Assembly (NCBI GenBank): GCA_949285935.1
Contig: CASEAH010000066.1
Span: 1 to 40,401 of the forward strand
Origin: an uncultured Oscillospiraceae bacterium
GTDB lineage: Bacteria > Bacillota > Clostridia > Oscillospirales > Ruminococcaceae
Direction of reading: 5' to 3'
Length of the DNA: 40,401 nucleotides
A program made the position numbers and the translations under genes. Below the pieces are notes generated by a model. That model was not told where the DNA came from and made no database searches. It was given only the letters and a program-made list of their open reading frames with translations. The number at the start of each line of letters is the position of its first letter. Position 1 is the stretch's first letter. Of the stretch, positions 1 through 40,401 are shown in pieces.

Positions 1-359
1 TTCAGATGCAGGTTGCTGTCGCTGGGGGAGACGGCGATCATAAAGACCAGATACACCGGCTCCTTGTCGTTGGAGGCAAAGTCCAGTCCGCTGCGGGACA
101 GGCCCACCGCCACCCGGGGAAACTTGACCGCAGGGCTTTTGCCGTGGGGGATGGCGATGCCGAAGCCGATGCCGGTGGTGGACAGCGCCTCCCGGTCGTA
201 AATGACCTTGGTGAACTCGGCCTTATCGGTGACCACGCCCGCGTCGTACAGCAGGTCGATCATCTCCCGGATGGCCTCGTCCTTGTTGGTAGCCCGAAGG
301 TCGGTGCAGATGGTATCCTCTCCAAAAAGGCTGGAGACGCCGTTTGTTACCTGATCCAT
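1..359 (-). CDS. PTS fructose-type EIIA domain protein (3' end outside window)
   Basis: The first 119 residues are visible and the gene runs off the left edge. The conserved EIIA(Fru/Mtl) phosphorylation region is clear: IGFGIAIPHGKS near residues 73-84, whose His accepts phosphate from HPr, followed by VAVGLSRSGLDF and a VYLVFMIAVSP strand. Family role: relays phosphate from HPr-P to the EIIB domain of the sugar permease at the inner face of the membrane. Its ATG lies inside the end of the upstream aldolase gene (13-bp overlap), so the two are probably translationally coupled. It is the last visible gene of the leftward PTS operon and supplies the EIIA activity missing from the EIIBC protein at 1223-2614. 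The substrate is not proven by sequence. Confidence 0.9.
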   Translation of the reverse strand, partial: MDQVTNGVSSLFGEDTICTDLRATNKDEAIREMIDLLYDAGVVTDKAEFTKVIYDREALSTTGIGFGIAIPHGKSPAVKFPRVAVGLSRSGLDFASNDKEPVYLVFMIAVSPSDSNLHL

Positions 360-1201
360 GATTTTCCCTCCGCTTTGCAGATATGAATTTTTTCCATGAC
401 GACCTCTTTCATGGCCGCCATCATAGGCCGGTTCATTTTCCGCAGATCATAGACCTCCGGATTCTCCGCCAGATAGCGGCGGATCGCCTGCATCCCCGCC
501 ATCTTCAGCTCACTGTCAAAGTTGACCTTGTTGATGCCGCTGTCGATGGCCCGGGAGATCATCTCCAGGGGGACGAAGGAGGTGCCGTGCAGGACCAGGG
601 GACGGCCGTCCACCGCCTCCTTGATATCCCGGATACGCTGATAATCAATGCGTACCTCGCCTTTGTAGAGACCGTGCTGGGTCCCCACCGCCACGGCCAG
701 GGAGTCGCAGCCGGTTTCCTCAAAGAAGCGGCGCGCGTCCTCCGGACGGGTGTAGGAATCTCCGGCGTCGGCGTCGCCCTCCTTGCCTCCGATGAAGCCC
801 AGCTCAGCTTCCACCGAAATATCCAGGCAATGGGCCGCCCGCACCACCTCGCGCACGGCGGTGATGTTTTCCTCCATGGGCAGCAGGGAGGCGTCCATCA
901 TCACCGAGGTCCAGCCATGGCGGATACACCGCATGTTCAGCCCAAAGTCCTTGCCGTGGTCCAGATGGAGGACCACCGGGACCTTGGCCCGCCGGGCCGC
1001 GCCCACGCCAATGTCCCGCAGGTACTCAAAGCCTGCATAATCAATGGCGTTCTGGCTTGTCTGGATGATGACCGGGGCGTTCAGCTCCTCCGCCCCCTCC
1101 AGGATGGCCTGGAGGTTTTCCATGTTCATGTAGTTGAAGGCGGGAAGGGCGTAACCCTCCCGGGCGGCGATTTGCAGCGCCTGAGAACCGGAAACCAGCA
1201 T
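347..1201 (-). CDS. fba: class II fructose/tagatose-bisphosphate aldolase
   Basis: A 284-aa class II (zinc-dependent) aldolase, normal length for the family. It cleaves fructose-1,6-bisphosphate or the tagatose epimer to DHAP and glyceraldehyde-3-phosphate. Visible signatures: VVLHLDHGKD (residues 77-85, catalytic Asp81 and metal-binding His82), EAELGFIGG with the metal-site Glu, VAVGTQHGLYKG with a zinc His, LVLHGTSF with another zinc His, and INKVNFDSEL in the phosphate-binding region. It sits 21 nt after the EIIBC gene and overlaps the EIIA gene, so it acts in the same pathway: import as the 1-phosphate, second phosphorylation by the PfkB kinase, then cleavage. Fructose versus tagatose (GatY/KbaY-like) specificity cannot be decided here, because these subfamilies share the motifs. 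Confidence 0.93.
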   Translation of the reverse strand: MLVSGSQALQIAAREGYALPAFNYMNMENLQAILEGAEELNAPVIIQTSQNAIDYAGFEYLRDIGVGAARRAKVPVVLHLDHGKDFGLNMRCIRHGWTSVMMDASLLPMEENITAVREVVRAAHCLDISVEAELGFIGGKEGDADAGDSYTRPEDARRFFEETGCDSLAVAVGTQHGLYKGEVRIDYQRIRDIKEAVDGRPLVLHGTSFVPLEMISRAIDSGINKVNFDSELKMAGMQAIRRYLAENPEVYDLRKMNRPMMAAMKEVVMEKIHICKAEGKSWIR

Positions 1202-1222
1202 AGATTATTCCTCAGCTTTCTT

Positions 1223-2614
1223 TTAGCTTTCTTTTTTCTTGGTGATGCCGTAAACCAGCGCGCCTACCACCGAGCCTACCAGGATGGCGCCCACCCACAG
1301 CAGGGGACGGTCAACCAGGGGCAGGATCAGGAAGCCGCCGTGGGGGGCGGGGACCTGGATCTTGAGGAAGTAGGTGATGACGGCAGAGATGGAGGAGGCC
1401 AGCATCAGGATGGGCAGTACCACCAGGGGGTTCTTGGCGGCAAAGGGAATGGCGCCTTCGGTGATGTGGGTGCAGCCCAGCACATAGTTGGCCAGACCGG
1501 CGGCCTTTTCGTCGTCGGTGAATTTGTCGCGGAAGATGGTGGTGGCAATGGCAATGACCAGGGGCGGGGTGATGCAGGCGGCGGATACGCCGGCCATGAA
1601 GTAGTAGTTGCCCTGGCCCAGCAGCAGGGTGCCGGTGACGTAAGCGGCCTTGTTGACGGGACCGCCCATATCAAAGGCGCTCATGCAGCCGATGACGATG
1701 CCCAGCAGCAGAGGATTGGTGTCCTGGAGACCGGCCAGGAAGTTCATCATGGCTTCATTGATGGAGGCCACGGGGCCGGCGGTCAGGGACATAAAGATAC
1801 CGATCACCGTGACGCTGACCAGAGGGATGAGGAAGATGGACTTGAGACCCTCAAACTGCTTGGGCAGTCCGGCAAGGCTCTTGACCAGCCAGTAGGTGAA
1901 ATAGCCCGCCACAAAGCCGGCCAGAATGCCGCCGATGAAGCCGGAGCCGGTGGAGGAGGCCAGCATGCCGCCTACAAATCCGGCGATCATACCGGGACGG
2001 TTGGCAATGGACTGGGCGATAAAGGCGGAAAAGATGGGAACCATCAGGCCCATGGAAACGCCGCCGATATTCTTGAGCATGGCGGCAAAGGCGTTGTACT
2101 GATCGCTGGTGGGGTCAAAGGAATAGATGCCCCACAGGAAGGATACGGCGGTGAGGATGCCGCCCGCCACCACAAAGGGGAGCATGTGGCTGACGCCGTT
2201 CATCAGGTGCTTGTAAAGCTGCCGGCCAAAGGATTCCTTACCGCTGTCGGCGGATTTCTGCTGAGCGTCCGGCTGGGCGGGGGCCGCAGCGGGCTTGTGG
2301 ACCGCCACCTGGCCGTCCAGGACCTTCTGGATCAGCTCCTTGGGGCGGTTGATGCCGTCGGTGACGGAGGTTTCCAGCACCGGCAGGCCGCTGAACCGGT
2401 CCACATTTTCGTTTTTGTCGGAGGCGATGATGACGCCGATGGCATCCTTCATATCTTCGGGGGTAATGGCATTTTCCACCCCCACGGCTCCGTTGGTCTC
2501 CACCTTAATTTCCACACCCAGCTCCTGGGCGGCGGTCTTCAGAGCCTCCTCGGCCATGAAGGTGTGGGCGATCCCGGTGGGACAGCCCGTGACAGCTAAA
2601 ATTTTCCTGCTCAT
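1223..2614 (-). CDS. fruA: PTS fructose-family transporter, EIIBC component
   Basis: A 463-aa membrane permease that imports and phosphorylates a ketose. The N-terminal EIIB(Fru) domain (about residues 1-100) begins with a P-loop-like VTGCPTGIAHTFMAEE whose Cys11 is the phosphocysteine. A Pro/Ala/Gln-rich linker (about 105-130) leads to the EIIC domain (about 135-460) with multiple hydrophobic helices and the conserved GGPVNKAAY motif. There is no EIIA domain; that is encoded separately at 1-359. The ATG lies 4 nt after the kinase stop codon, consistent with coupled translation. The order regulator-kinase-EIIBC-aldolase-EIIA supports a fructose/tagatose-type catabolic operon. The sugar itself is inferred from family only. 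Confidence 0.93.
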   Translation of the reverse strand: MSRKILAVTGCPTGIAHTFMAEEALKTAAQELGVEIKVETNGAVGVENAITPEDMKDAIGVIIASDKNENVDRFSGLPVLETSVTDGINRPKELIQKVLDGQVAVHKPAAAPAQPDAQQKSADSGKESFGRQLYKHLMNGVSHMLPFVVAGGILTAVSFLWGIYSFDPTSDQYNAFAAMLKNIGGVSMGLMVPIFSAFIAQSIANRPGMIAGFVGGMLASSTGSGFIGGILAGFVAGYFTYWLVKSLAGLPKQFEGLKSIFLIPLVSVTVIGIFMSLTAGPVASINEAMMNFLAGLQDTNPLLLGIVIGCMSAFDMGGPVNKAAYVTGTLLLGQGNYYFMAGVSAACITPPLVIAIATTIFRDKFTDDEKAAGLANYVLGCTHITEGAIPFAAKNPLVVLPILMLASSISAVITYFLKIQVPAPHGGFLILPLVDRPLLWVGAILVGSVVGALVYGITKKKES

Positions 2615-2618
2615 ACTC

Positions 2619-3536
2619 CTACCTCACTTTCCTCACACTTAAGCTTTGCATATACGCCGGGACCTTTTTCAGATCTCCCAGTCCCGCGCTTTCCGCAACA
2701 TTACCGCCGGTGGCGCTGGCTTTCTTCATTGCACGCTCCACATCCCCGCTGGTGAGCCACTCGCTGAGGAAGGCCGCCAGAGAGGCGTCCCCCGCGCAGG
2801 CGGAGCTGACCAGCCGGACCTTGGGGGCGTCGCAGTACCAGATGCCTTTGCCGTCGCTGAAAAGCATCCCCTTGTCCCCCAGGGTAAGCAGAACATTGCG
2901 GGCGCCCTGGCTGTGGAGCAGATCCATTACCGATTCCACGTCGCCGCGGTTTTCCAGCCTGCGGCCCCAGATGTGGAGGACTTCCTCGTCGTTGGGCTTG
3001 ATAAGCAGGGGCTGGTAACGGAGCAGCTGGGGAAGACGGCGGGAACTGATGTCCAGCACCACCTGGGTCTGACGGCGGCGGCAGATCTCCAGGATCCGGT
3101 CATAAAAGGATTCGTCCACTCCCGGGGGCAGACTGCCGTTGATGGTAAGGAACTTCAGATCCTCCAGGGATTCCAGAAGCTCCAGCAGCCGGTCCTGGGA
3201 TTGAGGAGAAACCCGGGCGCCGTCGTTGACCAGCTTGTATTCCTGGTCGCCGTCGTTGAGGAAGATGTTGATGCGGGTGATGTCGTCCGCGGGAATATCG
3301 TGGACCACCGCGCCTTCCTCCCGGAGGGATTCCACAATGTAGCGGCCGCTGAAGCCGCCGAAGAAGCCCAAAACCGCCGACTCCACCCCAAAATGCCGCA
3401 GGACCCTGGTGATGTTGATGCCCTTGCCGTTGGGAGTGTACAGGGTGCTCAGGGTGCGGTTGACCAGCCGCGGCTTTAAGCCCTGGGTGGCAATGTTCAT
3501 GTCGATGGCGGGGTTCATGGTCAGTGTGTAAATAAT
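2619..3536 (-). CDS. fruK: 1-phosphofructokinase-type PfkB kinase, probable ATT start codon
   Basis: A 305-aa PfkB/ribokinase-fold kinase that phosphorylates fructose-1-phosphate (or tagatose-6-phosphate) with ATP. The family N-terminus (I/M)IYTLTMNPAID is present, then TPNGKGINITRVL, GGFSGRY, the NGSLPPG motif, LIKPNDEE and the C-terminal anion-hole motif SACAGDASLAAF with its catalytic Asp. The open frame continues far upstream, but homology begins exactly at IIYTLTMNP. An AAGGAGG Shine-Dalgarno (3551-3545) lies 8 nt before an ATT codon at 3536 in the position of the usual Met. The first ATG (3518) is 26 nt from that site and would delete the first beta strand. I therefore place the start at ATT, which is rare in bacteria. 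It is the first structural gene of the operon, 4 nt before EIIBC. Confidence 0.88.
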   Translation of the reverse strand: MIYTLTMNPAIDMNIATQGLKPRLVNRTLSTLYTPNGKGINITRVLRHFGVESAVLGFFGGFSGRYIVESLREEGAVVHDIPADDITRINIFLNDGDQEYKLVNDGARVSPQSQDRLLELLESLEDLKFLTINGSLPPGVDESFYDRILEICRRRQTQVVLDISSRRLPQLLRYQPLLIKPNDEEVLHIWGRRLENRGDVESVMDLLHSQGARNVLLTLGDKGMLFSDGKGIWYCDAPKVRLVSSACAGDASLAAFLSEWLTSGDVERAMKKASATGGNVAESAGLGDLKKVPAYMQSLSVRKVR

Positions 3537-3544
3537 TTTTACCC

Positions 3545-3551
3545 CCTCCTT
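3545..3551 (-). promoter_or_regulatory. ribosome binding site that fixes the fruK start
   Basis: AAGGAGG on the minus strand, a full-strength Shine-Dalgarno. Eight nucleotides separate it from the ATT triplet at 3536-3534. No ATG, GTG or TTG lies within normal distance (5-12 nt) in any frame that encodes the kinase. Confidence 0.8.
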
Positions 3552-3564
3552 TCCTGTTGTATTC

Positions 3565-3617
3565 AGTATAGACAAAAAAGAGATGAAAATCTTTTCGGAT
3601 TTTAAAAAGGTTTTCAT
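3565..3617 (-). promoter_or_regulatory. PTS operon promoter region with 13-bp inverted-repeat operator
   Basis: On the minus strand a TATACT -10 hexamer (3570-3565) lies upstream of the fruK Shine-Dalgarno. Just upstream is an imperfect inverted repeat with 13-bp arms and one mismatch: ATGAAAATCTTTT at 3583-3595 and AAAAGGTTTTCAT at 3605-3617, with 9 bp between. The repeat covers where the -35 element should be (no good TTGACA match is visible). This is a plausible repressor or activator site for the adjacent RpiR-family gene. The rest of the 307-bp gap (3537-3843) shows no gene. Confidence 0.55.
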
Positions 3618-3843
3618 TCCCTGTCTGATTTTCCTGAAAATACGGAAAAGAAGGGACAGGCCAGGAGACGGAGATCCCATCGGGACAGCAGTGCTTGGGA
3701 AGGATGCCGGAGCCCGGCAGGAGGAAGAAAATAAGGAGTAAGATCCGGCAGGCCATCCCGAAAACATTTTACAGGGGCAGGCTGGGTCCGTGCCGGGAGG
3801 CGGAGAAAGAGGGGCCGCCGCTCAGGAAACCGGAAAGCCGGAA

Positions 3844-4599
3844 TCAGGGATGGGGATCGGCGGCAGAGTTGACCAGTTCGTCCACCAGCACCCGGGAAAT
3901 GATAAGAAGCGGCAGACGGGAGGTGACCTCGTAGGAGCGGAAGGAGACGTGGCTATGCTTATAGCCCACAATGTGGACGGTAGAGTAGGGGCCCAGTTCG
4001 CTTTCGGAGTTGCAGGAGCAGGTGACCACCGGACAACCCATGGCGTTGGCGTTCATGGCCGATTCCACCAGCTCGGGGGTATGGCCGTTGAGGGAGAAAA
4101 TCACCACCAGGTTCCGGGGAGAGATGGTGCGGGAGATGCTCACCATGATCTTGGGGTCATCGGTCATCATGGCGTCCACATTCATCAGCTGGAGCTTGAA
4201 GCAGAACTCATTGGCCACATATTCCGTCATTCCCCGGGCAAAGACATAGACCTTCCGGGCTTCCTGAATGAGACGGATGCTTTTGAGGACGTCCGCCATG
4301 GAGATCTGCTCCACTGTGCGGGAGGCTTCAATCAGGGACTTGTTGAGGATCTCGTTGACGTCCACCACCTGCTTGTCACTGGCGCCGGAAGCCAGTTTGT
4401 ACCGCAGCTCGTTAAAGCCGTTGATGCGGCATTTGCGGATGGCCCGGGAGACAGTGGCGGGGGAAGAAAAGGTCTCATAGGCGATATCCACAATGGACAG
4501 CTGGGACAGCCGGGCCTCATTGCTGTTGATAAAATGCACCACTTCCCGCTCGGTTTTGGTGAGGCTTTCCAGGATGTCGGCATCCAGCGGGATGATCAT
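3844..4599 (-). CDS. RpiR-family transcriptional regulator (HTH_6 + SIS domain)
   Basis: A 251-aa MurR/RpiR-type regulator. The N-terminal helix-turn-helix (about residues 1-80) includes SIVDIAYETFSSPATVSRAIRK, split here as SIVDIAYETF and SSPATVSRAIRK. The C-terminal SIS sugar-phosphate-binding domain (about 105-240) contains VYVFARGMTEYVANEF, VVIFSLNGHTPELVESA and a GCPVVTCSCN strand. Family role: binds sugar phosphates and controls sugar catabolic operons. It lies immediately upstream of, and in the same direction as, the PTS genes, so these are its likely target. I chose the ATG at 4599, with a purine-rich site (GGAAAGGGG, 4618-4610) about 10 nt upstream. TTG 4620 and GTG 4608 are also open in frame. 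The effector is unknown. Confidence 0.9.
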   Translation of the reverse strand: MIIPLDADILESLTKTEREVVHFINSNEARLSQLSIVDIAYETFSSPATVSRAIRKCRINGFNELRYKLASGASDKQVVDVNEILNKSLIEASRTVEQISMADVLKSIRLIQEARKVYVFARGMTEYVANEFCFKLQLMNVDAMMTDDPKIMVSISRTISPRNLVVIFSLNGHTPELVESAMNANAMGCPVVTCSCNSESELGPYSTVHIVGYKHSHVSFRSYEVTSRLPLLIISRVLVDELVNSAADPHP

Positions 4600-4829
4600 G
4601 GAAGACACGCCCCTTTCCAATTGTGTTTTGCCTGGGGAAAACCGCCCGCAGGAAGCTGCTTCCCCGGAAAAGAACCGTTTTTATCATAGCATATCCACCC
4701 ACGGGATGCAAATTCCCGGCAGCTCTTCCAGAGCCCTTCCGCAGGCGTTTTTTCGTGAAAAAAGCACATACAACCGGGGACGGGGCCATATATTGGTACC
4801 AAGACCAAAATGTTGAGGGAGGGAACGAC

Positions 4830-4970
4830 TTGAAAGGTCTCCCAGAGGACAGAGCCAGCGCCTTTGCGCTGTATATCATCGAAACGGGCGCCACGGTACG
4901 GGAAACTGCCAAAAAATTTGACATTTCAAAATCAACGGTACATACAGCCGTCATGATCCGGAACGGTTGA
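4830..4970 (+). CDS. spoIIID: spoIIID 5' portion: SpoIIID N-terminal half, interrupted by an element
   Basis: In the unrearranged state this frame encodes 46 residues from a TTG start preceded by GGGAGGG (4817-4823, 6-nt spacing). Residues 1-37 match the SpoIIID N-terminus: an ALYIIETGATVRETAKKF stretch followed by the recognition-helix sequence DISKSTV. SpoIIID is the small helix-turn-helix protein that, with sigma-E, reprogrammes mother-cell transcription during sporulation. After codon 37 the frame enters foreign DNA and stops 9 codons later (HTAVMIRNG). The matching C-terminal half is at 12549-12692, and joining at TACATA gives STVH-KDITERLQ with no frame change. A weak sigma-E-like -10 (CATACAAC, 4767-4774) lies upstream; no convincing -35 is seen. 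The short form keeps most of the HTH but lacks the second half of the protein. Confidence 0.9.
   Translation: MKGLPEDRASAFALYIIETGATVRETAKKFDISKSTVHTAVMIRNG
4939..4968 (+). other. attL: core TACATA plus element-side arm
   Basis: The core TACATA (4939-4944) falls across codons 37-39 of the interrupted spoIIID frame. On the element side, after 15 nt, comes the 9-bp arm GGAACGGTT (4960-4968). The same arm occurs inverted at the same distance from the right core. Between core and arm the two sides also match at several positions (for example GAT just before the arm). This symmetry is typical of the attP half-sites bound by large serine recombinases. Confidence 0.85.
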
Positions 4971-5237
4971 ACGGAAAAATCCCTCCATCCCCGGCTTTGC
5001 CAAAGCAGCCTGCCCCAAATACAGACAGGCGTCCCCTGCCCCCAGCCATAAAGTCAAAAAATCCCGCAAAAAGACAATGGCAGGATTAGGACCGCCTTCC
5101 CTATGCAGGACAGGCTGGTTTCTGCCTTTCCCCCTCCGGAGGTTTGCCGCTTCCGCTGCGGAGAAGCGTATGTATAAATTACGTTGACAGGCAGACTCTG
5201 ACGGGCCGATTTTTTTTGCAGGCCGCAGCCGCCCGGC

Positions 5238-5450
5238 CTCCGGCACCGCAGGATAGGGACGATAGACTTGGAAAACAGTTCTGCGGCAAAGCATCCGGTC
5301 TCCGGTACCACAGGGTTGGGGCGGCAGACTTGGAAATCAACCCTGCGGCAAACTATCAGGACCTTGGTGCAGCAGGATTGGGGCGGCAGACCTGGAAAAC
5401 AGCCCTGCGGCAAAGCATCCGATCTCCGGCCCCGCAGGATTGGGGGCTGC
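5238..5450 (+). repeat. 62-bp tandem repeat tract, about 3.4 imperfect copies
   Basis: Units begin at 5238, 5300, 5362 and 5424 (partial), an exact 62-bp period. Shared blocks in each unit are GCAGG(A)TTGGGG, GCAGAC(C/T)TGGAAA and CCCTGCGGCAAA; the first unit is the most diverged. 62 is not a multiple of 3, so it is not a protein repeat read in one frame. It occupies the otherwise gene-free 572 bp (4971-5542) between attL and the LysR gene, and its function is unknown. It resembles intergenic repeat DNA rather than CRISPR, because there are no unique spacers between identical repeats. Confidence 0.85.
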
Positions 5451-5542
5451 CTGTTGGGGGCGGTCCGGCTTTTTTACAAAGCTTCAAGCTTTCCGGAATC
5501 TTTCTTTCCTTAAAAGCCACGGCATGAGGTGCGTGCGGTTCT

Positions 5543-6433
5543 TTATGCCGGAGGATCCAGGCATACTTCCTCCACAAACTGCCGGGCTGTCGGGGAAAGA
5601 CCGGGAGAAGCTCTCCAGACGGCGCATTCCAGCAGCCGGGGGGCCTGAAGGCAGAAGGGCTGTGTCAGTTCCTGCCTCTTAAGCTCCTCCTGTGAAAGAG
5701 GCGGGGCCCAGAGATAGCTGCCGGGAAGGCTGTGGAGCAGTTCCCACAGGTCTTCCGGACAAGCCATGCGGATCTGCCGTGCGGGCTCCCCCAGATCAGG
5801 GATGGCCCCGGCGAAAACCGCCTCACAGACCAGGCAGGTGCAGGACCGCAGCCTGTCGGGGGTGATGGATTCTTCCCCGGCCAGAGGGTGGCGGAGGGAT
5901 AGAACCGGCAGCAGGGGATATTCCCGGATCATCCGGGCAGCAAGGTTTTGCTGGGACGCAAGGCGCTCCACGGCAGAGGCATCCCCGGGGGTATACCGCA
6001 AGATCCCCAGATGTGCCTGCTCCGATGCCACAAGGCTTATGGACTCAGGCCAGCCGCATTCCCGGACCCGGATGTCCAGAGGAGCATCCGGGCTATACCG
6101 GGCAGCCAGCCGGGAGACAGCCGGGCCCAGACGGGCCCATGGGGGAGCGGCTACAAGCAGGGCGGCTCCTTCCGGGCCGTGGGAACGCCATGCAGACGCC
6201 AAAGCATCTGCCCGGCGGAGGATCTCCCTGGCAGCGGACAAAAACTTGATGCCGTCGGCAGTGGGGACGACCCCCTGAGGCGTGCGCAAAAAGAGTGTGA
6301 CCCCCAGTTCCTCCTCCAGTTCCCGGATACTTTTGCTCAGGTTTGGCTGACCCATATACAGGTTGCGGGCAGCTGCGGTAATGCTTCCTGCTTTTTCCAT
6401 TTCCACTGCGTAGCGCAGCTGAGAAAGTGTCAT
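5543..6433 (-). CDS. LysR-family transcriptional regulator
   Basis: A 296-aa LysR regulator of typical length. The N-terminal winged HTH is clear: MTLSQLRYAVEMEKAGSI, then AARNLYMGQPNLSKSIRELE with the usual S/P-x-LS-x-xI-xxLE pattern, and LGVTLFLRTPQGVVPTADG in the wing. Residues about 90-290 form the effector-binding domain, which is more diverged. It is transcribed away from the alcohol dehydrogenase at 6616, with 182 bp between them, the classic LysR arrangement in which the regulator controls the divergent gene and itself. A 14-bp palindrome lies in that gap. The effector is unknown. It is cargo of the spoIIID element. Confidence 0.92.
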   Translation of the reverse strand: MTLSQLRYAVEMEKAGSITAAARNLYMGQPNLSKSIRELEEELGVTLFLRTPQGVVPTADGIKFLSAAREILRRADALASAWRSHGPEGAALLVAAPPWARLGPAVSRLAARYSPDAPLDIRVRECGWPESISLVASEQAHLGILRYTPGDASAVERLASQQNLAARMIREYPLLPVLSLRHPLAGEESITPDRLRSCTCLVCEAVFAGAIPDLGEPARQIRMACPEDLWELLHSLPGSYLWAPPLSQEELKRQELTQPFCLQAPRLLECAVWRASPGLSPTARQFVEEVCLDPPA

Positions 6434-6529
6434 TGTGACGTCCTCCAGACATGAAAAAAAGTAATGGATTATATTTTTATTATATATTACCCGCCTCCAA
6501 AAATAAATGCTATTATGATGCTGTTCGTT

Positions 6530-6543
6530 GTTAATAAATTAAC
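6530..6543. promoter_or_regulatory. 14-bp palindrome in LysR/adh divergent promoter region
   Basis: GTTAAT-AA-ATTAAC is a perfect inverted repeat and contains the T-N11-A pattern of LysR sites. It lies 73 bp upstream of the alcohol dehydrogenase ATG in an AT-rich segment. Binding by the neighbouring LysR protein is inferred from position and symmetry only. Confidence 0.5.
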
Positions 6544-6615
6544 ATACTTGTGCCGCGCTCCGGATTTTCCCTGGGAAATACCCGGCACGGCCCTGCAACA
6601 TGGAGGTAATCAATC

Positions 6616-7824
6616 ATGCGGTTTACTCTTCCTCGCGATCTGTATCATGGCAAGGGCTCCCTGGACGAGCTGAAGAACCTGAAGGGCACCAAAGCGTTTG
6701 TGGTCACCGGCGGCGGCAGCATGAAGCGTTTTGGTTTCCTGGAGCGTGTGGAGAACGCTCTGAAGGAAGCCGGTATGGAAGTACAGCTGTTTGAGGGTGT
6801 AGAGCCCGATCCCAGTGTCACCACTGTGATGAAGGGCGCCGAAGCCATGCGTGCTTTTGAGCCCGACTGGATCGTCGCCATCGGCGGCGGAAGCCCCATC
6901 GACGCGGCCAAGGCCATGTGGGCTTTCTATGAGTATCCGCAGGTGACCTTTGAGGATCTGTGCATCCCCTTCAACTTCCCCACTCTCCGCCAGAAGGCCC
7001 GCTTCTGCGCCATTCCCTCCACCTCCGGCACCGCCACCGAGGTAACTGCCTTCTCCGTCATCACCGACTACGACAAGGGCATCAAATATCCTCTGGCCGA
7101 CTTTAACATCACCCCCGACGTGGCCATTGTGGATCCCGACCTGGCCGAAAAGATGCCTCCCAAGCTGACCGCTCATACCGGCATGGACGCCATGACCCAT
7201 GCGGTGGAGGCTTATGTGTCCACCGTACACTGCGATTACACCGATCCCCTGGCCCTCCACGCCATCAAGATGATCCATAACGATCTCAAGAAGTCCTACG
7301 GCGGCGATATGGAGGCCCGGGACCGGATGCACAACGCCCAGTGCCTGGCAGGCATGGCCTTCTCCAACGCCCTGCTGGGAATCGTCCACTCCATGGCCCA
7401 CAAGACCGGCGCCGTATTTGAGGGCGGCCACATCATCCACGGCGCTGCCAACGCCATGTATCTGCCCAAAGTCATCCAGTACAACGCCAAAAATCCTGAG
7501 GCTGCCGAGCGTTATGCCGACATCGCCCGCTTCATGGGCCTGGAAGGCTCCGATACGCCTTCTCTGGTCAAGGCTCTGGTGGCGGAGCTGCGCCGCATGA
7601 ACGACGAGCTGAACATTCCTCAGTGCATCCGCCACTACGGCGAGGGCGGCGTCATTGCCGAGACCGGCTTCGTGGGCGAGGAGGAGTTCCTCTCCAAGCT
7701 GCCCACCATTGCGGCCAACGCCATCGGCGACGCCTGCACCGGCTCCAATCCCCGTCAGCCCAGCCAGGAGGATATGGAGAAACTCCTGAAAGCGTGCTAT
7801 TACGACCTGGATGTTGACTTCTGA
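6616..7824 (+). CDS. iron-containing alcohol dehydrogenase
   Basis: A 402-aa Fe-ADH (group III) family protein. It interconverts an aldehyde or ketone and an alcohol with NAD(P)H in the cytosol. Visible motifs: VVTGGGSMKRFG and AIGGGSPIDAAKAMW (nucleotide binding), IPSTSGTATEVTAFSVI, and the metal-binding set Asp/His/His/His in THTGMDAMTHAVEAY-like text (here TAHTGMDAMTHAVEAY), IVHSMAHKTGA and GGHIIHGAANA. Start: GGAGG (6602-6606) is 9 nt before the ATG. Codon use is strongly biased (C/G-ending), suggesting high expression. A strong hairpin terminator follows at 7842-7876. The natural substrate cannot be read from sequence; butanol, ethanol, 1,3-propanediol and succinate-semialdehyde enzymes all share this fold. 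Together with NfnAB downstream it suggests control of cellular reductant. Confidence 0.93.
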   Translation: MRFTLPRDLYHGKGSLDELKNLKGTKAFVVTGGGSMKRFGFLERVENALKEAGMEVQLFEGVEPDPSVTTVMKGAEAMRAFEPDWIVAIGGGSPIDAAKAMWAFYEYPQVTFEDLCIPFNFPTLRQKARFCAIPSTSGTATEVTAFSVITDYDKGIKYPLADFNITPDVAIVDPDLAEKMPPKLTAHTGMDAMTHAVEAYVSTVHCDYTDPLALHAIKMIHNDLKKSYGGDMEARDRMHNAQCLAGMAFSNALLGIVHSMAHKTGAVFEGGHIIHGAANAMYLPKVIQYNAKNPEAAERYADIARFMGLEGSDTPSLVKALVAELRRMNDELNIPQCIRHYGEGGVIAETGFVGEEEFLSKLPTIAANAIGDACTGSNPRQPSQEDMEKLLKACYYDLDVDF

Positions 7825-7841
7825 TGCAATTTATTTAGAAT

Positions 7842-7876
7842 AAAATAGGGGGAGGGATATTCCCTCCCCCTATTTT
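7842..7876 (+). terminator. strong hairpin terminator between adh and nfnA
   Basis: Perfect 16-bp stem (AAAATAGGGGGAGGGA at 7842-7857 with its complement at 7861-7876) and a 3-nt loop, ending in TTTT. nfnA starts only 28 nt later with no visible promoter between, so nfnAB may depend on read-through, or the hairpin may adjust the adh:nfn ratio or protect the adh mRNA end. Confidence 0.85.
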
Positions 7877-7904
7877 GCGCCAGGTCCATGGGAAGGAGAA
7901 GATT

Positions 7905-8747
7905 ATGTTCAGAATTGCGGAAAAAACAGTGCTGAATCCTACAGTGACCAAGCTGGTGATTGAAGCGCCTTTGGTGGCCAGGAAAGCCCAGCCCGGCCAG
8001 TTCATTATTATACGGGCCATGGAGGATTCGGAGCGGATCCCCCTGACGGTAGCGGATTATGACCGGGAGGCCGGGACCGTTACCATTATTTTTCAGATCG
8101 TAGGCGGCGGCACCATGGAGCTCAACCGCCTGGAGGCGGGAGAAAGCGTCCATGACTTTGTGGGTCCCCTGGGCCGTCCCAGCCAGCTGGAAGGCCTGAA
8201 AAAAGTAGCCGTAGTGGGAGGCGGCGTGGGATGCGCCATTGCTTATCCCACCGCCAAGCGCCTTCATGAGCTGGGTGCGGAGGTACATAGCATCGTGGGC
8301 TTCCGCTCCAAGGATCTGGTGATCCTGGAGAAGGAGTTTGAGGCCGTCTCCGACCGGGTGGTCAAGATGAGCGACGACGGCAGCTGGGGTGAAAAGGGTC
8401 TGGTGACCAATGCCCTGGAGGCTCTGATCCGGGAAGGAAACCAGTATGACGAAGTGATCGCCATCGGCCCGCTGGTGATGATGAAATTTGTTGCCAAGCT
8501 GACCAAGGAGTATGGCATCAAGACTACGGTATCCATGAACCCCATCATGATCGACGGAACAGGGATGTGCGGCGGCTGCCGTCTGACAGTGGGCGGCGAG
8601 ACCAAGTTCGCCTGTGTGGACGGTCCTGATTTTGACGGCCATCAGGTGGACTTTGACGAGGCCATGCGCCGGGGCAGTATGTACCGGGAGTTTGAGACCC
8701 ATGCCCGGGAGGCGTCCTGCAACCTGTTCAAGAAGGAGGTGGAGTAA
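7905..8747 (+). CDS. nfnA: NfnA: ferredoxin:NADP+ oxidoreductase small subunit (sulfide dehydrogenase-type)
   Basis: A 280-aa flavoprotein of the dihydroorotate dehydrogenase electron-transfer / SudB family. FAD-binding region: IPLTVADYD near residues 45-53. NAD-binding region: VAVVGGGVGCAIAYP (about 103-117). The [2Fe-2S] ligands are visible near the C-terminus as an Asp and Cys cluster, IDGTGMCGGCR, followed by KFACVDGP. In NfnAB the small subunit handles NADH while the large subunit handles NADPH and ferredoxin, giving flavin-based bifurcation. ATG 7905 is chosen because GGAAGGAG (7891-7898) sits 7 nt upstream; the frame is open further 5'. nfnB follows after 3 nt. Carriage on an element in a sporulation gene is unusual. 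Confidence 0.92.
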   Translation: MFRIAEKTVLNPTVTKLVIEAPLVARKAQPGQFIIIRAMEDSERIPLTVADYDREAGTVTIIFQIVGGGTMELNRLEAGESVHDFVGPLGRPSQLEGLKKVAVVGGGVGCAIAYPTAKRLHELGAEVHSIVGFRSKDLVILEKEFEAVSDRVVKMSDDGSWGEKGLVTNALEALIREGNQYDEVIAIGPLVMMKFVAKLTKEYGIKTTVSMNPIMIDGTGMCGGCRLTVGGETKFACVDGPDFDGHQVDFDEAMRRGSMYREFETHAREASCNLFKKEVE

Positions 8748-8750
8748 GCC

Positions 8751-10151
8751 ATGGCAAAGCAGATCAACATGGATCCCCACAAGTGCCCCATGCCCAGCCA
8801 GGAGCCTCTGGTGCGCAACCACAACTTTGAGGAGGTGGCTCTGGGTTACACCCCGGAGATGGCGGTAAGCGAAGCCAGACGCTGCCTCAGCTGCCCCAAG
8901 AAGCCCTGCCAGAGCGGGTGCCCTGTGGGCATTGATATTCCCGGCTTTATCGCCAGGGTGGCCCAGGAGGATTTTGAGGGAGCCTACCAGATTTTGGCTG
9001 CCTCCAGCGCCCTGCCCGCCGTGTGCGGACGGGTCTGCCCTCAGGAGACCCAGTGCGAGGGAAAATGCGTCCGCGGGGTCAAGGGCGAAAGTGTGGGCAT
9101 CGGCCGTTTGGAGCGGTTTGTAGCCGACTGGCACCGGGAACATTCCCACGAGACTCCGGTTCGTCCTCAGCCCAACGGCCATAAAGTGGCCATCGTGGGC
9201 GCCGGGCCTTCCGGCCTCACCGCCGCGGGAGAGCTGGCCAAGCTGGGCTATGGTGTAACCATTTATGAGGCGCTGCATCTGGCCGGAGGCGTGCTGGTAT
9301 ACGGTATCCCCGAGTTCCGTCTGCCCAAGTCCATTGTGCAGCAGGAGATCGACGGCCTCAAGGCTATGGGTGTGGATATCGAGACCAACATGGTCATCGG
9401 CAAGGTGCTGACGGTGGATGAGCTGTTGGAAGAGGAAGGCTTTGAAGCGGTGTACATTGCCAGCGGCGCGGGCCTGCCCCGTTTTATGGGCATCCCCGGC
9501 GAGAGCCTCAAGGGCGTCTACTCCGCCAATGAGTATCTCACCCGCATCAACCTGATGAAGGCATACCGCCCCGACAGCAAGACGCCCATCCTCCACAGCC
9601 GCAAGGTGGCGGTGGTGGGCGGCGGCAACGTGGCCATGGATGCCGCCCGCTGCGCCAAGCGCCTGGGAGCCGAAGAGGTATATATCGTTTACCGGCGGGG
9701 TATGGAAGAGCTGCCCGCCCGGAAGGAAGAAGTGGAGCATGCCCAGGAAGAGGGCATCATCTTCAAAACCCTCACCAACCCCGTGGAGGTCCTGGGAGAC
9801 GAGGACGGACGGGTTCGGGGGATGGTCTGCGTGGAAATGGAGCTGGGAGAGCCGGATGACTCCGGCCGCCGCCGCCCGGTGGTGAAGCCCGGCAGCGAGT
9901 TCACTCTGGAGGTGGACACCATGATCATGTCCATCGGAACCAGCCCCAATCCGCTGATCCGCTCCACTACCCCGGGGCTGGATACCAACCGGCACGGCTG
10001 CATCATCACCAATGGTGAGGACGGCCTCACCAGCCGGGAGGGTGTGTATGCCGGGGGCGATGCCGTTACCGGCGCCGCTACCGTGATCCTGGCCATGGGC
10101 GCCGGCAAACAGGCGGCCGCGGCCATTGACCGCTACATCCGGAACAAATAA
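8751..10151 (+). CDS. nfnB: NfnB: NADPH-binding large subunit (glutamate synthase small-chain family, GltA-type)
   Basis: A 466-aa flavoprotein of the GltD/NfnB family. The N-terminus carries two [4Fe-4S] cysteine sets: RRCLSCPKKPCQSGCPVGID (about residues 43-62) and AVCGRVCPQETQCEGKCV (about 92-109). Then come an FAD dinucleotide fold (VAIVGAGPSGLTAAGELA) and an NADPH-binding fold (VAVVGGGNVAMDAARCAKRL), and finally a C-terminal FAD motif (GVYAGGDAVTGAATVI). The glutamate synthase large subunit is absent, and the partner 3 nt upstream is NfnA, so NADH-dependent ferredoxin:NADP+ oxidoreductase is much likelier than glutamate synthase. The original automatic name for such genes is often 'gltA/gltD'. 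A terminator follows at 10190-10238. Confidence 0.92.
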   Translation: MAKQINMDPHKCPMPSQEPLVRNHNFEEVALGYTPEMAVSEARRCLSCPKKPCQSGCPVGIDIPGFIARVAQEDFEGAYQILAASSALPAVCGRVCPQETQCEGKCVRGVKGESVGIGRLERFVADWHREHSHETPVRPQPNGHKVAIVGAGPSGLTAAGELAKLGYGVTIYEALHLAGGVLVYGIPEFRLPKSIVQQEIDGLKAMGVDIETNMVIGKVLTVDELLEEEGFEAVYIASGAGLPRFMGIPGESLKGVYSANEYLTRINLMKAYRPDSKTPILHSRKVAVVGGGNVAMDAARCAKRLGAEEVYIVYRRGMEELPARKEEVEHAQEEGIIFKTLTNPVEVLGDEDGRVRGMVCVEMELGEPDDSGRRRPVVKPGSEFTLEVDTMIMSIGTSPNPLIRSTTPGLDTNRHGCIITNGEDGLTSREGVYAGGDAVTGAATVILAMGAGKQAAAAIDRYIRNK

Positions 10152-10189
10152 GAAAGGGACCTTCTCTCCGCGGGAGGGCCCTCACATCA

Positions 10190-10238
10190 GGAGCATTTTG
10201 CCGTTCTTGCGCAAAGGATGGCAGAATGCTCCTTTTTT
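10190..10238 (+). terminator. terminator after nfnB
   Basis: 13-bp stem GGAGCATTTTGCC (10190-10202) with GGCAGAATGCTCC (10220-10232), one G-T pair, followed by six T. The right arm is the start of the 176-bp repeated segment, so a copy of the right arm plus T-run (10396-10414) recurs without a left arm. Confidence 0.85.
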
Positions 10239-10566
10239 AGTACCGGGCTGAGCCGGCAGAACTGCCCGCATAGGGGGCGGGGAATCCGCTGCTCCCAATC
10301 TCAGGCCGGCAGCAAAGCAGGCCAGGCCCGTGTCCCAATGACAGAGAGCCGGGACAGAAACGGTACTGCCGAGGGGGGGCTTACACAAAAAAGAGGGCAG
10401 AATGCTCCTTTTTTGGTACCGGACCGGGCTGGCAGAACTACCCGCATGGGGGGTGGAAAATCCGCTGCTCCCAATCTCAGGCCGGCGGCAAAGCAGGCCA
10501 GGCCTGTGTCCCAATGACAGAGGGACGGGACAGAAACGGTACTACCGGCGGGGGCTTGTGCATAAA
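10221..10566 (+). repeat. 176-bp tandem duplication (two copies)
   Basis: The segment starting GCAGAATGCTCCTTTTTT at 10221 recurs at 10397, a period of 176 bp. Long near-identical blocks include CCGCTGCTCCCAATCTCAGG, GCAAAGCAGGCCAGGCC, GTGTCCCAATGACAGAG and GGGACAGAAACGGTACT. There is no coding frame with homology. It fills most of the 445-bp gene-free gap between nfnB and the small gene at 10597. The copies are diverged by point changes, so the duplication is not brand new. Confidence 0.88.
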
Positions 10567-10596
10567 ATAAGAATGTGAAAAAAGGGGGCGGCAGGT

Positions 10597-10770
10597 GTGA
10601 AGGAGAGAAAAAGGAACTATCGTTTTCATGATCCCAATCCGCCGCAAGCCGCTGCCGCGGTCCTTTTGAAGATCCTTATGGAAGCCGGCGCCGCCCGGGT
10701 GGAGCGGGTGTTGGCGGGAGAGGAAGAGCTGCCGGAGAAAGGGCCGGAAAAAACGAAAAAAGCCGGCTGA
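10597..10770 (+). CDS. 57-aa small protein upstream of the serine recombinase
   Basis: GTG start with GGGGG (10584-10588) about 8 nt upstream; the frame runs to TGA at 10768. The N-terminus KERKRNYRFHDPNPP and the amphipathic helix AAAVLLKILMEAGAARVERV look like a small conserved family I have seen beside recombinases in Clostridia, but I cannot name a function. The C-terminus is a Glu/Lys/Pro-rich tail. It has its own terminator at 10778-10810, 248 bp before the recombinase. Size and location would suit a recombination directionality factor (the SPbeta RDF SprB is similarly small), which is a hypothesis only. Confidence 0.7.
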   Translation: MKERKRNYRFHDPNPPQAAAAVLLKILMEAGAARVERVLAGEEELPEKGPEKTKKAG

Positions 10771-10777
10771 GGGCAAA

Positions 10778-10810
10778 GGGCTTCGTCTGCGGGCGAGGCC
10801 CGGTTTTTTT
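10778..10810 (+). terminator. terminator after the 57-aa gene
   Basis: Stem GGGCTTCGTC (10778-10787) with GGCGAGGCCC (10792-10801), two G-T pairs, followed by GG and seven T. It separates the small gene from the recombinase. The next 208 bp contain a long-range inverted repeat (CAGGAAGTG 10882-10890 and CACTTCCTG 10956-10964). Confidence 0.8.
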
Positions 10811-11018
10811 AGCTCCGGGACCATTATGATGGAAAATTTATCAGGGCCTTTCTGAAAACAAAGAAGTGCACAGATTCTTCGCAGGAAGTGCGGGCTGCAA
10901 GGCAAAAGCGCAGGAATCCTTTGCGGATTCTCAGCATTTTTAACGCGGCAGACGCCACTTCCTGTAAAAAAATAAAAATTTCCACTTTTCAGAAAACCCC
11001 TAAAAGGAAGGATGCGTT

Positions 11019-12515
11019 ATGAGGATTGCCGCTTATTGTCGTGTGTCCACCGATCAGGAGGACCAGCTGAACAGCCTGGAAGCGCAGAAAAGGTTTTTTG
11101 CCCAGTATACCGGCCGTACCGGTGACACCCTGGTACGGCTGTACGCCGACGAAGGGCTTTCCGGCACCCGGGTGAAAAACCGAAAGGAATTCCTCCGCAT
11201 GATGGCCGACGCGGAACGGGGGCTGTTTGACCTGGTGGTGGTCAAGGATATTTCCCGTTTTGCCCGCAACACGGTGGATTTGCTTCAAAATATCCGCAGG
11301 CTGAGGGCCCTGGGGATTGAGACACAGTTTCTCACCGCCAACATGACCAGCATGGGCAACAGCGAATTCGTTCTCACCATTTTTGGCGCTCTTGCTCAGG
11401 AAGAGAGTGCCAACACCTCCAAACGGGTGAAGTTTGGGAAAAAAATAAACGCCCAAAAGGGGCGGGTCCCCAACCTGGTGTATGGGTACGACAAGACGGC
11501 GGGAGATTATTTTGATCTTGCGGTAAACCAGAAGGAAGCGGAGGTGGTGCGCCGGATTTATGGATGGTATGTGAAGGACGGGTACGGAACAGCCAAGATT
11601 TCCGGCTTCCTGAACCAGCAGGGGCTGCGGACCAAGCGGGGCTGCCGGTGGAGCCAGAACGCTGTCTGCCGCATCCTTACCAACCAGCTCTATACCGGCA
11701 GGATCATCAACGGCAGGCAGGAGATCGCCGATTTCCTTACCGGGCGGCGGGAGGAGAAGGACCCGTCGGAGTGGATGGTAGCGGACAGGCCCCATCTGAG
11801 GATCATCGACCCGGAAATTTTTGCCCGGGCGGAAGAGATCATGCGGTCCCGGGGCAAGGCCTTCCGCACCCGGGGGGAGCGGCAAAGCAACCGGCATCTC
11901 TTTTCCACCCTGCTCCGGTGCGGAGAGTGCGGCAGCAGCTTCCGGCGGACGGTACGCACCTATCGGAATACATATGTACGCTGGGTATGCTCGGGGCATA
12001 ACGGAAAAGGAGCCGCCAGCTGCCCCAATGCCGCGGCTGTGGACGAAGGGGAGCTGGCGGCGGTTTTACAGGAATACTTTGCAGGACTGCTCCGGATGCA
12101 GAAAAAGACGTTTGGCCAGGCAGCGGAAGAACTGGGCCGGATGTGCAGGGCACGGGAAACAGATTCCGGAGAAGAGCGTGAGGCGGCAGCCCGGTTGGTG
12201 CGTCTGCAAAAAAGCCGGCAGAAATATCTGGATCTGTATGCCGACGACCTGATCTCCCGCCGGGAACTGAACGAAAAAATAAACGGGATGCGGGAAGAGA
12301 TGGAGCGGCTGGAAAAGGAGCAAAGCCGGTTTTGCCGCCGCCAGGATGGGAAAAAGCAGCTGGAAAGCGTTTTGAATCAGCTTTTCGCAGGCTGGGAGGA
12401 CATGGCCGATGTCCGGCAGATGACCAACGCCCAGCTCAGGCAGATCATCCGCAAAATCGAGGTGGACAAGGAAGGCAATGTGGATATTTATCTGTGCCGG
12501 CTGGAAGCCCCCTGA
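11019..12515 (+). CDS. large serine recombinase, probable excisionase of the spoIIID element
   Basis: A 498-aa large serine recombinase, the same class and about the same size as SpoIVCA of the B. subtilis skin element. The catalytic resolvase domain (about residues 1-145) contains YCRVSTDQ with the nucleophile Ser10 and VVKDISRFARN with Arg80 and Arg83. The recombinase domain follows (VYGYDKTAG, FLNQQGLRTKRG, ILTNQLYTGRIINGRQ). A zinc ribbon is visible (LLRCGECGSSF ... WVCSGHNGKGAASCPN), then a coiled coil (about 370-450). The ATG has AAAGGAAGG upstream. The gene ends 7 nt before the right attachment arm and is in the same frame as the spoIIID 3' half, separated by one TGA. Its transcript would run into spoIIID's 3' end and terminator. 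Confidence 0.95.
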   Translation: MRIAAYCRVSTDQEDQLNSLEAQKRFFAQYTGRTGDTLVRLYADEGLSGTRVKNRKEFLRMMADAERGLFDLVVVKDISRFARNTVDLLQNIRRLRALGIETQFLTANMTSMGNSEFVLTIFGALAQEESANTSKRVKFGKKINAQKGRVPNLVYGYDKTAGDYFDLAVNQKEAEVVRRIYGWYVKDGYGTAKISGFLNQQGLRTKRGCRWSQNAVCRILTNQLYTGRIINGRQEIADFLTGRREEKDPSEWMVADRPHLRIIDPEIFARAEEIMRSRGKAFRTRGERQSNRHLFSTLLRCGECGSSFRRTVRTYRNTYVRWVCSGHNGKGAASCPNAAAVDEGELAAVLQEYFAGLLRMQKKTFGQAAEELGRMCRARETDSGEEREAAARLVRLQKSRQKYLDLYADDLISRRELNEKINGMREEMERLEKEQSRFCRRQDGKKQLESVLNQLFAGWEDMADVRQMTNAQLRQIIRKIEVDKEGNVDIYLCRLEAP

Positions 12516-12522
12516 AAAGGAA

Positions 12523-12552
12523 AACCGTTCCAAATCGTCACCACAATACATA
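12523..12552 (+). other. attR: element-side arm plus core TACATA
   Basis: Arm AACCGTTCC (12523-12531), 15 nt, then core TACATA (12547-12552). It is the mirror image of the left site (arm at 4960-4968, same 15-nt distance), so the excised circle would carry a symmetric attP. The core overlaps the first restored codons of the spoIIID 3' half. Confidence 0.85.
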
Positions 12553-12692
12553 AAGATATTACGGAACGGCTGCAAAAAACGGATTATCCTCTTTACCTGA
12601 AGGTAAAAGAGGTGCTGGAAAAAAACAAGCAGGAGCGGCACATACGGGGCGGTATGGCCACAAAAAGAAAGTATGCCAAAGAAGAACCATGA
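12549..12692 (+). CDS. spoIIID: spoIIID 3' portion: SpoIIID C-terminal half
   Basis: Encodes 47 residues, HKDITERLQK ... VKEVLEKNKQERHIRGGMAT ... AKEEP, then TGA. These match the C-terminal half of SpoIIID, including the diagnostic ERHIRGG(x)AT(K)xKY block. It has no start codon or ribosome site of its own; the open frame continues 5' only to the recombinase stop codon. It becomes translatable as SpoIIID only after joining to the 5' part at 4830-4944. Both halves are intact and in frame across the core, which argues for a functional split gene rather than decay. Rebuilt length is 84 aa, near the usual 80-95. Confidence 0.92.
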   Translation, partial: HKDITERLQKTDYPLYLKVKEVLEKNKQERHIRGGMATKRKYAKEEP

Positions 12693-12695
12693 CAG

Positions 12696-12734
12696 GCAGG
12701 GAGCGTAAGCCGCAGGGCCCGCTCCCTGCTTTTT
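12696..12734 (+). terminator. spoIIID terminator
   Basis: GCAGGGAGCG (12696-12705) pairs with CGCTCCCTGC (12720-12729), followed by five T. It lies 3 nt after the spoIIID stop and also ends the recombinase transcript in the unexcised state. Confidence 0.88.
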
Positions 12735-12966
12735 CACAAAAAATTCATTACAACAAGCAAATATTCGGAGTTAGTGGAGCCTTTTTATAAAAAATATTGT
12801 AAGGAATAAACCAATTTTATTTTAAATGCTGGATTTAAAAGAGGTTTTTTGGACGAAATATGAATTGAAAGTTATATTTGATATTGGTATAATTATAGAA
12901 CCGACTGTACAGACCTTGGTTGTTCTGAGTAGCTGCATGAACATTTTGTGTAGGGAGGTTTTTCAC

Positions 12967-13881
12967 ATGGATTCTTTTCATATCTCGTCCACCGGTCTTT
13001 CCATGAACTATATGCCCCATTATCTGGCTCGTGAGCTGGGCTATTTTAAGGATGTTGATCTGGATGTCACCTTTACGGTGCCCACTCCCTGGGGCATCGT
13101 TCTGGACGACCTCAACAGCGGAAAAGCCCAGGCAGTAGAGGGCGGTATCTGGGTCCCCATGATGTATCTGGACCGCATCTGCGACTACAAGGCTTTTGCC
13201 AAAATTGCATCCCGCTGCCCGCTGGTGCTGGTGGCCCGTGAGCCGGTGGAGCCTTTTGACTGGAAATACCTTGAGGGCAAGAAGGTACTGGTTTCCGGCG
13301 GCGACGGCGCCAGCCACGGCCTTTTTGTCACCGGCTGCGCCAAGGAGGGCGGAGCCGATCTGGACAAGATCCACTTTATCCATGACTTCTCCAGCGCCAT
13401 GCTGTATTCCCTGTTCCTGGGCGGCATGGGCGATGTGATTGTGATGCAGCCCGATATGGCGGCCCGTGTGGCCACTGCCGGTAAGGGCTATATCATTGCC
13501 GACCTCACCGACGTGGGCGGAACCATCCCCTGGAGCGTCTACTACACCACTCCCGAATGCCTGGAGGATCCCCGCCAGCTCACCGGCCGGTTCACCCTGG
13601 CCCTGCAGCGGGCCACCACCTGGCTGCTGGAGCATGACGGCGCCGACTGCGAGGACATCATCCGCCGCAACTGGCCCAAGACCGATCTGCAGGCCGGTAT
13701 CGACGTAATCAATTTGTTCCGCCGTACGGGCATGTGGACTCCTTCGGTCGAAGTGGACCGGGAGTGCCTGGGACGTTGGCAGGGCTTCCTGGAGGATGGC
13801 TATGTCATTGAGAAGGGAATCCCCTATGAGCGGTTTGTGGACAGCAGACCCTATGAGTATGCCAAAGCCCATCTTGGGTAA
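12967..13881 (+). CDS. NMT1/THI5-like (SsuA-type) periplasmic-binding-fold protein without signal peptide
   Basis: A 304-aa protein of the NMT1/THI5/SsuA substrate-binding fold: ISSTGLSMNYMPHYLARELGYF at the start (split as ISSTGLSMNYMP and HYLARELGYFKDV), VLDDLNSGKAQAVEGGIWVP, LEGKKVLVSGGDGASHG and VIVMQPDMAARVA. Start: AGGGAGG (12952-12958) lies 8 nt before ATG 12967. From that start there is no signal peptide or lipobox, so the product appears cytosolic, unusual for a transporter-binding fold. The frame is open upstream (to 12826) and contains an LSSC-like stretch, but that region is AT-rich and has no good ribosome site. No ABC permease or ATPase gene is adjacent. It may be an intracellular ligand-binding protein or enzyme-like homologue; function unknown. 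Strong terminator at 13901-13960. Confidence 0.82.
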   Translation: MDSFHISSTGLSMNYMPHYLARELGYFKDVDLDVTFTVPTPWGIVLDDLNSGKAQAVEGGIWVPMMYLDRICDYKAFAKIASRCPLVLVAREPVEPFDWKYLEGKKVLVSGGDGASHGLFVTGCAKEGGADLDKIHFIHDFSSAMLYSLFLGGMGDVIVMQPDMAARVATAGKGYIIADLTDVGGTIPWSVYYTTPECLEDPRQLTGRFTLALQRATTWLLEHDGADCEDIIRRNWPKTDLQAGIDVINLFRRTGMWTPSVEVDRECLGRWQGFLEDGYVIEKGIPYERFVDSRPYEYAKAHLG

Positions 13882-13900
13882 TCTGCCGCTTTAGACCAAG

Positions 13901-13960
13901 ACCCCTCCGGTACGGACACCAGCCCCATCTGCAGGACGATGCACCACCGGAGGGGTTTTT
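13901..13960 (+). terminator. terminator after the NMT1-like gene
   Basis: ACCCCTCCGGT (13901-13911) pairs with ACCGGAGGGGT (13946-13956), followed by T. The loop is unusually long (34 nt). Confidence 0.8.
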
Positions 13961-14103
13961 GCGTCCATTTGTTTGCAAAAGGTAAATAAATCGGAAGCGC
14001 CAGTTTTGTGAAAAGCGCAAAATTTTGTTAATTAAAAAACTGTACATACTTTATTCACAAAATGTACTACTCACATTTGTTCATTTATTTTGCACAAATT
14101 TTG

Positions 14104-14133
14104 TTGCAAAGTTTGCGCTGTACAGTATATAAT
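14104..14133 (+). promoter_or_regulatory. sigma-A promoter of the symporter/racemase operon
   Basis: TTGCAA (14104-14109), 18-bp spacer, TATAAT (14128-14133). The 376-bp gap 13882-14257 also holds the upstream terminator and an AT-rich stretch with repeated ACAAAAT/TTTGT words and a distant inverted pair AGCGCAAA / TTTGCGCT around 14015-14120, possibly regulator sites. The leader to the ATG at 14258 is about 118 nt with no recognised riboswitch. Confidence 0.7.
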
Positions 14134-14257
14134 TGATGCACAAGGATTTGTATTCAGTTGGGAGTCAGCATTTTGCGAAGAAAGGAAGTCGATGCCTTTA
14201 AGTCACCACCCGCAACCATTGCATAGGCGAGAAAGTGAGTTTTAAGGAGAGTAAGTT

Positions 14258-15505
14258 ATGAAAAAGATTTCCCTTACCAATCAGATTCTTTTGGCAAGCG
14301 CCATTGGTCTGGTAGCCGGCGCCATTGTCGGTCCCGTTATTGCCCCCATTAAGGTAGTGGGCGACGTGTTCCTGCGCCTGATCCAGATGGGCGTGCCCGT
14401 CATCATCTTTGGCGCAGTTGCCGAAGCTGTGGGCAACATCAACCCCAAGGATCTGGGCCGTATGGGCTTCAAGATTTTTGCCTGGTTCCTGATCCCCACC
14501 CTGCTGGCCGCCGCTCTGGGCCTGGGCCTGGGTTACCTGGTAAAGCCCGGTACCGGTCTGCCTGAGATGCAGCTCAACGACAACATTCAGCCTGTTGAGC
14601 AGACCATGACCACCATTATCCTTAACTTCTTCCCCACCAACATCGTTGACTCCATGGCCAAGGGTTCCATGATTCAGGTCATCGTGTATGCCCTGTTCTT
14701 TGGTGCTTCTTCCAGCCTGTACGCCGCGGAGACCGGCGACAACCGCATCGTGGACACCCTGAAGGTTATCAACAAGGTAGTCCTGGGCGTTGTTAAGATC
14801 GTTATGCACATGGCTCCTTTGGGCGTGTTCTGCCTGATGGCCTGGGTTTCCGGCTCTCTGGGCCTGGCTGTGGTTATCCCTCTGGCCAAGTACCTGATCA
14901 CCATCATTGTGGCTGTCGCTATTATCATGCTGGTGTGCATCCTCTTTACCGCTGCTTACTGCCAGGTCAACCCTGTCAAGCTGGCTTCCAAACTCACTGA
15001 TATGAGCCTGGTTGCTTTCGTTACCACCTCTTCCGCCATCTCCCTGCCTACCAAAATGGCTGACAGTGTCAACAAGCTGGGCGTCAGCGACCGGATCAAC
15101 GGCATGGTCAACCCCCTGGGCATGGTGCTCAACAGCACCGGCCAGGCCGTGTTCCTCTCTATCGCTGCCGTTACCATCGCTCAGTTCTTCAATATTCAGA
15201 TGCCTTTGGGCCAGATGGTTCAGATCGTTGTCCTGGCTACCCTGGCCTGCATGGGCACCCTGGCGGTTCCCGGCGGCGCTCTGGTTATCCTGGCCGGCCT
15301 GCTTCCCTCCCTGGGTCTGCCTCTGGAGGGCCTGGCCATCATCGCCGGTGTTGACTGGTTCCGCGGCATGTTCACCACCATCCCCAACGTGGCTGGCGAC
15401 GCCCTGGTTTCCATGATCATCGCCAAGGATGAAGGCGAATTCTACCGTGAGGTATTTGACGGCACCATGACCGCCGAAGAGGCTGCTGCCGCTCACGCCA
15501 AATAA
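14258..15505 (+). CDS. dicarboxylate/amino acid:cation symporter (DAACS family)
   Basis: A 415-aa multi-pass membrane protein of the GltP/DctA family, which couples uptake of glutamate, aspartate, C4-dicarboxylates or neutral amino acids to Na+ or H+. The re-entrant serine-rich loop (VTTSSAISLPTKM), the TM7 region NPLGMVLNSTGQAVFLS corresponding to the NMDGT motif, and the TM8 motif GVDWFRGMFTTIPNVAGDAL are visible. The last two carry cation and substrate contacts. The NMDGT position reads NSTGQ, so substrate preference may differ from the classical glutamate carriers. AAGGAG precedes the ATG. The racemase-like gene follows after 59 nt in the same direction, suggesting that the imported compound is its substrate. 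Confidence 0.93.
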   Translation: MKKISLTNQILLASAIGLVAGAIVGPVIAPIKVVGDVFLRLIQMGVPVIIFGAVAEAVGNINPKDLGRMGFKIFAWFLIPTLLAAALGLGLGYLVKPGTGLPEMQLNDNIQPVEQTMTTIILNFFPTNIVDSMAKGSMIQVIVYALFFGASSSLYAAETGDNRIVDTLKVINKVVLGVVKIVMHMAPLGVFCLMAWVSGSLGLAVVIPLAKYLITIIVAVAIIMLVCILFTAAYCQVNPVKLASKLTDMSLVAFVTTSSAISLPTKMADSVNKLGVSDRINGMVNPLGMVLNSTGQAVFLSIAAVTIAQFFNIQMPLGQMVQIVVLATLACMGTLAVPGGALVILAGLLPSLGLPLEGLAIIAGVDWFRGMFTTIPNVAGDALVSMIIAKDEGEFYREVFDGTMTAEEAAAAHAK

Positions 15506-15564
15506 TCAAAAACAACACTGCTTCGCAAGCTGACTGCGGCATTGCGCTGAGAAAGGAGCTTTGC

Positions 15565-16284
15565 ATGCGTATTCTGGTTGTTAACCCCAACAGTTCTGTT
15601 TCGGTGGCGGAGTCCATTGCCCGTTCCGCCAGCCGTAACGTCCTTCCCACTACCGAGGTCATCCCTCTGGCCAATCCCCGCGGCACCCGGGGTATTGATT
15701 GTGATTTTGCCAACTATCAGTCCACCTGGTCCTATCAGCGGGCCGTCCTTAAGAAGGTGGAAGAGGATCACATCGACGCCGTAGTGCTTTGCGGCTTCGG
15801 CAACGTGGGAATCTTTGCCCTCAAGGAAGCGCTCTCTATCCCTGTGGTGAGCATTTCTGAGGCGGGCATGTACATTGCCGCCATGATGGGCCATCGGTTT
15901 ACCATCGTCACTGCGATGGACAGCACCGTTCCCGGCCTGGAAGACCTGCTGGGTCTTTACGGCATTGAGAAGAAGTGCTGCTCGGTGCGCGCTATCAATG
16001 TGGACATTGAAAAATGCGCTACCGAAAAGGAAAAGACCCTCAACAATCTGAAGGATCAGATCCTGAAGATCGTGGAGCAGGACCGCGCAGAAGTGGTTCT
16101 GCTGGGCTGCGGCGGTCTGAGCGGTTATGACGAGGAGCTGCAGGCCCTGGTGGGCATCCCCGTTATCGACCCTGTCAACGTCGCTACGGTTTTTGCCGAA
16201 ATGATGGTCCGTACCGGCCTGTGCCACAGCAAGAAACTGAAATTTGCCAATCCTCCCCAGCCTCTCCAGAACTATCTGGACTGA
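15565..16284 (+). CDS. Asp/Glu/hydantoin racemase-family protein
   Basis: A 239-aa protein that starts RILVVNPNSS like hydantoin racemases. The two catalytic cysteines are in the expected places: Cys76 (VVLCGFGN) and Cys182 (LLGCGGLSG). Enzymes of this family invert the stereochemistry of hydantoins, aspartate, glutamate or related amino acids by a two-base cysteine mechanism without cofactor. The preceding GAAAGGAG gives the ATG at 15565. It is co-transcribed with the cation symporter and ends in a perfect terminator. No hydantoinase or carbamoylase is nearby, so an amino-acid or allantoin-like substrate is as likely as a hydantoin. Confidence 0.88.
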   Translation: MRILVVNPNSSVSVAESIARSASRNVLPTTEVIPLANPRGTRGIDCDFANYQSTWSYQRAVLKKVEEDHIDAVVLCGFGNVGIFALKEALSIPVVSISEAGMYIAAMMGHRFTIVTAMDSTVPGLEDLLGLYGIEKKCCSVRAINVDIEKCATEKEKTLNNLKDQILKIVEQDRAEVVLLGCGGLSGYDEELQALVGIPVIDPVNVATVFAEMMVRTGLCHSKKLKFANPPQPLQNYLD

Positions 16285-16294
16285 GAGATATAGC

Positions 16295-16330
16295 AAAAAG
16301 AACGGGCGTCTTTTGACGCCCGTTCTTTTT
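16295..16330 (+). terminator. terminator of symporter/racemase operon
   Basis: AAAAAGAACGGGCGTC (16295-16310), TTTT loop, GACGCCCGTTCTTTTT (16315-16330): a perfect 16-bp stem. Confidence 0.92.
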
Positions 16331-16331
16331 A

Positions 16332-16705
16332 TATATACAATTGCAGCAGCCCCACATCGCAGAGATGGGAATGAAAGGGAAAGGCAGAATGCATCAAATA
16401 GTCCATGCAAAATCTCAGAAAGGACGCGCATGTGTTGGATTGTCCAGATATGTATCAGAAGTCAAAATCTGTTGGCCTGTACAGCCGCTGTGGCTGAGAT
16501 AAAAGGCAGAGGCAGCTTCAGATCTGGAGCTGCTGCAAAATGCTTTGGTGCGGCAGTATGGGGGTTATGTGACACAGCTTTGGCATCACAGCCAGGAAGG
16601 TCTGCATTGCACTCCTTTTTTCTTGAAGGCAGCGGGATAAAAAAGAAGCAATCTGTTCCTCAAAGAGGGTGTTCCCCGGTCCCTTCCGGGACCATACAGG
16701 CTTTC
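16332..16705. other. gene-free stretch
   Basis: 374 bp between the racemase terminator and the end of the leftward winged-helix gene. I see no convincing coding frame, RNA gene or hairpin terminator for the leftward gene, only a short CAGCC-GCTGT-GGCTG inverted repeat near 16482-16496. Confidence 0.5.
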
Positions 16706-17290
16706 CTATTCGCCGCCGGGCCAGGAAAAACGGTATCCGATTTTGCGCAGGGTTTGGATGTGATGGCCATAGGGGCCCAGCTTTGCCCGAAGGCACTTGA
16801 TGTGGGTATCCACCGTGCGGTCATCCCCCTGGTAACCGATATCCCATACGGCCCCAATGATCTGCGCCCGGGTCAAGACAAGGTTTTTGTGAAAGCACAG
16901 ATAGCTGAGCAGTTCGTATTCCCGCAATGTCAGAGGGACGGGAACGCCGTCGATTTCCACCTGATGGAGCCGGTGGCGAAGTGTCATGCCACCAAAAGTC
17001 TGATCTTCCATGGGCGGACGGGCGTGCTGCCGGCGCAAAGCCCGGGGAGAGGCTGTAAGGACGATGGGAGTGGCTCCTCCCTGGGCCCGGGCTGCGAAGG
17101 AATGGGCAGGCTGCTGGCCCGCGGGAACCAGACGGACGTCGACAGTCACTACCACCAGATTTTCGCCGGAAAACCCGGAGGAAGGCTGCCCATCTGCGGA
17201 ACAGGAAGAAAAGCCCTCCCGGCGGAGGCAATCGGTGACAAATTGGCGTGCCGCAGCCTCCTGTTCGGCGGGAAGGGAGCGATTTTTCAT
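16706..17290 (-). CDS. OmpR/PhoB-type winged-helix regulator lacking a canonical receiver domain
   Basis: A 194-aa protein. The C-terminal half (about residues 100-190) is a Trans_reg_C winged helix: VPLTLREYELLSYLCFHKN, LTRAQIIGAVWD, DDRTVDTHIKCLRAKLG, IQTLRKIGYRF. The N-terminal half is about 95 residues instead of 120. It keeps receiver-like strands (LVVVTVDVRL and TPIVLTASPRAL) but lacks the acidic pocket near the start, and the phosphoacceptor position is unclear (TVDVRL at best). No histidine kinase is adjacent. It is therefore probably a phosphorylation-independent orphan regulator. AGGAGG upstream supports ATG 17290. It is divergent from the surface protein gene at 17539 across 248 bp, a possible target. 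Confidence 0.85.
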   Translation of the reverse strand: MKNRSLPAEQEAAARQFVTDCLRREGFSSCSADGQPSSGFSGENLVVVTVDVRLVPAGQQPAHSFAARAQGGATPIVLTASPRALRRQHARPPMEDQTFGGMTLRHRLHQVEIDGVPVPLTLREYELLSYLCFHKNLVLTRAQIIGAVWDIGYQGDDRTVDTHIKCLRAKLGPYGHHIQTLRKIGYRFSWPGGE

Positions 17291-17467
17291 CTTTGCACCT
17301 CCTGAAAAAGTTTCTATGGCATTATTATTTCACAGCTATGTGTTGGTTGGGTGATGATTCGGTTTCAAAAATTTAAATCCAGAGGCTTTTTGAAAAAAAC
17401 CAGGAATATTGATAAATCGGCTAAGAGTTATTCACGAAATGTTTACAAAAAAATAGCATTTTTGCAA

Positions 17468-17473
17468 TATAAT
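17468..17473 (+). promoter_or_regulatory. -10 element of the first surface-protein gene
   Basis: TATAAT 66 nt upstream of the ATG at 17539. The nearest -35-like word, TTTACA (17442-17447), is 20 bp away, longer than standard. The same TTTACA-N20-TATA(A/C)T layout occurs before the paralogue at 19525. Confidence 0.5.
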
Positions 17474-17538
17474 TAATGGGTCTAAAACGTACTAATATAT
17501 GTCACCAAAAGACAAGGGTTTGCAGGAGGTAGAAGGAA

Positions 17539-18543
17539 ATGAAAAAAGTTTTGAGCATTGTGCTGGCAGGTTTAATGCTGAGCACGGTGGCGCTGGCCAG
17601 TGAAAGCTATAATAAAGACGAAAAATATGCTCCTGGCACTGTGATCATAATTGAAAGCTCCGATTTTCCCGGAGATTGTGATTATCTGAATACGGACAAT
17701 TATTCTCTCCGCTCTGTGTCCTATGAGGCAGGCAAGAGCTATGTGGATTCGGTGGAACTGGCCGAGGATGACGATGACGACGAGCTGGTGGTTACCCTTA
17801 AGAAAGACTCTTCCATGGACCGGTATAAGGATGTGGAATTTACCGTAAGGCTCCGGGGCCGCCGCAGCAGCATTGACGACGCCGAGCAGACCTTCCGCTT
17901 CCAGGTAGGCAACGAGGTCCACGAGGTGTACATCGAGGAAGACGGCTATATTGACGGCGACGCTCTGAAGCCGGGCGCCATCAATAAGTTTGTGCCCGGA
18001 GATAAAAACTGGCCCTACGGAACTCTGGAGTTCTCCCCCAACGGCGATGTGGATATTTCCGTCAAGGTTTTTGAGGACGAAGAAATCTACTACAATGTAG
18101 ATGAGGACACCAACAAGACCGTTCTGAAAAACAACATTGATTCCAACTGCGATATTTCCTTTATCAATTTTAACGGTATGGAGTTTGAACGCCAGGCAAC
18201 CGTTTACTTCTACTGGCCCGATGAGGACGGTTATATCTACGAGATCTCTTCCAGCGGCAAATTGACCCAGGCCCCGGTTAAATGGTCGGATGACAGCGAC
18301 TGCTGGGTCCTCAAAACCAGCGAATTGGGCGCCTTTGCCCTGTCTGACGGCCGTCTGAAAGCGTCGTCCTCCGCTTCCTCTTCCGAAAGCCAGGAGGAGT
18401 CTTCTTCCTCCAGCAGCTACCAGCCTGGAGATTACGTCCCCAACCCCAGCACCGGCGCCAGCAACGTGGGTGCGGCAATGGCGGCTGTGGGCCTGGTGGT
18501 GTTGGCATCCCTGGGCGCACTGAGCCTGAAAAATAAGAAATAA
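17539..18543 (+). CDS. acidic cell-surface protein, paralogue A, NPSTG-type sorting signal
   Basis: A 334-aa protein. A signal peptide (MKKVLSIVLAGLMLSTVALA, residues 1-20) is followed by an Asp/Glu-rich beta-type ectodomain, a Ser-rich linker (about 275-297), then NPSTG (about 302-306), a hydrophobic segment and KNKK at the end. This is the layout of a sortase-anchored wall protein, with NPxTG in place of LPxTG. It shares blocks with the products at 19525-20574 and 38483-39613: SYxAGKSYVDSVEL, YGTLEFSPN, ATVYFYxPDEDGYIYEI and CWVLKTSELGAFALSD. I do not recognise the family. Function is unknown; adhesion, envelope shielding or ion binding are possibilities only. GCAGGAGG precedes the ATG; terminator at 18565-18593. 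Confidence 0.85.
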   Translation: MKKVLSIVLAGLMLSTVALASESYNKDEKYAPGTVIIIESSDFPGDCDYLNTDNYSLRSVSYEAGKSYVDSVELAEDDDDDELVVTLKKDSSMDRYKDVEFTVRLRGRRSSIDDAEQTFRFQVGNEVHEVYIEEDGYIDGDALKPGAINKFVPGDKNWPYGTLEFSPNGDVDISVKVFEDEEIYYNVDEDTNKTVLKNNIDSNCDISFINFNGMEFERQATVYFYWPDEDGYIYEISSSGKLTQAPVKWSDDSDCWVLKTSELGAFALSDGRLKASSSASSSESQEESSSSSSYQPGDYVPNPSTGASNVGAAMAAVGLVVLASLGALSLKNKK

Positions 18544-18564
18544 TTTATAGTTTAACTTTTGCTG

Positions 18565-18593
18565 AAAGCGTCGGGAATCACCCGACGCTTTTG
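18565..18593 (+). terminator. terminator after surface protein A
   Basis: AAAGCGTCGGG (18565-18575), 5-nt loop, CCCGACGCTTT (18581-18591), then T. Confidence 0.88.
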
Positions 18594-19524
18594 CTTTGTT
18601 GGCTCCGGCCAAACAGAAAAGCAAAAGGTTTTTTCCCTGGGACGGGGAAGAAAGGACAGAGCGGCTGTTTTTTATGCAAAAGCTTTTCTGACAGATAAAG
18701 CACCCCTTTTGCAGACGGGGGAAAGGGGTGCGTCTGAAAAAATTGGGGGGATGCAAGGGATGGCGGGCTTTGGGGATGTGATCAGGTCATTGGTTAAGCC
18801 GGGGCCTGCTTTATTGCGCAAAAGGGATTTTTCCGGCGTAAACAAAGGATATTTTTCTCCAGCACCCATGGCAATGTCCGCACGCTTTGCCGGGTGAAGT
18901 AAAACGGACACTGGCTGAAAAAATCAGGGGACCCCCATCATAAAAATAAAAGAAATATCACGGCATGGGAAAGGTGGTTTTACTGTGCAAACCCGAAACG
19001 GAGCAAGACAGGCAGGAGAGCCACGGCTTCAAAGCCGGCAGGGTCTTCCAATCCGCTGCTTTCATTCATGGCTTTTGCCCGTTGGCTGGATGAAAAATAT
19101 CAAGCTGTGGGAAAGGGCTGGCTTATAAAATTTAGGGATACAAAGGAAGCGGGCCCTGAAAGATTATTTTCCAAAGAACAATTTTGAGCAAATCCTTTCA
19201 AAAAAGTTACTTCACAAAACCATGATATATGAGGAACATGTGTGGATAATTTCAGAAGATCGTCACCGTTTCCCTACCTTTTCCACACAAAACAGGCATA
19301 TATGTGAAAAAACAGTGATCCACCGTGAACATACGTGAATGTTAAATGAAAAAATTGGGAACATCTTCACGGATTCATCAAAGCAAATTGAGATAAAATA
19401 CGATTTTTGACGGTTTTTTCTTTACAATCTCGGTTACGTTTTGTCATATACTGGGCCTGCAGGAAAGGTTTTGGAGAGCCTTTTCCGAAAGCTTATCCGT
19501 GATCAATAAAGGAGGAACCGCAAC
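18594..19524. other. 931-bp gene-free region between two surface paralogues
   Basis: No frame in this stretch has a ribosome site plus protein-like composition. Visible items: a perfect DnaA-box-like 9-mer TGTGGATAA (19241-19249) and an 8/9 match TTTTCCACA in the other direction (19279-19287), an AT-rich segment 19340-19440, and the promoter area of the next gene (TTTACA near 19423, TATACT about 20 bp later). It could be the remains of a lost paralogue or a regulatory or RNA-coding region; no evidence decides this. Confidence 0.45.
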
Positions 19525-20574
19525 ATGAAAAAGATCTTGGCCCTGTGCCTGGCTGTAGGGCTGATGACAACCACCGCCTTTGCCGCTTCCACCACCATTT
19601 TTGGCGACGGCTATGACGGAGAACTTCCCAACGGCATCAGCAACATTGTGGATACCGGAGATTTTTCATACCGCCCCGGTGATGAAATCGAATTTACCTC
19701 TTCCATCCTCAATGAAGAGGAAGGCGTGGATGTTTCCGATCTGAACACCGACAACTACTCCATCAAAAAAATCACCTATGATTCCGGAAAGTCCTACATT
19801 GACTCGGTGGAATTGGACGACGATGAGGGCGACGCCCTGACTGTCACCTTCAAGGAAGACTATACCGTAGACTCTTCCAAGAATGTAGAAATGGAGATCG
19901 AGCTGCGGGGCAAGGGCAATGATGTGGATGTCAAGACCGTTTACATCCAGTTCAGCACCACTTACGGCCTGCCCACCAACACCGTTTACATCGATGAGGA
20001 CGGAGATATCGAAGAAGCAGACGTCAACTTTGATGAAATCAACGAGTTTGATTCCGGCGATGACGGCATGGCTTACGGCACCCTCAGCTTCGATACCGAC
20101 GACGGCGACACCTCTGTGGAAGTCCGCGTCTATGACGGGGATCAGGTTTACCTGGGCCACGACTACGAAGCAGACAAAAAAGTCCTGGTAGCTAACGCCG
20201 ACTCCGACGCTGAGATCTCCTTCCTGAACTTCCCTGCCGAGCCCACCTTTAACAGCACTGCTACCGTTTACTTCTATCAGGTGGATGAGGACGGCTTTAT
20301 CTACGAGATCACCGGCGAGGGCAAAATCAAGGCTTCTGCCGCCAAATGGTCCGAGGATGACGGCTGCTGGGTTCTGAAGACCCGCACCCTGGGCTCCTAT
20401 GTTTTCTCCGATGAAGAGCTGGTTTCCGCTTCCTCCTCCGGTGAAGACGAAACCGATACTGAGGGAGATGTGACCAACCCCGATACCGGCGCCAATGATG
20501 TAGTGGGCATCGCCACTGCTCTGGCTGTGGTTTCCCTGGTGGCCGCCGGTGCTGTGGCCCTGAAGAAGAACTAA
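19525..20574 (+). CDS. acidic cell-surface protein, paralogue B, NPDTG-type sorting signal
   Basis: A 349-aa protein with signal peptide MKKILALCLAVGLMTTTAFA, a highly acidic ectodomain, an Asp/Glu/Thr linker, NPDTG (about residue 318), a hydrophobic helix and KKN. It is clearly related to paralogue A upstream (NTDNYSIKKITYDSGKSYID versus NTDNYSLRSVSYEAGKSYVD) and even closer to paralogue C at 38483 in the block YVFSDEEL / YVFSDKPL after CWVLKTRTLGS. GGAGG precedes the ATG. C/G-ending codons dominate, suggesting good expression. The protein is probably displayed on the cell wall through a sortase that accepts NPxTG; no sortase gene is in the window. Confidence 0.86.
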   Translation: MKKILALCLAVGLMTTTAFAASTTIFGDGYDGELPNGISNIVDTGDFSYRPGDEIEFTSSILNEEEGVDVSDLNTDNYSIKKITYDSGKSYIDSVELDDDEGDALTVTFKEDYTVDSSKNVEMEIELRGKGNDVDVKTVYIQFSTTYGLPTNTVYIDEDGDIEEADVNFDEINEFDSGDDGMAYGTLSFDTDDGDTSVEVRVYDGDQVYLGHDYEADKKVLVANADSDAEISFLNFPAEPTFNSTATVYFYQVDEDGFIYEITGEGKIKASAAKWSEDDGCWVLKTRTLGSYVFSDEELVSASSSGEDETDTEGDVTNPDTGANDVVGIATALAVVSLVAAGAVALKKN

Positions 20575-20673
20575 GTCTCTTTGACTCAGCCGCCTCCAGC
20601 CAGCCCCCTTGCTGTTAAGGAAACAGCCGGATGGTCCCTCCCTTAGAAGGACATTTGACTGCCGAAACAGAAT

Positions 20674-20713
20674 AAAGCCTTCGCCGTTGTTCTCCAGGCG
20701 GCGAAGGCTTTTT
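20674..20713 (+). terminator. terminator after surface protein B
   Basis: AAGCCTTCGCCG (20675-20686) pairs with CGGCGAAGGCTT (20699-20710), followed by T. It lies 100 bp after the stop codon. Confidence 0.82.
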
Positions 20714-20716
20714 GCG

Positions 20717-20745
20717 TTTACTTCCTTGGCGGAAAATGGTATAAT
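20717..20745 (+). promoter_or_regulatory. promoter of the DUF1846 gene, with a long GC-rich leader
   Basis: TTTACT (20717-20722), 17-bp spacer, TATAAT (20740-20745). The resulting leader, about 20752-20959, is roughly 208 nt and rich in small inverted repeats such as CCCGGAGCGGG, CCAGGACCTGG and CCCCGTC...GACGGGG. No known riboswitch class is recognised. Confidence 0.7.
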
Positions 20746-20959
20746 AAAGACCATATGAGCCGCACCTGCCCGGAGCGGGCCTGCCGCATTCCTGAGACGG
20801 GAGTTCCGCCGGTTTATCGGGGCTGCCCAGGACCTGGGTACCGTGCGGCGGCTGCTGTGTGCCCCGTCGCCCGTTTGGGTTCTGACGGGGTTCCGGCGGT
20901 ATGGGATGGTGTGTGACTTTTAGCCGGAGATTCGGCCATGGAAGATGGAGGCAAGGAAG

Positions 20960-22462
20960 ATGAAGCAGGGATTCAGTCATGAAAAATACCTGGAGGAACA
21001 GTCAAAATATATTCTGGAGCGGGTTCAGAACTGGGACAAGCTGTACCTGGAGTTCGGCGGAAAGCTGATGTTTGACATGCATGCCAAACGGTGCCTGCCC
21101 GGATACCAGGAAAACGCCAAATTGGAACTGCTGGCTACCCTGCGGGACAAGGCGGAGATCATTATCTGCGTCCATGCAGGGGATATTGAGCGAAACAAGG
21201 TGCGGGGGGACAGCGGCATTACCTATGATTCGGATGTGCTGCGCCTGATTGACGATCTGCGCTCCTATGATCTGGATGTCAACTCCGTCCTCATCACCCG
21301 GTATGAGGAGCAGCCAGCCGCCAAAATGTTTGCCAGCAAGCTGGAGCGCCGGGGAATCCGTACCTATACCCACCATGCCATTCCCGGCTATCCTTCAGAT
21401 GTGGACGTCATCGTCAGCGATGAGGGTTATGGCTCCAACGTCTTTATTGAAACCACCAAGCCCATTGTGGTGGTGACCGCCCCGGGCCCTGGCAGCGGCA
21501 AGCTGGCCACCTGCCTGAACCAGCTGTATCACGAGCACAAGCGGGGCCGCAAGGCGGGCTATGCCAAATTTGAAACTTTCCCCGTCTGGAATGTTCCCCT
21601 GAAGCACCCCCTGAATGTGGCCTATGAAGCAGCCACCGCCGATCTGAAGGATTTCAATATGATCGATTCCTTCTATCTGGAGGCCACTGGCACCACTGCG
21701 GTCAACTACAACCGGGATATGGAAATGTTCCCGGTAATCAAGCGGATCATCGAGCGGATCACCGGACAGGAGATCTACCATTCCCCCACCGATATGGGGG
21801 TCAACTGCATCAAGGCGGGGATCATTGATGACGAGGTGGTGCGGGAGGCATCCCGTCAGGAGATCATCCGCCGTTACCTGCGGGCCGCCTGCGACTACAA
21901 GCTGGGAGCCATTGATACCGAAACCTTCCACCGGCAGAAAATGATCATGGAGGGACAGGCCCTGAAGGTGGAGGACCGGGCCGTGGTGGCCCCGGCGCGG
22001 AATTATCTGGAGGAACTGAAAAACCGTCTGGGCAAAGCCGAAGGGATCACTGTGACTGCCATCCAGCTGCCTGACGGCCGCATTGTCACCGGCCGCAATT
22101 CCCAGCTGATGAGCGCCCCGGCTTCAGCCATTCTCAATGCCGTCAAGGTGCTGGGAAACATCCCCGATGAGATGCACCTGCTGCCGCCCATCATCATTGA
22201 GCCCATCCTGGATATGAAGACCACCGCCCTGAAGATGAAAAAATACATCCTCAACAGTGAGGAGATCCTCATGGCCCTGTCGATATCCGCCGTCACCAAT
22301 CCCGCCGCCGCTACCGCTATGAAGCATCTGAGCGGGCTGGATGGCAGCCAGGCCCACTCCACCACTTTTGCCTCCAAAGCGGATCAGAAGATTTACCGGA
22401 AGCTGGGGATGGATATCACCTGTGATCCCCAGTATTTGTCCGACAGCCTTTTTTACATTTGA
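20960..22462 (+). CDS. DUF1846 family protein
   Basis: A 500-aa protein matching the DUF1846 family over its full length. Recognisable blocks: [18 protein letters not shown] at the start, [35 protein letters not shown] (read here in two parts, [13 protein letters not shown] and [12 protein letters not shown]), [28 protein letters not shown] and SPTDMG-type conserved turns. Length is normal. The GPGSGKLAT stretch looks like a phosphate-binding loop. Structures of family members exist but no reaction is firmly assigned; a nucleotide-related role is a guess. ATG 20960 is chosen over 20945 because GGAGG (20947-20951) gives 8-nt spacing. Monocistronic: own promoter upstream, convergent with guaB. 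Confidence 0.9.
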
Positions 22463-22498
22463 TAGTTTATACCAAAAATTATACTAAAAGTATATTTT

Positions 22499-22575
22499 GG
22501 CCCGGGAAGAAAACAGCTTTCCGGGCCATTTTGCGCCAACAAAAATCGGCCCCGAAAAATTTCCGGGGCCGATTT
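22499..22575. terminator. paired terminators between convergent DUF1846 and guaB genes
   Basis: Two hairpins. GGCCCGG...CCGGGCC (22499-22527) is followed by ATTTTG on the plus strand. AAATCGGCCCCG...CGGGGCCGATTT (22543-22575) carries A/T tails on both sides and can serve both directions, guaB in particular. Confidence 0.85.
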
Positions 22576-22590
22576 GCTATCTCAGGGTGA

Positions 22591-24102
22591 TTATTTGGTA
22601 TTGTAGGGAGTCTTTTCCTTCAGCAGCACATCGTGAGAACCGCCTTCCACGATGCTGGTAGCCGACACAAGAGTAATCTTGGCTTTCTGCTGCAGCTCGG
22701 GAATGGAGAGAGCGCCGCAGTTGCACATGGTGGAGCGCACCTTGCTCAGAGACAGGCCCACGTTATCCTTGAGGGAGCCGGCGTAAGGAACATAAGAATC
22801 CACACCTTCCTCAAAAGAAAGCTTCTTGTCGCCGCCAAGGTCGTACCGCTGCCAGTTGCGGGCGCGGTTGGAGCCTTCGCCCCAGTATTCCTTCATATAG
22901 TTGCCGCCGATGTTTACCTTGTTGGTGGGGCTTTCGTCGAAGCGGGCAAAATAGCGGCCCAGCATGATGAAATCGGCGCCCATGGCCAGAGCCAGGGTCA
23001 TGTGGTAATCATAAACGATGCCGCCGTCGGAGCAGACAGGCACATAGATACCGGTGCGCTCAAAATACTCGTCCCGGGCCTTGGCCACCTCGATGAGAGC
23101 GGTGGCTTGTCCCCGTCCGATACCCTTTTGCTCCCGGGTGATGCAGATGGAGCCGCCGCCGATGCCTACCTTGACAAAGTCGGCTCCCGCCTCCGCCAGG
23201 AAAAGGAAGCCCTCACGGTCCACAACGTTGCCGGCGCCGATTTTGACGCTGTCGCCATATTTGGCCCGGGTCCAGGCCAGGGTGCGCTTCTGCCACTCGG
23301 AGAAGCCTTCGGAGGAGTCAATGCACAGCACGTCGGCTCCGGCTTCCACCAGGGCGGGGATGCGCTCCTCATAATCCCGGGTATTGACGCCGGCACCCAC
23401 TACATACCGTTTGTGGGAGTCCAGCAGCTCGTAGGTGTTTTCCTTGTGGGAATCGTAATCCTTACGGAAGACCAGGTACTTGAGCCGCTGCTGGCTGTCC
23501 ACCAGGGGCAGGCAATTAAGCTTGTTGTCCCAGAGGATGTCGTTGGCTTTTTTCAGAGTGGTGTCGTCAGGAGCGTAGATCATATCCTCAAAGGGGGTCA
23601 TGAACTGGGATACCGGGGTAGAGGGGTCCATCCGGCTGACCCGGTAGTCCCGGCTGGTGACAATGCCCACCAGCTTGCCGCCGGGGGTACCGTCGGAGGT
23701 AACCGGCATGGTGGAGTGGCCGGTGCGGGCCTTCAGGGCCAGCACATCGGCCAGGGTCATCTCAGGAGAAAGGTTGGAGTCGCTGGTAACCAGGCCGGCC
23801 TTATAGCTTTTGACCCGGGCTACCATGGCGGCTTCGTCAGCAATGGACTGGGAGCCATAGATAAAGGAGATACCGCCCTCTTTGGCAAGAGCGATGGCCA
23901 TTTTTTCACCGGACACAGACTGCATGATAGCGGAAACCAGGGGGATGTTCATGGAAAGAGGGCATTCTTCCTCCCCCTTGCGGTACTTGACCACAGGGGT
24001 GCGCAGGCTGACATTGGAGGGGATGCACTCCGCCGAAGAATAACCGGGGATGAGCAGATATTCTCCAAAAGTATGACACGGTTCATCAAAATAAAAGGCC
24101 AT
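22591..24102 (-). CDS. guaB: IMP dehydrogenase
   Basis: A 503-aa IMP dehydrogenase (IMP to XMP, NAD+-dependent, the committed step of GTP synthesis). The TIM barrel is interrupted by a two-CBS (Bateman) segment (about residues 100-225, with [19 protein letters not shown] and [19 protein letters not shown]). The catalytic loop has [20 protein letters not shown], with the nucleophilic Cys in GSICIT, followed by the IMP-site text [28 protein letters not shown], read here in parts. The N-terminus [23 protein letters not shown] is typical of the clostridial subgroup. The ATG at 24102 fits this family start; the ATG at 24111 is only 2 nt from AAGGAGG. Single gene; no purine riboswitch is seen upstream. 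Confidence 0.93.
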
Positions 24103-24196
24103 TTGACTCATTTCCTCCTTCAGACTATTGCGAAATATCATACTCTAATGATACCAGATTGTCAAGGCGGTTTGCAAGAAAAACCGTAAAATAAAA

Positions 24197-24229
24197 CCGC
24201 TGTTTCCGCCTTTGAGACGGAAACAGCGG
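24197..24229 (-). terminator. terminator of the DUF805 gene
   Basis: CCGCTGTTTCCG (24197-24208) pairs with CGGAAACAGCGG (24218-24229). On the minus strand it is followed by TTTTATTTT. Confidence 0.88.
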
Positions 24230-24266
24230 CCCGTTTGTTTGTTGGCCGGAAACGTACAGATCCCCC

Positions 24267-24734
24267 TTACAGTTCGGGGCCCTTGTACCGGTCTTCCTGG
24301 TTCTGGGAAAAACCGTTGGGCTGCTGGTAGTTTTGTCCCTGATAAGAAGGCTGCTGCCAGCCGCCCTCCCCATAGGGGGCAAATCCTTTGGGGTTGGGTC
24401 CGTACTGGTTGGGGCCGGGGGTGCTGTCCTTGCACATCCATACCAGCACAAAGATCCAGCCCACCAGGGGGATCAGAATAAAGAGGTAGAACCAGCCGCT
24501 TTTGCTGATGTCATGGAGGCGGCGTACAGACAGGGAAAGACTGGGAAAGAAAACGGCAATGGAATACAGGTAAGCCACCAGCGCCAAAACCCCTACCAGG
24601 GATCCCAAAATATTGAGAAGGATAGAGACGATCAAATTGGCCAGCACAAAGTACCAGTAGGCACTGCGGCGGGCGCGGCCTTTAAAATTAAAGGCGTTTT
24701 TCCAGGCGGAAACAAAAGAATCAACCAGTTGCAT
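24267..24734 (-). CDS. DUF805 family membrane protein
   Basis: A 155-aa inner-membrane protein of the DUF805 family (YhaH-like). It opens with the family pattern FKGRARRSAYWYFVLANLI, contains several hydrophobic helices between residues 25 and 105, and has the conserved SVRRLHDISKSGWF turn followed by DSTPGPNQYGPNPKG. The C-terminus is a Gln/Asn/Tyr/Pro-rich low-complexity tail (about 115-155), cytosolic if topology follows the family. Function of the family is not established. The RHH gene lies immediately upstream in the same orientation (30-bp gap), so they may be co-transcribed. Confidence 0.9.
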   Translation of the reverse strand: MQLVDSFVSAWKNAFNFKGRARRSAYWYFVLANLIVSILLNILGSLVGVLALVAYLYSIAVFFPSLSLSVRRLHDISKSGWFYLFILIPLVGWIFVLVWMCKDSTPGPNQYGPNPKGFAPYGEGGWQQPSYQGQNYQQPNGFSQNQEDRYKGPEL

Positions 24735-24764
24735 GACATTCCCTCGCTTTGAAGATTTTGATGA

Positions 24765-24947
24765 TCATTGGATCTCTATATTCTCCACTCCATGGCTGAG
24801 GATCAAGTTGATCAGCTCGTTGCGGGAGTAGTTGGCCTCCGCGGCGATCCGGTCCAGTTCGGCCAGAGTGGTTTCTTTAATGCGCACGGTGATGACTTTG
24901 CTGCCATCCTCTCCCCGACGTTTAATGGTCAACGGCTCGTTTTTCAT
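24765..24947 (-). CDS. ribbon-helix-helix (CopG/Arc-type) small regulator
   Basis: A 60-aa protein with a ribbon-helix-helix pattern: strand KVITVRIKE, helix TLAELDRIAAEA, turn NYSRNEL, helix INLILSHGVEN. Such dimers bind short palindromic operators and are often autoregulatory, sometimes as antitoxins; no toxin-like partner is adjacent. The ATG at 24947 is preferred, with AGGAG 8 nt upstream; the ATG at 24953 is too close to that site. It is divergent from the TM2 gene across an AT-rich 115-bp gap that also holds a good rightward promoter, a likely place for its operator. Confidence 0.82.
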   Translation of the reverse strand: MKNEPLTIKRRGEDGSKVITVRIKETTLAELDRIAAEANYSRNELINLILSHGVENIEIQ

Positions 24948-24980
24948 AGTCATCACTCCTCATGACATCTTCATTATATA

Positions 24981-25010
24981 TTGACAAAAAGATTCTAAAT
25001 ATATTACAAT
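24981..25010 (+). promoter_or_regulatory. promoter of the TM2-domain gene
   Basis: TTGACA (24981-24986), 18-bp spacer, TACAAT (25005-25010), followed by the repeated AT-rich words ATATAATAC / GTATTACATAT that could form an RHH operator. The ATG is at 25063 with AAAAGGAG upstream. Confidence 0.75.
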
Positions 25011-25062
25011 AAAAATATAATACGATATTAAAATGTATTACATATTAAAAGGAGCCGTTTCC

Positions 25063-25458
25063 ATGGAACAAGTTCAGTCTGACACCCAAAGCGCGCGGGA
25101 GGGGATTCCTGCCACAAAATTCTGTAAGCACTGCGGAGCCAAAATCCCCACAGAGGCGATACTCTGTACCGCCTGTGGACGGCAGGTGGAGGAGCTGCAT
25201 ACAGGCAATCCTCAGCCCAACATCGTCATCACCAATACCAACACCAATGTTGTTGGCGGCAGACCTTTTCTCCGGGAGAAAAACAAGTGGACAGCCCTGC
25301 TTCTTTGTTTTTTCCTGGGGTGGCTTGGGGCCCACAAGTTCTATGAAGGCAAGGTTGGAATGGGGGTCCTCTATTTGTTCACCATGGGATTGTTTGGAAT
25401 TGGCATACTGGTGGACTTTATCGTTTTGCTGTTTAAGCCCAATCCCTACTATATATAA
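25063..25458 (+). CDS. zinc-ribbon plus TM2-domain membrane protein
   Basis: A 131-aa protein. A zinc ribbon at residues about 21-42 (FCKHCGAKIP...LCTACGR, two CxxC pairs) is followed by a Thr/Asn linker (NIVITNTNTNVV) and a C-terminal TM2 domain: KNKWTALLLCFFLGWLGAH with the GxxGAHKFY turn, then GMGVLYLFTMGLFGIGILVD ending in the conserved Asp. TM2 proteins with N-terminal zinc ribbons are common in Firmicutes; their role is unknown. Start ATG 25063 has AAAAGGAG 8 nt upstream. Single gene with its own promoter and terminator. Confidence 0.9.
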   Translation: MEQVQSDTQSAREGIPATKFCKHCGAKIPTEAILCTACGRQVEELHTGNPQPNIVITNTNTNVVGGRPFLREKNKWTALLLCFFLGWLGAHKFYEGKVGMGVLYLFTMGLFGIGILVDFIVLLFKPNPYYI

Positions 25459-25524
25459 ACAGGATAAAATTTTTGGAAAAAGAAAGGGGCCGCTGCAAAG
25501 CAGTCCGCATTTCATTCATAAATA

Positions 25525-25573
25525 AAACCCGGGGTCCTTTTGAGTTGAAATCATTCAAAAGGACCCCGGGTTT
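25525..25573 (+). terminator. terminator after the TM2 gene
   Basis: A 19-bp perfect stem (AAACCCGGGGTCCTTTTGA, 25525-25543, with its complement at 25555-25573). It is A- and T-flanked, so it can work in both directions, including for leftward transcripts arriving from 25865. Confidence 0.9.
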
Positions 25574-25864
25574 CTGACTTTTGGAGGGGGTTATTGCTAT
25601 CCATACCATAACGCTTTCGTTTTGCAGCGGTCTCTTTTCCTACAGCCGCCTCAGGTTCCCGGGCAGCCGGGAAAAACCCGTTTTGCCGGATCAAAACAGC
25701 ATCCTGAGGAACATCGAACAAAGCAGGCGGGATGCTCCTGCCTTTAAGCAGCACGGTACAGTATGATGGAAGACAAAAAATGTGACTCCCGGAAACCTGC
25801 TGTCGCCGCAAGGAAAAATCCCTTTGGTTTTCCGCAGTTCCGGAAGCCGGAAGCAACAAAACCC

Positions 25865-26239
25865 TTATGTCCGCTGGAATCCGTGGTAACGGGTACCCTG
25901 GAAGGTGAGCCGCCCCCGGTCACCTTCCGCCAGCATGCCATACTCCTGGCCATCCAGCGCCAGTTCCATTCTGTCACCGCTTTCCACCTGGAAGGTGGCA
26001 TAGTAATGCGTGTATGTATGATGGGTATGGGAGGAACTGTTGTGATGATGCCCCACAGCGGTGCGTTTGGCCACCACAGTGGCGTCCACAGTAAGAACAG
26101 GGGAATGATTGTTCCGGTTCCATTGCCCCACTCCCCGCACCAGTGTTACCACAAACACCGAGAGAATCACCACAAACATTGTCAGGAACAGGATGGGAAA
26201 AAGTGCTTCTATCAAACCAAAGCCAAAACCAAAACCCAC
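25865..26239 (-). CDS. DUF2500 family membrane protein
   Basis: A 124-aa protein with a GTG start, AAGGAGG 7 nt upstream. One N-terminal transmembrane helix (about residues 8-35: ALFPILFLTMFVVILSVFVV) is followed by the DUF2500 domain: LTVDATVVAKRT, a His/Ser/Thr-rich insertion (VGHHHNSSSHTHHTYTHYY), then ATFQVESGDRMELALDGQEY and GMLAEGDRGRLTFQGTRYHGF. Function unknown. The His-rich stretch (8 His within about 20 residues) could bind metal but is also seen as a variable loop in the family. It may be transcribed with the CAP-domain gene upstream (gap 47 bp). Confidence 0.85.
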   Translation of the reverse strand: MGFGFGFGLIEALFPILFLTMFVVILSVFVVTLVRGVGQWNRNNHSPVLTVDATVVAKRTAVGHHHNSSSHTHHTYTHYYATFQVESGDRMELALDGQEYGMLAEGDRGRLTFQGTRYHGFQRT

Positions 26240-26286
26240 GGCAATACCTCCTTAAAAGCCGCATCGTATACCGGCTCATCCGATAT

Positions 26287-27075
26287 TCAGTAGGAACAAA
26301 ACAGGGTCACGGCAAAAGACTGTCCTTCGATGCTGGATCTGGGACAGCTGAGAATGGCCAGCCCGAAATGAGAATACAGGGGGTCTGTCATGGCAGCGTA
26401 ATGGCTGGGGCTGTTTTTCCATAAATCAAACCACCGCTGTGCCTCCACTTCTCCCCCTACCGGCTGGTTGGACCACGCCAGATTTTCCGCAGCATTGGAG
26501 TATTCCACCGGCACCTGGGAATCCAGGACGGTATTCCAGGGATCCCCGTTGGGCCGGAGATGGGCGAAGTAATCGCAGACATACAGCTCTGCCGCCCGCA
26601 CATGGGCTGCCAGAGTCAGATCCGGGTTGGGCTTCAGGGGGGCGATTCCCAGACGTTCCCGCTCCTCATTGATCAGCTCCATGACCTGGTCTTCGATTTT
26701 ACTGGGGCTGTAGCAGCCTGTCGGAATGGGGATCTCGGTAATCACCCCATCGTAGGGCAGGGGAACGCCCGGAGCCTCCTGAACAGGGGTTTTGGCGGAA
26801 GCATCCTCCTCTTCCCCGGCTTCATCCGGTTCCAAACCCGCAGAGGGATCCTGGCTGCCTGAGGGCGGTGAGGGAGGAATCTGTATTTTTTGAGGGATCC
26901 GCTGACCGGGAGAACGAAGGCGTTCCCCTTTGGCAGCCATCCGTGCCACGGGATGCCGTGCCAGAGGCGGCATCCCTTTGCCGTGCTGATGGGGAAGAAG
27001 CAGCAGCAATCCGCAGCAAAGCAGAACCACCACTGCCGCAATAGCAAGCCGGCTGCAGAATTTTGGGTGTTGCAC
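26287..27075 (-). CDS. CAP-domain (SCP/YkwD-like) secreted protein
   Basis: A 262-aa protein from a GTG start. An N-terminal hydrophobic segment (residues about 9-28, LAIAAVVVLLCCGLLLLL) acts as signal or anchor. A Pro/Glu-rich linker (about 55-115) leads to a C-terminal CAP domain (about 128-262) with MELINEERERLGIAPL, LTLAAHVRAAELYVCDYFAH, AENLAWSNQP, WKNSPSHYAAMTDPLYSHFG and AVTLFCSY. The His and Glu of the CAP cavity (YFAH, AENLA, SHYAAM) are visible. Bacterial YkwD-type proteins are extracellular; their biochemical role is unclear. In some sporeformers such proteins are spore- or wall-associated. Confidence 0.88.
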   Translation of the reverse strand: MQHPKFCSRLAIAAVVVLLCCGLLLLLPHQHGKGMPPLARHPVARMAAKGERLRSPGQRIPQKIQIPPSPPSGSQDPSAGLEPDEAGEEEDASAKTPVQEAPGVPLPYDGVITEIPIPTGCYSPSKIEDQVMELINEERERLGIAPLKPNPDLTLAAHVRAAELYVCDYFAHLRPNGDPWNTVLDSQVPVEYSNAAENLAWSNQPVGGEVEAQRWFDLWKNSPSHYAAMTDPLYSHFGLAILSCPRSSIEGQSFAVTLFCSY

Positions 27076-27337
27076 AGGCGCTCTCCCCCTTCCCTGACAA
27101 GATAACGAACAAATGCCAGTGATTATTGGAATCCCAAAGACAAAAGTTGCATTTCAGGCTTCATTATAGCAACGGGTTACCCAAAAGACAATCCGGTAAC
27201 CGACCAAAGGACAGAAATAGTCAAAAAAAACACAAAAAAGCGGACAGCCCCGACATTTCGACGTGTTTCGTTCTTTCGAAGGGGTATACTGCTGTAGGAG
27301 GCGGGTAAAAGTCAAAATATGTAAGGAGTTGTTTGCC

Positions 27338-27502
27338 ATGGATGATTTGAAGCAGGAATATGTCTTGTTGTTCCAAGGAATTAGCGAGACAATCGACACA
27401 CTACAAGACCTGGCGCTCCGTCTCAAAAGGCTGCAGGCTGCCGCAGAGGAGACTTATCTGGAACGGTGTGAACGGGATGATGCGGAGCAGGAGGCACCAT
27501 AA
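27338..27502 (+). CDS. 54-aa hypothetical protein, probable coiled coil
   Basis: ATG 27338 with AAGGAG (27323-27328) about 9 nt upstream. The sequence is nearly all helical with heptad-like Leu/Ile spacing (LLFQGISETIDTLQDLALRL, KRLQAAAEETYLERC) and an acidic C-terminus. No family is recognised. It is isolated between the CAP gene (divergent) and the tRNA genes (convergent), with a bidirectional hairpin at 27552-27586. Confidence 0.65.
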   Translation: MDDLKQEYVLLFQGISETIDTLQDLALRLKRLQAAAEETYLERCERDDAEQEAP

Positions 27503-27551
27503 GGGGAAGTGAAGAATCAGGCGCCGCGGGCCGGAAAAGCCCCGGCGCAAA

Positions 27552-27586
27552 AAAATGGAGCAGACATCTGGCGTCTGCTCCATTTT
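27552..27586 (-). terminator. bidirectional terminator, mainly for the tRNA operon
   Basis: AAAATGGAGCAGAC (27552-27565) pairs with GTCTGCTCCATTTT (27573-27586). On the minus strand it is followed by a run of seven T, directly after the tRNA-Glu CCA end; on the plus strand only four T follow. Confidence 0.85.
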
Positions 27587-27660
27587 GGTGACCCGTGCGG
27601 GAATCGAACCCGCGATACCGCCGTGAAAGGGCGGTGTCTTAACCTCTTGACCAACGGGCC
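27586..27660 (-). tRNA. tRNA-Glu (anticodon TTC)
   Basis: 75 nt including an encoded CCA. Acceptor GGCCCGT pairs with ACGGGTC. D-loop TTGGTCAAGAGGTTAAG, anticodon arm CCGCC-CTTTCAC-GGCGG (anticodon TTC) and T-arm CGGGTTCGATTCCCG are all visible. It almost matches the standard Firmicutes tRNA-Glu. Confidence 0.97.
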
Positions 27661-27668
27661 ATATTATG

Positions 27669-27702
27669 AAAGGGGATAAAGGGTCATCCTTTATCCCCTT
27701 TT
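27669..27702. terminator. hairpin between the two tRNA genes
   Basis: AAAGGGGATAAAGG (27669-27682) pairs with CCTTTATCCCCTTT (27688-27701). T-rich tail on the plus strand (TTTTTT), only TTTC on the minus strand. So it terminates rightward (antisense) transcription better than it separates the leftward tRNAs; it may also guide tRNA processing. Confidence 0.7.
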
Positions 27703-27705
27703 TTC

Positions 27706-27782
27706 TGGTAGCGGTAGGTGGACTCGAACCGCCGACACTCCGGGTATGAACCGAATGCTCTAGCCAACTGAGCTATACCGCC
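27706..27782 (-). tRNA. tRNA-Met (anticodon CAT), elongator type
   Basis: 77 nt with an encoded CCA. Acceptor GGCGGTA pairs with TACCGCT allowing the usual end, D-arm TAGCTCAGTTGGCTAGAGCA, anticodon loop TTCATAC (CAT), T-arm GGCGGTTCGAGTCCACC. The paired first base and lack of the initiator three-GC anticodon stem fit elongator Met. A lysidine-modified Ile-CAT tRNA is the alternative but is less similar. Confidence 0.93.
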
Positions 27783-27902
27783 ATATACCGCCTGTTTTAG
27801 CAGGCGATAATCATTATACTGTATAGGCGGCGGGTTTGTCAAGGAAAAAAAGAAAATTTTCTTCCAAAATCAAACGATTTTTTTAAAAGGCGGGGCAAGA
27901 GC

Positions 27903-28535
27903 TTACTTGGTCCCGAAGATCCGGTCTCCTGCGTCTCCCAGGCCGGGAACGATGTACTTTTGCTCGTTGAGGTGGTCGTCCAGAGCGGCGCAGTAAATCT
28001 GCACGTCGGGGTGGGCCTCCGTGAGTGCGGCCAGACCCTCGGGCGCGGCGATGATGCACATGAATTTGATGTGCTTGACCCCCCGTCCCTTCAGCTGCCC
28101 AATGGCGTCAATGGCACTGCCGCCGGTGGCCAGCATGGGGTCCAGAACAATGACCTCCCGCTCGGTGATATCGGCGGGGAGCTTGCAGTAATATTCAACA
28201 GGCAGGCAGGTGTCGTGATCCCGGTACATGCCGATATGTCCCACCTTGGCGGCGGGTACCAGGTTCAGCACGCCGTCCACCATGCCCAGCCCGGCCCGGA
28301 GGATGGGAACAAAGGCCAGCTTCCGGCCTGCGATCACCTTGGTGGTGGCAGGGCCCATAGGGGTCATGATATGGACATCCTCCAGAGGAAGGTCCCGGGT
28401 AGCTTCATAGCACATGAGGGTCGCAATTTCGCTTACCAGCTCCCGGAAATCCTTGGAGCCGGTGCGCTCGTCCCGGAGCAGGGTGAGCTTGTGCTGGATC
28501 AGGGGATGATCCATGATAAAAGGCTTGTTTGCCAT
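27903..28535 (-). CDS. upp: uracil phosphoribosyltransferase
   Basis: A 210-aa enzyme making UMP from uracil and PRPP (pyrimidine salvage). Motifs: the start region [32 protein letters not shown], the PRPP-binding loop [14 protein letters not shown] (Asp and the ATGGS turn), and the C-terminal uracil-site region [29 protein letters not shown] before the ATG at 28535 fixes the start. It lies 278 bp after rpiB in the same direction, so it may be read from the fhs-tsa-rpiB transcript or from its own promoter; none is obvious in that gap. Confidence 0.95.
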
Positions 28536-28813
28536 ATGATTTCCTCCTGTTGACTGGCCGCCCATGGGGAGGCGGCGGGTTTTGAGACGATAACGCGGGG
28601 ACAGGGATTGCCGGAGCTGACAGTGGCTGAACGGTGCCGCAAGGGAATGCTTCCCCGGACGGGAGAAGGCAGCCTTTTATGAGGAGCTCATTCTCTGCCG
28701 GGAAGCAGATTCCACCGCCGGGCCCCGCAAAGATCGCAAAGCGGATAAAAGCAGGCCTTGCCGCTGGGTGGAAAGTACCGGGGCTGTATGCCGCCCACAA
28801 GGCGGAATCGGGT

Positions 28814-29266
28814 TTACTTCAGTTCGCCTTTTTCCAGCAGGGAGATCTGCTCCACCCGCCGGGCGTGGCGGCCCCCTTCAAACTGGGTGTCCAGGAACAC
28901 GTCCACCAGCTCCATGGCCAGGCCCTCGCCGATGACCCGCTGGCCCATGCACAGCACATTGGCGTCGTTGTGCATCCGGGTATATTTGGCGCTGAAGTAG
29001 TCGCTGCAGCAGGCCGCCCGGATACCGGGGATCTTGTTGGCAGCCATGGAGACGCCGATACCGGTGCCGCACATGACAATGGCGAAACGGCATTCGCCGC
29101 TGGTTACTGCCTGGCAGGCATAAAGGGAGGCGTAGGGGTAGTCACGTTTTTCGTCGGCGGAATGGATGCCGAAATCCCGGCATTCAATCCCCCGTTCTTC
29201 CAAATGCTTCTTTACAGCCTCCTTCAGCTGAAAAGCGGCGTGATCGCAGGAAAGGGCAATGGTCAT
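28814..29266 (-). CDS. rpiB: ribose-5-phosphate isomerase B
   Basis: A 150-aa RpiB/LacB-family enzyme interconverting ribulose-5-phosphate and ribose-5-phosphate. Substrate phosphate and catalytic residues are visible: CDHAAFQLK (Asp8, His9), VMCGTGIGVSMAANK (catalytic Cys66 and the following anion hole), the RMHNDANVLCMG block with the base His, and GRHARRVEQI. Its ATG overlaps the tsaB stop in an ATGA arrangement (29263-29266), so translation is coupled. LacB-type galactose-6-phosphate isomerases are longer-range relatives; context favours RpiB. Confidence 0.95.
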   Translation of the reverse strand: MTIALSCDHAAFQLKEAVKKHLEERGIECRDFGIHSADEKRDYPYASLYACQAVTSGECRFAIVMCGTGIGVSMAANKIPGIRAACCSDYFSAKYTRMHNDANVLCMGQRVIGEGLAMELVDVFLDTQFEGGRHARRVEQISLLEKGELK

Positions 29267-29976
29267 GGTTGGGATACCTCCTGTTGTTTTTTCTTCAGCT
29301 CCCGCTCCGCCTGGGGCAGACGGAGATAGGAGGGGGTCAGCAGACCGCAGTCCACGGCCTGTCCTGCCCGGAATTTTTCCAGAGCCAGGGCCCCTACCGA
29401 GGCGGCCCGCTGCAGACGCAGATGGGGCTGCGCCAGGCGCAGCCCCGGCAGTTTTTCCGATAGGGTATTATAGCACAGCAAAGCGCCGTCGCCAACCAGA
29501 AAAACCGGTTTTTGCGTTTCCCCGGCCAGTTCTCCCAGCTGGTCAATGGTAAGGGCGGCGTCAGGGGTCAGACGGGAGACCCCGCCCTCCTCCAGGGCAA
29601 AGAGCGCCCCGTATACCTGGCCGCACCGGGCGTCCATGACGGCGGTGGCCACGCCTTCAAAGCCCCGGAGATTCCAGGCAAGGGCTTCCAGCGTGGAGAC
29701 CCCGACGCAGGGTTTTCCCGCCCCCAGGGCCATCCCCTTGATGGCGGCGATGCCGATGCGCAGTCCGGTAAAGGAACCGGGACCGGTGGTCACCGCCAGG
29801 CAGTCCAGCCCCGCCAGGGTCTCGCCCGAAGTGGCCAGCAGCTGCTCCGCCATAGGGAGCAGGGTTTGGCTGTGGGTCTGGCCGGTGCTGAGAAAGTATT
29901 CCCCCACCACCTTGTCCTCCTGGCAGAGGGCGGCGGAGGCGGCGGTGGCGGAGCATTCAAGTGCCAACAGCTTCAA
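29263..29976 (-). CDS. tsaB: tRNA t6A synthesis protein TsaB
   Basis: A 237-aa TsaB (YeaZ) protein, a partner of TsaD/TsaE/TsaC in making threonylcarbamoyladenosine-37 in ANN-decoding tRNAs. Actin-like ATPase fold: KLLALECSATAASAAL at the start, GQTHSQTLLPM, the diagnostic VTTGPGSFTGLRIGIAAIKG (split as VTTGPGSFTG and LRIGIAAIKG) and MDARCGQVYGALF. Start choice: AGGAG (29990-29986) abuts the ATG at 29985 with no spacing but is 9 nt from TTG 29976, which also matches the family start MK(I/L)LAL. I therefore prefer TTG; ATG 29985 would add three residues. It overlaps tsaE by 20 nt and rpiB by 4 nt. Confidence 0.9.
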   Translation of the reverse strand: MKLLALECSATAASAALCQEDKVVGEYFLSTGQTHSQTLLPMAEQLLATSGETLAGLDCLAVTTGPGSFTGLRIGIAAIKGMALGAGKPCVGVSTLEALAWNLRGFEGVATAVMDARCGQVYGALFALEEGGVSRLTPDAALTIDQLGELAGETQKPVFLVGDGALLCYNTLSEKLPGLRLAQPHLRLQRAASVGALALEKFRAGQAVDCGLLTPSYLRLPQAERELKKKQQEVSQP

Positions 29977-30412
29977 AGCGTTCATCTCCTGTGATGGTGA
30001 TGGTGCGGGACTCCTCCCCGGTGACGGAGATGTCCACAGTGATGTGAGGGTCAGGCAGAGCCTCCCAGATATTTTCGCTCCACTCCACCGCCAGAATGGC
30101 CCCGGAATCCAGATAGTCAAAGAAACCGGTGGAATACAGGTCGTCCGCCGTTTCGATGCGGTACATATCGAAGTGGCAGAGGGTGGGCTCCCCGGCTCCG
30201 CCGCCGTACTGGTGGACCAGGGCAAAGGTGGGGCTGCTGACCCAGGCGTTGGTCAGCCCCAGGCCCCGGGCCAAGCCGGCGGTAAAGGTGGTTTTTCCCG
30301 CTCCCAGCCCGCCGGTATAGGCGATGAGGTCCCCGGGGCGCAGGAGGGCGGCCAGCCGCTCCCCTGCCTCCCGGGTCTCCTGGGGGGAGTGCGTGTGCAG
30401 GATCATAGCCAT
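29957..30412 (-). CDS. tsaE: tRNA t6A ATPase TsaE
   Basis: A 151-aa TsaE (YjeE) ATPase that works with TsaB and TsaD in t6A formation. Walker A: YTGGLGAGKTTF (Lys40, Thr41). Also seen are SSPTFALVHQY, HFDMYRIETADDL with a catalytic Asp, and VEWSENIWEALP near the C-terminus (Walker B-like VEW). GAGGG 8 nt upstream supports ATG 30412. It begins 11 bp after fhs and overlaps tsaB. Confidence 0.95.
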   Translation of the reverse strand: MAMILHTHSPQETREAGERLAALLRPGDLIAYTGGLGAGKTTFTAGLARGLGLTNAWVSSPTFALVHQYGGGAGEPTLCHFDMYRIETADDLYSTGFFDYLDSGAILAVEWSENIWEALPDPHITVDISVTGEESRTITITGDERFEAVGT

Positions 30413-30423
30413 GGGCAGTTCCC

Positions 30424-32091
30424 TCAGAACAGGCCGGAGATGCGTCCGTCGTTGTCCACGTCGATGGCGCAGGCAGCGGGGGCCTTGGGCAGGCCGGGCA
30501 TGGTCATGATATCTCCGGTGAGAGCCACCACAAAGCCCGCGCCGTTGGAGAGGCGCAGGTCCCGGACGGTAATGGTGAAGCCCTCAGGCCGCCCCAGCCG
30601 GGCAGGATCGTCGGAGAGAGAATACTGGGTTTTGGCGATGCAGACGGGAAGCTTGTCCCCGCCCAGGGAGACCACTTCCTTCAGGGCCTTTTCCGCGGCG
30701 GAGGTGTAGGTGACGGCGGCGGCGCCGTAGATGTTCTTGGCAATGGCGTCGATCTTTTCCCGGATGGTCATATCATCGGTATAAATGGGCCGGAAGGAGG
30801 AAGGCTTTTCACAGGCGGCGACCACCTTTTGAGCCAGCTCCACGCCACCCTTTCCGCCCTGCAGGAAGACGTCGGAGAGGGCAAAATCCGCACCCCGGTC
30901 GGCGCAGTAGCGGGCGATGGCATCCAGCTCCTCCTGGCTGTCGGCGGCAAAGCGGTTGATGGCCACCACCACGGGGACGCCGTATTTCTGCATATTGTCG
31001 ATATGGGCGCCCAGATTGCACAGGCCCTTTTCCAGAGCCGCTACATTGGGAGTTCCCACATCGGCCTTGGCCACGCCGCCGTTGTACTTGAGGGCCCGCA
31101 CCGTGGCCACCAGGACAATGGCGCTGGGGGCGATCCCTGCGGCGCGGCATTTGATGTCCATGAATTTTTCGGCGCCCAGGTCGGAGCCGAAGCCTGCCTC
31201 GGTGATGGTGTAGTCAGCCAGCTTCAGTGCCAGGCGGGTTGCCCGCACCGAGTTGCAGCCGTGGGCAATATTGGCGAAAGGTCCGCCGTGCATCAGGCAG
31301 GGAGTGTTTTCCAGGGTCTGGACCAGGTTGGGCTTGAGGGCGTCCTTGAGAAGGGCGGCCATGGATCCGGCCACCCCCAGCTGGCGGGCGTATACCGGCT
31401 GGTTGTCATAGGACCAAGCCACCAGGATGTCTCCCAGACGGCGCTTCAGGTCGTCCAGGTCCCGGGCCAGGCAGAGAATGGCCATGACCTCGCTGGCCAC
31501 GGTGATGTTGAAGCCATCCTCCCGGGGGACGCCGTTGACCCGGCCGCCCAGGCCGACTACCACATTGCGCAGGGCGCGGTCGTTCATATCCATGCACCGT
31601 TTGAAAAGGATACGCCGGGGGTCGATGCCCAGGGCGTTGCCCTGCTGCAGGGGGTTGTCGAGGATGGCGCAGAGCAGGGTGTTGGCGGCGGTGATGGCGT
31701 GCATCTCTCCGGTAAAGTGGAGGTTGATGTCCTCCATGGGGACCACCTGGGCGTAACCGCCGCCGGCGGCGCCGCCCTTGATGCCGAAAACAGGCCCCAG
31801 AGAGGGTTCCCGCAGGGCAATAATGGCTTTTTTGCCGATGAGGGGCATGGCTTCCCCAAGACCCACGGTGGTGGTGGTTTTACCTTCTCCCATGGGGGTG
31901 GGGTTGATGGCGGTGACCAGGATCAGTTTGCCGTCGGGCCGGTCGGCCAGGCGGTGGATCAGGTCCTCGCTGATTTTGGCCTTGTAGCGGCCATAGGGCT
32001 CCAGGTCCTGGTCGGGGATGCCCAGGGCCCGGGCAATCTCGGTAATGGGCTGGGGGGTAGCTTGTTGGGCAATCTGGATGTCGGTAAGCAT
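30424..32091 (-). CDS. fhs: formate--tetrahydrofolate ligase
   Basis: A 555-aa enzyme, exactly the family length, making 10-formyl-THF from formate, THF and ATP; in anaerobes it feeds purine synthesis and, where present, the Wood-Ljungdahl methyl branch. The ATP-binding loop [16 protein letters not shown] is at residues 64-79. Other family blocks: [40 protein letters not shown] and [16 protein letters not shown] 32091 has GGAGG 5 nt upstream; the open frame reaches 32112. It is the first gene of fhs-tsaE-tsaB-rpiB. Confidence 0.95.
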
Positions 32092-32290
32092 GACGGCCTC
32101 CTCAATCATCATATTGAAATAGGGGCGTCCCGGCGGGGGACGCGGGGCATACTAAAGGAACCAGCGTCTATAGTATACCACATTCCAGGCGATTTGGGCG
32201 GGATTATTCACACTTTTTGTCTTTTCATGGCAGGAGGGGTGTGGTACAATGATACCATTATGGCGGCAAAGCCCCGGAAGCGGGAGGATT

Positions 32291-33409
32291 ATGAAAAAAA
32301 TCGGCCGGTTTCTCTCAAAATTTTTCCAGAATACCGACAAAGTCATTTGGGTGGTGGCCTTGGGGCTGTCCGCCCTCAGTGTGCTGCTGCTGGCGGGGAT
32401 CTGCGATGCCGGTTATGTCCAGGTCCGGACGGTACAGGTGCAGGCGGCGGCCGCAGCAATCGGTATTGCAGCCGCCGTCATTGCCGCCCAGTTTGATCCG
32501 GAAGAACTGGCGGGGATTTGGAAGCTGTATGTGCCGCCTACCCTGCTGCTGATGGTGCTCACCTATTTTGTGGGGACCATCCGGGAGGGCTCCACCAACC
32601 GCAGCTGGCTCAGCCTGGGTTTTCTCAGCATCCAGCCCTCCGAGTTTCTCAAGATCGCTTTTATCCTCACCTTTGCCCTCCATCTGAGCAAGGTGGGGGA
32701 TGATATCAACCAGCCCCGCTCCCTGGTCCCCCTTCTTGTCCACGGAGCCATTCCCGTGGGGATGGTTCTTCTGCAAAAGGACGCGGGAGTAGCCCTCATT
32801 GTGGCTTGTATTTTTGGCGCCATGCTGTTTGCCGCGGGCCTCTCCTGGCGGTATATCGGCATGGCTGCCGGCGGCGCTGCCCTGGCCGCCCCGGTGCTGT
32901 GGTTCGCCGTCCTTTCGGATTATCAGAAGCAGCGGATCATGGTCCTCTTTGACCCGGAACACGATCCCCTGGGCATTACCTATCAGCAAAACCGGGGCCT
33001 TACCGCCATTGGCTCCGGGCAGGTCTTCGGCATCGGCATCTTCAACGACAACCACATTTATGTTCCTGAAAATTACAACGATTTTATCTTTACCTTCCTG
33101 GGAGAGTCCCTGGGATTCGTAGGATGCTTCCTGGTGGTGGCAGCTCTGGCCGTCCTTTGTGCCAGGATTTTGGCCAACGGCATCCGCAGCCGTACCACGG
33201 TGGGACGTTTTGTCTGCGTGGGGGTGTTTGCCATGATCGCCTTTCAGGCGGTGGTGAATATCGGCATGTGTCTGATGGTGCTGCCGGTGATCGGCATTAC
33301 CCTGCCGCTTCTGTCCGGCGGCGGCAGCTCGGTGCTTTCGGTTTATATCGGCCTGGGCCTGGTGCTGGGAGTGTACGCCGATACCAACCGGAACATGTTC
33401 AGCGGATGA
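32291..33409 (+). CDS. SEDS-family peptidoglycan polymerase (RodA/FtsW/SpoVE type)
   Basis: A 372-aa polytopic membrane protein of the SEDS family, glycosyltransferases that polymerise lipid II and act with a class B PBP. Visible: STNRSWLSLGFLSIQPSEF (the W and QPSE conserved), LQKDAGVALI (catalytic Asp region), LTAIGSGQVFGIG, NYNDFIFTFLGESLGFVG and the signature PVIGITLPLLSGGGSS. It is divergent from fhs. A promoter-like TTTTCA-N17-TACAAT lies just upstream (near 32221-32249), giving a short leader to ATG 32291. RodA, FtsW and SpoVE cannot be separated reliably; RodA-like by length and by lack of a long C-terminal tail. No PBP gene is adjacent. Confidence 0.92.
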   Translation: MKKIGRFLSKFFQNTDKVIWVVALGLSALSVLLLAGICDAGYVQVRTVQVQAAAAAIGIAAAVIAAQFDPEELAGIWKLYVPPTLLLMVLTYFVGTIREGSTNRSWLSLGFLSIQPSEFLKIAFILTFALHLSKVGDDINQPRSLVPLLVHGAIPVGMVLLQKDAGVALIVACIFGAMLFAAGLSWRYIGMAAGGAALAAPVLWFAVLSDYQKQRIMVLFDPEHDPLGITYQQNRGLTAIGSGQVFGIGIFNDNHIYVPENYNDFIFTFLGESLGFVGCFLVVAALAVLCARILANGIRSRTTVGRFVCVGVFAMIAFQAVVNIGMCLMVLPVIGITLPLLSGGGSSVLSVYIGLGLVLGVYADTNRNMFSG

Positions 33410-33475
33410 TCCCTTTCAGGCCCCTGATTGTCCTGAGAAAACTGGGCACAGAACCCGCCTTTGGCAAATACACGG

Positions 33476-33522
33476 AAAACCGGCGCCCCTCTGCGCTTCC
33501 AATGCGGAGGGACGCCGGTTTT
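33476..33522 (+). terminator. terminator after the SEDS gene
   Basis: AAAACCGGCG and CCTC on the left (33476-33491) pair with GAGG and CGCCGGTTTT on the right (33507-33522) with a small internal mismatch. A second short hairpin CCCCGGC-GCT-GCCGGGG follows near 33550-33566. Confidence 0.8.
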
Positions 33523-33895
33523 GACTTGCTGGCATCCGTGTATGGCACCCCCGGCGCTGCCGGGGAGCATAAAATAGCTTGTTTTTCACCATAAAACGCA
33601 GCCAACTGTTGTTATGCAAAAGCTGCATGATTGATGCGCTTTGCTGAAAATATAGGCTGCGGGCGGCGGGGTAAGGGATGCGGGAGAAAAGGATTCCGTA
33701 CCCCTTGAAAGCCCTGCCGGCAAAACGCCTTTCCGGGACTTTGCGGGAAGTGACCTGGAGGCTTTTCAGCTGCTGCGGGATGATGGCGGCCGCTGTGCCA
33801 TGTTCCGGTCAAGGGGCGGAGCAGAGGGAGAAAAAAGAAAGGCGTGGGGGATGTTTGGAACCATTCCCAAGGCTTTGCGGGCCGCTCCAGCCGCT
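33523..33895. other. gene-free stretch
   Basis: 373 bp between the SEDS terminator and the end of the leftward lipoprotein gene. Open frames here overlap on all strands and show no ribosome sites or recognisable protein. Apart from one hairpin near 33550-33566 I see nothing. Confidence 0.5.
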
Positions 33896-35986
33896 TCAGG
33901 AAAAAGAGATGTTTCCCGCGTCGTCAATGGACAGGGCGGTACGCAGGGGCTCTTCCCGCTGGACGGGCTGCCCCTCCAGGGTGTCCAGCAGGGCCTGTAC
34001 CTCAGGCAGATCGGTGTAGACAGCATACCAGCCGGTGGGCTGGCCGTCCTTGAGAAGCTGCTCCCCCAGCTGGTAGACGGTGCCGTCCTCCAGGGTGATC
34101 CGGTAAGACAGGAAGAACCGCCGGGGCCAGTAGTAATCCCCATCCGACCATTCCCGGGCCAGGATGACCGTATCAAACCAGGAGAGGTCTCCATTCAGGG
34201 AAGCCGTTACATCGTAATCGGTATATTCCTTGGGACGCTCCGCGGTGACAACCACTGCCTCTACCTGGTCGCCGGAAAGAGGAAAGGCCTGGGAAAAGGA
34301 GGCAACCTCCTTGGTAAGAAAGCCCCGGAGGGCATAATCTACCATTCCGTCGTCGGCCAGCATGGCATTTTCGGCGGTGAGGGGGATATACAGGTCTGCG
34401 ATCCGTTCCGGATGGTCCAGCACGCAGGGCTTGCCGTCCAGCGTGACACCCTGGGCCGAGAACGCAAAGGTACAGGTTTCGTTTTCATGGTGAAAGGTCA
34501 TGGAAAAAGGTTCCCGGATCTCCAGCGGCTGAGTGGGGGCTTCGCCTTCTTCGGCCAAAGCCAGACCCAGAGAGCGGATAAAGGAGATATACTGGCGGTT
34601 TGGGCCGCCGGGGACGGTGAGCTGGGCGTCCGTCCGGGTGAAAGTGACGTCTCCCTCAAGGTTGCCGTAGCTGATATCATCAAAATAGTCAGGCAGGTCG
34701 GTGACCCGGTACTCAAAGAAATAGGACCCGCTGCCGCCGGGGAATTCCGCATCCAACCGGACGCAGTATTTTCCCCTTTCTCCCGGCAGCTCCAGCGTGT
34801 TCCCGGACAGACCGGGAGCCGTCACGGCGGCCATTGTGAAGGAATCGGGATCCTCCTGCCAGAGGGAAACAGAGACGGAAGTGGGGGTGACCCCCTGACC
34901 TTGGGAATCCCGGAAGGCAAGGACACAGGAGGTGTCGGAGCCGGGGGTGATCACGGGATCCGTTTCGTAGTACAGCGAACTGGGAAAAATTTCTTTCATG
35001 GAGGAGCTCCAGGTTTTCTTGATGCCCTGGTAGTCCAACTCGGACTGGGAAACAGGGAGGGACAGGCCGCTCATGGTGGCATAAAGGGATACCCCCACCT
35101 GGGAGCCGTCGTGGAGAGGATCAAAAAGGCTGCCGTAGTTAAGGGATACTTCGCCGTACAAGACCTCATTTCCCAGTCTGTCTATGCAGCGGGGGAGGGC
35201 GGTTTCATACTTCCAGACAGTGCCGTCCCCAAAAGTGAAAATACAGGAGGAGGCGCCGCCTGTTTTGGGGTTGGGCGGGCTTTCGGGATCCATTTTCCAC
35301 ACTACCAGGGCGCCCAGGCTGTCAAAGGCTTTGCGGATGTCATCCGGGCCGGTTGTGACCAGCCGGTCCTCATCAGATCCCGAAAGGGAAACCAGTTCCA
35401 CCGAGACGATATCCTCGGGGGCAAAATCCATGTCCTCCCGGAGATAATAAATGTCCTGGGTCAGCAGCCCCTCGTATCCTTCCTTTTCATACTCATACAG
35501 TTCTTCCAGGGCGGCCGGGTTGGCGGGATAGGCGTCCGCGCCATTGGCCACGATCTTTTGGGAGGAAAAAGCGTAGGAATATTCCTTCCCCTGCCAGGAA
35601 AAAGCCAGAGTAAAGGGCTTGGGAATGTCCAGCGGAGGGTCGCCTTCCTCCAGGGGCCGCAGCTCCAGAGCGGCAAGCACCTGGATGTACCGCCGGAAAT
35701 CCACGGGAGCGATCTCCACTGTGATGCCCAGGTCATCCCGGGTCACCTGGTCGTCCAGGGAAACCAGAATATCCACGTCGGTGTTCTTGTCCCCCAGCGC
35801 GGCCACCTCCTGAGGGACGGGGTCCCACACCTCCGGGGCGGAGGATTCCGGGGAACCGGAGTCCGGAAGGGAGGAAGGGGACGCAGGAGTGCAGGCCGTC
35901 AGGATCAGGAGCAGAGCGGCTGCCGCAGCCAGGATCCGCCCCAGAGGGCGGGCAGAGGGGAAAAGCCGGGAGCTTGTCATGATCAT
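33896..35986 (-). CDS. large secreted lipoprotein with an internal duplication
   Basis: A 696-aa protein. The signal peptide ends in a lipobox (ILAAAAALLLILTAC, Cys about residue 32), then a Ser/Pro linker, so it is probably membrane-anchored outside the cell. No family is recognised. Two copies of a roughly 75-residue unit are visible. In the N-terminal one (about 95-165): RRYIQVLAALELRPLEEGDP, PFTLAFSWQGKEYSYAFSSQ. In the C-terminal one (about 475-545): RQYISFIRSLGLALAEEGEA, PFSMTFHHENETCTFAFSAQ. Both are beta-rich and acidic. The pattern resembles cell-surface sensor or DUF-type domains, but no catalytic motif is seen. ATG 35986 is chosen with a modest AAGGAT site. Monocistronic. Confidence 0.85.
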   Translation of the reverse strand: MIMTSSRLFPSARPLGRILAAAAALLLILTACTPASPSSLPDSGSPESSAPEVWDPVPQEVAALGDKNTDVDILVSLDDQVTRDDLGITVEIAPVDFRRYIQVLAALELRPLEEGDPPLDIPKPFTLAFSWQGKEYSYAFSSQKIVANGADAYPANPAALEELYEYEKEGYEGLLTQDIYYLREDMDFAPEDIVSVELVSLSGSDEDRLVTTGPDDIRKAFDSLGALVVWKMDPESPPNPKTGGASSCIFTFGDGTVWKYETALPRCIDRLGNEVLYGEVSLNYGSLFDPLHDGSQVGVSLYATMSGLSLPVSQSELDYQGIKKTWSSSMKEIFPSSLYYETDPVITPGSDTSCVLAFRDSQGQGVTPTSVSVSLWQEDPDSFTMAAVTAPGLSGNTLELPGERGKYCVRLDAEFPGGSGSYFFEYRVTDLPDYFDDISYGNLEGDVTFTRTDAQLTVPGGPNRQYISFIRSLGLALAEEGEAPTQPLEIREPFSMTFHHENETCTFAFSAQGVTLDGKPCVLDHPERIADLYIPLTAENAMLADDGMVDYALRGFLTKEVASFSQAFPLSGDQVEAVVVTAERPKEYTDYDVTASLNGDLSWFDTVILAREWSDGDYYWPRRFFLSYRITLEDGTVYQLGEQLLKDGQPTGWYAVYTDLPEVQALLDTLEGQPVQREEPLRTALSIDDAGNISFS

Positions 35987-36147
35987 CGCATCCTTTCATA
36001 AAAATGGGAAAGTCCGCGGCCTGGTCCCCGCAGGCGGGCGTACCCTGGCCGGAAACGGATGTTTCTGCCATAAATACGATGGCAAAAAGGGAAATATTGT
36101 CATGAGAAAAGATTTATTGTGAATTTGTAAATTTCTCCCCCACGGCC

Positions 36148-36176
36148 TTGATTTTAATATCCAGTTGGACTATACT
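36148..36176 (+). promoter_or_regulatory. sigma-A promoter of htpG
   Basis: TTGATT (36148-36153), 17-bp spacer, TATACT (36171-36176). The transcription start would fall inside the CIRCE element just downstream. Confidence 0.85.
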
Positions 36177-36180
36177 GTTT

Positions 36181-36207
36181 TTAGCACTCATCATATGCGA
36201 GTGCTAA
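36181..36207 (+). promoter_or_regulatory. CIRCE operator (HrcA binding site)
   Basis: TTAGCACTC (36181-36189), 9-bp spacer, GAGTGCTAA (36199-36207): a perfect CIRCE inverted repeat with the canonical spacing. HrcA bound here would repress htpG until heat or protein stress. It lies directly after the -10 and 28 bp before the ATG. Confidence 0.97.
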
Positions 36208-36234
36208 AATAATCTGCAAGAGGTGCTTTCATCC

Positions 36235-38121
36235 ATGGCCATGAAACAGTTCAAGGCGGAATCCAAACGCCTGCTGGATCTGATGATCAACTCTATTTAT
36301 ACCCATAAGGAGATCTTTCTCCGGGAGCTTATTTCCAATGCCAGCGACGCCATTGACAAGCTGTACTTCCGCTCGGTGAGCGAAAACGTGGGGCTGGACC
36401 GGAGCGATTTTTCCATCCGCATCACCCCCGACAAGGCGGCCCGTACCCTCACGGTGGCCGACAACGGCTGCGGCATGACCCGGGAAGAGATGGAGCAGAA
36501 CCTGGGTACCATCGCCAAAAGCGGCTCCCTGGCCTTTAAGAAGGAAAACGGCCAGGCGGAGGACGTGGACATCATCGGCCAGTTTGGCGTGGGATTTTAC
36601 TCCGCCTTTATGGTGGCGGACAAGGTGACGGTGGAGAGCCGGGCCTACGGCAGCGAGGAAGCCTTCCGGTGGGAATCCAAAGGCCCCGAGGGCTACACCG
36701 TTTCCCCCTGCGAGATGGAGGGCCACGGAACCCGGGTCATCCTGGATGTCAAGGCCGACACCGAGGAGGAGCATTACAGCGAGTTTTTGGAGACCTGGCG
36801 GCTTCAGGAGCTGGTGAAAAAGTATTCCGACTATATCCGCTACCCCATCACCATGGAAGTGGAGCACAGCCATAAAAAAGAGGGATCGGATGAATATGAG
36901 ACGGTCCGGGAGCTGGAGACCCTCAACACCATGGTGCCCCTGTGGCGCAAGAACAAAAGCGAACTGAAGCCGGAGGATTACCACCAGTTCTACAAGGAGA
37001 AATTCCACGATTTTGAGGATCCCCTGCTGGTGATCCACACCAAAACCGAGGGCACAGCCACCTATGACGCCCTGCTCTTTGTTCCGGGCCGGGCCCCCTA
37101 CGACTACTACTCCAAGGACTACGAAAAGGGGCTGCAGCTTTATTCCGGCGGCGTGCTCATCATGGACAAGTGCGCCGACCTGCTCCCCGACCATTTCAGT
37201 TTTGTGCGGGGCCTGGTGGATTCTGCCGATCTGTCCCTGAATATCTCCCGGGAAATGCTCCAGCACGACCGGCAGCTTTCCCTCATTGCCAAAAACCTGG
37301 AAAAAAAGATCGGCAGCGAACTGAAAAAGCTGCTGGAGACGGACCGGGCCAAGTATGAGACCTTCTGGCAGCATTTTGGGCTGCAGCTGAAGTTTGGGGC
37401 CTATGACCGCTTTGGAGCCAACAAGGAGGCTCTTAAGGATCTGCTTCTCTTCCACTCCTCCCTGACGGACAAGCTGACCACCCTGGCGGAGTATGTCTCC
37501 CGGATGAAGGAGGACCAGAAATATATCTATTACGCGGCATCCGATTCCGTGGCCGCCGCCGCCCGGCTGCCCCAGACCGAGCAGGTCCGCTCCCGGGGCT
37601 ACGAGATCCTGTACCTGTCGGACAACGTGGATGAATTTGCCCTGCAGATGCTGCGGGAGTATGACGGTAAGGAACTGAAGAGCGTCTCGGACGGGGATCT
37701 GGACCTGCGCACCGACGCGGAAAAGGAGGAGGCCCGCAAGCAGGAGGAGGAGCATAAGGACCTGCTGGAAGCTGTAGCCAAGGCGCTGGGAGACAAGGTG
37801 ACGGAGGTGCGCCTTTCCAGCCGTCTCACCGACACTGCCGCCTGCGTCACCAGCTCCGGCGGCCTGTCCCTGGAGATGGAAAAGGTCCTGTCCGCCATGC
37901 CCGGCGCTCAGGACGCCCCCAAAGCCCGGCGGATCCTGGAGCTGAATCCATCCCATCCCGTTTTTGCCGCTCTGGCAGCCGCCGCCGGGTCCGATACGGA
38001 AAGGCTGGCCGATTATGCCCATATTCTGTATCAGCAGGCCCTGCTGCTGGAAGGAATCCCTCTGGATGATCCGGCTGATTACGCCGCCCGGGTCTGCCGG
38101 CTGATGACCCAGAAGCAGTAA
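36235..38121 (+). CDS. htpG: molecular chaperone HtpG (Hsp90)
   Basis: A 628-aa Hsp90 chaperone of normal length. The N-terminal GHKL ATPase domain shows ELISNASDAIDKL (catalytic Glu and Asn), VADNGCGM (Asp binding adenine), GTIAKSGS and GQFGVGFYSAFMV (lid and glycine loop), and HGTRVILDVK. The middle domain has LYSGGVLIMDKCADLLPDHF and the SREMLQHDR catalytic-loop Arg. The C-terminal dimer domain ends in MTQKQ. The start MAMKQFKAESKRLLDLM fits the family at ATG 36235; AAGAGG is about 11 nt upstream. The perfect CIRCE upstream indicates HrcA control, so here it is a class I heat-shock gene. Confidence 0.97.
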   Translation: MAMKQFKAESKRLLDLMINSIYTHKEIFLRELISNASDAIDKLYFRSVSENVGLDRSDFSIRITPDKAARTLTVADNGCGMTREEMEQNLGTIAKSGSLAFKKENGQAEDVDIIGQFGVGFYSAFMVADKVTVESRAYGSEEAFRWESKGPEGYTVSPCEMEGHGTRVILDVKADTEEEHYSEFLETWRLQELVKKYSDYIRYPITMEVEHSHKKEGSDEYETVRELETLNTMVPLWRKNKSELKPEDYHQFYKEKFHDFEDPLLVIHTKTEGTATYDALLFVPGRAPYDYYSKDYEKGLQLYSGGVLIMDKCADLLPDHFSFVRGLVDSADLSLNISREMLQHDRQLSLIAKNLEKKIGSELKKLLETDRAKYETFWQHFGLQLKFGAYDRFGANKEALKDLLLFHSSLTDKLTTLAEYVSRMKEDQKYIYYAASDSVAAAARLPQTEQVRSRGYEILYLSDNVDEFALQMLREYDGKELKSVSDGDLDLRTDAEKEEARKQEEEHKDLLEAVAKALGDKVTEVRLSSRLTDTAACVTSSGGLSLEMEKVLSAMPGAQDAPKARRILELNPSHPVFAALAAAAGSDTERLADYAHILYQQALLLEGIPLDDPADYAARVCRLMTQKQ

Positions 38122-38482
38122 AACCTGGATGCAAAGCCGGCAGGGCGTGCTCCCCATAGTGGGGAGAAGCCCCCGTGGAGACGGACAGAACTGCTCCCAA
38201 ACCGGGCCCGGCATATCAGCAGAAAAGGCCGCTGCAAAATAGGCCTTTCAGAAAAACAATGCACAAAATCGGCCCCCAAAGGAAGCCAGGACAGCTTCTT
38301 TGGAGGGCCGATTCTCGTTGTGATTTCTGATTTTTGTACAGGCCGCTATTGCATTTTTATTTTGCAGCAGCATCTTTGTTCAGGCAAAATCCCCGTGCAT
38401 GAAGGGGATTTTGCCGGCAGGGAAATTTTCCTGATGGGATTCCACGCTTACCGGCACAGCCGGCGGCGATCCACAAAAGGTT
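38122..38482. other. intergenic region with several hairpins
   Basis: 361 bp between convergent htpG and surface protein C. Three hairpins are visible: AAAGGCC...GGCCTTT (38224-38248), AATCGGCC-C...GGCCGATT (38267-38313, long stem; terminator for htpG), and GCAAAATCCCC...GGGGATTTTGC (38384-38414; likely terminator for the leftward gene). No coding frame is convincing. Confidence 0.65.
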
Positions 38483-39613
38483 TTACTTTTTCCGCAGGGT
38501 CACAGCGCCCAGCGCTACAAGGCCTGCCACGGCCAGAGCCATTCCCGAGAAAACAGGGCGGCCGGTTTCAGGGTTGGTGTCCTCTTCCACGCTGCTCTGG
38601 ACAGAGGTCAGAGGTTTGTCGGAGAAAACATAGGAGCCCAGGGTGCGGGTCTTGAGGACCCAGCAGCCGTCGTCTTCCGACCAGACGGCATTGGATTTGG
38701 ACACTTTGCCGTCGCCCAGATAGTTGTAGATGACGCCGTCTTTATCCACCTGGTAGAAGTAGACGGTAGCGGTGCTGTTGAAGGTGGGACGGCCATCAAA
38801 GGTGAGGGCGGAAATGTCGGCTTCCAGGTCGGCGTTGGCAATGAGAAGATCCTTGTCTACGTCATAGTTATAGCCCAGATAGGCCTTGTCGCCGTCGTAG
38901 ACCCGGACGGAAACATCGGTATTGCCGTCATCGGTGGAGAAGTCCAGCGTACCGTAGGGCGAACCCTTGATGGTGTTGTCTTCAGGCTCGGGATCTCCTT
39001 CCGCAAGGGCCATGGGCTGGGGCCAGAGCGCCTGGTCGTCCGGATCCAGCTCGGAAACAAACTTGCATACCCAGTAAACATCACCTTCGGGCTCATAACC
39101 GGTCATTTTGGCAGTACGGCCCACCAGCGATCCATAGAGACAGGAAAGCGCCTCGTCGGACATGATATCTACTTCCTGGTCCTCGTCGATGAGCACTTCC
39201 ACCAGACCGTAGTTTGCTGTGAGAGGTTCCCGTTCACCCTCCGTCAGGTCAAAAGAAAATTTTTCGGACCGGTAGTCACCCTTGCCCTTCAGCTCAAAGG
39301 AGAAAGCAAGCTTTTGGGGCTTGTCGATGGTGTAATTCGGCTTCAGGACGATTTTCAGGGAGTCATCGCCTTCCTCAGGGGCAAGGACCACTTCCTCCAC
39401 CAGGGATTTTCCGTACTCAAATTTCAACTTGCTCAGGGTATAGTTTTTGGCGTTCAGCTCTCCGGAAAGTCCCACCATTGTGGACTCCATCTTCAGTTCG
39501 CCGCTGGGCAGAATGTCACCCGGCTCAGTGACAGGAATTGCCGGAATGGCCAATGCTACGGTGGTCAGCATGGCCACCGCCAGGACCAGGGACAGGATCT
39601 TGCGGATGCGCAT
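38483..39613 (-). CDS. acidic cell-surface protein, paralogue C, NPETG-type sorting signal
   Basis: A 376-aa protein. ATG 39613 (AGGAGG 10 nt upstream) gives the signal peptide MRIRKILSLVLAVAMLTTVALA. The ectodomain is acidic, with the blocks KFEYGKSLVEEVVL, YGTLDFSTDDGNTDVSVRVY, YNYDVDKDLLIANADLEADI, ATVYFYQVDKDGVIYNY and CWVLKTRTLGSYVFSD, also found in paralogues A (17539) and B (19525). The C-terminus has NPETG (about residue 347), a hydrophobic helix and RKK, a sorting-signal layout. It is 18 kb from its paralogues and in the opposite orientation. Function unknown. Confidence 0.86.
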   Translation of the reverse strand: MRIRKILSLVLAVAMLTTVALAIPAIPVTEPGDILPSGELKMESTMVGLSGELNAKNYTLSKLKFEYGKSLVEEVVLAPEEGDDSLKIVLKPNYTIDKPQKLAFSFELKGKGDYRSEKFSFDLTEGEREPLTANYGLVEVLIDEDQEVDIMSDEALSCLYGSLVGRTAKMTGYEPEGDVYWVCKFVSELDPDDQALWPQPMALAEGDPEPEDNTIKGSPYGTLDFSTDDGNTDVSVRVYDGDKAYLGYNYDVDKDLLIANADLEADISALTFDGRPTFNSTATVYFYQVDKDGVIYNYLGDGKVSKSNAVWSEDDGCWVLKTRTLGSYVFSDKPLTSVQSSVEEDTNPETGRPVFSGMALAVAGLVALGAVTLRKK

Positions 39614-39682
39614 GATACGTTTTCCTCCTCTTTCTTTCAATGTGAGCGCTGACGATATTTCCCGGCAGCGTCTTGCAGTTTT

Positions 39683-39712
39683 AGTATAACCTGACAGACT
39701 TTAAAGAGGCAA
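39683..39712 (-). promoter_or_regulatory. promoter of surface protein C
   Basis: On the minus strand TTGCCT (39712-39707), 18-bp spacer, TATACT (39688-39683), about 70 nt upstream of the ATG. Confidence 0.7.
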
Positions 39713-40174
39713 GAAAAAACAAAGATTTAACCAAAATAATCTTATAAAAAAGGCAAAAATTGGGCATAAAACCGTTTATGTGACCCGCAGTGCCTCGCTC
39801 AGTAAAATTTTGAGGCAAATTGGCCTCAATCCGGTACAGGGATGGAGGCAGCTTGGCAAAGGCTTTTATGCCGGAAAGCTTTTTAAAAAATGCCGGGAAA
39901 GCTGCCAATGCTCTCACTGCCCCATGAACAGGGAAGCAGATGCTGCGGATCAGGACAAATACGACCGTCCAGAGGGTGGCATGGTCCGGCCTCTTGTTTT
40001 CTTCCACATACCTGCGGACGGGGATTTTTTCCTTCCGTTTCAGCAAAGATCCGTTTAAACCAACAGAGCAAAAGCCCGGCAATACCTGCGTATTGCCGGG
40101 CTTTTTACTTCAGTATGACAGAGCTGCAAGGGTCGGGATCGGCGAGTAGGGGTCGTAGAAAAAGAGCTTTGCCC
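39713..40174. other. gene-free region with a transporter terminator
   Basis: 462 bp. Near the right end a perfect hairpin AAAGCCCGGCAATAC (40071-40085) / GTATTGCCGGGCTTT (40090-40104) flanked by A and T runs can end leftward transcription from the transporter gene. A smaller TGAGGC-AAATTG-GCCTCA hairpin lies near 39810-39828. Open frames on both strands look like chance frames. Confidence 0.55.
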
Positions 40175-40401
40175 TTACGCCTTGTTTAAAACGGTTTCCC
40201 CCTGAGCCATGGACTGGGAGGAGCTTTTCTGCTGCTGCCAGTAACGGAAAAACAGGGTCAAAGAGAGAATCAGACACAGACCCTCGGAAACACTGGTGGC
40301 CATCCAGATGCCGCTGTCCCCCAGGGTGGCGGCCAGAACCGCCAGGCTGCCCGCCAACAGTACCAGACTGCGGCTGAGAGAAATGCTGAAGGAGCAGCGG
40401 G
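40175..40401 (-). CDS. MATE-type efflux transporter, C-terminal part (gene runs off the window)
   Basis: The last 75 residues of a membrane protein: two hydrophobic helices (SLSRSLVLLAGSLAVLAATL, and VSEGLCLILSLTLFFRYW) joined by a GDSGIWMATSVSE loop, then a charged Gln/Ser-rich tail. The G-x-x-GIW-A-x-x-x-SE pattern and position match the final helices of MATE (NorM/DinF-type) drug or organic-cation exporters. The rest of the gene is outside, so the assignment is tentative. Confidence 0.65.
   Translation of the reverse strand, partial: RCSFSISLSRSLVLLAGSLAVLAATLGDSGIWMATSVSEGLCLILSLTLFFRYWQQQKSSSQSMAQGETVLNKA

Follow-up and report, generated by a model that had tools for sequence, protein, structure and literature searches.

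The window, a 40,401-bp stretch of contig CASEAH010000066.1 from an uncultured Oscillospiraceae bacterium, contains a spoIIID gene that is interrupted at the His codon of SKSTVHKD and lies on the plus strand as a 5' half (4830..4942) and a 3' half (12549..12692). The 5' half runs from a TTG start at 4830 to the core CA of the His codon and matches positions 5-37 of the 82-position Pfam SpoIIID model PF12116 (E 2.7e-11). The 3' half runs from the core CA to the stop codon TGA (12690-12692) and matches positions 36-81 (E 4.9e-19). The cores are 7,608 bp apart, counted core to core, which agrees with the original prediction of two intact halves split by a 7.6-kb element. TACATA is common to both halves (4939-4944 and 12547-12552), with the core CA at 4941-4942 and 12549-12550. 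The halves had been predicted to meet in frame at this sequence, and both the coordinates and the joined translation bear this out, giving a computed product of 84 aa. Left unjoined, the 5' half gives a translation ending in STVHTAVMIRNG and a stop codon. A sigma-E-type promoter (ATA, N16, CATATATT; 4768..4794, plus strand) can be read in front of spoIIID, and at the position of the terminator expected after the 3' half there is a terminator-like hairpin (12712-12729) that continues into a T run (12712..12737, plus strand).

The element between the halves also encodes the large serine recombinase that had been predicted. It is a 498 aa protein (11019..12515, plus strand; family alignment A1) with the three domains that define this class: a Resolvase catalytic domain (PF00239), a Recombinase domain (PF07508) and a Zn ribbon (PF13408). 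The profile of its family matches the SP-beta integrase structures 9dxh and 9dxd. From the sequence and alignments of element ends, attL was placed at 4918..4968, where the element arm carries GGAACGGTT at 4960-4968, and attR at 12523..12573, where the arm carries AACCGTTCC at 12523-12531. The two ends are the arms of a palindromic attP. In addition, the element carries a LysR-family regulator (5543..6433, minus strand; PF00126, PF03466) and, on the plus strand, an iron-containing alcohol dehydrogenase (6616..7824; PF00465, PF25137), a sulfide/dihydroorotate dehydrogenase-like FAD/NAD subunit (7875..8747; NF004862 over cut-off) and an NADPH-dependent glutamate synthase-like subunit (8751..10151; TIGR01316 over cut-off). 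We take the last two to be NfnB-like and NfnA-like, respectively.

A small ORF of 57 aa with the motif RFHxPNP is located upstream of the recombinase gene (10597..10770, plus strand). It matched no family in Pfam or NCBIfam, and its predicted structure is a single helix (pLDDT 72), which says nothing on function. Homologues are found upstream of related recombinases, and in 16 of 47 loci they are 0.8-5.8 kb away from the recombinase gene and not adjoining it. The small ORF likely encodes the recombination directionality factor. Its best putative promoter fits the sigma-E consensus (TACTACC, N14, CATAAAAT; 10540..10568, plus strand) and lies 36 nt before the start codon. The motif TA-N16-CATA occurs upstream of 33 of 47 small-ORF homologues (1.8 expected) and of 21 of 57 spoIIID 5' ends (1.7 expected), whereas it is not enriched before the recombinase (1 of 78, 2.7 expected), all counts being inflated by kinship among the sequences. 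The exact motif is absent from the other 14 small-ORF upstream regions, two of which (L135 and L139) were given a wrong start and counted as lacking it. We infer that sigma-E drives the small ORF.

Elements of the skin type carry a site-specific serine recombinase, have a short common core and att arms at both ends, and divide a mother-cell gene into two in-frame halves in a genome without an intact copy. All of these features were found here, the last in a genome that is 89% complete. The skin element proper is inserted in sigK, whereas the site here is spoIIID. The original prediction proposed searching the genome for another complete spoIIID; with the joined protein as query (E<=10) only the two halves were matched, and a further copy overlooked in the 89% complete assembly is possible though unlikely.

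The same architecture recurs in relatives, among them two cultured commensals, Schaedlerella arabinosiphila DSM 106076 (L139) and Pseudoflavonifractor phocaeensis An569 (L133). Among ten congeneric genomes, spoIIID is whole in four, in two halves lying apart in two, present as one half in three and not found in one; uninterrupted versions with the same core exist within the genus, a comparison that the original prediction had proposed. At the family level, at least 18 genomes have both halves apart and at least 11 have one half, both numbers being lower bounds from a selection by eye among the 333 matching genomes of 396 and the genus set. Every one of 27 half-pairs has the CA in common (in two pairs the CA alone) and joins in frame, with none of the stop codons or frameshifts that would have spoken against the prediction. 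The split of spoIIID is more than chance, because the gene is uninterrupted in four of the ten genus genomes and other genomes repeat the split.

Most relatives of the recombinase occur at spoIIID. Among 80 public loci, 47 have the recombinase gene at most 260 bp before a spoIIID 3' half and 29 have no 3' half, including three loci (L137, L148 and L172; 62-70% identity) that are not cut by a contig end. Adjacency to spoIIID clusters on the recombinase tree, from which four partial recombinases are left out, with 9 changes against a shuffled mean of 22. Allowing one mismatch, the right-end arm CCGTTC is present in 59 of 78 rows and in 0 of 13 control rows, and the left-end arm GAACGG in 26 of 39 and 0 of 15, respectively. 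Where spoIIID is intact or lies at a contig edge, the locus was dropped from these counts (17 of 95 right rows and 20 of 59 left rows, relic rows included). The dropped loci supplied the controls, in which 1 of the 13 right rows and 4 of the 15 left rows hold a relic half instead of an intact gene. This target preference, the att arms and the sigma-E-type motif before the candidate factor go beyond what the original prediction claimed. A sister clade has a second target; the five of its seven fragments that were compared with Pfam and NCBIfam matched no family.

One phage contig (L226) carries an intact attP adjoining the recombinase gene. A first attP pattern gave no match in viral contigs; a relaxed pattern, composed after this contig was known, matched it alone among them. 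Searches for attP gave no hits in 396 family genomes, nor, with the relaxed pattern, in 394 order genomes, and the genome of the window yielded neither an excised junction nor a circle. In a plasmid search, the best identity among the 10 matches listed was 34%, and all 1719 records were below 60%. Phage records at 52-57% best identity were rejected as phage, being likely a chromosomal fragment.

Based on these observations, we consider it quite likely that the segment is an element inserted in spoIIID, that sigma-E would induce its directionality factor, and that excision in the mother cell would rebuild the gene. In brief, the 7.6-kb segment would be a mobile element from a lineage that integrates at one spoIIID site, the first two bases of the STVHKD His codon, by means of a large serine recombinase whose substrate is a palindromic attP. 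Growing cells would inherit the element and a broken spoIIID. In the mother cell, sigma-E would induce the small protein, which would turn the recombinase towards excision by attL x attR. With its reading frame restored, spoIIID would be expressed from its own sigma-E promoter, and once SpoIIID is made the later mother-cell programme would follow. The element would be retained in the forespore, whereas the mother cell dies. That excision occurs and is limited to the mother cell we infer. The proposal that this is a developmental rearrangement gating SpoIIID is supported, two of its refuting conditions, a second spoIIID in the genome and broken halves in relatives, having come out in its favour.

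It is unlikely, in our view, that the element is an ordinary integrative element or phage that uses spoIIID as attB with no developmental programme, so that integrated strains would be non-sporulating unless it leaves. The phage contig with the same recombinase type and attP would fit such an element, as would its patchy occupancy within the genus and the Mob_Pre relaxase and restriction-modification genes of the element in genome G001. So would assemblies G107 and G069, where a contig overlap of exactly 127 bp at or close to the site points to a mixture of forms. Against this, the sigma-E-type motif precedes the candidate factor and not the recombinase. The halves also appear as conserved as intact genes, with median pN/pS of 0.41 for joined split copies (351 pairs) and 0.40 for intact copies (21 pairs), which is weak evidence, to be read as medians only, with synonymous sites near saturation. 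Of the 25 pairs listed, two have a ratio above 1, both owing to a mis-framed row (L090), whose 5' half starts at a contig edge. Furthermore, in two relatives the sole F-type ATP synthase gamma gene found sits within the element, which argues against germ-line loss of the element.

Many gut Clostridia have lost sporulation, and spoIIID could be a dead gene in such a lineage. We rejected this very improbable reading, since all 27 joined pairs are open and in frame, the recombinase, att arms and small ORF of the window are intact, and the same genome encodes SpoIVA (over cut-off) and open sporulation-type sigma genes. The best of these (C93) reaches 289 bits against the sigK model, slightly below the cut-off of 298.65, and is open over profile positions 8-225. 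For joining without DNA rearrangement, by two peptides or at the RNA level, we found no support; at gathering scores, Rfam matched nothing in the window but two tRNAs. The cut presumably falls inside the DNA-recognition helix, the 3' half has no in-frame ATG, GTG or TTG between the preceding stop codon (12513-12515) and the core, and a recombinase is encoded alongside att sites that match it; this reading is hardly conceivable. The assembly is fragmented (110 contigs), and an artefact was rejected as having next to no probability, the architecture being repeated in other, independent genomes, among them G001 (six contigs) and Schaedlerella arabinosiphila DSM 106076 (6.3-Mb contig).

The proposed excision of the spoIIID element resembles that of the skin element in sigK of Clostridioides difficile, with its recombinase CD1231 and directionality factor CD1234. 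As described in the cited account, a large serine recombinase that is not sporulation-specific there acts with a small sigma-E-controlled factor, and excision restores a mother-cell regulator gene (PMC5025042). The target differs, and CD1234 also needs SpoIIID, whereas in the present case spoIIID is the interrupted gene, which rules out a SpoIIID-dependent trigger. In Bacillus cereus ATCC10987 the gin element is likewise a non-prophage element in a very small regulator gene, gerE, which is joined by GirC with GirX during sporulation; it is unlike the present element in its 28.6 kb size, three recombinase genes, 9-bp end consensus, target gene and Bacillus host (PMC5595907). The SP-beta prophage in spsM of Bacillus subtilis shares the order attL - rdf - integrase - attR and a mother-cell-controlled factor, but is an active prophage in a spore-surface gene whose factor is also stress-induced (PMC4191935, PMC6957869). 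The sigK gene of B. subtilis and the genes spoVFB, spoVR, kamA and yabG are split likewise, by elements that each bring a recombination unit, and are rejoined during development; the cited accounts do not name spoIIID as a target (PMC6957869, PMC10747680). Text searches of the open-access literature listed no report of spoIIID as a target of such rearrangement, and the spoIIID element would thus be a skin-type rearrangement with a target gene not previously found reported.

In C. difficile, both sigK transcription and sigK-element excision are under SpoIIID action, according to the cited account (PMC5025042). With SpoIIID gated by excision, the cascade of mother-cell regulators would have a DNA rearrangement as a checkpoint before the level of sigK and gerE, the split regulators that we found listed, and this in commensals about whose sporulation little is understood. 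More broadly, we lean towards a family of recombination units dedicated to spoIIID, widespread in Clostridia and reaching the Negativicutes, that would serve as a developmental switch at the level directly above sigK, with sigma-E-triggered excision a prerequisite for any SpoIIID. Some of its elements would have acquired core genes, a single-copy F-type ATP synthase operon among them; the mother cell would then irreversibly delete the ATP synthase genes, which the spore would retain. The recombinase, candidate factor and att sites form a set ready for testing, with split and unsplit congeners as a clean comparison. A split gene could also explain missing or truncated spoIIID annotations.

The spoIIID gene of the window is split into a 5' fragment (translated from 4830-4943) matching positions 5-37 of the 82-position Pfam SpoIIID profile, and a 3' fragment (12546-12689) matching positions 36-81. 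The halves have a direct repeat, TACATA, in common (4939-4944 and 12547-12552), and the joined gene encodes 84 amino acids, reading ...KKFDISKSTVHKDITERLQKTDYPLYLKVKEVLEKNKQERHIRGGMATKRKYAKEEP. The element measures 7,608 bp core to core, and a terminator-like hairpin (12712-12729) lies 3' of spoIIID. The recombinase encoded in the element (11019-12515, + strand) has Resolvase, Recombinase and Zn-ribbon domains, and the profile of its family hits two SP-beta integrase structures, 9dxh and 9dxd (E about 2e-20). Pfam matches and joined translation thus agree with the original prediction of two halves meeting in frame at TACATA, and the predicted serine recombinase and terminator were also found; the split is confirmed. 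The window is an entire contig of a 2.44 Mb assembly (110 contigs, 89% complete), and a search of this assembly for another complete spoIIID, using the joined protein at E<=10, gave the two halves only. We infer that the element would be excised as a developmental rearrangement gating SpoIIID in the mother cell, an interpretation well supported by the comparisons below.

As anticipated, related genomes include some with an uninterrupted gene. In the genus, spoIIID is uninterrupted in four of ten genomes (G002, G004, G006 and G009; 72-74% identity) and its halves are separated in two (G000, and G001 at 10.4 kb on a single contig); one half was found in three and none in one. A family sample of 396 genomes gave a spoIIID match in 333. 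From these we hand-picked for inspection 49 genomes with weak or multiple matches; at least 16 have separated halves and no intact copy, and at least 8 have one half. On the same contig, the halves in this set are 5.4 kb (genome G261) to 125 kb (G326) apart. Family and genus combined, at least 18 genomes from 13 genera have separated halves and at least 11 have one half, and these split counts are lower bounds because the genomes were hand-chosen. All 27 of 27 joined genes are open and contain SKSTVHKD (locus L168 runs off its contig), so the halves in relatives are free of stops and frameshifts, as had been predicted. Split pairs (351) have a median pN/pS of 0.41 and intact pairs (21) one of 0.40, a comparison that is supportive only, because of saturation and unknown split times.

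A relic spoIIID 5' half accompanies a full spoIIID in six genomes (G149, G218, G011, G172, G333 and G334; loci L092, L093, L126, L127, L128 and L121/L122), either upstream of the full copy or on another contig. It looks as if spoIIID had been restored next to an old insertion. The unsplit spoIIID of genome G150 (locus L114) has an apparent one-base frameshift right before the core.

When aligned, the left and right ends have a common structure. The right-end consensus is AcCGTTCtaattngtnACaaCcgtA followed by CA, and the left-end consensus is CA followed by TAtgGatGTnAcAAAataGAAcggtt; together they form a near-palindrome of about 50 bp centred on CA. Symmetric attP sites have been described for phage serine recombinases (PMC5595907). 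Allowing one mismatch, 59 of 78 right ends have CCGTTC at the expected distance, versus 0 of 13 control rows, and 26 of 39 left ends have GAACGG there, versus 0 of 15; the control rows come from loci with intact spoIIID and include relic halves (1/13 right, 4/15 left). CA is likely the crossover dinucleotide, because it always falls within the stretch common to both ends (27 of 27 genomes or loci) and in two cases is all of that stretch. At numerous loci (e.g. L039:3972-5504) the att core and host spoIIID sequence together supply the recombinase stop codon (ACATAA), and the recombinase C-terminus would therefore change on excision. The att half-site GTnAcAAA, present at 4941-4968 of the window and in further left ends, looks similar to the SpoIIID box of C. 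difficile, KRTAACARK (PMC5025042).

Three assemblies, in which contig ends fall on or close to the att core, bear on whether empty and occupied sites occur together. In genome G107, contigs L131 and L095 have an overlap of exactly 127 bp that begins two bases ahead of the core CA, and in G069 (L048/L129) the overlap is again exactly 127 bp, from four bases past the CA; a search of both assemblies for a contig with the element side found none. In G367 (L130/L096) the empty site is on one contig, the recombinase with the 3' half is on a second, and three bases are substituted close to the core. Both forms therefore probably coexist in the three samples, either by excision or by strain mixture.

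In the viral-contig scan, one close recombinase relative (61%) was among the 80 loci kept. It lies on a 62-kb contig (L226, IMG/VR 3300028833_003189) with phage DNA polymerase, ligase and tail-like genes. Directly past the recombinase is ACCGTTCTATTATCTAACGACCGTG-CA-TACAGTAGTAATAATTTAGAACGGTT, which has the arrangement expected of attP. A 21-base attP pattern, relaxed to fit L226, matches this contig only among the viral contigs searched.

Upstream of the recombinase is a small ORF (10597-10770, + strand, 57 aa) whose homologues, with an RFHxPN-like motif, precede related recombinases. From its position and size we read it as a candidate recombination directionality factor. This arrangement, with attL followed by the small ORF, the integrase and attR, is the one described for SP-beta (PMC6957869). 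Homologues on the same strand (E<0.01) were found in 47 of 88 recombinase loci, 11 of the 47 being members of the search profile; they lie within 500 bp of the recombinase in 31 and 0.8-5.8 kb upstream in 16. Among the 88 loci, many distant recombinases (<50% identity) gave no small-ORF match, and in some loci without a match the recombinase is <100 bp from a contig end. The small ORF matched no Pfam or NCBIfam family model.

We scored a weighted motif built on the sigma-E consensus against shuffles. The mean best score was 13.2 versus 11.8 before the small ORF and 13.5 versus 11.7 before spoIIID, hardly raised before the recombinase (12.2 versus 12.0), and 11.5 versus 11.3 at random places. 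TA-N16-CATA, with a -35 TA instead of ATA chosen after this scoring, occurs within 100 bp before the small ORF in 33 of 47 loci (1.8 expected from shuffles), before spoIIID in 21 of 57 (1.7) and, with no excess, before the recombinase in 1 of 78 (2.7), counts that are not independent because the sequences are related. Spacings 15 and 17 before spoIIID (8/57 and 9/57) and 19 before the small ORF (14/47) also exceed expectation, the last because GTACTA contains another TA, three bases further upstream. This evidence for putative sigma-E-type promoters is strongest in its sharp spacing peak and in the recombinase, which serves as an internal control. In the window, the motifs are ATA (4768-4770) with CATATATT (4787-4794) for spoIIID, and TA (10543-10544) with CATA (10561-10564) for the small ORF. 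A stretch of about 170 bp can be read twice 5' of the small ORF (10240-10550), as diverged direct copies of which only the second contains the CATA motif. In C. difficile, sigma-A drives CD1231, whereas CD1234 is controlled by sigma-E together with SpoIIID (PMC5025042). The promoter-like motifs seen here match this division, with a candidate factor gene putatively under sigma-E and a recombinase gene that is not, except that SpoIIID cannot be required in the window element.

The genome encodes SpoIVA (over cut-off). Six of its proteins match the sigK model, the best at 289 bits, below the 298.65 cut-off; the best match is below cut-off in all ten genus genomes, and sigma factors of non-sporulating control genomes also match. 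Individual sigma gene names among these matches are therefore tentative, assigned by score and position.

Cargo differs between elements. That of the window encodes a LysR regulator, an iron alcohol dehydrogenase and an NfnAB-like pair, and that of genus genome G001 a NotI-like endonuclease, a cytosine methylase and a Mob_Pre relaxase. The G074 element (L077:4127-10685) carries an F-type ATP synthase gene run, with c, alpha, gamma, beta and epsilon over and a and b below the NCBIfam cut-offs. The G224 element (L078:4012-10335) contains the gamma gene, and an ORF at the corresponding position hits subunit a with a score under the cut-off. The element-borne gamma gene was the only one found by F-type search in G074 and G224 (98% and 94% complete). 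If the element copies are the sole ones, the ATP synthase would be lost on excision in the germ line; this agrees with excision being confined to a dying mother cell.

Genes named as split targets include sigK, spsM, spoVFB, spoVR, gerE, yabG and kamA. Among the open-access papers listed by our searches, none reports spoIIID split by an element in its title or abstract opening, and spoIIID is absent from the main text of a study of thousands of serine recombinases (PMC10083194). The putative rearrangement is of a known kind, and its target, spoIIID, is new and widespread. A recombinase scan, using an alignment of 19 family members and one genome per species, gave 582 loci. Among the best 80 kept, the spoIIID 3' half starts 38-215 bp past the recombinase in 47, lies 1.1-2.9 kb away in 4 and was not found in 29. 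Twelve of these 29 have 31-35% identity, two (L193, L198) are cut by a contig end, and three that are not so cut (L137, L148 and L172) have 62-70% identity. A common target is expected among close relatives because the query came from split loci; the surprise is the phylogenetic reach, which extends to Blautia glucerasea, Schaedlerella arabinosiphila, Pseudoflavonifractor phocaeensis, Clostridium MAGs, a Selenomonadales MAG and a Pelosinus MAG (3' half 1.1 kb from the recombinase). On a quick tree of 89 recombinases, spoIIID adjacency changes 9 times versus a shuffled mean of 22, and host families are intermixed, as expected of mobile elements.

In a sister recombinase clade, 7 of 10 loci (L186, L187, L189, L190, L192, L194 and L197) have, just past the recombinase, a 3' fragment of a different protein, which is conserved, Cys-rich and unnamed and may be a second split target. 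A GenBank record labelled Bacteriophage sp. (L225, MT838016.1) carries a recombinase of the spoIIID-element type together with a spoIIID 3' half (3632-3760), and is likely a chromosomal fragment.
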